Source of the DNA: Hyphomonadaceae bacterium | Lineage (GTDB): Bacteria > Pseudomonadota > Alphaproteobacteria > Caulobacterales > Aquidulcibacteraceae | Direction of reading: 5' to 3' | DNA length: 64,000 nt | NCBI GenBank assembly: GCA_016791445.1 | Contig: JAEUMP010000024.1 | Span: forward strand, 62,001 to 126,000 | Shown: one piece after another, positions 1 through 64,000 of the stretch | Position numbering within the stretch: position 1 is the first letter of the stretch | Layout: each line of letters starts with the position of its first letter | Program-made: the position numbers and the translations under genes | Notes under the pieces: model-generated | The model's input: the letters and a program-made list of their open reading frames with translations, nothing else | Database searches by the model: none | Told to the model about the DNA's origin: nothing

Positions 1-2563
1 CGCAGTGGGCGCGGGCGTTTTGCTGCCGCAACCGGCATTGGGTCAGGAGGCGCCGCGTCCGCAGACGCAGCCGACCCGTCCGACGACCCCGGCGCAGCCG
101 GCGGCGCCCCAGGCGCAGGCCCAAGCGCCCGCCCCCCAGCAACAACTCGCCATCCGCCGTATCGTCGTCGAGGGCAACCAGCGCGTCGAAGCAAGCACAG
201 TCCAGTCCTATCTACTCCTGCGCCCGGGCGATCTCGTCGAGCCTGAACGGGTCGACCTGTCCCTCAAGACGCTGTTCGCGACTGGATTGTTCGCGGACGT
301 GCAGATCGGTCAGCGCGACGCCGATCTGGTCGTGCGCGTCGTTGAAAATCCGATCGTCAACCGCGTTGTCTTCGAGGGGCTGCGCTCCAAGAAGTCGTCG
401 GATCTCGAAAAGGAGGTCCAGGCCAAGCCGCGCTCCGTCTTCACGCCGGCGCGCGCGCAAGCCGATGTCCAGCGCATCATCGAACAGTATCGCCGTGCGG
501 GCCGTTTCGCGGCCACCGTCACGCCGCAGGTGCGCGAACTCGAGCAGAACCGCGTCGACCTGATCTTCGAAGTGGACGAGGGCCCGGTGACGGGCGTCAG
601 AAACGTCAACTTCATCGGCAATCGCGCGTTCTCCGACCGCGATCTCCGCGAGGCGGTGCTCACCGAAGAATCGAAGTGGTGGAAGTTCTTTTCCAAGAAT
701 GACAACTACGATCCCGATCGCCTCGAATACGACCGCGAACTGCTGCGGCAGTTCTACACCAATCGCGGCTACGCCGATTTTCGCATCGTCTCCGCGACAG
801 CCGAACTGACCCCCGACCAGAAGGACTTCTTCATTACCTTCACGGTGGATGAGGGCCAGAAGTACGACTTCGGCGAGGTTCGCGTCGAAACGGAACTCGA
901 CCGGGTTCCCGCGGAACTGCTGCGCGCAGTAGTGCCGATCCGCACCGGACAGATGTTCGAAGGCGAACTGATCGAGAAGTCCATCGATGCGATGACTTTT
1001 ACGGCCGGGACGGGCGGTTATGCGAACGTCGACATCCGGCCGCGCATCGACCGCAATCCCGAGACGCGCACTGTGGACATCACCTTCGAGGTGAACGAAG
1101 GCCCGCGCGTGTTCGTCGAACGCATCAATATTGTCGGCAATACCCGCACGCTCGATCAGGTGATCCGCCGCGAACTGCGCGTGTCTGAAGGCGATGCTTT
1201 CAACCGCGTGCTGCTTGACCGCTCGCGTTCTCGCATCCGGTCGCTCGGTTTCTTCAAGAATGTTGAAGTCACCGAGTCGGAAGGCTCGCAGCCGGATCGC
1301 GCTATCGTCGATGTGAAAGTCGAGGAGGACACGACCGGCGAACTTGCCTTCGCGGCGGGTTTCTCGTCGACCGACAATTTCCTGTTCGACGTGTCGGTCA
1401 GCGAACGCAACCTGCGTGGCCGTGGTCAATTCCTGCGTCTGCGCGCCTCGACGAGTTCGCGTCGCCAGCAGGTCGATGTACGGTTCACTGAGCCACGTTT
1501 CATGGGGCGGGATCTGGCCGCCGGCTTCGATCTGTATACGCTGCGCACCGACTATCTCGATGAATCCTCCTTCGAGAACCAGTCCACGGGCGCGGGGTTG
1601 CGGGCCAGCTTCCCGATTACGGACAGCACGGGCCTCGGCCTGACCTACACCATCCGGCAAGACGAGACTGAAATTGCGGACGGCTTCATCAGCCTCGGCG
1701 ACACCGATAACGATGTGACCACGCCGGACGAGTTGCTGGAGCAGTGCTCGACGGATCCGCGCAACCTCGGACGTCCGCTTCTGTGTGATCAGGAAGGGAC
1801 CTTCCTGACGTCCGTGCTTGGCTACACGTTCAACTGGGACAAGCGAAACGATCCGGTCGATCCGACGCGTGGCTTCGATCTTTCTCTCCGCCAGGATCTC
1901 GCCGGCCTCGGCGGCGACGTGAAGTACCTGCGGACCGAACTTGAAACACGGACGTATTACGGTCTCTTCCGCGATGTCGTCGCGAGCTTCTCGCTGAGCG
2001 GCGGCTACATTCTCGGTTGGGGCGACGACGACGTCCGCATCAACGACCGCTTCTTCAAGGGCGGTTCGAGCTTCCGCGGCTTCGATGTCGCCGGCATCGG
2101 ACCGCGCCAGATCATCGTCGTCGAAGATTCCAGCCTGCCGAACGCGCCGCAGATCATCAATGGCGACAGTCTCGGCGGCAGCGCCTACTATATCGGCACG
2201 CTGCAGATGACATTCCCCACCGGCCTGCCGAAGGAATATGGTCTCTCGGGCGCGCTGTTCGCGGAATTCGGCGGCCTCGGCCTGCTCTCCGAAAACGACC
2301 GCCGCAAGCAGGTCATCACTACCTATCCGGATGGAGTCCACCCGATCGGTCACCCGAACGCGGGCGAACCCGTCAATTCCGGCGTCTACAACACCGTGAC
2401 TGCTTACGTCGACGACGCGCTCAGCCTGCGCGCGTCCGTCGGTGTCAGCATTTTCTGGGACAGTCCGTTCGGGCCGGTGCAGTTCGACTTCTCGCATCCT
2501 CTTGCGAAGGAAGAGTACGACCGCACTGAAGGGTTCCGGTTCTCCACTCGCACCCGATTCTAA
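1..2563 (+). CDS. bamA: Outer membrane protein assembly factor BamA (5' end outside window)
   Basis: Omp85-family outer-membrane protein that folds and inserts beta-barrel proteins. The visible part begins in a Pro/Gln/Ala-rich linker just after the signal peptide, which lies upstream of the window; a GTG at 5 is only an internal codon because the frame is open to the edge. Five POTRA-type repeats fill roughly the first half (for example the stretch starting LAIRRIVVEGN), followed by the C-terminal barrel (NWDKRNDPVDPTRG is a typical Omp85 strand motif). The protein ends in Phe, the usual beta-signal. It heads the skp-lpxD-fabZ-lpxA-lpxI-lpxB operon, the standard alphaproteobacterial order; the gap to skp is 12 nt. 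Confidence 0.97.
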   Translation, partial: AVGAGVLLPQPALGQEAPRPQTQPTRPTTPAQPAAPQAQAQAPAPQQQLAIRRIVVEGNQRVEASTVQSYLLLRPGDLVEPERVDLSLKTLFATGLFADVQIGQRDADLVVRVVENPIVNRVVFEGLRSKKSSDLEKEVQAKPRSVFTPARAQADVQRIIEQYRRAGRFAATVTPQVRELEQNRVDLIFEVDEGPVTGVRNVNFIGNRAFSDRDLREAVLTEESKWWKFFSKNDNYDPDRLEYDRELLRQFYTNRGYADFRIVSATAELTPDQKDFFITFTVDEGQKYDFGEVRVETELDRVPAELLRAVVPIRTGQMFEGELIEKSIDAMTFTAGTGGYANVDIRPRIDRNPETRTVDITFEVNEGPRVFVERINIVGNTRTLDQVIRRELRVSEGDAFNRVLLDRSRSRIRSLGFFKNVEVTESEGSQPDRAIVDVKVEEDTTGELAFAAGFSSTDNFLFDVSVSERNLRGRGQFLRLRASTSSRRQQVDVRFTEPRFMGRDLAAGFDLYTLRTDYLDESSFENQSTGAGLRASFPITDSTGLGLTYTIRQDETEIADGFISLGDTDNDVTTPDELLEQCSTDPRNLGRPLLCDQEGTFLTSVLGYTFNWDKRNDPVDPTRGFDLSLRQDLAGLGGDVKYLRTELETRTYYGLFRDVVASFSLSGGYILGWGDDDVRINDRFFKGGSSFRGFDVAGIGPRQIIVVEDSSLPNAPQIINGDSLGGSAYYIGTLQMTFPTGLPKEYGLSGALFAEFGGLGLLSENDRRKQVITTYPDGVHPIGHPNAGEPVNSGVYNTVTAYVDDALSLRASVGVSIFWDSPFGPVQFDFSHPLAKEEYDRTEGFRFSTRTRF

Positions 2564-2575
2564 AGGAAAGCGCAG

Positions 2576-3271
2576 ATGCGTATAACAACCTCCCTCGTCG
2601 CCGCGGCAGCACTCGCCGGTGGCGCGCTCGCCGCCATCGGCATTGGCGCCGCCATGGCGCAGACGTCGACTCCGGCCCCGGCCGCGCAGTCGACCGTGGT
2701 CGTGCTCGATCTTGAGCGCCTACGCTCGCAAGCGACTTCCTGGGCCGATATGCAGCAGAAGCTGAAGACGCTCGTGGAGCAGAAGTCGACGGAGTTCCGT
2801 TCGCAGAACCAGGCGCTCGCGAACCAGTTCGAGGCGGAGGGGCGCCTCCTGCAGCCTATGCTGCAAGGGCAAACGGCGCAGCAGGTCGCCGCGAACCCCA
2901 CCCTCAAGACCCGCGTTGAAGCGCAAATGCGGCGTGAGAACGAACTCCGCCAGAACCAACAGCTCTTCGAACTGTCTGTTCAGGCGACGTCACAGCGGGC
3001 TGACCAGGTTCTGATGCAATCGCTTGACCCGATCATTGACCAGATCATGACGCAGCGCGGCGCGCTGATTGTCGTCGATCGTTCGCAGATCGCCAAGGCG
3101 CGTTCGAGTGTGGACATCACGCCGGATGCGGTCACGCGCTTCAACGCCGCCACGCCGCGCGCTCCGGCGCCGGTCTGGGTGCCCGTGACTGTCAGCAATG
3201 GACCGGACGAGGCGGGACAGCCGAAAGCCGGTGCGCCGAAAGCGGCGCCGAAGTCTGCGCCCAAGAAATAA
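2576..3271 (+). CDS. skp: Periplasmic OmpH/Skp-family chaperone
   Basis: Skp-like holdase that carries unfolded outer-membrane proteins to BamA. It has 231 residues, with an N-terminal signal peptide (hydrophobic to about residue 29, Ala-x-Ala site near AMAQ), then a charged and Gln-rich helical region (about 50-150) that would form the coiled-coil tentacles, and a low-complexity Ala/Pro/Lys tail. The start is the ATG preceded by AAAGGAAAG. It sits between bamA and lpxD as in most proteobacteria. Sequence identity within this family is low, so the call rests on length, signal peptide, coiled-coil character and position. Confidence 0.9.
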
Positions 3272-3291
3272 GCTCCGGACGAGACGGCACG

Positions 3292-4293
3292 GTGATCGAT
3301 CCGCGCTTCTATACGCTGAGCGGACCGGTCTCCGTCGCCGACCTCGCCGGCGACGCTGAAGTGCGCGGCGATCGCGCACGGACGGTGACCGGCGTCGCCG
3401 CGATCAGCAGCGCCTCGTCCGACGATCTCGTCTATTTCGATGGCAAGGGACTCGCGCCTCAGACTGCGGCGCGAGTCATCGTGCTACGCGAGAGCGCTAT
3501 CGGGGATGTAGACGCAGGCGCAACGTACATCGTGGTGCGCGAACCGCGCGCCTTCTTTGCGCGGGTTGCGACGAAGATTGCAGTCGAGCGTGGGTTCGCT
3601 TCCGGAGCAAAGAGCGTCGATCCCACTGCGCGGCTTGAAGATGGCGTCGCTCTGGGACCTGGCGCGGTCGTCGGTCCCGACACAAGCATCGGTTCGGGTA
3701 CGATTGTCGGCGCGAATGCGGTCATTGGCCCAGGCGTCGCCATCGGGCGGCGGTGCCGCATCGGCGCCGGCGTCGTCATCGGGTGCGCGCTTATCGGCGA
3801 CGATGTCACTTTGTTGCCTGGCGCGCTGATTGGGCAAAGTGGTTTCGGCGTGGCGGGGGACCAACGCGGTCCCGTGGACGTGCCGCACTTTGGACGGGCA
3901 ATCATCCAGGACGGCGCCTCCATCGGCGCAGGCGTCACCGTGGATCGAGGGCTCTTCGGGGATACGGTCGTCGGCGAACTCGCCAAGATCGATAACCTCT
4001 GCCAGATCGCCCACAATGTGATCGTCGGCCGGGGCGCCATCATTGCGGCTTTCGGGGGCATTTCGGGCTCTGTCACCATCGGCGACGGGGCGATGATGGG
4101 TGGTCGCGTCGGCGTAGCGGACCACAGACATATAGGTCGGGGGGCCGTGCTTGCGGCGGGCTCGGCGGTCATGCATGACGTGCCGGCGGGCGAGACATGG
4201 GCCGGCTATCCCGCCAGGCCCTTGCGCCAGTGGCTGCGCGAAGTCGCGTGGCTCGGCAAGGCGATCGGAAAACGCGATGGCGGAGAAAAGTGA
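3292..4293 (+). CDS. lpxD: UDP-3-O-acylglucosamine N-acyltransferase LpxD
   Basis: Third step of lipid A synthesis: N-acylation of UDP-3-O-acyl-glucosamine using hydroxyacyl-ACP. It has 333 residues: an N-terminal uridine-binding domain (about 1-100), then a long left-handed beta-helix of hexapeptide repeats (from about 105). The segment [12 protein letters not shown] contains the conserved catalytic histidine. The start is a GTG 20 nt after skp. The last 17 bases overlap the start of fabZ, indicating translational coupling. Confidence 0.96.
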
Positions 4294-4762
4294 GAGCGTG
4301 GCGGCGGAGCCCGGCGGCGTCATAGACATCGCGGAAATCCTGCGTCGCCTGCCGCATCGCTATCCGTTCCTGCTCGTGGACCGCGCGGTGGCGTACGTCC
4401 CGTCGACATCCATTCGCGGGATCAAGTGCGTCACCTTCAACGAGCCATACTTTCCCGGTCACTTCCCCCACGAACCGGTGATGCCAGGTGTTCTGCAGAT
4501 AGAGGCGATGGCGCAGACGGGCGCAGTCCTCATGTCGAAGTCGCTTGATGTGGACGTGACGAAGAACACCATTCTCTTCATGTCGGTCGATAACGCCCGT
4601 TTCCGCAGACCTGTCCGCCCCGGCGAAGTTCTGGAAATGCCTGTCGAGGTGATTTTCGCGCGGCGCAATATCTTCAAGTTCAAGGGACGCGCCGAAGTGA
4701 ACGGCGAATTGGCCTCGGAAGCCGAATTTGCCGCGATGAAGGTGGAGTTGCAGGACAAATGA
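4277..4762 (+). CDS. fabZ: 3-hydroxyacyl-ACP dehydratase FabZ
   Basis: Dehydrates 3-hydroxyacyl-ACP in fatty acid synthesis and shares the 3-hydroxyacyl-ACP pool with LpxD and LpxA. It has 161 residues from the ATG inside the lpxD 3' end (MAEKSES...). A hot-dog fold is indicated by [12 protein letters not shown] near residue 29 and by [19 protein letters not shown], which holds the catalytic His and the Glu on the central helix. A longer upstream frame is open but is only the shadow of lpxD, and the normal FabZ length of about 150 residues supports this start. Confidence 0.96.
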
Positions 4763-5547
4763 GCGCGATCCACCCGACCGCCATCGTCGACAAGTCGGTC
4801 GAAATCGGCGCAGACGTCGAGATCGGACCGTACTGCATCGTCGGGCCGAATGTGAAGCTGGGCGCACGGACGCGCCTGATCGCGCAGGTCTTCATCGAGC
4901 GGGAAACCACGCTCGGCGAGGACAATACGGTGCATCCCTTCGCCACCCTCGGTCAGCCGGCGCAGGACACCTCCTACAAGGGCGAGCCCACTACGCTGGT
5001 CATCGGCGCGCGCAATACCATCCGTGAACATGTTTCCATGCATCGTGGCACGGTGCGGAGCCGTGGGGTGACGACAGTCGGCGACGGCGGTTATTTCATG
5101 GCGCAAAGCCACGTCGCGCACGACTGCATGGTCGGCGACAATGTGATCATGGCGCAGGGCGCCACCCTCGGCGGGCACACGCGGGTCGGCGATCACGTCA
5201 TCATGGGCGGTCTGAGCGCCATGCACCAGAATGGCCGCATCGGAAACCACGCTTTTATCGGTGGTCTGGCAGCGGTGGTCGCGGATGTCATTCCGTATGG
5301 CTCGGTGTTCGGCAATCACGCACAGCTTGCGGGTCTCAATGTCGTGGGTCTGAAACGCCGCGGGTTCACGCGCGAGGCGATCCACGATCTTCGCGCCGCG
5401 TACCGGCTGTTGTTTGCGGAAGAGGGTACGTTCCAGGAGCGACTGGAAGACGTTGCCGAGCTCTATTCGCACGTCGAACAGGTGCGTGAGATCGTCGCCT
5501 TCATTCGCGCCGACGCGCAGCGCCCGCTGTGCATGCCGAAGATCTGA
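4759..5547 (+). CDS. lpxA: Acyl-ACP--UDP-N-acetylglucosamine O-acyltransferase LpxA
   Basis: First step of lipid A synthesis: 3-O-acylation of UDP-GlcNAc. It has 262 residues, the usual length: a left-handed beta-helix of hexapeptide repeats over about 1-190 ([20 protein letters not shown] is the typical start) and a C-terminal helical domain ([20 protein letters not shown]). The catalytic histidine lies in the segment [20 protein letters not shown] overlap with fabZ. Confidence 0.97.
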
Positions 5548-5554
5548 AGCGGCC

Positions 5555-6394
5555 ATGGCGGCGTGGGCAAAGCTGGGTGTGATCGCCGGCGGCGGCGAAC
5601 TGCCGGTCCGCATCGCCGAACACTGTGCATCCACCGGCGCCCCATACTACGTCGCGCGCATCCTCGGCGTAACAGACGCGGTGCTCTCGTCCCATCCGGG
5701 CGGCGACTTCGGACTTGGCGAAATGGGCGCGCGCTTCAAGGCGCTGCGGGAGGCGGGCTGTGACGCCGTCACCTTCGTCGGCATGGTGAAGCGGCCAGAC
5801 TTCAAATCTCTCAAGCTTGACGGGCGCGCCGCGTTGATGATGCCACGCGTGCTTGCCGCCGCTCGCAAGGGCGATGACGCCTTGCTGCGTGTCCTCGGCG
5901 ACGAACACGAGCGCGAAGGGTTCCGGCTCGTCGGCGCCGATGAGGTGCTCGCCGCGTTGCTCGCGCCCTCTGGCGCATTCGGCGCAGTGTCGCCGGACGC
6001 GGATCAGCGCGCCGATATCGCCAAGGGCGCCGACGTCGCTGCGGCGCTCGGCTCATGGGACGTGGGGCAGGGGTGCGTGGTGTGCGACGGTCTCGTCCTC
6101 GCGCTTGAGGCGCAGGAAGGCACTGATGCAATGCTTGCACGCGTGGCGGAGTTGCCTGTCGAAATTCGCGGCGTCGATGGCGCTCGTCGGGGCGTGCTCG
6201 TGAAGCGCCCGAAGCCTATCCAGGATCGGCGCATCGACCTGCCCACGATCGGTCTGCCCACCGTGGAGGCAGTCGCAAGAGCAGGGCTCGCCGGCATCGC
6301 GGTGGAAGCGGGCGGGGCGCTCGTCATGCAGCGCGAAGCGTTGATCCGTCGCGCCGACGAGCTTGGTCTCTTCGTTTACGGGTTCACGCCTTGA
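5555..6394 (+). CDS. lpxI: UDP-2,3-diacylglucosamine pyrophosphatase LpxI
   Basis: Hydrolyses UDP-2,3-diacylglucosamine to lipid X in alphaproteobacteria that lack LpxH. It has 279 residues. The N-terminal domain opens with LGVIAGGGELPVRIAEHC, and the C-terminal catalytic domain contains the family segments DVGQGCVVCDGLVLALEA and VLVKRPKPIQDRRIDLP. The ATG at 5555 fits family length; the frame is open further upstream only as a shadow of lpxA. It lies 7 nt after lpxA and ends in an overlap with lpxB. Confidence 0.95.
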   Translation: MAAWAKLGVIAGGGELPVRIAEHCASTGAPYYVARILGVTDAVLSSHPGGDFGLGEMGARFKALREAGCDAVTFVGMVKRPDFKSLKLDGRAALMMPRVLAAARKGDDALLRVLGDEHEREGFRLVGADEVLAALLAPSGAFGAVSPDADQRADIAKGADVAAALGSWDVGQGCVVCDGLVLALEAQEGTDAMLARVAELPVEIRGVDGARRGVLVKRPKPIQDRRIDLPTIGLPTVEAVARAGLAGIAVEAGGALVMQREALIRRADELGLFVYGFTP

Positions 6395-7533
6395 GCCGTC
6401 GCATCTTCATCGTCGCGGCGGAAGCCTCCGGCGATGCGCTCGGCGCGGATCTCATCGATGCGTTGCGGGCGCGGGCGCCGGACTGCGTACTGGCCGGCGT
6501 CGGCGGCGCGGCGATGGCGTCGCGCGGCGTCGAGAGCGCCTTTGACATCCGTAGTCTTGCCGTGCTCGGCCTGATCGATGGATTGAAGGCTTACCCGCGC
6601 GTCATTCGCCTTGCCGATGCGGCGGCCGATGCAGCGACTGCGTTCGCGCCGGACACGGTCGTGTTGATCGATTCCTGGGGGTTCACTCTGCGCGTAGCGC
6701 AGCGCTTGCGTGCACGACTGCCGGGTGTGAAGCTCGTAAAGTATGTCGGCCCACAGGTTTGGGCGTCACGGCCTGGGCGGGCAAAGACGCTCGCGGCCAC
6801 CGTCGATCATCTCATCTGCATCCACGACTTCGAAACGCCGTTCTACGCGCCCTACGGACTGGCGTGCACGGTGAGCGGACATCCTGCACTCGGCCGTTAC
6901 CGAAAAGGCGATGGCGCGGCGTTTCGCGCGCGGCACGCGCTCGGGGACGCGCCAGTGCTTCTTGTACTTCCCGGCAGCCGGGGAAGTGAGCTGCGGCGCA
7001 CTGGGCCGGTACTCTTCGCCGCCGCAGGTAGCCTGCACGCGCGGATCAAGGATTTGCGGGTTGTGGCGGTCGCGGCGCGCGCCATTGCAGCGGACGTTCG
7101 CGCAAGTGCGGCGGCGCAAGGCTATTCAGTGCTCGTCGTCGACGAGGAGGAACACAAGGAAGACGCCTTCGCCGCAGCCACCGTCGCACTCGCGGTGTCG
7201 GGCACGGTGACGACGGAAGTGGGGTTGCAAGAGGCGCCGATGGTGGTCGGCTACCGGCTTGGATGGATCACTTGGGCGTTGGCGCGTCTCTTCCTGTACC
7301 GCGCGCCGTTCATCACACTGATGAATGTCGCAGCCGGGCGCGAGATCGTACCGGAATTCATCCAGACCCGCTGCACGGCGCACAATCTGGCGCAAGCGGC
7401 GGCGCCCCTGATCGAGAGTCCGGTCGCACGCGCGCGGCAGGTCGCTGCGCAGAACGAAGCGCTCGCCTCGATGGGAAGGGGCGGACGCCCCGCGGCGGAT
7501 ATCGCCGCGGAGGCCGTATTGAGTGTCGTCTAG
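6391..7533 (+). CDS. lpxB: Lipid A disaccharide synthase LpxB
   Basis: Glycosyltransferase (GT19) joining lipid X and UDP-diacylglucosamine into the lipid A disaccharide. It has 380 residues. FIVAAEASGDALGADLIDAL at the N-terminus is the diagnostic motif, and VLPGSRGSELRR and a C-terminal half ending in AEAVLSVV fit the family. The start is a TTG overlapping the lpxI stop (TTGA). It is the last gene of the operon; its end lies 12 nt from the convergent end of gltA, leaving no room for a separate terminator. Confidence 0.96.
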   Translation: MSRRIFIVAAEASGDALGADLIDALRARAPDCVLAGVGGAAMASRGVESAFDIRSLAVLGLIDGLKAYPRVIRLADAAADAATAFAPDTVVLIDSWGFTLRVAQRLRARLPGVKLVKYVGPQVWASRPGRAKTLAATVDHLICIHDFETPFYAPYGLACTVSGHPALGRYRKGDGAAFRARHALGDAPVLLVLPGSRGSELRRTGPVLFAAAGSLHARIKDLRVVAVAARAIAADVRASAAAQGYSVLVVDEEEHKEDAFAAATVALAVSGTVTTEVGLQEAPMVVGYRLGWITWALARLFLYRAPFITLMNVAAGREIVPEFIQTRCTAHNLAQAAAPLIESPVARARQVAAQNEALASMGRGGRPAADIAAEAVLSVV

Positions 7534-7545
7534 CTGCGCTCGTTG

Positions 7546-8853
7546 CTAGCGGCGTTGGCCCACCGGCACATAGTCGCGTACGGTCGGGCCCGTATAGATC
7601 TGGCGCGGTCGACCAATCTTCTGCGACGGATCGGAGATCATTTCCGACCATTGCGCGATCCATCCGACCGTGCGGGCGACGGCGAAGAGCACCGTGAACA
7701 TAGACACCGGGAATCCCATCGCCTTCAACGTGATGCCTGAATAGAAGTCGATATTCGGATAGAGCTTGCGCTTCACGAAGTACTCGTCGTTGAGCGCGAT
7801 CTTCTCAAGCTCCATCGCGACCTTCAGCATCGGGTCGTCCTCCGCGCCGACCTCCTTGAGCACGGCGTGACAGAGCTTCTGCATCACCTTCGCGCGCGGA
7901 TCGTAGTTCTTGTAGACGCGGTGACCGAAGCCCATGAGGCGCACGTCGTCGTTGGGGTCCTTTACGCGCTTCACGAAGTCCGGAATGTTGGACACATCGC
8001 CGATGTCGTAGAGCATTTTCAAGGCAGCCTCGTTGGCGCCGCCGTGGCTTGGCCCCCAAAGGCACGCAATTCCGGAAGCGATACACGCAAAGGGGTTCGC
8101 GCCCGAAGAGCCCGCGAGTCGCACCGTCGAGGTCGAGGCGTTCTGTTCGTGGTCGGCGTGCAGGATGAAGAAGACGTCCATCGCCTTCGCAAGCACGGGG
8201 TTCACCGTGTAGTCCTCCGCCGGCACCGCAAAGCACATGCGCAGGAAATTCGACGGATAGTCGAGTTCGTTGCGGGGGCTCACGAAGGGTTGGCCGGAAG
8301 TGTACTTGAACGCGCGCGCCGCGATGGTCGGCATCTTCGCGATCAGGCGGTGGCTGGAGATTTCACGCTCGCGCGCGTCATCGACGTTGAGGCTGTCGTG
8401 ATAGAAGGCCGAAAGCGCGCCGACCGCGCCGGTCATCACCGCCATCGGGTGCGCATCGCGGCGGAAGCCTTCGAAGAACCGGTCGAACTGTGCGTGCAAC
8501 ATCGTGTGATAGGTGATGTCGCGCGTGAATTTCTTGAGCTGATCTGGCGTGGGCAGTTCGCCATTGAGCAGCAGATAGCAGACCTCGATGAAGCTCGATT
8601 TCTCGGCGAGCTGGTCGATGGGATAGCCGCGATAGAGCAGTACGCCCTCATCGCCATCGATGTAGGTGATCTGGCTTTCGCAGCTCGCCGTCGAGGTGAA
8701 GCCCGGATCGTAGGTGAAGGCGCCGGTTTCCGCGTAGAACTTCCGGATGTCGATCACATCCGGGCCGACCGAACCACCGTACACCGGCACGTCCAGGGAC
8801 TTGCCGTTCAGTTCGATTTTCGCCGACCCCTTGGGCTGCACCTTGTTCTGCAT
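7546..8853 (-). CDS. gltA: Citrate synthase, type II
   Basis: Condenses acetyl-CoA and oxaloacetate, entering the TCA cycle. It has 435 residues, typical of the hexameric Gram-negative enzyme. Features: N-terminal beta domain ([20 protein letters not shown]), [20 protein letters not shown], the His motif [15 protein letters not shown], and [16 protein letters not shown] with the second active-site His; the catalytic Asp lies in NIDFYSGI. It is transcribed after gltX in the same direction, 42 nt downstream. Confidence 0.97.
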
Positions 8854-8895
8854 GACCCGCTTCCTCTCGTGTCTCGTGCGGCGGAACGCGCCGCG

Positions 8896-10281
8896 TCATA
8901 TTCCATCCGCGATCCGGCCTAACGATTCGTCACGACCGAGCAGCGACAGTGTCTGGCCGAGATCCGGCGCGGGTGCGCCACCCGTCAGAACAGCGCGAAG
9001 CCCGGGCCCGATCTGACCCATGCCGACGCTTTCGGCGGCGGCGAAGTCCTTGAGCGCCTGCGCCAGCGTCGCCTCCTCCCAGGCGGTCGCGGCTTCCAGA
9101 CGGGGCAGAAGCCGACCTAGCCGTTCCGCCACGCCGTCCTTCATCGCCTTTTGCGCTGCAGCGTCAAGCGCCACGGGCCGTTTCCGGATGAGGAAAAAGG
9201 CCTGATCCGCCAGTTCCACCACGGTCTTGGCCCTTGTCTTGAGGACAGGAATGGCGGCCCGCACGCGGGCCTCCGCTACGTCATCCACGACCCAGTCACG
9301 CTGCGCCGCGATATGTTCCAGAACCAGCCGGGCGAGACGCGCATCGTCGGCGCTCTTCATGTAGTGCGCGTTGACGAAGTCGAGCTTGGCGAAATCGAGT
9401 CGCGCCGGTCCACGGCCCACATTGGCGAGATCGAACACCGCAGCCGCCTCGTCGAGCGTCATGAGTTCCTGGTCGCCATGGCTCCAGCCGAGGCGCATGA
9501 GATAGTTGCACAGGCCCTCGGGCAGATAGCCCATCTCGCGATACGCCTGCACGGCCAGCGCACCGTGACGCTTCGACAGTTTGGCGCCGTCGTCGCCATG
9601 GATCATCGGAATGTGCGCGTAGCGCGGCGGCTCCCAGCCCATTGCGCGAAAGATCGGAATCTGGCGCGCGGCGTTGGTGAGGTGGTCGTCGCCACGAATG
9701 GCATGGGTCACGCCCATGTCGTGGTCGTCGCAGACCACCGCGTGCATGTAGGTCGGCACGCCATCGGCGCGTACGAGCACGAGATCGTCGATATCGCGCG
9801 CCTTCACGCGTACGGGGCCCTGAACCAGATCCTCGTTGAGGATTTCGCCCTCGTCCGGTGCGCGCAGCCGGACGACGTGGGGACGGTCACTGGGCGCTGT
9901 TCCGCCATCGCGCCATCGCGACCGGAATGCGCGGCCCTCTGCCTGGGATCGCGCACGCTCGGCGTCCGCTTCCTCGGTCGTGAGATAGCAGCGAAACGCA
10001 GTGCCGCGGCCGATCATTTGCTCGGCGACTTCGCGATGCCTCGCGGCGCGGGCGAACTGGAAAACGGGATCGGCGTCCGCCCTCAGGCCAAGCCAGTCGA
10101 GACCGTCGATGATGGCGTCGATCGCTTCCTGCGTGGAGCGCGCGCGATCGGTGTCCTCGATGCGCAGCAGGTACGTCCCGCCGTGTCGACGCGCAAAGAG
10201 CCAGTTGAATAGCGCCGTCCGCGCGCCTCCGATATGAAGGAACCCGGTGGGGGATGGGGCGAAGCGCGTGACGACGCTCAT
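8896..10281 (-). CDS. gltX: Glutamate--tRNA ligase
   Basis: Charges tRNA-Glu. It has 461 residues from the ATG of MSVVTRFAPSPTGFLHIGG, which carries the HIGH-class motif (HIGG); KLSKRHG is the KMSKS equivalent. A longer in-frame extension upstream is antisense to comEC and not credible because GluRS always begins at this motif. It is divergent from comEC and upstream of gltA. Many alphaproteobacteria have two GltX paralogues; whether this one also charges tRNA-Gln cannot be told here. Confidence 0.96.
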   Translation of the reverse strand: MSVVTRFAPSPTGFLHIGGARTALFNWLFARRHGGTYLLRIEDTDRARSTQEAIDAIIDGLDWLGLRADADPVFQFARAARHREVAEQMIGRGTAFRCYLTTEEADAERARSQAEGRAFRSRWRDGGTAPSDRPHVVRLRAPDEGEILNEDLVQGPVRVKARDIDDLVLVRADGVPTYMHAVVCDDHDMGVTHAIRGDDHLTNAARQIPIFRAMGWEPPRYAHIPMIHGDDGAKLSKRHGALAVQAYREMGYLPEGLCNYLMRLGWSHGDQELMTLDEAAAVFDLANVGRGPARLDFAKLDFVNAHYMKSADDARLARLVLEHIAAQRDWVVDDVAEARVRAAIPVLKTRAKTVVELADQAFFLIRKRPVALDAAAQKAMKDGVAERLGRLLPRLEAATAWEEATLAQALKDFAAAESVGMGQIGPGLRAVLTGGAPAPDLGQTLSLLGRDESLGRIADGI

Positions 10282-10378
10282 CGGCGGGGAGGACCTTTCC
10301 AGCAGGAAGCCGGCGCGTTCGCGCCGCGCGCCCCCTAAAGCGCGCCTCGGCGATGTGATCAAGGCAGGCGCAAGGGGC

Positions 10379-12463
10379 ATGCTGGCGCGGCAGCATGACC
10401 GGTGGGCCCTTTGGCCGCCTGTAGCGGTCATTCTGGGCGCTGCAGCGTGGATGACCGCCCCCACGGATCCCAATCCCTGGATTGCACCCGTGGGCATGAT
10501 TGTCGCGACGGCGACGGCGTTCGCCCTCGCTGCAGCACCGGTCACGGGGCGGGGTCGCCTGCGCATGGCTGCGGCGGGCGCGATGCTGATGGTCGCCGCC
10601 TTTGCGTCGGGCGCGCTCGCGGCGCAGATACGTACGGCGACGGTGGCGTCGCCGCGTGTCGCCGAAAACACGGGTGCGGTGCGTCTGACCGGCTGGGTGC
10701 TCGATGCGGAGCCGGGCGCCACGCGGCCGCGCATGAAACTCCTCGTGGACGACATCGCCTCGGAAATGGAGACGCCGCGCTTCGTGCGGCTTTCCTCGTC
10801 GTCGGTGATTTCGCCGGGACGTGCAGTGAGTTGCCTCGTGCTCTTGCGTCCGCCCGAAGGCCCGATGGCCCCGCGCAGTTTCGACTCCGCGCGGCGCTTT
10901 TACTTCCAGAAGATCGGTGCGACCGGCATCGTCCTCGGGCGGTGCCGTCCAACGAACGCACCCCCGCCATCGGCATGGACGGACCGGATCATGGTCTGGA
11001 CAGCCGCGGTGCGTCGCGACCTGACCGAGAGCATCGTCGCGATGGCTCCCCACGAAGGCGGCGCCATCGCCGCCGCGCTGGTCACAGGCGATCGCAGCTT
11101 CATGAGCAAGGCCACGGGCGACGCTTTCTGGGGATCGGGTCTCGGACATCTCCTGTCCGTATCCGGGCTTCACATGGCGCTGATCGCAGGCGGAATCTAT
11201 GCCGGCCTTCACTTCCTGCTCGCGCTCATTGCGCCGTTGGCGCTGCGGTATCCCATCCGCAAATGGGCGGCGGCGACGGCTTTGATCGGCGGCGGCCTGT
11301 ATCTCGTCGTGTCAGGCGCCAGCGTGCCGGCGCAACGTGCTTTCGTGATGACGGCGCTCGCCCTCGGCGCAATCCTTATCGACCGTCCGGCATTCAGTCT
11401 GCGCGCGCTTGGAGTGGCTGCTGTGATCGTCGTCGCGATCGCGCCGGAATCGGTCGTGGACGCGGGGTTCCAGATGTCCTTCGCGGCGACGGCAGCACTG
11501 ATTGCAGCGTTCGAGCGTGGGCCGGACCATGCGCCGGCGCCGGTTGCGCCCGGGCTTCTGCTTGGAGGGCTGGATTCATCGTGGCGCGTCCTGTCGGGCA
11601 TGCTGGTGGCCAGCCTCGTGGCCGGGCTCGCAACGGACGTCTTTGCCGTCTACCACTTCCAGCGTGTGGCGGTTTACGGCCTCGCGTCGAACATGGCGTC
11701 GACGCCTCTCATCAGCTTCGTCATTGCGCCTGCGGCCGTGATCGCCGCCGTTCTCGCTCCTTTCGGGCTTGCGGACGTTCCGCTCGCTGTCATGGCAGGG
11801 GGGCTCGACATGGTGGCGGCGATTGGGGGCGTCTTTGCGGATCGCCCTGAGGCGCTGCGGCCGTTGCCTGTGGCGCCGCTGTCGGCGTTTCTTCTCGCCA
11901 TAGCCGCGCTGGCGTGGGCATGCCTTTGGCGCGGGGCGATCCGCTGGGGCGCCGCAGCGATGTTTGCTGCGGCAGCGCTGCTCTACGCCACCACACCGAA
12001 GCCGGTGCTCTGGGCGGACGGCGATTTCCGCGCCATTGTTGCCGCGACGCCGGACGGGTGGGTGGCGCTTGCAGACCCGAGACGCGGCGCATTTGCGCGG
12101 GGGCGTCTCGCCGGCCTTGCGGGCGTCTCCGCGCTGCAGTCGGAACGGCTGCCGTCGCCCGACGCCTGCGACCCTGACATCTGCTCATGGACTACGCCGC
12201 ACGACAGGGCCGTCTATCGCGTCCGCAACGAGCGTGGCGTCGAGAAAGCTTGTGCGCCCGGGGCGATCGTGCTCAGCGATGCGCCGCTCCCGAGAGACTT
12301 CGCACGACGCTGCGGAGCCGCGTTCGCAGTCGATCCAGCGAATCTTGCTGAGAATGGCGGCCTGTCCGTGGCCGAGAGCCGCGACGGCATCAGCATTCGG
12401 CGCGCGCGCGACCACGCCGGTCACAGGCCCTGGTCCGGAAAACTCAGGCGTAGCGGCGAATGA
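10379..12463 (+). CDS. comEC: ComEC/Rec2-family DNA uptake membrane protein
   Basis: Inner-membrane channel for single-stranded DNA entry in natural transformation. Order: N-terminal helices with a DUF4131-like domain (about 15-190), then the Competence core with the family motif [19 protein letters not shown], then multiple helices. The C-terminal portion is short and lacks an obvious metallo-beta-lactamase HxHxDH motif, as in many alphaproteobacterial ComEC proteins. The start is uncertain: ATG 10379 is chosen, with GTG 10355 and ATG 10247 also in frame, but 10247 would overlap the divergent gltX start. The 3' end overlaps lexA by 20 bp. Confidence 0.9.
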
Positions 12464-13139
12464 GCGCGACGAGCTTGCCCTGGATCTGCACCCGGTCCGG
12501 TCCGAAGATGCGCGTCTCGTAACGCGGGTTCGCTGCTTCGAGCGCAACCGAATTGCCCTTGCGCCGCAGCCGCTTCAGCGTCGCCTCCTCGCCATCGACG
12601 AGAGCGACGATGATGTCGCCGGTGTTGGCGGTGTCGCACCGACGCAGCACGACGACATCACCTTCGAGGATGCCCGCGTTGATCATGGAATCGCCCTTTA
12701 CCTCGAGGGCAAAGTGTTCGGCGTTCGCCGCGAGATCGCCCGGCGCGGTGATGCGGCCGATTTCGGTCTCTATGGCCTCTTTGGGTACGCCCGCCGCGAT
12801 CTTGCCGAGGATCGGAATTTCATAGCCGCCATCGAGTTCGCGATCGGCCTCACGCACAGGCTCCCCGCCGACCAGCGCGGGTTTGAAGGAGGCGCGACCG
12901 CGCGGCGGCGCAGCAGGGGTCGCGGAATCAGGAAGCTTCAGCACTTCCAGCGCACGGGCCCGATGCGCCAGGCGCCGGAGAAACCCGCGTTCCTCCAGCG
13001 CCGTGATCAGGCGGTGGATGCCCGACTTTGACGCCAGATCGAGCGCTTCCTTCATCTCGTCGAAGGAGGGGGAGACGCCCGTCTCCTTGATCTTCTGGTG
13101 GATGAAAAGGAGCAGTTCTTTCTGCTTCGCCGTGAGCAT
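12444..13139 (-). CDS. lexA: LexA repressor (SOS regulator)
   Basis: Represses DNA-damage genes and self-cleaves when RecA is activated. It has 231 residues. The winged helix-turn-helix covers about 1-65 ([19 protein letters not shown]). The cleavage site is Ala116-Gly117 in LGKIAAGVP. The catalytic Ser151 is in [10 protein letters not shown] and Lys189 in EEATLKRL, so autocleavage should work. The preceding 103 bp contain LexA boxes, so it is autoregulated. In many alphaproteobacteria moeA and moaC lie between trpC and lexA; they are absent here. Confidence 0.97.
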
Positions 13140-13180
13140 GACTAGCCTTCCGGATCGCTAGCCCGGGCCGGTTGGCGCGG

Positions 13181-13231
13181 GAACAAAAGGTCAACGCCGG
13201 ATGTTCTATGTCCGTTCCCGACTCGGGTCAA
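13181..13231 (-). promoter_or_regulatory. lexA promoter with two LexA (SOS) boxes
   Basis: A perfect alphaproteobacterial LexA box GTTC-TATGTCC-GTTC lies at 13203-13217, and a one-base variant on the minus strand (GTTG-ACCTTTT-GTTC) at 13181-13195, 22 bp apart or about two helical turns. A minus-strand promoter can be read as -35 TTGACC (13226-13231), 17-bp spacer and -10 TAGAAC (13203-13208), so the perfect box covers the -10. The second box would lie at about the transcription start. Both are upstream of lexA and downstream of the trpC stop. Confidence 0.82.
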
Positions 13232-13242
13232 GTTGAGCGGGA

Positions 13243-14040
13243 TCAGCCTTGTGCGCCAAGGAGTCTGCGTGTGGCGGCAGCCACGTCGCGTTCGCGCATC
13301 AACGACTCGCCCACGAGAAACGCCGCCGCGCCTGCGCGCGTCAGCCGCTCAATGTCCGGACGCCCTGAAATCCCGGATTCAGCCACGAGGAGCCTGTCCG
13401 CCGGCAGGAGCGAGCCAAGTTCCTCGGTCGTTTCCAGCCGCGTAACGAAGGTGCGCAGATCCCGGTTGTTGACGCCGATGAGCCGCGCCGGAAGGCGCAG
13501 CGCCCGGTGGACTTCTGCGGCGTCATGGCACTCTACGAGCGCGTCCATTCCGTAATCGAGGGCCGCGGCCACAAGGTCGCCGGCCAGTGCGTCGTCCACC
13601 GCAGCCATGATGACGAGGATCGCATCGGCGCCTAGCGCACGGCTTTCGGCGATCTGCCAGGGATCGATCATGAAGTCCTTGCGCAGCGCAGGCAGCGCAC
13701 ATGCGCTGCGCGCGGCCGGAAGATAGGCGTCGTCTCCCTGGAAGCTCGGCCCATCGGTGAGGACCGACAAGCAGCTTGCGCCGCCTTCCGCATAGGCCTT
13801 TGCGAGCGCCGGCGGGTCGAAGTCCTCGCGTATGAGCCCGCGCGACGGGCTCGCCTTCTTGATTTCGGCAATCAACGCGGGTCGCCCCGATGCGCGCGTG
13901 CGCACGAGCGCGTCGGCGAACCCGCGCGGAGGCGGCTGCTCGCGGGTTTCGGCGTCGATGGCCGCCAGGGTGCGCGCCGCCCGACGCGCGGCGACCTCCT
14001 CCCGCTTGTAGGCAATGATCCGCTGCAGCGTATCCGTCAT
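13243..14040 (-). CDS. trpC: Indole-3-glycerol phosphate synthase
   Basis: Fourth step of tryptophan synthesis. It has 265 residues, a single-domain TIM barrel with no fused TrpF. Family motifs: [15 protein letters not shown] with the catalytic lysine, [33 protein letters not shown] and VAESGISG. The start overlaps the trpD stop (ATGA). It is the last gene of the ppiD-trpEGDC block; no trpF, trpB or trpA is present in the window. Confidence 0.97.
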
Positions 14041-15023
14041 GGCGCATCCGCCGTCAGCGCGCGGAGCGCGTCGAGAGCGGCGAGTGCGCGGCCATCATGT
14101 AGCGCGCGCTGCGCCGTCGCGGCGCCCTCGCGCATGTCGGCGACTCGGCTTGCGGTTACCAACGCCGCGGCGGCATTGAACAAGACGAAGGCTTCATAGC
14201 CGGAGCCGCTCAGTTTTCCCTGTAGCAGTCGCTCGAGCTGGGCTGCGTTCTCGCCGGCATCGCCTCCACGGACGCCTGCATTCGGCGAGGGCATGAGGCC
14301 CGCCTCTGCAGGATCGAGATGGAAGCTCCGCACGTCGCCTTCGACGGCCTCCGCGACCAGCGCGGGTCCTTCGCAGGACAACTCGTCGAGGCCGCCCGCG
14401 CCGTGCACCACGATTGCTCGCCGTGCACCAAGCATGGCGAGAGCTTCCGCCACCGGACGGACCGCATCGGCGCTGTAGACGCCGACGAGTTGGCGGTCGA
14501 CGCGCGCGGGATTTGAGAGCGGACCGAGCAGGTTGAAGATCGTGCGGCGACCGAGCGCGCGCCGCGCGGCGGCGACGTGGCGCATGGCGGGGTGGTGGTT
14601 CTGCGCAAACAGAAACGCGATACGCGCCTCGTCGAGGCAGCGCTCCAGCGTAGCGACGTCGCCGGTGAGTTTCACCCCCAGCGCCTCCAGCACATCCGCC
14701 GCCCCGGACTTCGAGGACATTGCGCGATTGCCGTGCTTGGCGACGGTCACGCCGCATCCTGCGACGACGAACGCGACCGCCGTGGAGATGTTGAGCGTGT
14801 GCGCGCCGTCGCCACCTGTCCCGCACACATCGATCGTGTCCGCTGGCGCGCGAACGGGGATCATGCGCGTCCGAAGAGCCCGGGCGCCGGCGGCGAGTGC
14901 AACCGGATCGGTCATTTGCGGAATGGTGTGCAGCAGAAACGACATGACTTCCGCGTCGTTCGCTGCGCCGTCCATGATGGCGGCAAACCCCGATTCAAGA
15001 TCGTCGACCGAGAGCGCACTCAT
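14037..15023 (-). CDS. trpD: Anthranilate phosphoribosyltransferase
   Basis: Transfers phosphoribose from PRPP to anthranilate. It has 328 residues from the ATG that overlaps the trpG stop. [20 protein letters not shown] is the PRPP-binding motif, and [21 protein letters not shown] and [15 protein letters not shown] are family signatures. The upstream extension of the frame runs over trpG and is a shadow. Confidence 0.97.
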
Positions 15024-15598
15024 TTCAGTACGCCCGCCGCCACGAGAAAGTTGCGGAGCATTGCGTGACCATGCTCGGACGCAATCGACTCTGGATGAAA
15101 CTGCACGCCGAATATGGGGCGCGTCCGGTGGCTCAGTCCCATTACCTCGCCGTCCGCCGTTTCGGCGTCGATCTGCAAGGCATCGGGAAACGTCTCTCTC
15201 GCCACGGCGAGGCTGTGATAGCGTGTGCCCCGGAATTGCTCCGGCAAACCGGCGAAGAGACCGCGATTTTCGCACCGGATAGGCGAGATCTTGCCGTGCA
15301 TGATTGCGCCGGCGCGCACCACGTCGCCACCGAACGCCTGACCGATCGCCTGGTGACCGAGGCAGACGCCGAGGATCGGCATGTGTTCCGGTGCAGCGGC
15401 GATCAGATCCAGGCAGATGCCTGCCTCATTCGGCGAACAGGGGCCGGGAGAGAGAATGATGGCGTCGGGTTTCAGAGCGAGCGCTGCATCGACGGAAATC
15501 TTGTCGTTGCGATGGACTTCAACTTCTGCGCCCAGCTCCTCGATATAGTGCACGAGATTGTAGGTGAAGCTGTCGTAGTTATCGATCATCAGGATCAT
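15020..15598 (-). CDS. trpG: Anthranilate synthase glutamine amidotransferase component
   Basis: Supplies ammonia to TrpE. It has 192 residues, a class I glutamine amidotransferase: [20 protein letters not shown] at the start, the nucleophilic Cys in [17 protein letters not shown], and the His/Glu pair in [14 protein letters not shown]. An ATG 30 nt further upstream (15628) is also in frame and would add ten residues. It lies 37 nt after trpE and overlaps trpD by 4 nt. Confidence 0.96.
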
Positions 15599-15635
15599 GG
15601 CGGCGGGACCTTGAAAGAGGGGAGGCATTTGCGCT

Positions 15636-17144
15636 TCAGGTGAATCGCCACGCCTCTGCCGCCGCGCGGAACAGTGCGCGCGCCTTGTGGACGGTTTCTT
15701 CCCACTCCAGCTGCGGATCGCTGTCCAGCACGACGCCGCCGCCAGCCTGCACATGGAGCATGCCGTCTTTCACCACGCCGGTGCGAAGCGCGATGCAGGT
15801 GTCGAGATCGCCGGACGCCGAAATGTAGCCGACGCCGCCGCCGTACACGCCGCGGCGATGCATCTCGACCTCGTCGATGATTTCCATGGCGCGCACCTTC
15901 GGCGCCCCCGAGACGGTGCCCGCCGGGTGGCCGGCGAAGAGTGCATCAAGCGCATCGACGTCCGGGCGCAGTTTTCCTTCGACATTGGAGACGATGTGCA
16001 TGACGTGGCTATAGCGTTCGACGTGAAATTGCTGCGTGACGCGCACACCGCCGTCGCGGTTGGACTGACGCTTCGTGACCGCTACGCGCCCCACGTCGTT
16101 TCGCCCGAGATCCAGCAGCATCAGGTGTTCGGAACGCTCCTTCGGATCCGCCAGGAGTTCCTCTTCGAGGGCGGCGTCTTCCGCAGGCGTCTTGCCGCGC
16201 GGGCGCGTGCCGGCGATCGGGCGGATGGTGACGACGCCGTCGCGCACCCGCACAAGGATCTCCGGCGAGGATCCGACCAGCGCAAATCCCTTGAAGTTCA
16301 GATAGAATAAGAATGGAGAGGGGTTGATGCGGCGGAGAGCGCGATAGAGCGCGAGCGGCGATTCCGGAAGCGGGGCGGAAAACCGTTGGCTCGGGACGAC
16401 CTGAAAGATGTCTCCCGCCTGCGCATACGCGCGGCAACGCTCGACAATGGCGCGATAGGCTTCTGGCGTGGTGTTCGAGACAGGCTCAGGCGGCGTACGC
16501 GGCGCCTCGCCTACGGGGCGCGTGACCGCAAGGTGTGTCTCAAGGGTCTCCACGGCGCGTGCGAGCCGTTCGGTCGCGCTTGCATAGGCGTCGCCTGCGT
16601 CGCCCGGACGCGCGACGGTGACGAAAATAATCTCGCTCGCCACATTGTCGAAGACAGCCACGATGGTGGGGCGCACCATAAGCGCTTCCGGAAGATCGAG
16701 AGGATCCGGTGCGGCGCCCGGCAGCTTCTCGACGTACCGGACCATGTCGTAGCTCAGATAGCCGAACAGACCGGCGGAAGGCGGCGGCAGATGCGCCGGA
16801 ATGTCGGCCGCGCTTTCCGCCACGATCTTGCGGAATGCCTCGAGTGGCGCTTCGTCCATCGACCGGAAGTCGGAATCCGCAAATCCACCGTCACTGCGTT
16901 CTGCACGCCCGTCGCGAATTTGGAAGACGAGGTCCGGCGCGAGACCGATGATGGAATAACGGCCGCGCCAGTCGCCGCCCTGAACGGATTCAAGCAGGAA
17001 CACGCCAGGCGCATCGGCGCCGAGCTTCAGTAATGCAGAAACCGGTGTTTCCAGATCGCTGACGCGGCGCGTCCAGACCAGTTGCGCGCGGCCCGAGGCA
17101 AGCCCGGCAACGACGTCGTCGCGTGCGGGCTCATACGCAATCAC
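15636..17144 (-). CDS. trpE: Anthranilate synthase component I
   Basis: Converts chorismate to anthranilate. It has 502 residues. The N-terminal domain carries the Trp feedback-binding segment ([19 protein letters not shown], with LLES), and the C-terminal chorismate-binding domain carries [23 protein letters not shown] and [16 protein letters not shown]. The start is a GTG overlapping the ppiD stop (GTGA), so there is no trp leader peptide or attenuator directly in front of the gene. Regulation must act further upstream or by feedback. Confidence 0.97.
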
Positions 17145-19063
17145 CGCCCGTCATCCCCGTCTTCGGAACTCGACTTGCCGACGATGCGATCGATCAGTGG
17201 CTGGTTGAGACGCACGCGCGCTTCCTGACGCGCCACGCTCTGCACGGTCGCCACGAGGTCGTCCATTAGCATCGGCGACATCGCCTGACGCGCCGCATCC
17301 AGCATTTGCGGATCGCCTGCCGGATCGGGACGCTCGACCTTCTCGACGAGTGCAACGAACAGAACCGACCCCCCGGGGCCGCCGGCGCCGCTGACGACCT
17401 CTCCTTCGCGCGCGCCGAACACTGCGGCCATCAGCTGCGGAGACGGACCGCCTTGGGCCGCCATGCGGCGATCGATAGTCTGCGACGTTGTCACGACCTG
17501 GACGCGCTGCGCACGTGCTGCGGCGGCAAGAGTCTGGCCCCCGCTGACCGCCGTGCGAATATCCTCGACGACCTTGCGCATGCCGTCTGCGATCTTTTGC
17601 ATGCGCCACGCGACGACGACGCGATCACGCACCTGGGCGAGGGGCGGGGGGCCGGCAGGGCGCACGGTGTCGATGCGGACCAGATACGAGCCGCCTGATG
17701 GCGTGGACGTCCAATCCGTGGGGTCGCCTTCCGCCGCCGCAAATGCGGCTTGCACGAGTTCCGCTGCATCCAGCACGGCGGCTTCCGGCTGGCCGCTCAT
17801 CGTCAGACCGCGAGCGTCGATCAGAGGGATGCTGGTGACGACAAGGCCGGCCTGGTTCGCGGCATCCTCAAGGGCGCCGCCGGAGGCGCGAATCTCGTCG
17901 AACTTTTCGACGGCGTCGTTGAGCAGCGTCTGCGCCTCATCGTGCGCGAGTTCGGCGCGAAGCGTCGGGCGAAGTTCATCAATGGACGGCGAACTCCCGG
18001 CGACCACCTCTCCGACGCGAGCGATGGACCATGTGACGCCCTCGATGGGCGCGGTCACCTGTCCGGACGTCGAGGAGAACACCGCTTCGCCGATGCGCGC
18101 ATTCGGCGCCTCGTTGCGCGCCTTCTGTGCGAAGACGACGGATTGCATGTTGAGAGAACGCGCAATGGCGTCGGGATCCTCGCCCGCTGCGAGGCGACGA
18201 CCTGCGGTTTCGGCGGCGGCGCGGTCGGTGGCGCCGCTCAGAAGGACATAGCTGCGCCGCTCGGGGGTGACGAGTTGCGCCTTCCGGAACTCGAACAGAT
18301 CGTTGATCTTCGCCTCTGGAACATCCACGCGCGCTGCGAAATCGGCCGGCTCCGCGCGCACGACCGTGAAGGCGCGATACTCAGGCAACGCGAACGCGCT
18401 CGCCTGTGACTTGAAGAAAGTCTCGATTTCTTCGTCAGTCGGGGTCGGCGGGGCCGGCACGCGGTCAGGTGTGACTGCGGCGATGGAGATCGTGCGGCGC
18501 TCGAGCTGGAACGCCATTTCGATGCGGCCGAAGCTTGTCGGCGCCCGCACGCCTGCAACAAGCGCGCGCCCGAGCTGCTCGCGGGCCATGCCGGCGCGGA
18601 GATCCTGTTCGTAGGCGCCGCGGGTGAAACCGTTTCTTGCGAGAAGCATCTGGTAGGTGGCGTTGTCGAATGCGCCGGTCACCGGGTTGTGGAACGCCTG
18701 CGTCCCGTGCAGCTCCTTGATCAACATCGTGTCCGAAACACCGACACTCATGTTTTGCGCCAGCCGGTCGAAGGCCTTCTCCGAAACCAGCCGCTCCACG
18801 ACGCGCATGTGGATGTTGGCGTCCACGAGTTCCTGCTTCGTGACCGGACGTTTGGCCTGCGCGCGGATGCGTTCGAGTTCGTTGTTGAACGAGGCGTTGA
18901 ACTCCTGCTGCGTGACCGACAGGCCGCGCCCCTTGGCTACCTCGTTGGATTGGATAGGCTTGAAGACGTCGTTGATGCCCCAGATCGCGAAGGCTAGGGC
19001 GAGCAGGCCGATAATGGCCATCGCGATCCAACCGCGCGTGACATTCCGCAATTCACTGAGCAT
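17141..19063 (-). CDS. ppiD: Membrane-anchored periplasmic peptidyl-prolyl isomerase, PpiD/SurA family
   Basis: Chaperone-like foldase at the inner-membrane periplasmic face that helps newly secreted proteins. It has 640 residues from MLSELRNVTRGWIAM. One N-terminal transmembrane segment (about 13-31), a SurA_N-type domain (about 35-190) and PPIC-type parvulin regions in the middle, with a divergent C-terminus. An ATG 54 nt upstream is in frame, but the chosen start puts the anchor at the N-terminus as in the family. It heads the trp operon, the common alphaproteobacterial arrangement, and is divergent from tpiA (104 bp apart). Confidence 0.9.
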   Translation of the reverse strand: MLSELRNVTRGWIAMAIIGLLALAFAIWGINDVFKPIQSNEVAKGRGLSVTQQEFNASFNNELERIRAQAKRPVTKQELVDANIHMRVVERLVSEKAFDRLAQNMSVGVSDTMLIKELHGTQAFHNPVTGAFDNATYQMLLARNGFTRGAYEQDLRAGMAREQLGRALVAGVRAPTSFGRIEMAFQLERRTISIAAVTPDRVPAPPTPTDEEIETFFKSQASAFALPEYRAFTVVRAEPADFAARVDVPEAKINDLFEFRKAQLVTPERRSYVLLSGATDRAAAETAGRRLAAGEDPDAIARSLNMQSVVFAQKARNEAPNARIGEAVFSSTSGQVTAPIEGVTWSIARVGEVVAGSSPSIDELRPTLRAELAHDEAQTLLNDAVEKFDEIRASGGALEDAANQAGLVVTSIPLIDARGLTMSGQPEAAVLDAAELVQAAFAAAEGDPTDWTSTPSGGSYLVRIDTVRPAGPPPLAQVRDRVVVAWRMQKIADGMRKVVEDIRTAVSGGQTLAAAARAQRVQVVTTSQTIDRRMAAQGGPSPQLMAAVFGAREGEVVSGAGGPGGSVLFVALVEKVERPDPAGDPQMLDAARQAMSPMLMDDLVATVQSVARQEARVRLNQPLIDRIVGKSSSEDGDDGR

Positions 19064-19167
19064 GTTCTTGTCCGGTTTCGAGGCGCGAGGACTGTAGTGA
19101 CCGCCCTCGAGCACCACAACGGGCCTGCCGCATGACGCCGCAGCCGTTCACGCCATGAAGGAAGAAG

Positions 19168-19902
19168 ATGTCCCGACGTCCATTGATCGCCGGCAACTGG
19201 AAGATGTTCGGCCGCCGCCGCGACCTCGCCGAGATTTCGGCGCTCAAGGCCTCGCTGGGCGTGCTGCAGGGGGTTGATATCGTAATCTGCCCGCCTTCGA
19301 CCCTGCTTGCCGCCGCCGCGACAATCGCGGCCCCCGAGATTTTGGTCGGCGGGCAGGACTGCCGGGTCGGTATAGACGGGGCGTTCACCGGGGATATCAG
19401 TGCGTCGATGCTGGCCGATGCGGGGGCGAGCTGGTGCATTGTGGGCCACTCCGAGCGCCGTCAGGGCTACGGTGAGACGAGCGTGCTGGTGGCAGGAAAG
19501 GCTAAGGCGGCCATGGACGCCGGGCTGATCCCGATCATCTGCGTCGGGGAGACGCTTGAGGAGCGCAAGGCAGGCCAGACCGTCGAGGTGGTCAGCCGGC
19601 AGATCCGGGAGTCACTGCCCCCCGGCGCCCCGGCGACCACGGTCATTGCCTATGAGCCTGTCTGGGCAATCGGCACCGGCCTCACGCCGACGCTGGCCGA
19701 AATCGCCGAAATCCACGCCGCCGCCCGTCAGGCGCTGCCCGTGGACATGCGTGTTCTCTATGGCGGGTCCGTAAAGCCCGGAAACGCTGCAGAAATTTTC
19801 CACGTCGAAGGGGTCGACGGCGCCCTTGTCGGCGGCGCGAGCCTCAAGGCTGCAGACTTCGCCGCCATCATTCTTGCTCACCCTGCGTCCGCGCGTCGCT
19901 GA
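19168..19902 (+). CDS. tpiA: Triosephosphate isomerase
   Basis: Interconverts dihydroxyacetone phosphate and glyceraldehyde 3-phosphate. It has 244 residues. The active-site Lys is in PLIAGNWKMFG, the electrophilic His in WCIVGHSERRQG, and the catalytic Glu in VIAYEPVWAIGTG; GGSVKPGNAAEI is the phosphate-binding loop. The start is preceded by AAGGAAGAAG. secG follows after about 100 bp. Confidence 0.97.
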   Translation: MSRRPLIAGNWKMFGRRRDLAEISALKASLGVLQGVDIVICPPSTLLAAAATIAAPEILVGGQDCRVGIDGAFTGDISASMLADAGASWCIVGHSERRQGYGETSVLVAGKAKAAMDAGLIPIICVGETLEERKAGQTVEVVSRQIRESLPPGAPATTVIAYEPVWAIGTGLTPTLAEIAEIHAAARQALPVDMRVLYGGSVKPGNAAEIFHVEGVDGALVGGASLKAADFAAIILAHPASARR

Positions 19903-19973
19903 CCGGCTGCGGCGGCAGACTTTAAGTTAACCTTTCGCTCAGCTATTGAGCCCGCTTCCCGTGCGACCCATGT

Positions 19974-19989
19974 GAGGCGTCGACGCCTC
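19974..19989. promoter_or_regulatory. Perfect 16-bp palindrome upstream of secG
   Basis: GAGGCGTCGACGCCTC is a perfect palindrome ending 16 bp before the secG ATG, near where the ribosome would bind. It could be an operator or form a small hairpin in the leader. There is no T-run, so it is not a classical terminator of tpiA. Function unknown. Confidence 0.4.
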
Positions 19990-20005
19990 CGGAGTACCCG
20001 TTTCC

Positions 20006-20737
20006 ATGCAGAATATGCTGCTTGTCGTGCACCTTCTCATTTGTGTGGTCCTGGTCGGGGCGGTGCTGATGCAGCGTTCCGAAGGCGGCGCGCTGGGGAT
20101 GGGCGGCGGCGGCGGCGGCCTCATTTCTGGCCGCGGCGCCGCAGACATGATGGTCACCATCACGAGCTGGGTCGCCGGCCTGTTCTTCTGCACCAGTATC
20201 TTGCTTACGGTTTTGGCCGGCGGTTCGCCCGTGGATCGCTCGGTTACGGACACGCCTGAGCGCCCGGGGATCCAGTTCAACATTCCGTTCCTGAACCAGA
20301 AGTCTCCGGATGCCGCCCCTAAGACAACCGGAGCCATCTCCGCGCCGGACCCGGCGCTCGCTGCGCCGGCCGCGACGCTGGTGGACGAGAACGCGCCGGT
20401 TGCGCCGCCGCCGGTCGAAGCCGTCACGCGCGCGGGACCTCTGGCTGAAACGCCGCCTGTGGGCGCCGCCAAGGCGGCCCCGGCCAGCACCGGCAGCGGC
20501 GCTGCGTCATCGACAGGCGGCGCGGTCGTCGCCGGCCCCATCGGCGCGGCTCCTGTGTCAGGCGGACCATCGGCGGCGACTCCGCCTGTGCGTCCTGCGC
20601 AGGGCGCACAAAAGGTCGCGCCCGTGCCTCTGGCGCCTCTGACGCCGTCGCCGCTGCCTGGCGCTGCGTCTTCCGGCGAATCGCCCCAACCTGCAGACCC
20701 GGGCTCCTCGCGCGACAGGAACGGCCCGGACGAGTGA
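20006..20737 (+). CDS. secG: Preprotein translocase subunit SecG with long C-terminal tail
   Basis: Auxiliary subunit of the SecYEG channel. The first ~80 residues are classical SecG: helix 1 (about 3-22), VGAVLMQRSEGGALGMGGG, a cytoplasmic Gly-rich loop, and helix 2 (about 47-69). The remaining ~160 residues are low-complexity Pro/Ala/Thr sequence with no recognisable fold. Typical SecG is 75-130 residues, so this tail is long even for alphaproteobacteria, where extensions are common. It lies between tpiA and pyrG, a conserved position. Confidence 0.93.
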   Translation: MQNMLLVVHLLICVVLVGAVLMQRSEGGALGMGGGGGGLISGRGAADMMVTITSWVAGLFFCTSILLTVLAGGSPVDRSVTDTPERPGIQFNIPFLNQKSPDAAPKTTGAISAPDPALAAPAATLVDENAPVAPPPVEAVTRAGPLAETPPVGAAKAAPASTGSGAASSTGGAVVAGPIGAAPVSGGPSAATPPVRPAQGAQKVAPVPLAPLTPSPLPGAASSGESPQPADPGSSRDRNGPDE

Positions 20738-20781
20738 TCCGGTCGCCTGAGACGTACTTCCGGGGCCGAAGGATCGGCTGA

Positions 20782-22416
<1,635 letters not shown>

Positions 22417-22465
22417 GCCGGGTCTGCATCCAGAGCGGGCGCTTGTTGCATCCTGACCGTGAAGA

Positions 22466-22483
22466 CACCCGGATCGCCGGGTG
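22466..22483. terminator. Hairpin in the pyrG-DUF2807 gap
   Basis: CACCCGG-ATCG-CCGGGTG is a perfect 7-bp stem with a 4-nt loop, 50 nt after the pyrG stop. Four A residues, not T residues, follow on the plus strand, so if it ends pyrG transcription it is not a canonical intrinsic terminator. It may act as an mRNA-stabilising 3' hairpin. Confidence 0.4.
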
Positions 22484-22508
22484 AAAATCCATGCGTCAGG
22501 AGCCCAAC

Positions 22509-23165
22509 ATGTTCTCGTCCGCCAGACTTGCCGCCTTCGCCTTTGCGGCGGTTGCCGTGTTCAGCGGGGTCGCCAGCGCAGAGACCCGACGCGTCGACAA
22601 CGTTACGACGATTTCATCGGTCGAGGCGGCGGGGCGGTATCGGGTGGAGGTCGTCGCGGGCGACAGGGCTGGCGCCACATTGACGGGGCCTTCGCAGGAC
22701 ATCGCGCGCGTGGGCGTACGGTATCGCGATGGTGTGTTGCGGCTCTGGGAAAAGTGCACGCTTGTCTGTGGGCGCCGGGAACTCGACGTCGTGGTGCGCA
22801 TCGTCGCGCCACAGTTGGGGTCAATCGAACTGGCCAAAGGCATTGAAGCAACGGCTACGGGCGTGTCCGCGCAGACTTTGACATTGGATGTCGCGATGGG
22901 TGCTACGCTGTCCGCGAGCGGCGTTTGCGAAACGTTGCGCGCGGACGTGGCGATGGGCGGCGTGCTTTCCGCGAAAGACCTTTCGTGCGAGCGCGTCGTT
23001 GTTGACGCCGCCATGGGCGGAACTGCCGAGGTTCGAGCGCGGTCCGAAGCGAACGCTGACGCGGCGATGGGCGGGGTCGTGACGATCCATGGCAATCCGC
23101 CGCGACTGAGCTCCGGCGCCTCGATGGGAGGCGTCATCAACCTCGCGGAACCGGACGCAAGCTAG
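22509..23165 (+). CDS. Exported DUF2807 (GIN-domain) protein with AMGG repeats
   Basis: Secreted or periplasmic protein of unknown function; DUF2807 is described as a putative autotransporter adhesin head domain. It has 218 residues from the ATG with AGGAG seven bases upstream; an earlier ATG (22491) lacks this site. Signal peptide 1-24 (GVASA). The C-terminal half is a short repeat with the core D-x-A-M-G-G about every 19 residues (near 127, 146, 166, 184 and 204), the pattern of a small right-handed beta-helix. The stop codon shares CTAG with the convergent downstream gene. It is monocistronic as far as visible. Confidence 0.8.
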   Translation: MFSSARLAAFAFAAVAVFSGVASAETRRVDNVTTISSVEAAGRYRVEVVAGDRAGATLTGPSQDIARVGVRYRDGVLRLWEKCTLVCGRRELDVVVRIVAPQLGSIELAKGIEATATGVSAQTLTLDVAMGATLSASGVCETLRADVAMGGVLSAKDLSCERVVVDAAMGGTAEVRARSEANADAAMGGVVTIHGNPPRLSSGASMGGVINLAEPDAS

Positions 23166-23644
23166 GCGGCGGGGTAGGCGTGCGCCTGTGCGATGCGCCA
23201 CTGATCGTCGCGGTGGACCAGCGTGAACGTCACGAGCGTTGCGTTGACGGCGCCAGGCCGCGACGGATCGTTCACGATCTCCAGTCGCACGACCGCCACG
23301 ATCGCATCGTCTGTGATCGCGCGCGCGCCCTCAAGTCGCGCCGTCATCCGCACGCCTGACGCAAGGCCGGCGCGATTCTTCTTGTGCACATCGACAATCT
23401 GCGTACGCCCGCGCCAGAATTCGCCGGCGGTGTTCACATGCCGCGCATCCGCTGCGTAAAGCGCGCCGAAACCGTTCCAGTCGCTGTTGCTCCATGCGTC
23501 CGCATAGCGAAGCATCGTAATGCGAGCGCTTTCCATCACGACAGTACGTTCAATGATCGGCGCCGGCGCGCTCGGCGCTGTGGCGCAGGCGGACGCTGCA
23601 AGAGAGGCCATGGCCGCAGCCGCGGCGAAGAGGGATCGGTGCAT
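23162..23644 (-). CDS. SnoaL-like (DUF4440/SgcJ type) exported protein, possible lipoprotein
   Basis: Protein of 160 residues with an N-terminal signal sequence containing SLAASACATAP, a plausible but weak lipobox with Cys20. The rest is a cone-shaped SnoaL/NTF2-like fold: ITMLRYADAWSNSDWNGFGA, LYAADARHVNTAGEFWRGR and a C-terminal WRIAQAHAYPA. The family includes ketosteroid-isomerase-like and SgcJ/EcaC proteins; no substrate can be assigned. It is downstream of tetR on the same strand (63 nt) and may be co-transcribed with it. Confidence 0.72.
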   Translation of the reverse strand: MHRSLFAAAAAMASLAASACATAPSAPAPIIERTVVMESARITMLRYADAWSNSDWNGFGALYAADARHVNTAGEFWRGRTQIVDVHKKNRAGLASGVRMTARLEGARAITDDAIVAVVRLEIVNDPSRPGAVNATLVTFTLVHRDDQWRIAQAHAYPAA

Positions 23645-23707
23645 GGTTGCTCCCTTTATCGAAGGCCTAGCAAGCTGCAGGCGATCGCGCGAGGAGGCGT
23701 TGCAGCC

Positions 23708-24376
23708 TCAATCGCCAAATCCCCGCGCGGGAGATGGCGGCGCCGCAAACGCCGCTAGCAACATCTTCATGGCTCGTCGAGCGTAAGCCGCCACTTCCGC
23801 TTCACCAGGATGCGGCGCGATGCCGAGCAGGACGCCATGGTGAAGATTGCCCCGCAGCAGTCCGATGAAGGCCTCTGCAAACGCTTCACGATCGGAAACG
23901 TGCGCGACGTTCTTGGCATGAAGCGCATCGACGACGCGATCGAGCATCTTCGTCGCCGCCTGGCAGGTGAACTCGTCGAAGACGCGCGCGACGTCCGGCA
24001 TCCGCCGCGCCTCACTGACAACGATGCGATAGGCCTCGATGGATTCCGCCTGCATCATCTTGCCGAGACACCCGACGGCGTAGTTCTCCAGCGCTTGCAC
24101 CGGATCGTGGTCCACTTCTTCGGTCAGGATATCGAGATCGACTGACGCCTTCTGGGATCCCCATGCGAGCAGGGCGTAGAAGAGACCCTCCTTGCTGTCG
24201 AAGCGGGCGTAGAGCGTTTCCTTGGAAACCTTCGCTGCGGTGGCGATTTCGAGCATGGTCGCGCCGTGCAACCCCTTCTCTTCGAAGACGTCGAAGGCCG
24301 CCGAGAGAATTGCTTCGTTGCGAGGGTCGGCGAGGGGGGTGAGCCAGAGCGGACGGGCGGTGTCGCAAACGGTCAT
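23708..24376 (-). CDS. TetR/AcrR-family transcriptional regulator
   Basis: One-component repressor of 222 residues. N-terminal helix-turn-helix about 20-65 (ILSAAFDVFEEKGLHGATML then IATAAKVSKETLYARFDSKE); the C-terminal ligand domain is not assignable to a ligand. It is divergent from the DUF2855 gene; the 125-bp spacer contains two GTAC-N6-GTAC inverted repeats, so it probably represses itself and that gene. Confidence 0.9.
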   Translation of the reverse strand: MTVCDTARPLWLTPLADPRNEAILSAAFDVFEEKGLHGATMLEIATAAKVSKETLYARFDSKEGLFYALLAWGSQKASVDLDILTEEVDHDPVQALENYAVGCLGKMMQAESIEAYRIVVSEARRMPDVARVFDEFTCQAATKMLDRVVDALHAKNVAHVSDREAFAEAFIGLLRGNLHHGVLLGIAPHPGEAEVAAYARRAMKMLLAAFAAPPSPARGFGD

Positions 24377-24394
24377 GGCAATCGCGCTCCCATG

Positions 24395-24436
24395 CGTACC
24401 GGGCGGTACGGCCGGACCTTCTGTACTATCGGGTAC
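24395..24436. promoter_or_regulatory. Two inverted-repeat operators between tetR and the DUF2855 gene
   Basis: Site 1 (24395-24410) is CGTACCG-GG-CGGTACG, 7-bp arms with a 2-bp centre. Site 2 (24423-24436) is GTAC-TATCGG-GTAC. The two share GTAC-N6-GTAC, with centres 27 bp apart. They lie in the divergent intergenic region next to the TetR start, the usual place for an autoregulatory TetR operator. The repeat itself is seen; the binding is inferred. Confidence 0.62.
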
Positions 24437-24501
24437 GCCCTAACGTCAAGACTACCGCGTGGGCGCGCCTTCTGGTTCAGTCGGCGCTGTGGGAGGTCGC
24501 C

Positions 24502-25569
24502 ATGGTCGAAGCGCGTGAACTGCTGGTCGACAAGGGAGCGCTGCGGCTTGCGCGCTTCGCGAGCACTGAGACGGCGCTGGGCGATGGCGAGGCGCTGCTC
24601 CGGCTCGATCGCTTCGCCCTGACGTCCAACAATGTCACCTATGCGGCCATAGGCGAGCAGTTCGGGTACTGGAAATTTTTCCCGACGGCCCCGCCGAACG
24701 GCCGGGTGCCGGTGTGGGGGTTTGCAGACATTGCCGAGTCAAGGGCGCCCGAACTGGCGGTCGGCGAACGAATCTGGGGCTATTTCCCCATCGGTTCTCA
24801 TCTGGTGGTCACGCCGACGAAGGTGTCCGCCCGGGGCTTCGTGGACGGTGCGGCGCATCGCGCGGGATTGCCGCCGGTCTACAACCAGTACGAACGCGTC
24901 GCGGCAGACCCGGCCTACAAGCCGGAATACGAAGGCCACATCGCCCTTTTTCGCCCCTTGTTCGTCACCGGCTTTCTGATCGACGACTATCTTGCGGAAA
25001 GCGACTTCTTCGGCGCGCAGCGGGTGATGTTGTCGAGTGCGTCGTCGAAGACCGCGCTCGGGCTCGCAAAATGCCTGAAGGACCGAGGCGGCGTGGAAGT
25101 CGTCGGGCTCACGTCCGCGCGCAACGCCGACTTTGTAAGGAAGACAGGCTACTACGACCGCGTGGTCACCTATGACCGCCTGGGCGATTTACCGAGCGAT
25201 GCGCCGACCGCTCTGGTGGACATGGCCGGCGACGCGCCTCTCATCAACGCCCTTTCGGATCGCCTTGGAGACGCCTTCGTCCACAACTGCATGGTCGGCG
25301 GGACGCACTGGGAAGCGCGCGCCGCCGAGACCAAGGGGCCGCCGCGCGCGCTCTTCTTCGCGCCGGACCGCATCGTCAAACGCAACAAGGACTGGGGGGC
25401 TGAAGGCTTCGCGTCGCGCTACGCCGCCGCCTGGGGCGCGTTCCTCGGATCGACGGGGGGCTGGCTGAAGGTCTTGGAGAAGAGGGGGGAGGGGCCGGTC
25501 CGCGACGCCTGGCTAGCGCTGCTCGACGGCGACGCCCGCCCCGAAGAGGGCTTCATCCTGCGGGTCTGA
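24502..25569 (+). CDS. DUF2855 family protein
   Basis: Protein of 355 residues matching the DUF2855 family, remotely related to medium-chain dehydrogenase/reductases and of unknown function. Recognisable family segments: [20 protein letters not shown] near residue 40, VPVWGFADI, and a degenerate Rossmann region ([20 protein letters not shown]) near residue 180. No zinc-binding cysteines of the alcohol-dehydrogenase type are apparent. The start is the ATG after GGGAGGTCGCC. It is probably controlled by the divergent TetR regulator. Confidence 0.85.
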
Positions 25570-25583
25570 CGGTCGCAGGGTGG

Positions 25584-25612
25584 TTGCGTTCGCGGGCGTC
25601 CTGCCCCATAAG
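25584..25612 (+). promoter_or_regulatory. Possible sigma-70-type promoter of rpmF
   Basis: TTGCGT at 25584-25589, a 17-bp spacer and CATAAG at 25607-25612, 52 bp before the rpmF ATG. Each hexamer matches the consensus in about four of six positions. rpmF is expected to need its own strong promoter because the upstream gene is an unrelated accessory gene. Confidence 0.35.
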
Positions 25613-25664
25613 CCCGTCCTTCCCGCGCGGGCCCTCGCCTGACGCGCACTGGAGCTTTCCGGCC

Positions 25665-25847
25665 ATGGCCGTTCCGAAACGAAAAACTTCGCCCTCCCGC
25701 CGTGGCATGCGCCGCGCCCACCATGCGCTCGGCAAGAACGCCTATGTGGAAGACGACAAGGGCGAACTGCACCGTCCGCACCATATCAACCTGAAGACCG
25801 GCACGTACCGGGGCAAGCAGGTGCTGAAGGCCAAAGACGAGGAGTAG
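25665..25847 (+). CDS. rpmF: 50S ribosomal protein L32
   Basis: Small basic protein of the large ribosomal subunit. It has 60 residues from [20 protein letters not shown], the classical L32 N-terminus; [13 protein letters not shown] is the alphaproteobacterial C-terminal motif. The zinc-ligand cysteines of some L32 proteins are absent, as is normal in this class. A longer upstream frame is rejected because it adds non-conserved sequence. A strong terminator follows. Confidence 0.96.
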
Positions 25848-25871
25848 TCCTCGTCGCGGACGCGAATTTGA

Positions 25872-25901
25872 GGCCCCGTCAGGCGACTGGCGGGGTCTTT
25901 T
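25872..25901 (+). terminator. Intrinsic terminator of rpmF
   Basis: An 11-bp stem (GGCCCCGTCAG / CTGGCGGGGTC with two G-T pairs) closed by a GCGA tetraloop is followed at once by TTTT and then GCGTTT. It starts 24 nt after the rpmF stop. This is the clearest intrinsic terminator in the window. Confidence 0.88.
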
Positions 25902-25962
25902 GCGTTTGTGCATTCGCCGGTTGCGAGACGCCGCATTGCTCCGCGGGCGCGGCGCGGGATAG

Positions 25963-27285
<1,323 letters not shown>

Positions 27286-27293
27286 GCCGCATA

Positions 27294-27361
27294 AGGAGGA
27301 GCGCACGATCCGGTCGTTTGCAGCGCTTCTCCTGTTCGCCGCGCCACCGGCGACACCCTGA
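27294..27361 (+). pseudogene. Possible remnant of a small exported-protein gene after eno
   Basis: A perfect ribosome-binding sequence (AAGGAGG, 27293-27299) is followed eight bases later by an ATC codon and a 17-codon frame encoding IRSFAALLLFAAPPATP before TGA. With ATG in place of ATC this would be a textbook start of a signal peptide. Either this is a decayed 5' end of an exported-protein gene, or a rare ATC start. The next 12-codon ATG frame (27361-27399) overlaps the TGA and has no recognisable content. Confidence 0.35.
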
Positions 27362-27390
27362 TGTTGTGCCTCGAAATCGCCCAACGCACT

Positions 27391-27455
27391 GAATCTTGAG
27401 GGTCAATTTTCGATAACGATATATTAAGCAGTGCGATTCAGGGTGCCGGCGAATC
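27391..27455 (+). promoter_or_regulatory. ftsB upstream region: three GANTC sites and a near-CtrA box
   Basis: GANTC sites (CcrM methylation motif) at 27391-27395, 27435-27439 and 27451-27455, and ATAA-CGATATA-TTAA (27413-27427), one base from the CtrA consensus TTAA-N7-TTAA. All lie within 78 bp of the ftsB ATG in a locally AT-rich patch. Cell-cycle control by CcrM/GcrA and CtrA is known for division genes in related bacteria; here it is an inference from motifs alone. Confidence 0.42.
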
Positions 27456-27468
27456 GGAAAAATTCGCC

Positions 27469-27768
27469 ATGACCTTGACTCGCGCTGCAGTCATCAGACT
27501 CGGACTCTCCGCAGTGATTCTCTACCTCGCCGCGCACGGTCTGACCGGTCGTCAGGGACTGGTGAGCTATATGGGGCTGCTTGATCAGGAACGCGTCCTG
27601 GAGACGGAGCGCGCTGAACTCGAGGCGACCATCGCGACGCTTTCCGAACGCGCCGCAAGGCTGCGGACCGGTAGCGCCGCGTTCGATCGGGACTATCTGG
27701 AAGAACGTGCCCGCACCATCCTCGGGGCGGCCCGCGCCGACGAAGTCGTGATCGACCTTCCGGGCTGA
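27469..27768 (+). CDS. ftsB: Septum formation initiator FtsB/DivIC
   Basis: Bitopic divisome protein that links FtsL and FtsQ and signals to FtsWI. It has 99 residues: a transmembrane segment (about 9-27), then a coiled coil (about 38-68; DQERVLETERAELEATIATL), then the FtsB-type C-terminal YLEERARTILGAARADEVV. Position between eno and pdhA is conserved in alphaproteobacteria. The upstream region has possible cell-cycle regulatory motifs. Confidence 0.9.
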   Translation: MTLTRAAVIRLGLSAVILYLAAHGLTGRQGLVSYMGLLDQERVLETERAELEATIATLSERAARLRTGSAAFDRDYLEERARTILGAARADEVVIDLPG

Positions 27769-27887
27769 ATTGTCCCCCGGACAGGGGTTCCATCAAAAAC
27801 GCATTCCTGCCCAACGGGCCCGCTTTGGTGGACGGGCGCGCCCCTGCAACCTAATCTCCCTGCAAACAAAGGGAGCTCGCGACACGC

Positions 27888-28883
27888 ATGGCGGAACCGA
27901 CGCGGACCAAGGGGGCGAAGGTCTCCAAGGACGAACTGCTCCAGTACTATCGCGACATGCTGCTGATCCGCCGTTTCGAGGAGCGGGCCGGCCAACTCTA
28001 CGGCATGGGTCTGATCGGCGGCTTCTGCCACCTCTATATCGGCCAGGAAGCTGTCGTTGTCGGCATGCAGGCGGCGATGCAGGAAGGCGACCAGGTCATC
28101 ACCGGCTATCGCGATCACGGCCACATGCTCGCCTGCGGCATGGAAGCGAATGGCGTGATGGCCGAGCTGACGGGGCGTTCCGGCGGCTACAGCCGCGGCA
28201 AGGGCGGCTCCATGCACATGTTCAGCCGGGAAAAGAACTTCTTTGGCGGCCATGGCATCGTCGGCGCCCAGGTTTCGCTCGGAACCGGCATCGCCTTCGC
28301 CAACAAGTATCGAAAGAACGGTGCGGTGTGCGTCGCCTATTTCGGCGACGGCGCGGCAAATCAGGGCCAAGTCTATGAGAGCTTCAACATGGCGTCGCTG
28401 TGGAAGCTCCCGGTCGTCTATATCATCGAGAACAACCAGTACGCGATGGGCACGGCTGTACAGCGTTCTTCGTCGGAAACGCATCTCTACAAGCGCGGCG
28501 TGAGTTTCAACATACCGGGCGAGGAAGTGGACGGGATGGATGTCGTCGCCGTGCGCGAAGCCGGCAAGAAGGCGCTTGCACGGGCGCGCAAGGGGGATGG
28601 CCCGACGCTCCTGGAAATGAAGACCTACCGCTACCGTGGCCACTCCATGTCCGATCCTGCGAAGTATCGGACGCGCGAGGAAGTGGACGAGGTCCGCACC
28701 CAGCGCGATCCCATCGAGCATGTAAAGGCGCTGCTGATCGAGCAGGGGCATGCCGACGAAGAGAGCCTCAAGGAAATCGATCGCGAGATCCGTGTGATCG
28801 TTACGGCCTCAGCAGAGTTCGCTCAGGAAAGTCCGGAGCCGGACCCGAGCGAACTGATGACCGACATTCTCGTGGAGGTCTGA
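27888..28883 (+). CDS. pdhA: Pyruvate dehydrogenase E1 component, alpha subunit
   Basis: Thiamine-diphosphate-dependent decarboxylase part of the pyruvate dehydrogenase complex; pairs with PdhB. It has 331 residues. The ThDP motif GDGAANQGQVYESFNMASLW is near residue 150; RRFEERAGQLYGMGLIGGF and GHSMSDPAKYRTREEV (the phosphorylation-loop region in mitochondrial homologues) are family signatures. The preceding 119 bp carry a short hairpin (TGTCC-CCC-GGACA, 27771-27783) directly after the ftsB stop. Confidence 0.97.
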   Translation: MAEPTRTKGAKVSKDELLQYYRDMLLIRRFEERAGQLYGMGLIGGFCHLYIGQEAVVVGMQAAMQEGDQVITGYRDHGHMLACGMEANGVMAELTGRSGGYSRGKGGSMHMFSREKNFFGGHGIVGAQVSLGTGIAFANKYRKNGAVCVAYFGDGAANQGQVYESFNMASLWKLPVVYIIENNQYAMGTAVQRSSSETHLYKRGVSFNIPGEEVDGMDVVAVREAGKKALARARKGDGPTLLEMKTYRYRGHSMSDPAKYRTREEVDEVRTQRDPIEHVKALLIEQGHADEESLKEIDREIRVIVTASAEFAQESPEPDPSELMTDILVEV

Positions 28884-28885
28884 CA

Positions 28886-29167
28886 ATGGCGCATACACAT
28901 GATCTTCCGGTGCCGAAGGCCGCGGCGCTCGCCGAAGACGGCGCCGAGGAAATTCTTAGCGTCTGGATCGTCAACAAGCAGGAATTGGCAACCGTCTTTC
29001 CGCCGGATCTCTACGGCGAAGACGTCTGGAAGTGGGGCGCGGTCCTCGCGAACGTCGGGCGCTACGTCGCGAACGCCTATGCGAAACAGACCGGCGCGCC
29101 GGAGAACGAGGCGCTCGAGGCCATCCGCGTGCACTTCGATGAAGCGCTGCGCGGCGGCGGGGGATGA
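28886..29167 (+). CDS. DUF5076 domain-containing protein
   Basis: Small protein of 93 residues starting 2 nt after the pdhA stop. It resembles DUF5076: EEILSVWIVNKQELATVFPP, then WKWGAVLANVGRYVANAYAK. No signal peptide or membrane segment. Function unknown; its place inside the pyruvate dehydrogenase operon suggests a role linked to the complex. A larger overlapping frame starting at 28400 is a shadow of pdhA. Confidence 0.75.
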   Translation: MAHTHDLPVPKAAALAEDGAEEILSVWIVNKQELATVFPPDLYGEDVWKWGAVLANVGRYVANAYAKQTGAPENEALEAIRVHFDEALRGGGG

Positions 29168-29176
29168 GCGGTCACC

Positions 29177-29464
29177 ATGGATGCGCTTCCCTATGTCCTC
29201 CAGATCGCGTTCTTCGGAGCCGCGGGCACGTCCTTCGTGCTGGCGCACCTGAAGAATCTCGCGGCGCGGGAGAAGACAGGCGAGAGCGGCAATCCGGCGA
29301 AGCGCTGGCGCTTCTGGCGCCACCAACATCTGAAGCCGCCCGCCAACGAGGACGCCGACCCGTTGAAGCGGGCATCTTTGTCACAAAGCGCCTGGGGCTT
29401 TGTGTTTCTCGTGGCGGGTTTCGCCACGCCTTCGATATTCCGTTTCCTGTTCACCGGGTCCTGA
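29177..29464 (+). CDS. Small hypothetical protein with two hydrophobic segments
   Basis: Unrecognised 95-residue protein. Two hydrophobic stretches (about 6-25 and 75-92) flank a basic, Arg/Trp-rich middle ([15 protein letters not shown]), so a hairpin-like membrane protein is likely. It starts 9 nt after the DUF5076 gene and ends 1 nt before pdhB, so it is co-translated with the pdh genes. Confidence 0.68.
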
Positions 29465-29465
29465 C

Positions 29466-30830
29466 ATGAGCCTCCAAATCCTGATGCCCGCACTTTCGCC
29501 GACCATGGAAGAGGGCAACCTCGCCAAATGGTTGGTGAAGGAGGGCGACGCGATTGCTCCCGGTCAGGTCATCGCCGAGATCGAGACAGACAAGGCTACG
29601 ATGGAAGTCGAGGCTGTCGATGAGGGCGTCATTGAAGCGCTGCTGGTGCCGGAGGGCGCGCAGGGCGTGAAAGTGAATACGCCGATCGCGCAACTGAAGA
29701 ACGGCGAGGCCGGTGCCGCAAGACAACCGGAAAAATCCACGTCTCCTGCCGAAGCCAGGCGCCCGGCAGCGGAAGGTCCTCGGAAGCAGGCGACCCGGCC
29801 TGCCGCCACGCCGGCAGCCGATCCGGAGACTCCTGCGGATGCGAAGATGGTCACGATCACCGTGCGCGACGCGCTGCGCGATGCGATGGCCGAGGAAATG
29901 CGCCGCGATCCCGACGTGTTCGTGATCGGCGAAGAAGTCGCGCAGTATCAGGGCGCCTACAAGGTCACGCGCGGGCTGCTTGACGAGTTCGGACCTGAGC
30001 GCGTGGTCGATACACCAATTACCGAGCATGGATTTGCCGGGCTTGGTGCGGGCGCAGCGATGGCGGGCCTGAAGCCGATCGTGGAGTTCATGACCTTCAA
30101 CTTCGCGATGCAGGCCATCGACCACATCATCAATTCATCCGCCAAGACGCTCTATATGTCTGGCGGCCAGATCACGAACCCGATCGTGTTCCGAGGACCC
30201 AACGGCGCTGCCTCGCGCGTCGCTGCACAACACAGTCAGGATTACTCCAGCTGGTATGCGCACGTTCCGGGCCTCATCGTCATTGCGCCGTATGATGCCG
30301 CCGACGCGAAAGGGCTGTTGAAAGCGGCGATCCGCAATCCGAACCCGGTCGTCTTCCTTGAGCACGAAATGCTCTACGGCACAGAGTTCGAAATTCCGGA
30401 GGTGGAGGATTGGGTCCTTCCGATCGGAAAGGCGAAAGTCAGGCGCGAGGGGCGGGATGTCACCATCACGGCGCACGCGCGGATGGTCGGCTTCGCATTG
30501 AAGGCTGCGGAACAACTGGCTGCCGAGGGAATCGAGGCGGAAGTCATCGACCTGCGCACGCTGCGTCCGCTTGATACGGCGACGATCATCGAAAGCGTGA
30601 AGAAGACGAACCGTCTCGTCACCGCAGAAGAAGGTTGGGGCAGGATGGGTGTCGGCGCAGAAGTCTGTGCTTCCGTCGTTGCTGCAGCGTTCGACTGGCT
30701 CGATGCACCACCCATGCGCGTGCATCAGGTTGACGCGCCGCTTGCCTATGCCGCCAATCTCGAAAAGCTCGCCATGCCCAACGAGGCGGACATCGTCGCG
30801 GCAGCGCGGGCGGTCTGCGCAAGGAGTTGA
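29466..30830 (+). CDS. pdhB: Pyruvate dehydrogenase E1 component, beta subunit, with N-terminal lipoyl domain
   Basis: It has 454 residues. Lipoyl domain 1-~80 with the lipoylated Lys in [13 protein letters not shown], then a Pro/Ala linker (about 85-130), then the transketolase-like pyrimidine-binding domain ([40 protein letters not shown]) and C-terminal domain. A lipoyl domain on E1-beta is typical of alphaproteobacteria. The chosen ATG gives the standard [17 protein letters not shown] start; the longer frame overlaps the previous gene. Confidence 0.96.
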
Positions 30831-30833
30831 GCC

Positions 30834-31289
30834 ATGAGCGAGGGGGAAGTCGTCGAAATCCTCGTTGAACAGACGAGCATCCTGCTCGCTGGCGTCGGCG
30901 TGTTCTTCACAGTGATTTCGGTCTATCTCGCGGGCCTGAATTATTTCCTCGCTGAGGAGTCCCCGCTGACAAAGACGTTGGCGCTCCTGTTCGCCACCAT
31001 CGCGCTCGGGATGATCGTCATCATCATGTACGGCGCGCAGGCACAGCATGCCGGCCTGATCGAGCGCCTCATCGAACTGCAGAGCGAGGGCGAACTTACG
31101 GCTGCTGGACGCGCGGCCGTCGGCAATTACACGTCCGGCATCCACTATGCGCCGGGCCGCGTGCTCACTATCGACGAGGCGGTGGTCTACATCACATGGG
31201 CTTCAGCGGCGCTCGCGTATGTGGGCCTCGTCTACCTGACATACTTCTACAAGTGGCGCGGTCGCGCCAATCTGCGAGACATGCCATGA
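30834..31289 (+). CDS. Hypothetical inner-membrane protein, three predicted helices
   Basis: Unrecognised 151-residue protein between pdhB (3-nt gap) and pdhC (4-nt ATGA overlap). Three predicted transmembrane segments near 15-37, 47-68 and 117-138, with an amphipathic loop containing LIERLIELQSEGELT and a possibly exposed segment (NYTSGIHYAPGRV). Tight coupling to pdhC means it is made together with E2. Function unknown. Confidence 0.75.
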   Translation: MSEGEVVEILVEQTSILLAGVGVFFTVISVYLAGLNYFLAEESPLTKTLALLFATIALGMIVIIMYGAQAQHAGLIERLIELQSEGELTAAGRAAVGNYTSGIHYAPGRVLTIDEAVVYITWASAALAYVGLVYLTYFYKWRGRANLRDMP

Positions 31290-32551
31290 CCGACATCCTG
31301 ATGCCCGCACTCTCGCCGACAATGGAGGAGGGGGGGCTCGCCAAGTGGCTCGTAAAGCCAGGCGACACGGTGAGTGCGGGACAGGTCATCGCCGAGATCG
31401 AGACCGACAAGGCGACGATGGAGGTCGAGGCCGTCGATGAGGGGGTCGTCGAGGCGTTGCTTGTGGAGGCGGGCGCACAGGGTGTGAAGGTGAACACGCC
31501 GATTGCACGTCTGAAGAGCGAAAGCGGTCAGGCGCCCGCACGTGCGCCGGAGAAGCCGAAAGTAGCGCCGAACGCGCCGCCGCCAGCACAGCCGCACGTT
31601 CAGCCAGCGCCGCCTCCGCGTGATGCGGGTGAACGCATAGCGGCGTCGCCATTGGCCCGCCGGATCGCGTCGCAGTCCGGCATCGATCTTTCGGGGCTGA
31701 AGGGCACCGGTCCGAATGGTCGCATCGTAAAGGCGGACGTCGAGGCGGCTATCGGCAAGGCGTCGTCGCAGACCTCCATGCCGCAAAACGGGTCGCGCGC
31801 GCTCACCGTCCCGCCGCCGTCCTCGACGCCGAAGACGCTCGAGCAGATGGGCATCGAGCCGGGCAGCTACGACCTCGTGCCGCTCGACATGATGCGCAAG
31901 ACGATCGCGCGGCGCATGACGGACAGCTTCCGGGACATTCCGCACTTTCCGCTGACCATCGATCTGGAGATCGACAAGCTCCTGAAGGCGCGCGGCGAGA
32001 TCAATGCGCGCTTTGCCGATCAGGGCGTGAAGATCTCGGTCAACGACATCATCATCAAGGCGTGCGCGCTCTCGCTGATGCGGGTGCCGGAGTCGAACGC
32101 GAGCTATTCCCCGGAAGGCATCGCCATGCACCACCACGCGGATGTCGCCGTGGCGGTCGCCATCGACGGTGGTCTGATCACGCCGATCATCCGTCACGCT
32201 GAAACCAAGGGCCTCGCCACGATCAGCGCAGAAATGGCCGATCTCGCCCAGCGCGCCCGCGACCGGAAGCTGAAGCCGCACGAATATCAGGGCGGGACCT
32301 TCTCGCTCTCCAACCTCGGCATGATGGGCATCAAGAGCTTCGCCTCGATCCTCAACGAGCCGCAGGGCATGATCATGAGCGTTGGCGCGGGCGAGAAGCG
32401 CCCCGTGGTGCGCAACGACGCGCTCGCCATAGCAACGGTGATGACGGTGACGCTGACGTGCGATCACCGCGTCGTGGATGGGGCCATCGGCAGCGCCTTC
32501 CTGAAGGCGTTCAAGGGCTTCATCGAAGACCCGATGGCGATGCTGCTGTAA
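31286..32551 (+). CDS. pdhC: Dihydrolipoamide acetyltransferase (pyruvate dehydrogenase E2)
   Basis: Core of the complex; transfers acetyl to CoA. It has 421 residues: lipoyl domain 1-~78 (Lys in [11 protein letters not shown]), Pro/Ala linker, peripheral-subunit-binding domain (about 118-155; ASPLARRIASQSGIDL), linker, and catalytic domain from ~195 with the His/Asp motif DHRVVDGAIGS near the end. The ATG overlaps the stop of the preceding membrane-protein gene; the frame upstream of it is a shadow. Confidence 0.96.
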   Translation: MTDILMPALSPTMEEGGLAKWLVKPGDTVSAGQVIAEIETDKATMEVEAVDEGVVEALLVEAGAQGVKVNTPIARLKSESGQAPARAPEKPKVAPNAPPPAQPHVQPAPPPRDAGERIAASPLARRIASQSGIDLSGLKGTGPNGRIVKADVEAAIGKASSQTSMPQNGSRALTVPPPSSTPKTLEQMGIEPGSYDLVPLDMMRKTIARRMTDSFRDIPHFPLTIDLEIDKLLKARGEINARFADQGVKISVNDIIIKACALSLMRVPESNASYSPEGIAMHHHADVAVAVAIDGGLITPIIRHAETKGLATISAEMADLAQRARDRKLKPHEYQGGTFSLSNLGMMGIKSFASILNEPQGMIMSVGAGEKRPVVRNDALAIATVMTVTLTCDHRVVDGAIGSAFLKAFKGFIEDPMAMLL

Positions 32552-32561
32552 CGCGGCCTTG

Positions 32562-33212
32562 ATGCTCGACCTCTTCCTCGCCGCCTTCGTGACCTTCTTC
32601 GTGGTCATCGACCCGCCGGGCGTTGCGCCGATGTTTGCGTCGTTGACGCAGGACATGACGCGCGACTGGCGGCGCGCGATGGCGTTCAAGAGCGTGTTCA
32701 TCGCCACGCTCATCCTGATGGGTTTCGCCTTCGGCGGGCAATGGCTGCTGGAGAAGCTGCACGTGTCGCTCGATGCCTTCCGCATCGCCGGCGGAATGCT
32801 GCTCTTCCTCATCGCCGTCGACATGCTGTTTGAAAAGCAGACGCAGCGGCGCGAGGAGCGCAATCAGAAGGTCATCGAGGAACGCCGCGCGCATCCCGGC
32901 GAACACGACGACATCTCTGTCTTTCCGCTGGCCATCCCGCTGATCGCAGGGCCTGGCGCCATCGCGACGATGATCCTCTACTTCACGCAGAACACCGGCG
33001 CGCTGGAGCGCGGCATGATCCTCGCGGGGGCAGGCGCGAACCTTCTGCTGACACTGGGGGCCTTTCTGGCCGCCGGGCCGCTGACCAAACTGATGGGCGC
33101 GACGGTCGCCTCCATGATCACGCGCATCTTCGGGATCATTCTCGCGGCGCTGGCCGCGCAGTTCGTCGTCGACGGCATTGTCGGCGCGTTCAATCTTCAA
33201 CCCGCATCCTAG
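32562..33212 (+). CDS. MarC-family integral membrane protein
   Basis: Predicted multi-pass inner-membrane protein of unknown function (216 residues). Family features: FVVIDPPGVAPMFASLTQDM near the start and PLAIPLIAGPGAIATMILY in the middle; about six helices. The start is the ATG at 32562, one codon after an in-frame TTG. It lies between pdhC and lpd on the same strand (10 and 9 nt gaps), so it is part of the operon, though no role for MarC in pyruvate metabolism is known. Confidence 0.88.
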   Translation: MLDLFLAAFVTFFVVIDPPGVAPMFASLTQDMTRDWRRAMAFKSVFIATLILMGFAFGGQWLLEKLHVSLDAFRIAGGMLLFLIAVDMLFEKQTQRREERNQKVIEERRAHPGEHDDISVFPLAIPLIAGPGAIATMILYFTQNTGALERGMILAGAGANLLLTLGAFLAAGPLTKLMGATVASMITRIFGIILAALAAQFVVDGIVGAFNLQPAS

Positions 33213-33221
33213 GGCCACGCC

Positions 33222-34628
<1,407 letters not shown>

Positions 34629-34706
34629 CGTGGATGGTGCGGACTGCGAACTTCCAATTGTCTCCGTAGAGATCGGCGGAATTCGCCCTGCTGGACCAGT
34701 CGAAGG

Positions 34707-36293
34707 CTAAGCCGCGTCCTGCAATTTCAGCGCGTCCTCGGCCATTTTCTGCACGGTGACGTAATCCGTCTTCCCGGTGCCCAGCACCGGGATTTCCGCG
34801 ACCTTCAACACCTTCTTGGGCACCGCGATTTCCGGTGCGCCGTTCTTTTGCGCCCACTCGAGAATCTTGGCGGGCTCGGCGTCGGGAGCGTCTGAAAGAA
34901 GCACCACGCGCTCGCCCTTCCGCGGATCGGGCAGGGAGACTGCTGCGTGACGATGTTCCGGCCAGACCGCAGAGGCGAAACCTTCCACGGCGTTGAGAGA
35001 CACCATTTCACCGCCGATCTTCGCGAAGCGCTTCACGCGCCCGACAATGGTGACAAAGCCCTGATCATCGATGGCGACCACGTCGCCCGTATCGTGCCAA
35101 CCGTCTTCGAGTTCCTCGAGCCCGCCGTCAGCGAGCAGGTAGCCGCGCATCACATTCGGCCCGCGCACCACGAGCTTCTTGCCCTCGCTGATGCCCGGGA
35201 CGTCGTCCAGGCGCACCTCCATCCCCGGCAGCAGGCGGCCCACCGTTCCGTGGACATTCGCCCCGCCGGGCTGACCGTTAGGCTGGTTCACCGCGATGAC
35301 AGGTGAAGCTTCGGTCGCGCCGTAACCTTCGAGAAGTTCCACGCCGAAGCGGCGCTGGAAAAGTTCGCGGGTTTCCGGCTTCACCTTCTCTGCGCCGAGG
35401 ACGCAGAACTTCAGGCATTTCAGGGAGTCGCCCTTGGCGCTGCGTGCGTACTGGTGCGCGAACGTGTCGGTCGCGAAGAGGATGTTTGCGCCGCACTCGG
35501 CGATGAGTTGGGGGATTTCCTTGAAGTGGAGCGGGGAGGGGTACAAGAACACTTTTCGGCCGATGAGCAGCGGCAGCAGCGTGCCGCCGGTCAGGCCGTA
35601 GCAGTGGAACATCGGCAGCGGATTGAAGAACACCCAGTCCGGCGCGAAGTCGACATGCGCCGACACCTGTTCGACGTTGGCGACAATATTGGCGTGGCTG
35701 AGCACCGCGCCTTTCGGCGCGCCGAAGCTGCCCGAGGTGAAGAGAATGACACCCGGTTCGTCGGGATTGCCGCCTACGCGGAAGCTTTTCGGGAAGAAGC
35801 CTTTGACGAGCGCGCCGAGCTTGTCGCCCAGATGCACTTTCGCGCGGACTTCTTCGAGGAAGGTGAGCGCGATGCCGCCCTTCAGGTCTTCGATCAGACT
35901 CTCGAGTTTTCCAACTTCGACAAATTTGTGTGCGGTGAGGATCCGTTTCACCCCGGCCGCTTTGCACGCTCCCTTGATGTTGGCGGCGCCGGCCGTGAAG
36001 TTCAGCATGACTGGCACGCGCCCGATGGCGTGCAGGGCGAAGAAGACGACGGTGGCGCCGACGCCGGACGGCAGCAGCACGCCGACGTGCTCTTTCGGCG
36101 CGGTCAGCGCCTTGAGCTTGCCCCCGAGTGCAAACGCGGCGCGCACGAGGTCGTCATAGGTCAGGACGTTCCGGTCGTGGTCTTCAAGGATCCTGGTCTT
36201 GCCGCCGGCTTCGGCCCGGGCGCGCAGCAGCGCGTCGAAGAGCGTGATGCGGGTCCGCGCCACGTCGAACGATCTCTGCCCCATGCGTCTCAT
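34707..36293 (-). CDS. AMP-dependent acyl-CoA/acyl-ACP synthetase-like protein
   Basis: Adenylate-forming enzyme (ANL superfamily) of 528 residues, close in layout to the synthetase domain of Aas (acyl-ACP synthetase / lysophospholipid acylation). Motifs: FTSGSFGAPKGAVLSHANI (AMP-binding P-loop), LLEGYGATEASPVIAVNQP, DGWHDTGDVVAIDDQGFVT, GRVKRFAKIGGEMVSL, and the C-terminal catalytic Lys in PVLGTGKTDYVTVQ. No acyltransferase domain is attached. ATG 36293 chosen; 36284 is also possible. It stands alone, convergent with lpd. Confidence 0.85.
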   Translation of the reverse strand: MRRMGQRSFDVARTRITLFDALLRARAEAGGKTRILEDHDRNVLTYDDLVRAAFALGGKLKALTAPKEHVGVLLPSGVGATVVFFALHAIGRVPVMLNFTAGAANIKGACKAAGVKRILTAHKFVEVGKLESLIEDLKGGIALTFLEEVRAKVHLGDKLGALVKGFFPKSFRVGGNPDEPGVILFTSGSFGAPKGAVLSHANIVANVEQVSAHVDFAPDWVFFNPLPMFHCYGLTGGTLLPLLIGRKVFLYPSPLHFKEIPQLIAECGANILFATDTFAHQYARSAKGDSLKCLKFCVLGAEKVKPETRELFQRRFGVELLEGYGATEASPVIAVNQPNGQPGGANVHGTVGRLLPGMEVRLDDVPGISEGKKLVVRGPNVMRGYLLADGGLEELEDGWHDTGDVVAIDDQGFVTIVGRVKRFAKIGGEMVSLNAVEGFASAVWPEHRHAAVSLPDPRKGERVVLLSDAPDAEPAKILEWAQKNGAPEIAVPKKVLKVAEIPVLGTGKTDYVTVQKMAEDALKLQDAA

Positions 36294-36421
36294 GCTCCCA
36301 ATGGGTCGGCGTGATTTATGTTTCACTGCTGTAACAAGGCTAGCCAAAGTCCGCAGTTTGGCAAGGCTGGCGCCAGTCGAAACGCATTGATCGGACCCGC
36401 GGAACCGCCCATGTTCGGGTC

Positions 36422-37405
36422 GTGGCGACCCTGATCAACACCCTTTCCGGCCAAAATCCTCCCCAGACAGGGGAGGCGGCCCACCGGCACCCAGAGAAGC
36501 GCGAGCGGCCGGATACGCCGGTCCTGCGCAAGCCGGACTGGATTCGCGTGAAAGCCCCCATGGGCGCGGAGTACCAGAAGACCAGAGACATCGTTCGCGA
36601 GAACCGGCTCGTGACGGTCTGCGAAGAGGCGGCCTGCCCCAACATCGGGGAGTGCTGGCAGCAGCGCCACGCCACCTTCATGATCCTCGGTGAGACCTGC
36701 ACCCGGGCCTGCAGCTTCTGCAACGTCGCCACCGGGATACCGGGGCCGGTGGATGCCGAGGAGCCTGCAAATGTCGCGCGTGCCGTGGCGACGATGGGGC
36801 TTGCCCATGTCGTCATCACTTCCGTGGACAGGGATGACTTGGCCGACGGCGGCGCCCAGCACTTCGTCGAAACGATCGAGGCGATCCGCGTGGCTGCACC
36901 CGCGACCACCATCGAAATCCTGACACCGGATTTCCTGCGCAAGACCGGCGCGGCGGAGCGGGTGATCGATGCAGCGCCGGACGTCTTCAACCACAATCTC
37001 GAAACCGTGCCGAGGCTTTATCCGACGATCCGCCCGGGCGCGCGCTACTACCATTCGCTGCGCCTGCTGGAGCGCGTGAAGGAACGCAACGACCAGCTGT
37101 TCACCAAGTCCGGTCTCATGGTCGGCCTTGGTGAAACGCGTGCGGAAATCATGCAGGTCATGGATGACATGCGCACCGCCGGCATCGATTTCATCACGAT
37201 CGGGCAGTATCTGCAGCCGACCCGAAAGCACGCCGCCATCGATCGGTACTGGACTCCGGAGGAATTCAAAGGGCTCGAAGCAGCCGCGCAGGCGAAGGGT
37301 TTCCTGATGGTGTCGGCCAGTCCGCTGACACGGTCGAGCCATCACGCCGGCGATGATTTTCTCAAGCTCCGCGCTGCGCGCGCCGGGGTCGAAGCGGCGC
37401 AATGA
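36422..37405 (+). CDS. lipA: Lipoyl synthase
   Basis: Radical-SAM enzyme inserting two sulfurs into octanoyl groups on lipoyl domains, including those of PdhB and PdhC just upstream. It has 327 residues. Auxiliary cluster cysteines C67, C72, C78 ([12 protein letters not shown]); radical-SAM cluster C93, C97, C100 (CTRACSFC). The C-terminal SSHHAGD carries the conserved third auxiliary ligand serine. The start is a GTG with normal family length. It overlaps the next gene by ATGA. Confidence 0.97.
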
Positions 37406-37866
37406 CGGCGAAGACGCTCGAAGCGCAGCGCCGCCTGCCTTATGCGCCGGATGATCTGTGCCGCATGGTCGGCGACGTGCGCGCCTATCCCGATTTCATT
37501 CCGTGGATCGAAGACCTGAAGGTCACTGGCGAACAGGACATTGGTGGAGTCCGCGAAGCCATTGCGCACGTACGCGTCGGCTGGAAAAGCCTTCAGGAGC
37601 GCTTTTCGACAAAGGTGCGTTGCGCGCCGGCAGACGGGGAAGTGGACGTGTCCCTGGTCAGCGGCCCGTTCCGGACGTTGCGCAACGAGTGGCGCTTCAA
37701 GGCGGACGGGGCAGGCGGGTCGCTGGTAAAGTTCTGGATCGCCTACGACTTCAAGAATCCGCTCCTCAACGCCATCGTGAAAGCCAATCGCGACCGGGTC
37801 GTCGAGCGTATCATGGCTGCCTTCGAAGCCGAGGCCGCCAGACGCTGCGCAGTCACGACCGCCTAG
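37402..37866 (+). CDS. COQ10/RatA-like START-domain protein
   Basis: Coenzyme-Q-binding-type START/polyketide cyclase protein of 154 residues: [52 protein letters not shown] and a C-terminal amphipathic helix. COQ10 homologues help ubiquinone function; the bacterial RatA name comes from an Escherichia coli paralogue and need not apply. Next to lipA as in many alphaproteobacteria. Stop shares CTAG with the convergent cinA-like gene. Confidence 0.88.
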
Positions 37867-38354
37867 CGCATCATCTGCCCGAAGAGGTCGAGTGCGGTTT
37901 CCACTGCGGCCATCCGGATGGGGCCGCGTCCGATGTCCCCGAACCGGCAGGCGACATGCAGGAGCGCGCGATTCTCCCGCGCCGCGGCCAGATGCACCAG
38001 ACCGACCGGCTTCATGGCGGATCCGCCGCCCGGGCCTGCGACGCCGGTGATCGCGACCGCGATATGCGCGTGGGACTCGCGCAAGGCGCCTTCCGCCATG
38101 GCGCGCGCCACTGCCTCGCTGACCGCCCCACAGTCGGCGATCAGGTCCCCCGGGACACCGAGCATCTCCTCCTTGGCGCGATTGGAATAGGTCACGAAGC
38201 CGCGCTCGAAGACTGCCGAGGATCCGGCGATCTCCGTGAATAACGCGGCGACAAGACCACCGGTGCAGCTCTCTGCCGTGGTGAAACGCAACCGCCGCTC
38301 CTCGGCTTCCGCAAGCAGCAGGCGGGCCGTCATCACAAGTTCGTCTGGAAACAT
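37863..38354 (-). CDS. pncC: CinA C-terminal family protein (probable nicotinamide-nucleotide amidohydrolase)
   Basis: Stand-alone CinA C-terminal domain of 163 residues that hydrolyses NMN to nicotinate mononucleotide in characterised homologues. Motifs: FTTAESCTGGLVAALFTEIA near residue 24, VFERGFVTYSNRAKEEMLGV, AVSEAVARAMAEGAL and ITGVAGPGGGSAMKPVGLV. Lacks the N-terminal molybdopterin-like domain. Convergent with the COQ10-like gene, sharing its stop codon tetranucleotide. Confidence 0.92.
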   Translation of the reverse strand: MFPDELVMTARLLLAEAEERRLRFTTAESCTGGLVAALFTEIAGSSAVFERGFVTYSNRAKEEMLGVPGDLIADCGAVSEAVARAMAEGALRESHAHIAVAITGVAGPGGGSAMKPVGLVHLAAARENRALLHVACRFGDIGRGPIRMAAVETALDLFGQMMR

Positions 38355-38493
38355 GGCGTTGGACTCCGATCGCCATTAAGCCCGGGGCTGCCACCGGGCG
38401 CCAGTACCCAACCGGCAGATGATGATTTCCATTTCAAAGTGCGCGAGGGGCTGGCAGTAGCAGCGCCCACAGGACGAGGAAGCGGACAGGACC

Positions 38494-41070
38494 ATGTCGA
38501 TTGCAGCGGAACCGCAGGACAATGGCGCACGGCGCGCGGCAGGGCCGGTCTTCGCCGGCGTGATGTTCGCCAGCGCCGCACTCATCTTCCTCTTGCAGCC
38601 GATGTTCTCGCGCATGGTCACGCCGCTGCTCGGCGGCTCGCCGGCGGTCTGGAACACGTCGATGGTGTTTTTCCAGGGCGCTCTGCTGATCGGGTACGTC
38701 TATGCACACAGGATTGCGCGGCTCAAGTCGCTGCAAACGCAGCTCTACATCCACGCAGGAGTCATAGCGACGGCGTGCGTGACGCTCTTCATCGTCGGCG
38801 GCGGACTCAAGATCGTGGTCAGCGATGCGCTCGGCGCACCGGACACGCGCACGCCGATCCTGTGGTTGCTCGGCGTGCTGACGCTTTCCGTCGGGCTCCC
38901 GTATGCGGCGATCTCGGCGACTGCGCCTTTGCTGCAGTCCTGGTATGCCCGGACCGGACGCAGCGACGCGCATGATCCCTACTATCTCTATGCAGCGAGC
39001 AACCTCGGGAGCCTGCTCGGCCTCGCGGCATACCCGGTGATCGTCGAGCCGTTGCTCGGCATTTCCGCGCAGAGCGTTTCCTGGGCGACTGGTTTCCTGC
39101 TCGTCGGCGCTGCGATCCTCGGCGCCGGCTACGTGGCGCTTCGCAGCGGCGGGCTAGCAACTGCGGGCGCCGATGAGGCGGCGCCGGTCTCCACCTGGGG
39201 CGATCGCCTGTTCTGGATGGCGGCGGCGGCGGCTCCGTCGAGCCTCATGCTGGGCGTCACCAGCCACATTTCTACCGACGTCGCTTCGGCGCCGTTTCTC
39301 TGGGTCATTCCGCTCGCCCTTTATCTCCTGACCTTCGTCTTCGCCTTCGGCAAGAATGCCGACGCCTGGCGCGATCCCGTGGCGTTGCTCCAACCGATCG
39401 CGCTGGCGGCGTTGATCGTCGCCTACACCCAGAACGAGTTCGTCTTCACGCTCGGCGCCAACCTCGTCTGTTTCTTCTTGTCGGCGCTGGTGTGCCACCT
39501 GGCGCTCTCGGCGCGGCGGCCACCTGTCGGAAGGCTCACCGAATTCTACATGTGGGTTTCGATCGGGGGCGTGCTCGGCGGTGCGGCGACGGCGCTGCTT
39601 GCGCCCGTGATCTTCAACGACGTCTACGAGTATCCTCTGGCGCTCGCGGCGGTCGCGCTTTTCCTGCCGCGGCGGGACCGTCCGTTGCCGCAATACGCTG
39701 CGCTGGCGATAGCGATTGCGGCGATCGCCGTGGCGTTGATTCGCTTTCTGTTTCAGGACGGCGCCTTCGTGCCTTTCTGGGAGCCCAACACCGTCGGACT
39801 GGGCGACTGGGGCCAGCTGGGCGGCATTCTGCTCGTGGGACTTCTCGTGCTCGCGGCGGGGAGCGAGCCTGAGTATTCACGGCCAGCGTCGATCGGCGTC
39901 GCAGCCATTCTCGGAGTCGCTGCGATTGCACGTCTGCGCTTCGAGCAAGACGGGATCCAGTTCGCGGACGTCTTGATGTCCGGGGGCATCATGGGATTCG
40001 GTGTGCTCGTGCTGCTCGCGCATCGACGCCAGATCGTGCGTGAAATCGTGGCGATCATGGGCTTCCTGCTCGCCGCCACCGTCGTTGTCGTCTTCCTCAC
40101 AAGGGGGCAGGGCCTCGACCAGCCACTGTTGTTCATGATCCTCGGCGTCATCGCGGTGGGCATCCTCGCCAATCGCTCGAAGCCCGCGCTCGCGGCGGGA
40201 CTTGTGCTGGCCGCGTTCATCGCTGTGCACGTCAACAGCGCTGACCGAAAACTGGCCTTCCAGGGGCGCAGCTTCTTCGGTGTGACGCGAGTGGTCGAGT
40301 ATCCGAACCTGCCCGACGGAACGCTGCGCGTGATGATGCACGGCACGACCATCCATGGCGCGCAGTATGTGACCGGTGAGCGCACGCGCGATCCGCTGAC
40401 CTACTATCACCCCGACACAGGCCTCGGCCGTGCGACTCTTGCAGGTCTTGCCCGCTTTCCGCAGGCGCGACTCGGGCTCATCGGACTGGGCTCCGGCTCC
40501 ACCGCTTGCCTCAAGCGTCCGCAGGACACACTGACCATTTTCGAGATCGACCCGATGGTGGTGAAGTTTTCCACGGAAACCGATGTCTTCACCTACGCGC
40601 CTCAGTGCGCGCCCGACGCCACGATCGTACTCGGGGATGCGCGACTTGGCGTTCAGGATCTGCCGGACAATTCGCTCGACGTCCTCGTCGTGGATGCTTT
40701 CTCTTCGGACGCGGTGCCGGCGCACCTGCTGACGAAGGAAGCCATCAGCCTCTATCTCCAGAAGCTGTCCCCAAATGGCGTTGTCGTACTCCACCTCTCC
40801 AACAGAAATCTCGATCTCGTCGGGGAAGCGTCGCGCGTGGTGCGGGAGGGCGGCTTCGGCGCGCTGTGGGCGTCGACCGACTCTGCGCCTTCAGCAGACT
40901 ATTACACCTCGTTTGCAACGAGCGTGATGGTCGTCACCCGCGATCAGGCGACCGCGAACAGCCTGCTGCTCGGCGCGGACTGGTATCCCGTCGAAGAGAG
41001 CACCGGACGGGCGTGGAGCGACGAGTACATCAACATGATCCGCCCGCTCATCGCCACGCTCGGCAACTAG
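38494..41070 (+). CDS. Membrane protein fused to a spermidine-synthase-like domain
   Basis: Protein of 858 residues. The first ~600 are strongly hydrophobic with many transmembrane segments (start FAGVMFASAALIFLLQPMFS, a recurrent motif in fused MFS/spermidine-synthase proteins). The last ~230 are a Rossmann methyltransferase/aminopropyltransferase fold: LGLIGLGSGSTACLKRPQDT, IFEIDPMVVKFS, VVDAFSSDAVPAHLLTKEA. Whether it makes a polyamine or uses another decarboxylated-SAM-type reaction is unknown. No operon partner; convergent with ispDF, sharing CTAG at the stop codons. Confidence 0.88.
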   Translation: MSIAAEPQDNGARRAAGPVFAGVMFASAALIFLLQPMFSRMVTPLLGGSPAVWNTSMVFFQGALLIGYVYAHRIARLKSLQTQLYIHAGVIATACVTLFIVGGGLKIVVSDALGAPDTRTPILWLLGVLTLSVGLPYAAISATAPLLQSWYARTGRSDAHDPYYLYAASNLGSLLGLAAYPVIVEPLLGISAQSVSWATGFLLVGAAILGAGYVALRSGGLATAGADEAAPVSTWGDRLFWMAAAAAPSSLMLGVTSHISTDVASAPFLWVIPLALYLLTFVFAFGKNADAWRDPVALLQPIALAALIVAYTQNEFVFTLGANLVCFFLSALVCHLALSARRPPVGRLTEFYMWVSIGGVLGGAATALLAPVIFNDVYEYPLALAAVALFLPRRDRPLPQYAALAIAIAAIAVALIRFLFQDGAFVPFWEPNTVGLGDWGQLGGILLVGLLVLAAGSEPEYSRPASIGVAAILGVAAIARLRFEQDGIQFADVLMSGGIMGFGVLVLLAHRRQIVREIVAIMGFLLAATVVVVFLTRGQGLDQPLLFMILGVIAVGILANRSKPALAAGLVLAAFIAVHVNSADRKLAFQGRSFFGVTRVVEYPNLPDGTLRVMMHGTTIHGAQYVTGERTRDPLTYYHPDTGLGRATLAGLARFPQARLGLIGLGSGSTACLKRPQDTLTIFEIDPMVVKFSTETDVFTYAPQCAPDATIVLGDARLGVQDLPDNSLDVLVVDAFSSDAVPAHLLTKEAISLYLQKLSPNGVVVLHLSNRNLDLVGEASRVVREGGFGALWASTDSAPSADYYTSFATSVMVVTRDQATANSLLLGADWYPVEESTGRAWSDEYINMIRPLIATLGN

Positions 41071-42215
41071 GCAGGAAACACCACTGTAGCGGCGGCCTGC
41101 GCGGCCAGACCTTCCTCGCGGCCGAGAAAACCGAGGCGCTCCGTGGTGGTCGCTTTCACGCTGACGCGGGAAAGAGGCATGCCCAGCAATTCGGCGGTGC
41201 GCACCCGCATCGCCTCGCGGTGCGGCTTCACCTTCGGATGCTCGCAGATGACCGTCACATCGACGTGAGTCAGGCGTCCGCCCGCTCGACTCACGAGCGC
41301 TGCGGCGTGACGGAGGAACACGCCCGAATCCGCACCGCGCCACTGGGGGTCTGTAGGCGGGAAGTGGTCGCCAATATCCCCCTCGCCGGCGGCGCCCAGA
41401 ATGGCGTCGGTCAATGCATGCCAAGCAGCGTCGGCGTCTGAATGTCCGACAAGCCCTTTGTCGTGCGGAATGCGGACGCCGCACAACGTCACGTGATCAC
41501 CCGGCCCGAAACGGTGTGCGTCGAAGCCTGTTCCGACACACGGCGTGCCGCCGCCGCAGAGCAGGCGTTCCGCGAGCGAGAAGTCTTCCGGCATGGTCAC
41601 CTTCATCAATTGGGCGTCGCCGTCGACAAGACGTACACTCATGCCTGCCGCGCGTGCGATCGCCAGATCGTCGTCAAACGCTGCATTCGCTTCCGTGCTG
41701 CGGAACGCCTCGAGGAGCGGCGCGAAGTGGAAAGCCTGCGGCGTTTGTACCCGCCACACGCCGACACGCGAAACGTCGTCGGTCACCAAGCGCTCCGCAT
41801 CGGCGGACTTGAGCGCATCAGCGACCGCCAGCGCGGGGGCCGTCGCCTGAACATCAGCCAGGGCTTTGCAAAGGCGTTCGATCATCGCCTGACTGAGCCC
41901 GGGCCGCGCCGCGTCATGGATCAGGATTGCGTCGGGGGGATCGGACGCCAGCGCCTCCAGTCCGCGTCGAACGGACTCGGTCCGCGTCTTGCCGCCCTCG
42001 ATCCAGCTGTCTCTGGCGACGCCCAGCGCCTCCAGCCGTTCGCCATCGTCCGGCCCGGCAGCGACAAGCACGCGCCCTATCAGAGGGCTTGCCCGCACTG
42101 CATCCACGGACCACGCCAGCATGGGTTTGTCACCCAGAAGGCGAAACTGTTTGGGAATGCCGCCACCCGCACGTTCGCCGCGCCCGGCGGCGACAATCAG
42201 GGCGGCGATCTTCAT
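41067..42215 (-). CDS. ispDF: Bifunctional IspD/IspF (MEP pathway)
   Basis: Fusion of 2-C-methyl-D-erythritol 4-phosphate cytidylyltransferase (about 1-220) and 2,4-cyclodiphosphate synthase (about 225-382) for isoprenoid precursors. IspD motifs: IVAAGRGERAGGGIPKQFRL, LIHDAARPG, VWRVQTPQAFHF. IspF motifs: GTGFDAHRFGPG, GHSDADAAWHALTDAILGAA (metal ligands), GDIGDHFPPTDPQWRGADS. Fusions of these two are common in alphaproteobacteria. ATG 42215 starts at MKIAALIVAAGRG; an upstream in-frame ATG adds only seven residues. Divergent from dusB. Confidence 0.96.
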   Translation of the reverse strand: MKIAALIVAAGRGERAGGGIPKQFRLLGDKPMLAWSVDAVRASPLIGRVLVAAGPDDGERLEALGVARDSWIEGGKTRTESVRRGLEALASDPPDAILIHDAARPGLSQAMIERLCKALADVQATAPALAVADALKSADAERLVTDDVSRVGVWRVQTPQAFHFAPLLEAFRSTEANAAFDDDLAIARAAGMSVRLVDGDAQLMKVTMPEDFSLAERLLCGGGTPCVGTGFDAHRFGPGDHVTLCGVRIPHDKGLVGHSDADAAWHALTDAILGAAGEGDIGDHFPPTDPQWRGADSGVFLRHAAALVSRAGGRLTHVDVTVICEHPKVKPHREAMRVRTAELLGMPLSRVSVKATTTERLGFLGREEGLAAQAAATVVFPA

Positions 42216-42309
42216 GCGGTGCTCCATTGCGGCCATCGAGATAAGCGGTGCGCTCCAGCCGAGGCAATGCGCCGCTGGCGCCTATGATTTAGGCGCCCTA
42301 CAAACGGGC

Positions 42310-43320
42310 ATGCTTTCTCCCATCCGCCTCGGGACCACGCTCCTCGACACCCCGGTGCTGCTCGCGCCGATGGCGGGAACGACAGACTACCCCTTCCGCC
42401 GTCAGGCGCAGGCCTTCGGCGCGCCCTATGTCGTCTCCGAGATGGTCGCTGGCGACCAGTTGGCGCGGGCGCGACGTGACATGGTCCGCCGGACGGCAGG
42501 CGCCGGCGTCGTCACCCCTCTCGTCATTCAGCTTGCCGGGCGCGAATCCCGCTGGATGGGGGAGGGCGCCCGACTCGCAGAAGCTGCCGGCGCGGACGTC
42601 ATCGACATCAACATGGGCTGCCCGTCCAAGATGGTGACGAACGGCGCATCGGGATCGGCGTTGATGCGGGATCCGGATCATGCCCTCCGCCTTGTCGAGG
42701 CGACAGTCGCGGCGACGTCGAAACCCGTCACCCTCAAGATGCGGCTCGGCTGGAATGCCGAGATGCTGAACGCCCCCGAGATTGCGCGCCGCGCCGAAGC
42801 GGCAGGCGTGCAGATGATCGTGGTCCATGGTCGAACGCGGTGCCAGTTCTTCCGGGGCGGCGCGGACTGGAGCGCCATCCGTGATACGGTGGAAGCGGTG
42901 GACATTCCGGTGATCGCCAATGGCGACATCGCCACTGCTGCAGATGCGCGCAGCGCTCTCGCGCAGTCAGGCGCCGCTGGCGTCATGATCGGCCGGGCGG
43001 CGCAAGGACGCCCGTGGCTGCCGGCGGCGATCGCCGCTGCCTTGTGCGATGGCGGCGAGGCGGACGCGCCGTCGCTTCCGGAAATTCACGCGAGTCTGGA
43101 AGCGCTCTACCGTGACTCACTGACTTTTTACGGGACCGATCTCGGCGTGCGCATCGCCCGAAAGCATCTCTCGTGGGCAATCGACGCGGAAGCCACCCAC
43201 CTCGATGAACCGACTCGTCGCGCCGCCCGCGCAGACGTCTGTCGCATGACGAGGCCGGACGACGTCAGCGCTGCTCTTGCGCGCATTTTCCTTGCGCCGG
43301 ATTGGCGGGAGGCGGCGTGA
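42310..43320 (+). CDS. dusB: tRNA-dihydrouridine synthase DusB (NifR3 type)
   Basis: FMN-dependent reduction of uridine to dihydrouridine in tRNA. It has 336 residues: LLAPMAGTTDYPFRRQ with the FMN-site start, DINMGCPSKMVTNGASGSAL with the catalytic Cys, VHGRTRCQFF and NGDIATAADARSA. First gene of the nifR3-ntrB-ntrC-ntrY-ntrX cluster, which is typical of alphaproteobacteria. Its stop overlaps ntrB (TGATG). Confidence 0.96.
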   Translation: MLSPIRLGTTLLDTPVLLAPMAGTTDYPFRRQAQAFGAPYVVSEMVAGDQLARARRDMVRRTAGAGVVTPLVIQLAGRESRWMGEGARLAEAAGADVIDINMGCPSKMVTNGASGSALMRDPDHALRLVEATVAATSKPVTLKMRLGWNAEMLNAPEIARRAEAAGVQMIVVHGRTRCQFFRGGADWSAIRDTVEAVDIPVIANGDIATAADARSALAQSGAAGVMIGRAAQGRPWLPAAIAAALCDGGEADAPSLPEIHASLEALYRDSLTFYGTDLGVRIARKHLSWAIDAEATHLDEPTRRAARADVCRMTRPDDVSAALARIFLAPDWREAA

Positions 43321-44399
43321 TGGAGACGATCTCCAAGCCCCGCACCGCGCGCAGCGGCGCTGATACGCAAGCGCTTCTTGACGCGCTGCCGGTGCTTGTC
43401 CTGGGCGTCGACATTGCGGGGCGCATCGCCTTCGCCAACGTCGCCGCAGCGGAAACGCTGACTGCTGCGGCCGGCGGCCTCGTCGGGCGTCGCCTCGCCG
43501 ACGTCTTCGGTCCCGACAACGTCATTACCGGCACTGCCAGACGCGCGGCAGCCGAGGGCCTCAGGCTATCGCAGTCCGACATCGCGCTCGATGGCACAAC
43601 GTTCGCGCTCGGCCACGCCGATCTCATTGCCGCGCCGCTCGATGATCCGGCGGGGGCGGTTCTCACGTTCATCCTGAAGGCCGGCGCGCGGTCGGACGTG
43701 TCCGCGCGTCCTGCGCCGCCCATGGCGCGCACACTCGCGCACGAAATTCGCAATCCGCTGGCGGGAATTCGCGCCGCCGCACAACTCATCGGCAAGGATG
43801 CGGGCGCCGATACGCGCATGTTGACCGACATGATCTGCGAGGAAGCTGACCGCATTCGAAGGCTGACGGATCGTCTTGACGCGCTCGATGATCTGGAGCC
43901 ACCGACGCTCAAGCGGCTGAACGTGCACGAGGCGCTCGGCCGGGCGCGTGCCGTCGTCGCGGCGAGCTTCGAGACGGTGTCCTTCGTCGAAAACTACGAT
44001 CCGTCGTTGCCGGAGGTGGACGGCGACATGGACCAATTGATCCAGGTCTTCCTGAACATCGTGAAGAATGCCGCGGAAGCGGTGCGCGACAGGAACGGCG
44101 GCGCAGTGACGTTATCGACGCGCTATCGGCCGGGGGTGCGCATTCGCAGCGTGAGCGGCGGCGCGGCGCGCGCACAACTCGAGATCGCCATCACCGACAA
44201 TGGGCCCGGACTCTCAAGCGCCGTGGCAGGCCGTGTGTTTGAGCCGTTCGCGACGACCAAGCCGACCGGCGTCGGCCTCGGGCTGGCGGTGGCTGCCGAG
44301 ATCGTTGCGCGTCACGAGGGGCGCATCGAAGTGGAATCGAGACCCGGCCGGACCATCTTCAAGGTCCTGCTTCCCATCGCCGAAACGGGACCCGCATGA
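43320..44399 (+). CDS. ntrB: Nitrogen-regulation histidine kinase NtrB
   Basis: Soluble sensor kinase that phosphorylates NtrC in response to nitrogen status through PII. It has 359 residues: an N-terminal PAS domain (about 15-125), the H-box with phospho-acceptor His141 in RTLAHEIRNPLAGI, N-box NIVKNAAEAV, and G-boxes DNGPGLS and TGVGLGLAVAAEI. No transmembrane segment. Overlaps dusB and ntrC at its two ends. Confidence 0.95.
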   Translation: METISKPRTARSGADTQALLDALPVLVLGVDIAGRIAFANVAAAETLTAAAGGLVGRRLADVFGPDNVITGTARRAAAEGLRLSQSDIALDGTTFALGHADLIAAPLDDPAGAVLTFILKAGARSDVSARPAPPMARTLAHEIRNPLAGIRAAAQLIGKDAGADTRMLTDMICEEADRIRRLTDRLDALDDLEPPTLKRLNVHEALGRARAVVAASFETVSFVENYDPSLPEVDGDMDQLIQVFLNIVKNAAEAVRDRNGGAVTLSTRYRPGVRIRSVSGGAARAQLEIAITDNGPGLSSAVAGRVFEPFATTKPTGVGLGLAVAAEIVARHEGRIEVESRPGRTIFKVLLPIAETGPA

Positions 44400-45772
44400 G
44401 CGCACGCATCCTTCTCGCCGACGACGATTCAAGTCTTCGTCTGGTGCTTTCACAGGCGTTGGCGCGCGAGGGCTATGCGGTGCGTGCGACCGCGAGCCTG
44501 GCCACACTCTCGAAGATGGTGCGGGATGGCGAAGGCGATCTCGTCATCTCCGATGTCTATATGGGTGATGATTGCCTGTTCGATGCGCTGCCAGGACTGC
44601 GCCTGCAACGGCCTGATCTTCCGGTCATCGTGATGAGCGGGCAAAGCACTGTGCTTACCGCGATTTCGGCCGCAGGCGCAGGCGCCTACGACTATGTGCC
44701 CAAGCCCTTCGATCTCGACGATCTGCTGGACGCGGTGCGGCGCGCCCTGCAACGCGGCCCCGAGGCCAAGACACGTGCGCTCGCGGTCGCGGCTGAACGG
44801 GAGGAGCGTCTGCCGCTGATCGGACGCTCTGCGGCGATGCAGGATGTCTACCGGATCATGGCGCGCTCCGCCGGGACCGACATGACCGTGCTCATCGAAG
44901 GTGAAACAGGCACGGGCAAGGAAGCCGCTGCGCGCGCGATACATCAGTTCAGCAAGCGCAAGGCGGGGCCATTCGTGCGCCTCAGTCTCGCAGGTGCGTC
45001 GGGCGACGCCGCCACGACCGCGCTGTTCGGGGCTGAAGGCGATGCCGCGCTCGCGGTCGGGGGCACATTGTTCATCGACGATGTCGATGCGCTCACCGCA
45101 GATGGCCAGACGGCGCTGGAACGGTATCTCGACCGGCGCGGTGCGGACGCAACGGGCGATGCCCGAATACTTGCGGCCTCGTCGCGCTCGCTGGGTGCGT
45201 TGTCGCTCGAAGGCGCATTCCGACCGGACCTCTACTATCGGCTCGCCATCGTCACGATCCGGATACCGCCGTTGCGGGACCGCCTTGAAGACGTGGGCGA
45301 TCTGGCGCGCGCCTTCCTTGTGAGAGCGCGCCGGGAGGGGTTGCCCGAAAAGGGGATCGATGGGTCAGCCATTGAGTTGCTCAAGACGCACAACTGGCCG
45401 GGCAATGTGCGCGAACTGGAGAACCTTCTGCGCCGCGCCGCCGCCCTGCGACCCGAACCGTTGATCACGGCGCGCGAAATCGCGGGCGAGATGAGCACGC
45501 TGCGCGTGGAGGCATCCGGTGCGCCCGCCGGCCAGGACACGATCGAGGACGTTCTCAAGCCGAAACTCGCCGCCCTGCTGGCGGGAGCCGGCGGCGGGGA
45601 CGGCAATGTCTACGACCAGGCGGTTGAAGCCGTGGAGCGCCCGCTCATCGAACTCGCCCTCCAGGCGACCCGCGGCAACCAGATCAAGGCAGCCGGAATC
45701 CTCGGCATCAACCGGAACACCCTGCGGAAGAAGATCCAGACCCTCGGCATCCGAACTGGGTCCGACGATTGA
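44396..45772 (+). CDS. ntrC: Nitrogen-regulation response regulator NtrC, GAFTGA-less
   Basis: Partner of NtrB. It has 458 residues: receiver (1-~120) with Asp53 and Lys103 (VISDVYM; YVPKPF); AAA+ domain (~140-370) with Walker A GETGTGKE (169-176), Walker-B-like LFIDDVD (225-231) and FRPDLYYRL; C-terminal Fis-type helix-turn-helix (NQIKAAGILGINRNTLRKKI). The sigma-54-contacting GAFTGA loop is missing: after LFG comes AEGDAALAVGG. The protein therefore probably does not activate sigma-54 promoters in the classical way. Confidence 0.94.
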   Translation: MSARILLADDDSSLRLVLSQALAREGYAVRATASLATLSKMVRDGEGDLVISDVYMGDDCLFDALPGLRLQRPDLPVIVMSGQSTVLTAISAAGAGAYDYVPKPFDLDDLLDAVRRALQRGPEAKTRALAVAAEREERLPLIGRSAAMQDVYRIMARSAGTDMTVLIEGETGTGKEAAARAIHQFSKRKAGPFVRLSLAGASGDAATTALFGAEGDAALAVGGTLFIDDVDALTADGQTALERYLDRRGADATGDARILAASSRSLGALSLEGAFRPDLYYRLAIVTIRIPPLRDRLEDVGDLARAFLVRARREGLPEKGIDGSAIELLKTHNWPGNVRELENLLRRAAALRPEPLITAREIAGEMSTLRVEASGAPAGQDTIEDVLKPKLAALLAGAGGGDGNVYDQAVEAVERPLIELALQATRGNQIKAAGILGINRNTLRKKIQTLGIRTGSDD

Positions 45773-45797
45773 CGCGGAGGCTGCGCTAGGCGCATTT

Positions 45798-45813
45798 GTG
45801 GCTTTCCAGCCAC
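45798..45813. other. Hairpin in the ntrC-ntrY gap
   Basis: GTGGCT-TTCC-AGCCAC is a perfect 6-bp stem with a 4-nt loop in the middle of the 56-bp gap between ntrC and ntrY. No T-run follows. It could be an mRNA-processing or stability element that sets different levels of the two systems, or a weak terminator. Function inferred only from position. Confidence 0.4.
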
Positions 45814-45828
45814 GCTAGTGTAACCCGG

Positions 45829-48039
45829 ATGACAACGACTCCCGCGCCGGTGACGTCGGACCCGCCGAACTGGACCTCCCGCCTCGGGACGATCGGGTTC
45901 GCGGCCGGGTTCCTGCTCGCGGCGGGACTGACGGTCGCGGCCACCCTCTTCGCCATCTCCGGCGCCGGGCCGGAGGGCCCGGCCAGCCCCACCATGTTCA
46001 CCATGCTGGGCGGCAGCCTGTTGATCTGCGCCGGCCTCGCGGCCCTGCTCGTCGTGCGAATCCTGCGGATCGCCGGCGCGCGGTCGACGCCGGAAACCGG
46101 CGCCCGTCTGCACTTGCGGTTCGTCTCTCTCTTCAGCGCGGCGGCCGTGGCCCCTGCTGTACTCGTCGCCCTCTTCCTCGGCACCACGATGAGCAGGGGA
46201 GTGGAAGCGTGGTTCAGCGATCGCGTCGAAACGGTCGTCGAGAACGGCGCGATGGTCGGCCGCAACTACATCGCCGACGCGCAAGGAAACCTCCGCGGCG
46301 AGGTGCTGGCCATGGCGAGCGACCTCAACCGCGCCGAGGCCGGTCTGCGGACCCAATCGGACGCCTATGTCGGCTATCTCAATGCACAGACGCGGCAACG
46401 CTTCTTCGCGTCGGCCTACGTCATTGACGGCAAAGGTTCGATCCTCGCTGCCGCGAGGACGCCGGAGACGCCGCGCTACAGCCCGCCCTCCGCCGCCGAT
46501 CTGACCGACGCTACAAGCGGCGCAATGACGATGCGCCTGTTCGAGGACGCGGGTCTGATCCGCGCGCTCTATCGACTGGAAGCGTATGACGACGCGTTTC
46601 TCTATGTCGAGCGCTTCGTGGATCCCGAGATCCTCACAAGCCTGCGTTCGTTCGAACGCGCGGTGGTGAACTATCGCGAGGCCGAAAGCAGTCGAGCGCG
46701 GCTGCAGGTGCTTTTTTCACTCGCGTACCTCGCCACGGCGGTTCTCGTGTTTCTGGGCGCGGTGTGGCTGGGCCTCTCCAACGCCACGCGTGTCGCTGAG
46801 CCGATCGGGCGCCTGGCCGAGGCCGCACGTCGGGTTGCTTCAGGCGATCTGGGAGCCAGAGTCGCCGTCGGTCGCGAACGTGACGAAGTCGATGCGCTCG
46901 CGCGCGCGTTCAACCGAATGACTTCCCAACTTGAATCGCAGCGTTCCGATCTGGTCAACGCGCGTCAGGATGCCGAAGATCGCAACCGCTTCACGCAAGC
47001 CGTCCTCTCGAACGTCAGCGCCGGCGTCGTCGGTCTTGACCCCGCAGGACGCGTCACGGCGGCCAACAGCTCTGCCGCGGCGCTGCTCGGTGTGCGCCCG
47101 GAAGAGTTGGAAGGGCGACGTCTTGCCGACATCGTGCCCGAGTTCGCTGACATCGCCGCGCAGGAAACAGGCATTTCGGGCCCGCGCCGGATCGATCTCG
47201 CGCGCAACGGCGATACCGTTCACCTCAGCGTACGCGTCAGCGGCCATCAGGCGGGCGCGGGCATCGTTCTGACTTTCGACGACATGACGAAGCTCATCGC
47301 GGCGCAACGCCAGGAAGCCTGGAAGGACGTCGCGCGCCGCATCGCCCACGAGATCAAGAACCCGCTCACGCCGATCCAGCTTTCCGCGGAACGACTTCAG
47401 CGCAAATACGGCGGCGAGATCGTCTCCGACCCGGAAACCTTCCAGCGGTGTACCAACACGATCCTTCGACAGGTCGCCGATATCGGTCGGATGGTCGACG
47501 AATTCTCCGGCTTCGCGCGCATGCCGACGCCGCGCTTCGAACCAGCCGACCTCGCGGAGATCGCGCGTGAAGCGGTCTTCGCCCAGCGGTTGTCGTTCGC
47601 GGATGTCCACTTCGAGATCGAAGGCGCCGACGCCCCGGCGCCAGTGAACTGCGACGGCCGGTTGATCGGGCAGGCGCTGACGAATGTGCTGAAGAACGCC
47701 GGTGAGGCGATCCTCGGACGACGTCAGCGAGATGGCGAACCGAAGGACGGCCGCGTGACGCTGCAGCTTGCGCGTCACGACGACGGCTTCCTCGTCTCGA
47801 TCTACGACAATGGACCGGGATTTCCGCTCCAGGACCGTGATCGTTTCGTGGAGCCCTACGTCACCACGCGCGCGAAAGGCACGGGCCTCGGCCTCGCCAT
47901 CGTGCAGCGCATCATCGAGGACCATGGCGGTGCGCTCACGCTCGGCGACGCGCCGCCGCCGGGGCCCGGCGCCCTCGTCCAGATCATCCTTCCCATCCGG
48001 CGCAACCTCGCGCCGACACAGACCACAGCGAACGGCTGA
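45829..48039 (+). CDS. ntrY: Membrane histidine kinase NtrY
   Basis: Sensor kinase of the NtrY-NtrX pair, linked to nitrogen, redox and envelope control in related species. It has 736 residues from ATG 45829: two N-terminal hydrophobic segments (about 20-45 and 55-80), a third near residue 105, an extracytoplasmic sensor region to about 285, a further segment near 295-315, HAMP (ARVAEPIGRLAEAARRVASG), PAS domain (from ~375), H-box RRIAHEIKNPLTPIQLSAER, N-box NVLKNAGEAI and G-box TGLGLAIVQRI. Longer frame start upstream lacks a ribosome site. Confidence 0.94.
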   Translation: MTTTPAPVTSDPPNWTSRLGTIGFAAGFLLAAGLTVAATLFAISGAGPEGPASPTMFTMLGGSLLICAGLAALLVVRILRIAGARSTPETGARLHLRFVSLFSAAAVAPAVLVALFLGTTMSRGVEAWFSDRVETVVENGAMVGRNYIADAQGNLRGEVLAMASDLNRAEAGLRTQSDAYVGYLNAQTRQRFFASAYVIDGKGSILAAARTPETPRYSPPSAADLTDATSGAMTMRLFEDAGLIRALYRLEAYDDAFLYVERFVDPEILTSLRSFERAVVNYREAESSRARLQVLFSLAYLATAVLVFLGAVWLGLSNATRVAEPIGRLAEAARRVASGDLGARVAVGRERDEVDALARAFNRMTSQLESQRSDLVNARQDAEDRNRFTQAVLSNVSAGVVGLDPAGRVTAANSSAAALLGVRPEELEGRRLADIVPEFADIAAQETGISGPRRIDLARNGDTVHLSVRVSGHQAGAGIVLTFDDMTKLIAAQRQEAWKDVARRIAHEIKNPLTPIQLSAERLQRKYGGEIVSDPETFQRCTNTILRQVADIGRMVDEFSGFARMPTPRFEPADLAEIAREAVFAQRLSFADVHFEIEGADAPAPVNCDGRLIGQALTNVLKNAGEAILGRRQRDGEPKDGRVTLQLARHDDGFLVSIYDNGPGFPLQDRDRFVEPYVTTRAKGTGLGLAIVQRIIEDHGGALTLGDAPPPGPGALVQIILPIRRNLAPTQTTANG

Positions 48040-48050
48040 GGAGCAGAACC

Positions 48051-49445
48051 ATGTCAGCGGACATTCTGGTTATCGACGACGAGGCCGACATCAGGGAGCT
48101 GATCTCGGGGATCCTGGAAGATGCGGGTCATCAGGTGCGCGTCGCGCGTGACGGCGACGAGGCACTCGAGGCGGTGCGCCGGCGCCGGCCCACGCTGGCA
48201 ATCCTGGATGTGTGGTTGCAGGGCAGCAAGATTGACGGGCTCGATCTCCTCGCCATCCTGCGCGAGACCGATCCGGACATGCCCGTGATCGTCATCAGCG
48301 GCCACGGCACGATCGAGACTGCGGTCGCCGCGATCCGGAAGGGGGCCTACGACTTTCTCGAAAAGCCCTTCAACGCTGATCGCCTGCTCGTCGTCGTTGC
48401 CCGCGCCATCGAGACGGCGCGCCTGAAGCGGGAAAACGCGTCGCTGCGCGTACGCGCGGCCGCAAGCGCCGATCTGATCGGCTCTTCACCGGTGATGGCG
48501 CAGTTGCGCAATGCCGTCGACCGCATCGCGCAGTCGAACTCGCGCGTCATGATCTCCGGCCCATCTGGCTCGGGGAAGGAACTCGTCGCACGTCTTTTGC
48601 ACGATCGATCGCCGCGCGGCGTCGGCCCATTCGTGGCGATCAATGCGGCATCCATCGCGCCCGAGCGGATGGAAAGCGAGCTCTTCGGCGAAGAGGGACC
48701 CGATGGACGCCCGCGCAAGATCGGTGTCTTCGAGCAGGCCCATCAGGGGACCCTTCTGCTCGACGAAGTCGGCGACATGCCGGTGGAGACGCAGAGCAAG
48801 ATCCTGCGTGTGTTGGTCGACCAGCGTTTCAGACGTCTCGGCGGTTCGGCGGATGTCCAGGTGAATGTGCGCGTGGTCTCATCGACATCGCGCGATCTGC
48901 GGATGGACATCGAACGTGCACGTTTCCGCGAGGATCTTTTCCATCGCCTGAACGTCGTGCCGTTGCGCGTGCCGACGCTGGCGGAGCGCCGCGAAGACAT
49001 TCCCGAACTCGCGGACTATTTCGTGCAGCGGATCACCGAAGGCACGGGCCTGCCCGCACGCACGCTTGCGCAGGATGCCCTGGCGGCGCTGCAGGCGGCG
49101 GAGTGGCCGGGTAATGTGCGCCAACTGCGCAACATTATCGAACGCATTCTCATCCTCGCCGGCGGCGATCCCGCCGCGCCGGTCACGCTGGACTCGCTGC
49201 CGCCCGAGGCATGGCCGGCAGCCGCGTTCTCGCAGCAACAGGGCATGCAGGAGGTGATCGGCATGTCGCTGCGCGATGCGCGCGAGCGTTTCGAGCGCGA
49301 ATACCTGCACGTGCAGATCACCCGGTTCGGCGGCAATATCTCCCGGACGGCGGCGTTCATCGGCATGGAGCGCTCGGCGCTGCACCGGAAACTCAAGTCT
49401 CTAGGCGTGGACGCCCCGGGGCGCGGCCTGGGCGATGGCGAATGA
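48051..49445 (+). CDS. ntrX: Response regulator NtrX
   Basis: Partner of NtrY. It has 464 residues: receiver with Asp53 and Lys105 (ILDVWLQG, LEKPFNAD), AAA+ domain with Walker A GPSGSGKE (170-177) and Walker B TLLLDEVGDMP (234-244), C-terminal Fis-type DNA-binding helix-turn-helix (NISRTAAFIGMERSALHRKL). As in other alphaproteobacterial NtrX proteins, GAFTGA is absent (LFGEEGPDGRPRKIGVFEQA in its place). Overlaps the transaminase gene by ATGA. Confidence 0.95.
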   Translation: MSADILVIDDEADIRELISGILEDAGHQVRVARDGDEALEAVRRRRPTLAILDVWLQGSKIDGLDLLAILRETDPDMPVIVISGHGTIETAVAAIRKGAYDFLEKPFNADRLLVVVARAIETARLKRENASLRVRAAASADLIGSSPVMAQLRNAVDRIAQSNSRVMISGPSGSGKELVARLLHDRSPRGVGPFVAINAASIAPERMESELFGEEGPDGRPRKIGVFEQAHQGTLLLDEVGDMPVETQSKILRVLVDQRFRRLGGSADVQVNVRVVSSTSRDLRMDIERARFREDLFHRLNVVPLRVPTLAERREDIPELADYFVQRITEGTGLPARTLAQDALAALQAAEWPGNVRQLRNIIERILILAGGDPAAPVTLDSLPPEAWPAAAFSQQQGMQEVIGMSLRDARERFEREYLHVQITRFGGNISRTAAFIGMERSALHRKLKSLGVDAPGRGLGDGE

Positions 49446-50296
49446 GCCGCGTCGCCTATGTGAACGGTAGCTATGTTCGCCGGAACGCAGCGCGCGTTCA
49501 CGTGGAGGACAGAGGGTACCAGTTTGCCGATGGCGTCTATGAGGTGTGGAGCGTTCTTGATGGTAGCCTGCTCGATAGCGACGGCCACTTTGCCCGCCTC
49601 GAACGCTCATTGAGGGAATTGCGTATTCGTCCGCCGATGACACGCGCGGCGCTGGAGGCCGTGCTGGCGGAGACCGTGCGCCGCAATCGCGTGCATCATG
49701 GCATTCTCTACCTGCAGATTACGCGGGGCGTGGCGCCGCGCGATCACGCGTTTCCGCCCGAGGGCGTTACGCCCGGTATGGTCGTCACCGCACGTTCGAT
49801 AGACAGGCGCGCGCTCGACGCACGCGTCCAGAGCGGTGTCGCGGTCGTTACGACGCCGGACATCCGGTGGAAGCGTTGTGACATAAAATCGGTGGCGTTG
49901 CTGCCCAATGTTCTGGCCAAACAGACGGCGCGCGAATCCGGCGCCTATGAGGCCTGGCTCGTCGACGCAGACGGAAGCGTAACAGAAGGGGCGTCCACCA
50001 CCGCGTGGATCATCGACGCGGCCGGACGCATACGGACCCGCCCGCTCGGCAACGACATCCTGCCCGGCGTCACCCGCGCTGCACTGCTGCGCGTCGCCAT
50101 GGAGCGACAGATCCCTGTGATCGAGGCGTCCTTCACCGTCAGTGAGGCGCAGACTGCCCTTGAGGCATTCATTTCGTCGGCCTCCGGCGTAGTGGTTCCG
50201 GTTGTTTCGATCGACGGTGTCCAGATCGGCGACGGCGCGCCCGGCCCCATCACGCTTTCGCTTCGCGCGGCCTATTTTGAAGGCGCCCAGCGCTGA
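49442..50296 (+). CDS. dat: D-amino-acid transaminase (class IV, PLP)
   Basis: Class IV pyridoxal-phosphate transaminase of 284 residues, likely interconverting D-alanine and D-glutamate for peptidoglycan. Motifs: AYVNGSYVRRNAARVHVEDR (family start), CDIKSVALLPNVLAKQTA with the PLP lysine, and DGSVTEGASTTAWIID. L-branched-chain or 4-amino-4-deoxychorismate lyase activity cannot be excluded from sequence. ATG overlaps the ntrX stop; position between ntrX and hfq is conserved. Confidence 0.9.
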   Translation: MSRVAYVNGSYVRRNAARVHVEDRGYQFADGVYEVWSVLDGSLLDSDGHFARLERSLRELRIRPPMTRAALEAVLAETVRRNRVHHGILYLQITRGVAPRDHAFPPEGVTPGMVVTARSIDRRALDARVQSGVAVVTTPDIRWKRCDIKSVALLPNVLAKQTARESGAYEAWLVDADGSVTEGASTTAWIIDAAGRIRTRPLGNDILPGVTRAALLRVAMERQIPVIEASFTVSEAQTALEAFISSASGVVVPVVSIDGVQIGDGAPGPITLSLRAAYFEGAQR

Positions 50297-50332
50297 TTGA
50301 AGCCCCCTTCCAGCCGCCATGTTGCAGTGCAC

Positions 50333-50373
50333 ACGGGCAGGGCGGTAAGGTTTGGAGCGCCCGTTGGTTTTTT
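50333..50373 (+). terminator. Terminator- or attenuator-like hairpin ahead of hfq
   Basis: ACGGGC (50333-50338) pairs with GCCCGT (50359-50364); an alternative stem is GGGCG/CGCCC inside it. Four bases later comes TTTTTT (50368-50373), 31 nt before the hfq ATG. It could terminate transcripts from the ntrYX-dat operon, act as an attenuator of hfq, or provide the U-rich tract through which Hfq binds its own mRNA. Confidence 0.5.
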
Positions 50374-50404
50374 GGCGCGACGATCCAAGGCGAGGGCCCA
50401 AAAA

Positions 50405-50656
50405 ATGGAAAAGAAGCAAAACCTGCAGGACACCTTCCTCAACGCTGTCCGCAAGAACAAGACACCACTGACCATCTTCCTCGTGAACGGCGTGAAGCTG
50501 CAGGGCGTGGTCACATGGTTCGACAATTTCTGCGTGCTGTTGCGCCGGGACGGGCAGATCCAGCTCGTCTACAAGCACGCCATCTCGACGGTGATGCCCG
50601 GAGCCCCGGTGCAACTGTTCGACGGCGAAAAGGGTGCGGAGCACGGTGACGACTAG
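50405..50656 (+). CDS. hfq: RNA chaperone Hfq
   Basis: Sm-like hexameric protein that pairs small RNAs with mRNAs. It has 83 residues: [20 protein letters not shown], Sm1 motif [16 protein letters not shown], Sm2 motif [10 protein letters not shown], and a short acidic tail. The ATG at 50405 is preceded by GAGGG; the longer upstream frame is not coding. Followed by an overlapping hflX, the standard order. Confidence 0.97.
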
Positions 50657-51986
50657 GACAACGTCCACGGCGGCGGCGCGCCAGCGCGCGCTGGTGTTGC
50701 TGCCGTTACATACAGCCAGGGTCTCGAGCGACACTGCGGCGCGCGATCCGGCGCTCAGACTCGAAGAAGCGGCCGGACTCGCGGAGGCGCTCGATCTGGA
50801 CGTCCTCGCGGCCGAGACGTTTCCGATGCGGCGCTTCGATCCCGGTCTCTATCTGGGCCGCGGTCGCGCAGAAGCGCTGAAAGTGCGCGCGGAGAGCGAG
50901 GGGATCGATGTCATCATCATCGATGCCGCGCTGACGCCGGTGCAACAGCGCAATCTCGAACGCGAGACATTGGCCAAGGTTATCGACCGAACTGGGCTGA
51001 TCCTTGAGATCTTTGGCCGCCGCGCGCGCTCGCGCGAGGGCAAGCTGCAGGTCGAACTCGCGAGGCTTGGTTACGAACGCTCACGCCTCGTGCGGACATG
51101 GACGCACCTGGAGCGTCAGCGCGGCGGCCTCAGCAAGACGGGCGGTCCTGGCGAAACCCAGATCGAACTCGACCGCCGCCAGATCGCGCAACGCATCGAC
51201 AAGCTGAAACTCGAATTGGAGGATGTGCGGCGAACGCGCGCCCTACAGCGTCGTGCGCGCCGTCGCGCCGGCTATCCGGCGGTGGTCCTTGTAGGCTATA
51301 CGAACGCCGGAAAATCGAGCTTGTTCAACCGGCTGACGGACGCGGGCGTGCTCGCCAAGGACATGCCCTTCGCCACGCTCGATCCCACAGCACGCCTCGT
51401 GCGATTGCCTTCAGGGCGATCGGTGATGATGTCCGACACAGTGGGGTTCATTACGGACCTGCCGACAGAGCTCGTGGCTTCCTTTCGCGCGACGCTGGAA
51501 GAAGTGATCGCGGCGGACGTTCTCGTACACGTCCGCGACATCGCTCATCCCGAAACCGACGCCCAGCGCGATGACGTCACCGACGTCCTCACCCAACTAT
51601 CCGAGAGATCTGATGCGCCTGCGCCACGGATGATCGAGGCGTGGAACAAGATCGATCTCCTCACGCCGGAGCAACTGGCGGCGCGCCTCACGCGCGCGCC
51701 GGCTGAAGCGCACGCGGTGGCGATCTCCGCTCAGACGGGTGATGGCGTCGCGGCCCTGCTGGAGGCGATCGATCGCGTGGCGTTCGGCTCAATGCGTCTC
51801 GTGACTTTGCACATGGATCCCGCAGACGGCGCAGGCGTCGCGGAGCTGGCCGCGCGCGGAAAAGTCCTTGAGCAGTCGCTCGGTGAGGACGGCCTGCTCC
51901 AGATAACCGTAGAACTGCCGGCGGCCTACGCGGCGGCGTATGAAGAGAACGCGGACGCCGTCAGGGGTTCGCTGGCCGCAGAGTAG
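50646..51986 (+). CDS. hflX: GTPase HflX
   Basis: Ribosome-associated GTPase that rescues or splits stalled 70S ribosomes. It has 446 residues: N-terminal HflX domain (about 15-190; [50 protein letters not shown]), then the G domain with G1 [11 protein letters not shown]3 DTVGF and G4 NKID. Two in-frame GTG codons (50634 and 50646) lie inside hfq; 50646 has GGAG 4 nt upstream and is chosen. Confidence 0.95.
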
Positions 51987-51996
51987 CTCCCACGTT

Positions 51997-52806
51997 TCAG
52001 GCGCGTTCGGCGCGCTTGGCGGCGAGCCACAGCGCTTCCATTTCTTCCAGACTCCAGTCCTTGCCAGCAGAGCCTGCCATGGCCCCCTCCATGTGCTTGA
52101 ACCGTCGCTCGAACTTCGCGTTTGCCTGTCGCAGCGCCTCTTCAGGATTGACGTTCAGCTTCCGCGCGAGATTGGCGACGACAAAGAGGATATCACCCAG
52201 CTCCTCGGCCACATTCTCCGCATCTCCCGCAGCGCGACCCGCTGACAGTTCGCCAAGTTCCTCGTCGAGCTTCACCAGCACCTGATCGGCCGTCGGCCAA
52301 TCGAAGCCGATGCGCGCCGCCCGTTTGGTGAGTTTCTCCGCGCGCAAGAGGGCGGGAAGGGCGAGGGGAATGTCGCCGAGGAGGCTGGTAGCCCCAGCAG
52401 CAACGCGCTTTTGCGCCTTCATGGTCTCCCACGCGACGGTCTGCGCTGCAGCGGTGCGCACCTCCACGTTACCGAACACATGCGGATGGCGCTCAGTCAT
52501 CTTGGCGTTCAGCGCTTCGATTACCTCCGTGAGATCGAAGGCGTCGGCTTCTTCAGCCATGCGCGCGTGAAACACGACCTGAAAGAGTAGATCGCCCAAC
52601 TCCTCACGGAGCGCAGGCATGGCATTGCGCTGAATCGCATCCGCGACCTCGTAAGCCTCCTCGATCGTGTAGGGGGCGATGGTCTCGAAGGTCTGTTCCA
52701 GATCCCAGGCGCAGCCTCCATTCGGGCTTCTGAGCTGCGCCATGATCTCACGCAGACGCGCTATGGCTCTGAAAAGGCGGGCTTCTTTGTCGCCAGTGGT
52801 CGCCAT
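51997..52806 (-). CDS. mazG: Nucleoside triphosphate pyrophosphohydrolase MazG
   Basis: Two-domain MazG that hydrolyses NTPs and (in characterised cases) limits ppGpp or damaged nucleotides. It has 269 residues: domain 1 around CAWDLEQTFETIAPYTIEEA with metal-binding Glu/Asp of EELGDLLFQVVFHARM, domain 2 around EKLTKRAARIGFDWPTADQV and VAEELGDILFVVANLARKLN. Convergent with hflX (10 nt gap). Confidence 0.93.
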   Translation of the reverse strand: MATTGDKEARLFRAIARLREIMAQLRSPNGGCAWDLEQTFETIAPYTIEEAYEVADAIQRNAMPALREELGDLLFQVVFHARMAEEADAFDLTEVIEALNAKMTERHPHVFGNVEVRTAAAQTVAWETMKAQKRVAAGATSLLGDIPLALPALLRAEKLTKRAARIGFDWPTADQVLVKLDEELGELSAGRAAGDAENVAEELGDILFVVANLARKLNVNPEEALRQANAKFERRFKHMEGAMAGSAGKDWSLEEMEALWLAAKRAERA

Positions 52807-52816
52807 CAGGTGCTCG

Positions 52817-52832
52817 CATAAGATATATTATG
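52817..52832. promoter_or_regulatory. AT-rich inverted repeat, probable mazG promoter region
   Basis: CATAA-GATATA-TTATG lies in the 31-bp gap between mazG and the MBL hydrolase gene, an AT-rich island in very GC-rich sequence. It lies 11 bp upstream of the mazG ATG, so it is likely a -10 region and possible operator. Both genes are on the minus strand. Confidence 0.38.
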
Positions 52833-52837
52833 TAAAA

Positions 52838-53653
52838 TCATGGGTGGGTGTAGTCCAGTCGCCAGCCGTCGTGCGCGGGCTCCACGCCGCCGGGCAGCTC
52901 CCCTCGCAGTGTGTTGTAGTCCAGGTCGACGTGCATGTTTGTCAGCACTGCTCGGGCTGGCTTGAGCGCTGCTATCCACTCAAGCGTCTGGTCGAGATGT
53001 GCGTGCGACGGATGCACCGCACGGCGCAAGGCGTCGACAATCCAAGTGCGCACGCCCGCGAGGCGCTCAAACGTCTCCGGCGGCAGTCCGACCACATCAT
53101 TGTTGTACGCCACATCGCCAAACCGAAATCCGAGCGACCTGATGTGCCCGTGATCCTGATCCAGCGGTTCGATGGCTATGTCGCCGCCGGGACCAGAAAT
53201 CTTCAGCGGCTGCAGCGGCGCCAGTTCCGGGCCCAGGTCGAGAATTGGTGGGTAGCCGCCTTCGCCGTGAAAGACGTAGCGGAACCGCGTTTCGAGGGAT
53301 CGGCGCGTGAACGCGTCCATGTAGGCCGGTATGCGCCGGCGCATCCGATATGCGAGCGCCCTCACGTCATCAATGCCGTGCGTCTGATCGGCGTGGTCGT
53401 GGCTGTAGAGAATCGCGTCAATTCTCCGGACGCGCGCCGCCAGCAGTTGCTCGCGAATGTCCGGCGACGTATCGATCAGCACCGTGGTGGGGTCTCCCAC
53501 ATCGTGGGTTTCACGCCATTGCTCGATCAGCAGGCTGCAGCGCGTGCGCCGGTTGCGAAGCTCCGACGGATCGCACGCGCCCCAGTCGCCGTCGGGCCTC
53601 GGGACCCCGCCCGATGAGCCGCAGCCGAGAATCGTGACACGCCGCGCGCTCAC
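52838..53653 (-). CDS. MBL-fold metal-dependent hydrolase (PhnP-like)
   Basis: Metallo-beta-lactamase-fold enzyme of 271 residues: VTILGCGSSGGVPRPDGDWG at the start, metal motif SHDHADQTHGIDD, later DQDHGHIRSLGF and a final TNMHVDLDY. Similar to the PhnP-type cyclic phosphodiesterase family found next to tatD in alphaproteobacteria; the substrate here is unknown. Start is a GTG overlapping the tatD stop (GTGA). Confidence 0.9.
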   Translation of the reverse strand: MSARRVTILGCGSSGGVPRPDGDWGACDPSELRNRRTRCSLLIEQWRETHDVGDPTTVLIDTSPDIREQLLAARVRRIDAILYSHDHADQTHGIDDVRALAYRMRRRIPAYMDAFTRRSLETRFRYVFHGEGGYPPILDLGPELAPLQPLKISGPGGDIAIEPLDQDHGHIRSLGFRFGDVAYNNDVVGLPPETFERLAGVRTWIVDALRRAVHPSHAHLDQTLEWIAALKPARAVLTNMHVDLDYNTLRGELPGGVEPAHDGWRLDYTHP

Positions 53654-54432
53654 GATGGCCGCCTGGCCTTGGAAAAGAGCCGAAAGAAGTTGTCAGCGAT
53701 GGTTTGTGCCGTCGTCGTTTCGTCGAGCCCCTTCCACGCGCAGTAATAGCGCTGCACGTCCGCGAGCAGTGCGGGTTCGTTGCGCCGCCCGCGATGCGGC
53801 ATGGGCGCGAGATACGGACAATCCGTCTCAAGGATCACGCGGTCGAGCGGCAGGATCGATGCGACGGCGCGCACATCCGTAGCGGATTTGAAGGTAAGAA
53901 TGCCGGAGAGCGAGAAATAGGCGCCCAGCGCGAGCGCCCGGCGCGCGAGCCCTTCCCCGCTTGTGTAGCAGTGCATGAGAATTCGGAAGGGGCCCCGGCC
54001 GAACTCATTTTCCAGAACTTCGGCCGTCGCGTCGTCCGCCTCGCGGGTGTGTACGATGAGTGGCAGATCGAGCGCCCGCGCGGCCGCGATGTGGGTGCGC
54101 AGAACGGCGATCTGGTCTGTGAGCGCGCTGTAGCCGTAGTGTTGGTCGAGTCCCGTCTCGCCGATCGCGATCACTTTGGGATCGGCGGCGAACGTCATGA
54201 GCGTTTCGGCCGTGAGGTCGAGGTGATCCTTGGCATGGTGCGGATGTGCGCCGACGCTCGCCCAGATGTCCTTGTCGCCGTGGGCAATCTCCAGCACGCG
54301 CGGGAAGTTCGCGATGCGGTCGCAGATCGTCAGCAAGGTGCGCACGCCCGCGGCGCGCGCGCGCTCGAGAACTTCCGCGCGATCGGCGTCAAACGCTTCG
54401 GCGTGCAGATTGACGTGGCTGTCGATCAGCAT
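53650..54432 (-). CDS. tatD: TatD-family metal-dependent DNase
   Basis: Mg-dependent 3'-5' nuclease of the TatD family, 260 residues from ATG 54432 (GTG 54435 is also possible). Motifs: GETGLDQHYGY, PLIVHTREADDATAEV, MHCYTSGEGLA and ILETDCPYLAP. The usual N-terminal metal-binding pair His-x-His is His6-Val-Asn8 (DSHVNLH) instead. Start overlaps the holB stop, so translation is coupled. Function in DNA repair or oxidative stress is typical for the family. Confidence 0.91.
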   Translation of the reverse strand: MLIDSHVNLHAEAFDADRAEVLERARAAGVRTLLTICDRIANFPRVLEIAHGDKDIWASVGAHPHHAKDHLDLTAETLMTFAADPKVIAIGETGLDQHYGYSALTDQIAVLRTHIAAARALDLPLIVHTREADDATAEVLENEFGRGPFRILMHCYTSGEGLARRALALGAYFSLSGILTFKSATDVRAVASILPLDRVILETDCPYLAPMPHRGRRNEPALLADVQRYYCAWKGLDETTTAQTIADNFFRLFSKARRPS

Positions 54433-55493
54433 CACGCTACCGCCGCCTCAAGAATGCGCGACGCCCTGCCGAATGCCTGCACCGGGTCCATGTCGAGCCC
54501 CTCCGTCTCACGCTCGACCTGCAGCAGCGCCTCGTAGGCGCGCGCGAACTGATGGGCGCGCTCAGGAGTCGCTACGCGCGCCACGTCGACTGTGTCTTGC
54601 GCGTGCGGCGACGGCACACCGAGGCCTGACAAAGCGCCGCGACGGAGCCAGGCGCGGGCGATCTCCAGGAAGATCGCCAAGTATTGCGCCTTGTCGCCGG
54701 TGCGGGCGAACATCGTTTTCAGGAAGGCGCGCGCGCCCTCGCGAGGCGCGGCGGCGAAGGCGGCCTGCATGGCGTCGTTGATCGCGCCGACATCCGCTGC
54801 GGCTAGCGCGATCGCGCGGCCCGGGCGTCCGCCAGCGAAGCGGACAGCCGCATCGTCCACAGGCCCGCCGCGAGCGGACGCTACCGCAGCACGAACTTCA
54901 TCTTCGGTCAGCGGGCGCAGATCGAGACGCCGGCAGCGCGATCGGATCGTCGCCAGCACCGCGCCCGGCGCGTGACACGCGAGCAGCAGCACGGTCTTCG
55001 GCGGCGGCTCTTCGAGCGTCTTGAGAATCGCATTCGCCGCGTTGCGGTTCAGATCGTCGACGACGTCCACGATCGCGACCCGCCACCCCCCTTCCGCCGG
55101 TTTCAGGTTGAAGAAGGAGACAAGCCCCCGCGCCTCATCGACAGTGATCTCGGAGCGGGGCTTGCCACGATCGTTCAATCCGCGCCGCAACGTGAAGATG
55201 TCGCCGTGCGCGCCGGAGGCGATGCGCCGGGCGACGGGATCTTCCGGATCGACATCGAGCGCGCGCGGGCCGGAAGGCGCAGCGCCAAGCGCGCGGCGCG
55301 CGAAACGATACGCCAGCGTCGCCTTCCCGACGCCCTTGGGGCCGGCGAGCAGCCAGGCGTGGTGCATTCGCGTCCCCGCGAAGGCCTCCGCGAGCGCGGC
55401 CTCCGCGGCCTCGTGGCCCGTGAACCCGTAAGTCTCGCGCGGATGTGCAACTCCGGGCTCCTGATCTGTTTCGACTTCCTTGTCCTTGCTCAT
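54432..55493 (-). CDS. holB: DNA polymerase III subunit delta prime
   Basis: Part of the clamp loader. It has 353 residues: AAA+ domain with P-loop LLAGPKGVGKATLAYRFARR, ANAILKTLEEPPPKTVLLLA and ATIRSRCRRLDLRPL (the SRC sensor-like motif), then a helical C-terminal domain with family-typical low conservation. ATGA overlap with tmk; in many alphaproteobacteria metG separates holB and tatD, but here these two genes overlap. Confidence 0.93.
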   Translation of the reverse strand: MSKDKEVETDQEPGVAHPRETYGFTGHEAAEAALAEAFAGTRMHHAWLLAGPKGVGKATLAYRFARRALGAAPSGPRALDVDPEDPVARRIASGAHGDIFTLRRGLNDRGKPRSEITVDEARGLVSFFNLKPAEGGWRVAIVDVVDDLNRNAANAILKTLEEPPPKTVLLLACHAPGAVLATIRSRCRRLDLRPLTEDEVRAAVASARGGPVDDAAVRFAGGRPGRAIALAAADVGAINDAMQAAFAAAPREGARAFLKTMFARTGDKAQYLAIFLEIARAWLRRGALSGLGVPSPHAQDTVDVARVATPERAHQFARAYEALLQVERETEGLDMDPVQAFGRASRILEAAVA

Positions 55494-56122
55494 GTGCGCG
55501 CGCCCAGGCGGTCGGCAATGACTTGGCGGGCGGCGGCGAGAACATCGTCTTGCGGGACGGTCGCGTCGATGACGGCGCAGCGGTTTGGTTCGCGCGCCGC
55601 GATGTCAAGAAAGGCGCCGCGCACGCGGGCGTGAAAGGCCTCGTCGAAACTCTCGTAGCGGACCTCGCCGATGGCGCGGCTGCGCGCGCGAGCAAGACCG
55701 ACTTCAGCCGGCAGGTCGAGGATGAGCGTCAGGTCCGGCTTCGGCGCGGCGATTATGTCATGCAGCGCGGCGTAGCTTGAGGCCGGGAGGCCGCGCGCGA
55801 CGACCTGGTAGGCGTATGTGGAGTCGGCAAAGCGGTCGCAGATCACCCAGGCGCCGCGCGCCAGCGCCGGTCTGATCGTGCGCTCCAGATGGTCGTTGCG
55901 TGCAGCGGTCAGCAGCAGTGTTTCCGTCAGTCCGCTCCAGCGCTCCCGCGCGCCGGTCACGATGAGGCGTCGGATATCATCAGCGCCGGCAGACCCGCCC
56001 GGCTCGCGCGTGCGCACGACTGAAAGCCCCACGCTCTCCAGCGCCGTCTGCAAACCCGCCGCGAGCGTCGACTTGCCGACGCCTTCGCCGCCTTCGAGCG
56101 TGATGAACCGCCCGCCCGACAC
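55490..56122 (-). CDS. tmk: Thymidylate kinase
   Basis: Phosphorylates dTMP to dTDP. It has 210 residues: P-loop ITLEGGEGVGKSTLAAGLQT, DR motif WVICDRFADSTYAYQ, and lid region ARARSRAIGEVRYES. Two nucleotides separate it from dacC upstream, and it overlaps holB downstream: one replication/nucleotide operon. Confidence 0.96.
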   Translation of the reverse strand: MSGGRFITLEGGEGVGKSTLAAGLQTALESVGLSVVRTREPGGSAGADDIRRLIVTGARERWSGLTETLLLTAARNDHLERTIRPALARGAWVICDRFADSTYAYQVVARGLPASSYAALHDIIAAPKPDLTLILDLPAEVGLARARSRAIGEVRYESFDEAFHARVRGAFLDIAAREPNRCAVIDATVPQDDVLAAARQVIADRLGART

Positions 56123-56124
56123 GT

Positions 56125-57282
56125 TCAGTCGCCGCCGCCGAGAAGCTGCTGCAGACCGAAGGCCGCCTTCGCGAACGGATTGGCGCGTCCGACCTTGGCG
56201 CCTGCGGCGAGCGGAAACTCCTGACGCATTCCGGGGCCTTCAATCACGAGCTTCGCGACGACATCGCCCTTCTTGATCGGCGCCTGAAGGGGGCCTTCGT
56301 ACACGACGTGCGCCGTCATCCCCGCGCGCACCGAACGATGCGCGGCGACGGAAATCGCCTCACTCGCCACGAGTGGCACCTGCGCGCGCGACCCGAGCCA
56401 GACATCGGCCTGTCCGACCACTTCATCCTTCGCATAGAGCGCGTTGACGGTGAAGTCGAACATGGCCGAACGCATCAGACGTTGCGCTTCTGACGCGCGC
56501 GCGGCCATCGTCGGAAGGCCGTTGAACACGATGATGCGGCGTTGACCGTTGAGCTGCGCGGAGCCGATGAGACCGTACCCGGAAATGCTGGTGTGTCCGG
56601 TCTTCACGCCGTCCGCGCCTTCAACGCGGCCCAGGAGTGGATTGCGGTTCTGTTGCGTCTTGCCGTTGAAGGTGAAGGTGGGCTCCGCGTAGTGCCGGTA
56701 GAGTTCGGGATAGTCGGCGATGATGATGCTCGCGAGAACGGCGAGATCGCGCGAGCTGATGACGTGATCCGGATCGGGCAGACCGGTTACATTCCGGAAT
56801 TGCGCGGTCGTGAGCCCGAGCGAACGAGCACGCTGGTTCATCAGGTCGACGAATGCGGCTTCTGAGCCTGCAATCCCTTCCGCCAGCGCGATGCACGCGT
56901 CGTTGGCAGACACAATCACCACGCCCTTGATGAGGTCCTCCACGCGGACCCGGGAGTTGATCTCCAGGAACATGTGCGAGCCGTCTGACTGGGCGCCGTG
57001 GCGCCAGGCATTCTCGCTGACCGGCAATTCGGTATCGAGCGTGATCTTCTTTGCGCGGAGTTGGTCAGCGACGATGAGCATCGTCATGAGCTTGCTCATC
57101 GACGCCGGCGGCATCGGAACGTCGCAGTCGCGACAGTAGAGAACCTGACGCGTATTGTGATCGAAGATCGCGATGTTGCGGGCGGGGCTTGCAATCGGAT
57201 CGCCCGCGAGTTGTGCCTGCGCCGGCGACAAAGTCAGGCAAAAACCGAGGACCGCCAGTGAGAGGAGGCGGGAGACGCCCAT
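56125..57282 (-). CDS. dacC: D-alanyl-D-alanine carboxypeptidase (PBP5/6 type)
   Basis: Periplasmic penicillin-binding protein that trims pentapeptide side chains. It has 385 residues: signal peptide (1-23, SPAQA), S11 peptidase domain with Ser61-Met-Ser-Lys64, SAN (125-127) and KTG (227-229), and a C-terminal PBP5_C domain (about 285-375). The C-terminus (GLQQLLGGGD) carries no clear amphipathic membrane anchor, unlike Escherichia coli PBP5. ATG 57282 gives a proper signal peptide; a longer frame exists. Confidence 0.93.
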   Translation of the reverse strand: MGVSRLLSLAVLGFCLTLSPAQAQLAGDPIASPARNIAIFDHNTRQVLYCRDCDVPMPPASMSKLMTMLIVADQLRAKKITLDTELPVSENAWRHGAQSDGSHMFLEINSRVRVEDLIKGVVIVSANDACIALAEGIAGSEAAFVDLMNQRARSLGLTTAQFRNVTGLPDPDHVISSRDLAVLASIIIADYPELYRHYAEPTFTFNGKTQQNRNPLLGRVEGADGVKTGHTSISGYGLIGSAQLNGQRRIIVFNGLPTMAARASEAQRLMRSAMFDFTVNALYAKDEVVGQADVWLGSRAQVPLVASEAISVAAHRSVRAGMTAHVVYEGPLQAPIKKGDVVAKLVIEGPGMRQEFPLAAGAKVGRANPFAKAAFGLQQLLGGGD

Positions 57283-57393
57283 CCGGATTCTCCGAGTGAT
57301 TCGCCGATGCGGCGGATGACGCGGATAGAAGCCTTCGCACACCGGGGCGTCAACGACGCCTGCAGCGCCCGCCTGCTGCGTCCGGGCGCAGTC

Positions 57394-58083
57394 TCAGCGC
57401 GCGACCGCCACCACGGCGCCCGCGAAGCCGCGCTCGGCCACCATGTCGCGCGCCAGTTCCGCTTCCGCGCGCGAAGCCCAGTTCCCGAGACGCACGCGGT
57501 GCAGGGTCACGGAGGGCCCTTCCCGCACGTCGACGGTCACGGTTCCGACATCCAGAAGGGCGGTCCGGACCCGTTCGGCGTTGGACGGATCGGCGAATGC
57601 GCCGATCTGCAGGAAGTAGCCGCCCGACGTCGCGGCGACCGGCGCAGAGGCCGCCTGGAAGACGGCCTCGACCGGCGCCGGCTCTGGCGCGGCGGCGAGA
57701 AGGAGCGGCGGCGCAGCCGAATGCGTTTCCGCGATGACGACCGGCGCCACGTCATCGAAGGCATCGGGCGCGAGGACGTCGGCGGCGCCCCCTTCCCGCT
57801 GCAGGCCGCGAAGATCCAGAAGGGGCCCCAAATTCTTCGAGGACACGCGGCCATAGCCGTAGAGCATTTCGGTCGTGTCGAGGGAGGTGGAGGCGGCGCG
57901 TTGCGCTGGGGCGCTGACCGGTGCAACGCGAGGGCGCGCGGGCGCTCGGGCGGCGGCGACAGGACGCGCGGCGCGGGTCGCGAATTCGATCGGCGCAGGC
58001 GCGCGCTCCCACGCCGAGGCAACGCCCGTGAAACAGCCGAGAATCGCCGTGGCGAGACCTGCGATACGCGCCGTCGAAAACAT
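57394..58083 (-). CDS. Exported SPOR-domain protein
   Basis: Protein of 229 residues: signal peptide (1-23, GVASA), Ala/Pro/Arg-rich linker, a middle region with TTEMLYGYGRVSSKNLG, and a C-terminal SPOR domain (about 150-229; GGYFLQIGAFADPSNAERVR then LGNWASRAEAELARDMVAER) that binds denuded septal glycan. This locus normally holds RlpA in alphaproteobacteria, but I see no DPBB domain, so the lytic transglycosylase activity is probably absent. Start ATG 58083; the longer frame is not credible. Confidence 0.8.
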   Translation of the reverse strand: MFSTARIAGLATAILGCFTGVASAWERAPAPIEFATRAARPVAAARAPARPRVAPVSAPAQRAASTSLDTTEMLYGYGRVSSKNLGPLLDLRGLQREGGAADVLAPDAFDDVAPVVIAETHSAAPPLLLAAAPEPAPVEAVFQAASAPVAATSGGYFLQIGAFADPSNAERVRTALLDVGTVTVDVREGPSVTLHRVRLGNWASRAEAELARDMVAERGFAGAVVAVAR

Positions 58084-58147
58084 GAACACTCCGCCCGTCC
58101 GGCGCCAGCATCGGCGCGAGAGACTTCGCACCCTAGCTGCAGGCCGT

Positions 58148-58215
58148 TGAAACCACGTTAGGTTTCAGGGTTTATTCAGGTTCACCACGTCTCCAGGGCG
58201 GACGCCCGGGAGACG
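58148..58215. terminator. Two hairpins after the dehydrogenase gene
   Basis: 58188-58215 forms a 12-bp stem with one A-G mismatch and a two-base loop (arms CGTCTCC and GGAGACG outside GGGCG/CGCCC), directly after the stop of the minus-strand dehydrogenase gene. 58148-58167 is a second, perfect repeat TGAAACC-ACGTTA-GGTTTCA. No clear T-run follows either on the minus strand. They could end that transcript, or the second could be an operator of the SPOR-protein gene, whose start lies 65 bp further downstream. Confidence 0.45.
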
Positions 58216-58221
58216 GGCCGC

Positions 58222-59352
58222 TTACGGGCGGATCAGATACTTCTCGCCTGTCCGCTTGGCGTTGTAGGCCGCCAGTACAACCGGATCGAGCGCCTCGACC
58301 AGCGAGATTTCGTGGCTGTAGTGGCTCTTGAAGGTCGTGGTGAGTTCATCGACCACGCGCTTGCGCATGCGTGCAACCACCTCGGGGCCGGCCTTCGCCA
58401 TGAACGGCGTGAGCAGGAAGCCCGACAAAGACCAGGAAAATCCGAAACTGCGCGTGAGCGTCGTGGGGCCGAGATCGAGGCCGCCATAGATGTAGACCTG
58501 CTTGAACGAGTCCGAGCCGTAGCGGCTGTAGGTCGTCATGCGCTTGACCGCCGCCGCTTCCATCGCCGCCAGCATTTGGCCCGCAAGCTTGCCGCCGCCG
58601 ATGGCGTCGAAGCCCAGCGTGGCGCCGGTTTCCACGAGCGCCGCGATCAGGTCCTCCATGAAGGTCTCGGAGGTGGAGTCGAGCACATACTTTGCGCCGA
58701 TGCCCTTCAGCAACGCGACCTGGGATGCGCTGCGCACGATGTTGACAAGTGGAATACCGTCGCTGGCGCAGATCTTCACCAGCATCTGCCCGAGGTTAGA
58801 GGCGGCCGCCGTGTGGACGATCGCGCTGTGGCCCTCCATGCGCATGACTTCGGTGAAGGCGAGCGACGTCAGCGGATTGACGAAGCAGGAGGCGCCGTCG
58901 GCGGGATCGACGCCTTCGGGAAGCTCCATGCATGCCGACGCGGGCAGACAGCGATACTGGGCGTACATGGCGCCGCCAAGCAACGCCACGGTCTTGCCGA
59001 GCAGCGCCTGCGCTTCCGCAGATGCGCCGGCGCGCACGACCACGCCGCACCCTTCATTGCCGATGGGCAGCGCGTCGCCGATGCGACCAGCCATGGCGCG
59101 CATGCCTGCGGCGGGAATGTCGGCGGTGATGACCGGGAGACCGTCGCGTTGCGACGCGCGCGCGGTGCGCACGTCCGCTGCGCCGACGAGAAGGCCAAGG
59201 TCGGATGGATTGATCGGCGTGGCGAGAACCTTGACCAGCACCTCGTGATCCCGCGGGGTCGGCATGGGCTTGCGCGCGAGCGAGATCTCGAGTTCCCCGC
59301 CCTCCTTGACGAGCGTCAGCATTGTCAGGTTGTCGGCGGGAAGGTCGGTCAT
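58222..59352 (-). CDS. Zinc-binding-type/quinone-oxidoreductase-like dehydrogenase
   Basis: Medium-chain dehydrogenase/reductase of 376 residues. EVLVKVLATPINPSDLGLLV is the usual GroES-like segment, GNEGCGVVVRAG follows, and VHTAAASNLGQMLVKICASD is the NAD(P) site region; GFDAIGGGKLAGQM fits. The catalytic-zinc cysteine is not obvious, so it may be a quinone- or enoyl-reductase-type member. Substrate unknown. 86 nt downstream of the AhpD-like gene on the same strand and perhaps co-transcribed. Confidence 0.85.
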   Translation of the reverse strand: MTDLPADNLTMLTLVKEGGELEISLARKPMPTPRDHEVLVKVLATPINPSDLGLLVGAADVRTARASQRDGLPVITADIPAAGMRAMAGRIGDALPIGNEGCGVVVRAGASAEAQALLGKTVALLGGAMYAQYRCLPASACMELPEGVDPADGASCFVNPLTSLAFTEVMRMEGHSAIVHTAAASNLGQMLVKICASDGIPLVNIVRSASQVALLKGIGAKYVLDSTSETFMEDLIAALVETGATLGFDAIGGGKLAGQMLAAMEAAAVKRMTTYSRYGSDSFKQVYIYGGLDLGPTTLTRSFGFSWSLSGFLLTPFMAKAGPEVVARMRKRVVDELTTTFKSHYSHEISLVEALDPVVLAAYNAKRTGEKYLIRP

Positions 59353-59438
59353 GACAGGCTCCGGGTGCAGGGGCGACGCCCACCGCTACCCGAAGCCCGT
59401 CGGAGCGACAATGTCGGACGGGGCGAGCCCCGCCCGCC

Positions 59439-60095
59439 TCAAGCCCCGTCGCCGCCGCGATTGCGCTCGGTGTCGAGGAAGTCGCGGGCCTTGTAGTCTT
59501 TCGGGGCGGCGATCTCGACGATGGGGTCGGCGCGGTCGTCGTATTCGAGCCGGAGCGCGCGCGTCATCACGGCGTGCATGTCGTAAAGGCAGGTGATGTA
59601 GGTCAGTTCGAGGATTTCCTCGTCGCTGAGGAAGCGCTTCAGCGCGTCGAACACTTCGTCGGGCGTGCGACCGCTCTGGGCGGTGAGGCAGTCGGTGTAG
59701 GCGAGGACGGCCCGCTCCTTCTCGTCGAAGCAGGATGCGACCTGCCAGTGCGGAATGGCGGCGATCTTCTCGTCCGACACCTTGAGCGCGCGCAACGACT
59801 TGCAGTGTTGCGAGAACACGAACTGGCTGCCTTTGACCCAGCCGGCGCGGGTCTGGCCGAGTTCGCGCAGGACCGGATCGAGCTTTCGCGCAGGGCTGCG
59901 GTAGAAGGCGAAGCCCTGCACGGCGTGTTCGAGGCAGTCGGGCACGAGCGCGAACACTGTCCACCAATCGCCCGGCGTGCCTGTCGCCGTCCCCGGCTCC
60001 GCAACCGGGTCCCTGTCGCCGAACAGCGCATTGTACATCCGCAACCCGATCCCCGGATCGACTTCTGCACGGGGCACCTGACGAAGACGGGGCAT
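59439..60095 (-). CDS. Carboxymuconolactone decarboxylase/AhpD-like protein
   Basis: Protein of 218 residues resembling the AhpD/CMD fold: NALFGDRDPVAEP, HAVQGFAFYRSPARKLDPVL, then GSQFVFSQHCKSLRALKVSD, where the CxxC of AhpD is reduced to one cysteine, and FDEKERAVLAYTDCLTAQ. Such proteins are often peroxidase-like or of unknown activity. A possible operator (CGTCAA-CATAT-TTGACG) lies about 220 bp upstream. Confidence 0.82.
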   Translation of the reverse strand: MPRLRQVPRAEVDPGIGLRMYNALFGDRDPVAEPGTATGTPGDWWTVFALVPDCLEHAVQGFAFYRSPARKLDPVLRELGQTRAGWVKGSQFVFSQHCKSLRALKVSDEKIAAIPHWQVASCFDEKERAVLAYTDCLTAQSGRTPDEVFDALKRFLSDEEILELTYITCLYDMHAVMTRALRLEYDDRADPIVEIAAPKDYKARDFLDTERNRGGDGA

Positions 60096-60435
60096 GTTCA
60101 GTTCTCCAAAGTTGCGCGGCGCGCTGCATGGCGGCCTTGGTGTGACGGAAGCGTCGTTGCGAACGCGTCGCGCCTGAAATTGGTCGGCGTCGACCCATCG
60201 GACAGGCGAACGATGGCGTTGGTCTTTGGGCCAAAGCGAGTGCTGGCCGGGAGTCCAGGTTGGTGCATGCGCGTCATGTCTCTGCCGTGTCGCTCACCCT
60301 AGAGGCGGCCCTTTCTTCGTCAACATATTTGACGATTGACAGCGCGCGCGCTTCCGGACGTGCGCCGGCGCCCGCGGAGTCGTCTCTCAAAAGACGACGC
60401 CACGGCGTTGGGGACAGCGATGGTACGGGCGCACG
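60096..60435. other. Non-coding stretch with an inverted repeat
   Basis: No convincing gene. The clearest element is the inverted repeat CGTCAA-CATAT-TTGACG (60318-60334), followed at 60336-60341 by TTGACA. This could be an operator for the AhpD-like gene, which would then have a long leader, or part of a plus-strand promoter without a visible gene. Small frames in this stretch have no ribosome site or recognisable content. Confidence 0.45.
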
Positions 60436-60747
60436 TCAGCAGCGCGCGGGGGCAAACCTCGCGGGAGCAGGCGGACGTGCAAAACCACGAGCGGGGCGCA
60501 ACACCCGCCCGCGTGCATGACGCGAAATGAAACCCAAGGCCCGCTCACACAACGGACCCGGCGCGCGCGACGCATGAAAGAGGGAGCGCCGGACAACGGC
60601 GTCACGCGAGATCTTCCGACGGCTGGCGCGCATCCGCGCCACGGGCGGCGCACACGTCTCCACGGCGGTCACAGGACGCGCCGGCGCCGCCTGCCACAGC
60701 AGGAGCCCCCCGACCGCCAGAACCAGAACCATGAAGAACGCGAGCAC
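60436..60747 (-). CDS. Putative SOS-induced small membrane protein
   Basis: Unrecognised protein of 103 residues from a GTG with GGAGG five bases upstream. Residues 2-18 (LAFFMVLVLAVGGLLLW) form one transmembrane helix; the rest is Arg/Ala/Pro-rich with three Cys and no domain. ATG 60732 is an alternative start. The promoter overlaps a perfect LexA box, so it should be switched on by DNA damage. That layout recalls Caulobacter SidA, a small membrane inhibitor of division, but no homology is visible. The C-terminal tail might be read-through of a shorter peptide. Confidence 0.55.
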   Translation of the reverse strand: MLAFFMVLVLAVGGLLLWQAAPARPVTAVETCAPPVARMRASRRKISRDAVVRRSLFHASRAPGPLCERALGFISRHARGRVLRPARGFARPPAPARFAPARC

Positions 60748-60778
60748 ATCGGCCTCCGTTGAAAAACCTGAGGCTAAA

Positions 60779-60811
60779 GTTCTCTATATGTTCTATTGGG
60801 GCAAGTGACAA
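60779..60811 (-). promoter_or_regulatory. SOS-regulated promoter (perfect LexA box over the -10)
   Basis: On the minus strand: -35 TTGTCA (60806-60811), spacer of 17, -10 TATAGA (60783-60788). The LexA box GTTC-TCTATAT-GTTC spans 60779-60793 and covers the -10 completely. The expected transcription start is near 60776, about 29 nt before the GTG of the small membrane protein. It is one of only two perfect GTTC-N7-GTTC sites I found between genes. Confidence 0.8.
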
Positions 60812-60863
60812 TTCGGACAGGGAGGAGCGACGCCCGGTTGCGTGAGCCTTCGCGGCGATGTGA

Positions 60864-60883
60864 CGGCGACGAGACCGTCGCCG
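60864..60883. other. 8-bp hairpin between the SOS promoter and tRNA-Ser
   Basis: CGGCGACG-AGAC-CGTCGCCG is a perfect stem. On the minus strand it lies downstream of the tRNA gene, past the run TTTTCTTTT (60903-60912), so it may help end tRNA transcription or insulate the SOS promoter from read-through. Confidence 0.45.
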
Positions 60884-60927
60884 GTCCGGACCTGTCAGGC
60901 TTGAAAAGAAAACGCACAGCCCGCTGG

Positions 60928-61014
60928 CGGATAGGGTGGGATTCGAACCCACGGTAAGCTTGCGCCTACGCCAGTTTTCAAGACTGGAGCCTTCAACCGC
61001 TCGGCCACCTATCC
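60928..61014 (-). tRNA. tRNA-Ser (anticodon UGA)
   Basis: Class II tRNA of 87 nt. Acceptor stem GGATAGG pairs with CCTATCC, discriminator G; CCA is not encoded. Anticodon stem CCAGT/ACTGG around CTTGAAA (anticodon TGA, read UGA), a long variable arm typical of Ser, and T-arm GGGTTCGAATCCC. A T-rich run (TTTTCTTTT on the minus strand) lies 16-25 nt beyond the 3' end and would serve as terminator. Confidence 0.96.
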
Positions 61015-61021
61015 TTACGCC

Positions 61022-61663
61022 TCAGGCGGCGCGGACCTCCGCTTCGGTCTTGGAACGGATTTCGTCAAGCGTGACGCCGGGCGCCATCTCGAGCAGGGCG
61101 AGGCCGCCCTCCCCCTTCTTGTCCACGTCGAAGACGCCGAGATCGGTGATCACGCGATCGACGACGCGCACGCCGGTGAGCGGCAGGCCGCACTTCTTCA
61201 GAAGTTTCGGCGAGCCGTCCTTGGCTGCGTGCTCCATGACGACGACCACGCGCTTGACGCCCGCGACGAGATCCATCGCGCCGCCCATGCCCTTGACCAT
61301 CTTGCCGGGCACCATCCAGTTCGCGAGATCGCCCTTTTCGGAGACCTCCATCGCGCCGAGGATGGAGAGATCGATATGGCCGCCGCGGATCATCGCGAAG
61401 CTGTCGGACGACGAGAAATAGGACGTCTTCCTCAGCTGCGTGATCGTCTGCTTGCCGGCGTTGATGAGATCGGCGTCGACCTCGTCGTCATAGGGAAACG
61501 GCCCCATGCCGAGCATGCCGTTCTCCGACTGCAGCGTCACTTCCATGCCGTCGGGGATGTAGTTGGCGACCAGCGTCGGGATGCCGATGCCGAGATTCAC
61601 ATAGAAACCGTCGCGCAGTTCCTTTGCGGCGCGCGCGGCCAGTTCATCGCGTGTCCAGGCCAT
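61022..61663 (-). CDS. scoB: 3-oxoacid CoA-transferase subunit B
   Basis: Beta subunit of succinyl-CoA:3-ketoacid (or acetoacetate) CoA-transferase, 213 residues. [20 protein letters not shown] at the start and [12 protein letters not shown], in which Glu forms the CoA thioester, are diagnostic. The start overlaps the scoA stop by one base (TAATG). Together with ScoA it activates or uses ketone bodies such as acetoacetate. Confidence 0.95.
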
Positions 61664-62370
61664 TACGCCGCCTCCCGCTTGCGCACGGTGCGCTGTTCGA
61701 TGCGCTTTTCGAAAACACCTTTGACGATGCGGTCTACATAGATGCCCGGCGTGTGGATCTGGTCGGGATCGAGCGCGCCGACGGGCACGATCTCCTCGAC
61801 TTCCGCCACGCAGACCTTGCCGGCCGTCGCCATCATCGGGTTGAAGTTGCGCGCGGTCTTGCGGAAGACGAGATTGCCTTCCGCGTCGCCCTTCCAGGCC
61901 TTCACGATGGACAGATCGGCCTTGAGTCCGGTTTCGAGGACATACTCCTCGCCATCGAACGTCCGCACGTCCTTGCCTTCCGCAACGAGCGTGCCGACGC
62001 CGGTCTTGGTGTAGAATCCCGCGATCCCCGCGCCGCCGGCGCGGATGCGTTCCGCGAGCGTGCCCTGCGGATTGAACTCGAGTTGCAGCTCCCCGGAGAG
62101 ATATTGGCGCTCGAACTCCTTGTTCTCGCCGACATAGGACGAGACCATCTTCGCGATCTGGCGGGTCTTCAGGAGGAGGCCGAGGCCGAAGTCGTCGACG
62201 CCAGCGTTGTTCGAGATCACCGTCAGGTTCTTCACGCCGGTGTCCCGCAGGGCGACGATCAGGTTCTCGGGAATGCCGCAGAGGCCGAAGCCCCCGGACA
62301 TGACGGTCATGCCGTCGAAGGTCAGCCCCTTGAGGGCCGTCGCCGCGTCGGGCTGGACTTTGTTCGCCAT
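61663..62370 (-). CDS. scoA: 3-oxoacid CoA-transferase subunit A
   Basis: Alpha subunit, 235 residues: [20 protein letters not shown] near residue 20 (the GG-GLCG-P CoA-transferase motif), [35 protein letters not shown] and [19 protein letters not shown]. Start ATG 62370 fits the family; the frame is open further upstream. A 246-bp intergenic stretch with GC-rich hairpins precedes it. Confidence 0.95.
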
Positions 62371-62471
62371 TGCACACTCATCGATGGGATGGGGGTGTCT
62401 AGGCCGCAGCCGCCCATGGCGCAACGGCAAGGCGGGACAAAGTTGAAGTTTGATTCAGGTTTTTGCGGCGC

Positions 62472-62518
62472 GCCCTGCCGAGGGCAGTCGCGCCGGCCGC
62501 TGAGCCGGCGGCCGGCGC
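62472..62518. other. Tandem GC-rich hairpins between histidine phosphatase and scoA
   Basis: Hairpin 1: GCCCT-GCCG-AGGGC (62472-62485). Hairpin 2: an 11-bp stem (62490-62500 with 62508-62518) around a 7-nt loop. They lie between the minus-strand histidine-phosphatase stop and the scoA start. No T-run on either strand; possible transcript end or an unannotated RNA element. The rest of this 246-bp gap shows nothing else recognisable. Confidence 0.4.
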
Positions 62519-62616
62519 ATTCTGGTTGCCCAGGACGGTCACGCGAGCGAGGGACGAGAAAGGCGCGCCGTCGAGGGGGAGAGTGCACTTCCCGCCTTGA
62601 ACCGCGCATGAACGGA

Positions 62617-63345
62617 TCAGTCCGCCGCGAAGATCGCCTCGAGGCTCGTGCGCGACATGCCGTGCTTCAGCCAGTTGTAGGGCGTGATGTTCACCGCCTT
62701 GACAATGATGCGCCCGATATCCCCGCCATCCGAAGTCAGATCGAAATCGAGGACGTTGACGCAGCAGGTATCCTGCTCGAACGCGGACGCCGCCGCGAGC
62801 CCTGCCCCGCAAGCCCAACTGAGGATGAGGCGGTTCACACCCTCGTGTGCGACGATGAGCGTGGCGCCGCGCTCCGCGACCGGCTCGGGCGACAGGACCA
62901 CCCGGCGGATCGCGGCCACCGCGCGCGCCTGCGCATCGACGAAGGACTCGCCGTCGAACATGCGCGCCCCCGGTTCGTGCGCCCGCGCGAACTGCGCCGC
63001 CATCGCGACCGCCGCTTCCGCGCGCCCGTTGAAGGCGACCGTGCCGCCGCGAATTTCCTCAAGGTCGCCGTCGGCTGTCAGCACTGGCGCGCGGGCGCGC
63101 TGCGCGAGGACGATTTCGGCCGTCTCACGCGTGCGCGTCAGGCCGGAAGAGAGCGCCCGGGTCAGCACCGGCTCGGCCAGCGCCAGTCCCGCCGTCTCCG
63201 CCTGCGCACGCCCCTCCTCGGTCAGTCTCGCCACGCGATGGTCGCGCGCCTTCAGGACCTCATCGCTGAAATAGTCCACGCGACCATGGCGCATCAGGTA
63301 GATGCGCCGGCGCTCGAGCCGCTGTCCGCCGCTTGAGACGTTCAC
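62617..63345 (-). CDS. Histidine phosphatase family protein
   Basis: Phosphoglycerate-mutase-like phosphatase of 242 residues: RHG motif [45 protein letters not shown] and the second catalytic His in [14 protein letters not shown]. Substrate unknown. The GTG start overlaps the stop of the CoA-transferase gene by GTGA, so the two are co-translated. Confidence 0.88.
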
Positions 63346-64000
63346 GCGCCCGCCTTGAGCTTGTCGATGATCGCGCCGTCGACGCCCCAGTCGCGCAGGG
63401 CGGTTTCGGTGTGGGCGCCGACTTCCGGCGGCGGCCCCTGCACTTTCGACTGCGTCCGCGAGAAGCGCGGCGCGACGTTCGGCTGGACCACGCCCTCCAC
63501 GGTGACGAATGTCTCGCGCGCCTTGTTGTGCGCATGCTCGGGCGCTTCCGCCCACGACAGCACCGGCGCGAAGCACACATCGGTGCCTTCCATCAGCGCG
63601 CACCACTCATCGCGTGTTTTCGTCTTGATGACCGCCGCCAGCTTTTCGGACAGCGCCGGCCAGGCAGTTCGGTCCATCTGCGCCTGGAAGGCTGGCTCGG
63701 CCGACAGCCCCGTCTTCTCGAGCAGGAGTGCGTAGAACTGCGGTTCGATGGATCCCACGGAGATCCATTTGCCGTCCTTGCAGGCATAGGTGTCGTAGAA
63801 GTGCGCGCCGCCGTCGAGCAGGTTCGCGTCGCGCTGATCGCTCCACATGCCCGTAGCGCGCATGCCGTAGAACATCGCCGCGAGCGACGCGGCGCCGTCC
63901 GTCATGGCGCAGTCGATCACCTGTCCCTTGCCGGAGCGTTGCGCCTCGAACAGCGCGGCGCAGATGCCCATCGCCATGTAGAGGGCGCCGCCGCCGAAAT
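63342..64000 (-). CDS. CaiB/BaiF CoA-transferase family protein (N-terminus outside window)
   Basis: Class III CoA-transferase-like protein; the C-terminal ~219 residues are seen. Typical: a Gly-rich segment [20 protein letters not shown] at the window edge, [39 protein letters not shown] and [20 protein letters not shown]. Layout matches alpha-methylacyl-CoA racemase-type members, which act on branched acyl-CoA; the catalytic Asp region is not visible. Overlaps the histidine phosphatase gene at its 3' end. Confidence 0.88.

Follow-up and report, generated by a model that had tools for sequence, protein, structure and literature searches.

The window, that is the whole stretch of 64,000 nucleotides analysed here from contig JAEUMP010000024.1 of a Hyphomonadaceae bacterium, carries on its minus strand a small gene for a product of 103 amino acids, together with a promoter overlapped by a LexA box, a 5' leader and a hairpin past the stop codon, and the same window holds lexA, which encodes the presumed regulator (Table 1). 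In a protein search of the window's own genome (G000) and 60 relatives, with which a DNA search agrees, the small gene was found in nine copies in G000 and in nine copies in G001, one of the other two genomes of the same genus. The sequence-only reading of this locus had described a promoter TTGTCA-N17-TATAGA, whose -10 lies within a GTTC-N7-GTTC LexA box, followed by a GTG frame that is preceded by GGAGG and opens with a single membrane helix. The letters are indeed all in place, and the box, the frame and the helix are borne out; the role of TTGTCA as the -35 is not, since its first three positions vary across the 18 copies and conservation falls instead on ACTTG, immediately downstream. A plain consensus scan reported no sigma-70 promoter at the locus, and a terminator scan reported no classical terminator at the 3' hairpin.

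Table 1. Features of the small-gene locus and of the lexA locus, in window coordinates
Feature	Position	Strand	Evidence or remark
Whole conserved unit (LexA-box promoter, 5' leader, small gene, 3' hairpin)	60357..60821	-	Homology block common to 18 copies; edges approximate
TTGTCA, -35 of the sequence-only reading	60806..60811	-	Present at the window locus; unconserved across the family
ACTTG element, likely true -35	60802..60806	-	Near-constant distance to the box; ACTT in 18/18 copies, G in 17/18
LexA box, minus strand GAACATATAGAGAAC = GTTCTCTATATGTTC	60779..60793	-	Both half-sites invariant in 18/18 copies
TATAGA, -10 of the sequence-only reading, within the LexA box	60783..60788	-	Bases differ among copies
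Ribosome binding site GGAGG	60753..60757	-	17/18 copies; GGAGT in the remaining copy
Small gene, GTG start at 60747, TGA stop at 60436, 103 aa	60436..60747	-	GTG and TGA in 18/18 copies; zero internal stops
N-terminal membrane helix, residues 2-19	60691..60744	-	AlphaFold2 helix; substitutions stay hydrophobic (17 of 19 strictly so), P = 0.004
mRNA stem 1, in-gene, GCGYGRCGC...GCGYCGCGC	60562..60610	-	198/198 cells paired; A-U to G-C compensatory changes
mRNA hairpin 2, loop GUGUG, invariant UGUGUGAGC	60537..60559	-	Alignment of copies
3' hairpin past the stop; possible terminator without T run	60373..60404	-	97.4% of cells paired; compensatory changes
lexA (231 aa), presumed regulator	12444..13139	-	TIGR00498 above cut-off; Pfam LexA_DNA_bind and Peptidase_S24
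LexA box of lexA itself, GTTCTATGTCCGTTC on the plus strand	13203..13217	-	lexA of G001 is preceded by an equivalent box

As to the regulation of the family, every one of the 18 copies has GAAC-N7-GAAC in the same position, 44-47 bases before the start codon, and in the alignment of the box all eight half-site columns and two A positions of the spacer are invariant, whereas the nine columns flanking it on each side include no invariant one. The conserved element upstream reads T-C-ACTTG and keeps the same spacing to the half-sites; presumably ACTTG serves as the -35, in which case its spacing would suit a Caulobacter-type promoter with the -10 reaching into the second half-site. One GTTCN7GTTC in the window says little alone (5 are observed there against 2.1 expected), but the conservation across the 18 copies rules out a chance box. 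In the pattern searches on which the genome-wide promoter statistics are based, G000 has 25 instances of the AT-cored form GAACAWANNNNGAAC, nine of which belong to the family, and 0 instances of the reversed control pattern. Moreover the motif is confirmed by the canonical boxes at lexA, recA (GAACACAAGGGGAAC) and ssb-uvrA (GAACATAAGTGGAAC), the latter two each being identical in G000 and G001, and GTTC-N7-GTTC is also the published LexA motif of the alpha-proteobacteria (PMC3323433). As in a member of the LexA regulon, the operator of the class overlaps the promoter and is conserved, here in 18/18 copies, and the predicted LexA control of the family is well supported by this comparison. One more box, on contig 225 of G001, has the same sequence as two boxes of the family; the frame it goes with is an unrelated one.

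The coding function of the frame is seen in the way it varies. Besides the start, stop and ribosome binding site retained as in Table 1, stop codons interrupt the two remaining forward frames in 14/18 and 18/18 copies, and among the segments between conserved anchors the 25 rows that deviate in length from the mode inside the frame do so by multiples of three, against 24 of the 28 deviating rows outside it that do not. Such triplet-only indels inside the gene and not outside indicate that the frame is translated, and they exclude a non-coding repeat with an accidental frame. Within the predicted helix, 17 of the 19 amino-acid alternatives are strictly hydrophobic, with 11.7 expected (P = 0.004), the other two being threonine, and AlphaFold2 places a helix at residues 2-19 with mean pLDDT of 94 and 85 in the first two ten-residue blocks and about 50 in the remainder, no structure being predicted past the helix. 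The tail is arginine-rich, and a cationic tail as a selected feature was rejected because its positive charge is no higher than base composition predicts. Most of the tail amino acids drift freely across copies, and with an overall dN/dS of about 0.86 the protein sequence as a whole is under little constraint; the products range from 97 to 139 aa, and the most diverged of the 18 copies retain protein identity of down to 43%. The product has zero matches in Pfam, NCBIfam, PHROGs, PADLOC and PDB. That it is an undescribed membrane effector is a prediction well supported by the comparison of copies, and this much of the earlier proposal of an unannotated SOS membrane effector stands, with the LexA box, the helix and the frame kept in all 18 copies and no named family to which the product could be matched.

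The message of the gene is conserved also as a structure. In stem 1, which lies inside the gene, both partners of A-U pairs changed together to G-C in five copies, and another double change occurs as well, so that linked amino-acid swaps are imposed, D with S and G with P; in hairpin 2 the invariance extends to third codon positions, and double changes are present in the 3' hairpin as well. The intermediates are G-U and not A-C, which means that the folded form is the sense RNA. The stability of the whole mRNA is not unusual (z = -0.37). A Hok-like pairing between the start and the end of the mRNA was also considered and rejected: it is 90% paired, the covariation of its main helix does not exceed that of shuffles, and its second helix found weak support. 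Rfam has no match inside the gene, and the sole score above the gathering cut-off is the neighbouring tRNA.

The distribution of the family is narrow. Outside G000 and G001, the protein search of G000 and its 60 relatives gave one single match, near the threshold, and G002, the remaining genome of the genus, had no clear copy. A scan with a covariance model built on the central region returned exactly those 9 + 9 places and zero places in 297 other genomes of the order, while a protein profile finds nothing beyond the nine own copies among 385 sampled genomes of the class and, in the taxonomic family, just three near-threshold matches outside the genus. We regard the weak protein matches in other genera as chance, as they lie near the threshold and the RNA model has none in those genomes that it covered. 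In the collection of named genomes the only match is a Caulobacteraceae MAG, isolate X3_MaxBin.015, and through this same-genus partner the order is that of Caulobacter. The sequence-only reading had taken the gene for a lone one whose relatives escape detection through fast divergence, and in this respect it has to be corrected, since two species each have nine copies. It had named the absence of box and helix from close relatives as a refutation; the outcome here is mixed, as they occur in G001, mostly at other sites, and not in G002.

The copies are flanked by ordinary chromosomal genes, the neighbours being ordinary metabolic genes, and 2/9 sites are syntenic between G000 and G001. Even at these two shared sites (L097/L105 and L099/L106) the copies are not mutually closest and lie no nearer to each other than to further copies, mostly those of their own species, which suggests either homogenisation within species (concerted evolution) or repeated replacement and site reuse. 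The neighbourhood of tRNA-Ser that holds the window copy is empty in G001, though the far flank is rearranged there. No target-site duplications were found, the own flanks of the copies sharing no more than mismatched flanks do; the family has zero matches in plasmids, phages and viral contigs, and no transposase is associated with it. A phage, plasmid or viral origin is rejected by these zero matches, and a transposon with target duplication by the absence of duplications.

Several other LexA-like sites were observed in G000. A second dispersed repeat, of which at least nine copies exist in this genome (L066, L067, L069, L070, L072, L073, L076, L078 and L082) and none in the window, has a promoter like TTGACA-N17-TATACC in which a GTTC-N7-GTTC box, mostly GTTCTGTTTTTGTTC, forms the spacer, and downstream of the promoter several hundred conserved bases that include a short frame (MNSTDPLTDGQLDKGARKHPEPCRRITITGTRT...); it is possibly another LexA-gated dispersed unit. 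The hits of a DNA search aimed at this repeat fell for the most part on a palindromic intergenic repeat and were left out of account. At L074 (G000:C8:7395-7443) tandem GAACN7GAAC boxes, GAACTTTACAAGAAC and GAACACAGAGAGAAC, stand upstream of a 139-aa frame, and G001 has a similar tandem pair at C64:19729-19777. At L071 (G000:C6:252102) the box GAACATAACAAGAAC precedes a partial and divergent LexA/S24-like gene (UmuD-like), which adjoins a 177-aa frame resembling an antitoxin-nucleotidyltransferase fusion.

As a best explanation for the small gene, we propose a genus-restricted family of nine dispersed copies that would encode LexA-repressed single-helix membrane peptides on a structured mRNA, with a design nearest to that of TisB and DinQ; on the comparative evidence we give this reading about an even chance. 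Each copy would yield a single-pass peptide with an N-terminal hydrophobic helix and a long disordered arginine-rich tail. LexA would hold the copies silent, and upon DNA damage the RecA-driven cleavage of LexA would turn all nine on together, so that cells with damaged DNA would probably produce membrane peptides in a burst. These would enter the inner membrane with the cationic tail on the cytoplasmic side, as expected from the positive-inside rule, and the stem-loops may set the translation or the stability of the message. By analogy with the LexA-controlled TisB and DinQ of E. coli, the most likely effect would be membrane perturbation and slower growth during the SOS response. Against this reading weigh the length of the product, the lack of an antitoxin RNA among the sequences searched, a tail charge no higher than composition predicts, the high dN/dS, the ordinary stability of the whole mRNA and the poor covariation of the pairing between its start and stop regions.

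Three other explanations deserve a conscientious weighing against this model. The product could be, as the sequence-only reading proposed, a division inhibitor of the SidA kind, in which the helix binds a late divisome protein (FtsW, FtsI or FtsN) and septation is blocked until repair. The combination of a LexA box with one membrane helix is that of SidA, and the order is the same as that of Caulobacter, the genus partner being labelled Caulobacteraceae; but published accounts of SidA and DidA concern single genes rather than nine-copy dispersed families, the product, at about 100 aa, has a tail that drifts freely, and it has no link to the divisome, either through its metabolic neighbours or through any homology found. 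We consider this explanation unlikely. It is also conceivable that the RNA comes first, the stem-loops being the product itself, either a regulatory RNA or one that binds protein, under LexA control, with the frame existing mainly for ribosome passage or for a conserved stop. For this speak the amino acids of stem 1, which change pairwise (D/G with S/P) and thereby preserve the base pairs, the loop sequence UGUGUGAGC with its invariance down to third codon positions, and a dN/dS near 1. Yet the perfectly triplet indels, the retention of GTG, GGAGG and TGA, and helix positions that tolerate only hydrophobic or near-hydrophobic residues all argue for a translated product, and an RNA-first role seems improbable to us.

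The third explanation is a selfish dispersed element, namely a non-autonomous mobile unit whose transcription is tied to the SOS response with zero benefit for the host. The nine copies in each of two species with so few syntenic sites, the shared-site copies that are not each other's closest relatives, the empty tRNA-Ser site of G001, and the second dispersed repeat of the same genome, which likewise has a LexA-like box in its promoter, would all agree with it, and like a MITE the family has dispersed copies and an empty site; however, the target-site duplications of a MITE are absent, there is neither a transposase nor a plasmid, phage or viral-contig match, and the intactness of all 18 copies fits a maintained function better than passive decay. 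We therefore hold a purely selfish element to be quite unlikely.

SOS-induced small membrane proteins are an already known kind, usually found singly and hard to prove from sequence. Here the 18 natural variants provide a built-in comparison, in which operator, helix, frame and RNA stems stand out as the parts that are kept. It is tempting, though we offer it only tentatively and as rather less than probable, to see in the family a new class of dispersed SOS gene: a self-contained unit, made of a LexA-gated promoter, a structured coding mRNA, a membrane peptide and a 3' hairpin, that would multiply within the chromosome, be homogenised per species, occupy about one third of the strict LexA-box sites of the genome, and upon DNA damage release nine variant membrane peptides in one coordinated burst. 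In the literature searched, no description was found of a family dispersed in nine copies whose coding mRNA is structured and LexA-gated. The family points to an SOS response in which, across a whole lineage, a dispersed family absent from current protein and RNA libraries can predominate, and it offers a compact test case for the origin and spread of SOS membrane peptides.

In comparison with known systems, SidA is a 29-aa inner-membrane protein which interacts with FtsW and acts as an SOS division inhibitor, and DidA is SOS-independent (PMC4211646). The family shares with SidA the LexA box at the promoter, the single membrane helix and the bacterial order, and differs from its 29 aa, single gene and FtsW partner by its 97-139 aa, nine copies and structured mRNA; its mode of action may possibly be SidA-like. 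DidA (71 aa) is likewise a small one-helix membrane protein of the DNA-damage response; in contrast to its SOS-independent induction by DriD, all copies of the family carry a conserved LexA box. Among toxins, DinQ is LexA-regulated, has a GTG start and depolarises the membrane (PMC3567139), as does TisB, and the usual architecture of membrane type I toxins is a single helix together with a cytosolic C-terminus of positive charge (PMC8309996). The family resembles TisB and DinQ in its LexA-controlled promoter, its single-helix membrane peptide and its mRNA structure, sharing moreover the GTG start with DinQ and the cationic C-terminus with toxins of the TisB type; one helix and a cationic C-terminus are indeed found here, where the cytosolic side is a prediction and the charge is that of the base composition. 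Unlike these toxins, which are short (TisB has 29 aa; type I toxins usually stay under 60 aa) and have an antisense RNA as partner (IstR-1, AgrB), the products have 97-139 aa in the 18 copies and no antisense RNA was found; for an antitoxin acting in trans, a search of G000 with the conserved leader, allowing up to 3 mismatches, matched nothing beyond the family itself. Hok, Ldr and Ibs are multicopy type I toxins with dispersed chromosomal copies, a narrow range and one helix, and they differ in having antitoxin RNAs and in not being LexA-box families as a whole; no sequence relation of the family to them was detected. Since no antitoxin was found, the length is atypical and a divisome link is missing, the family is assigned neither to the type I toxins nor to SidA. 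As far as analogy can guide, we lean to the view that copy number, narrow range and mRNA structure favour a type I toxin model, and that taxonomy favours a SidA model.
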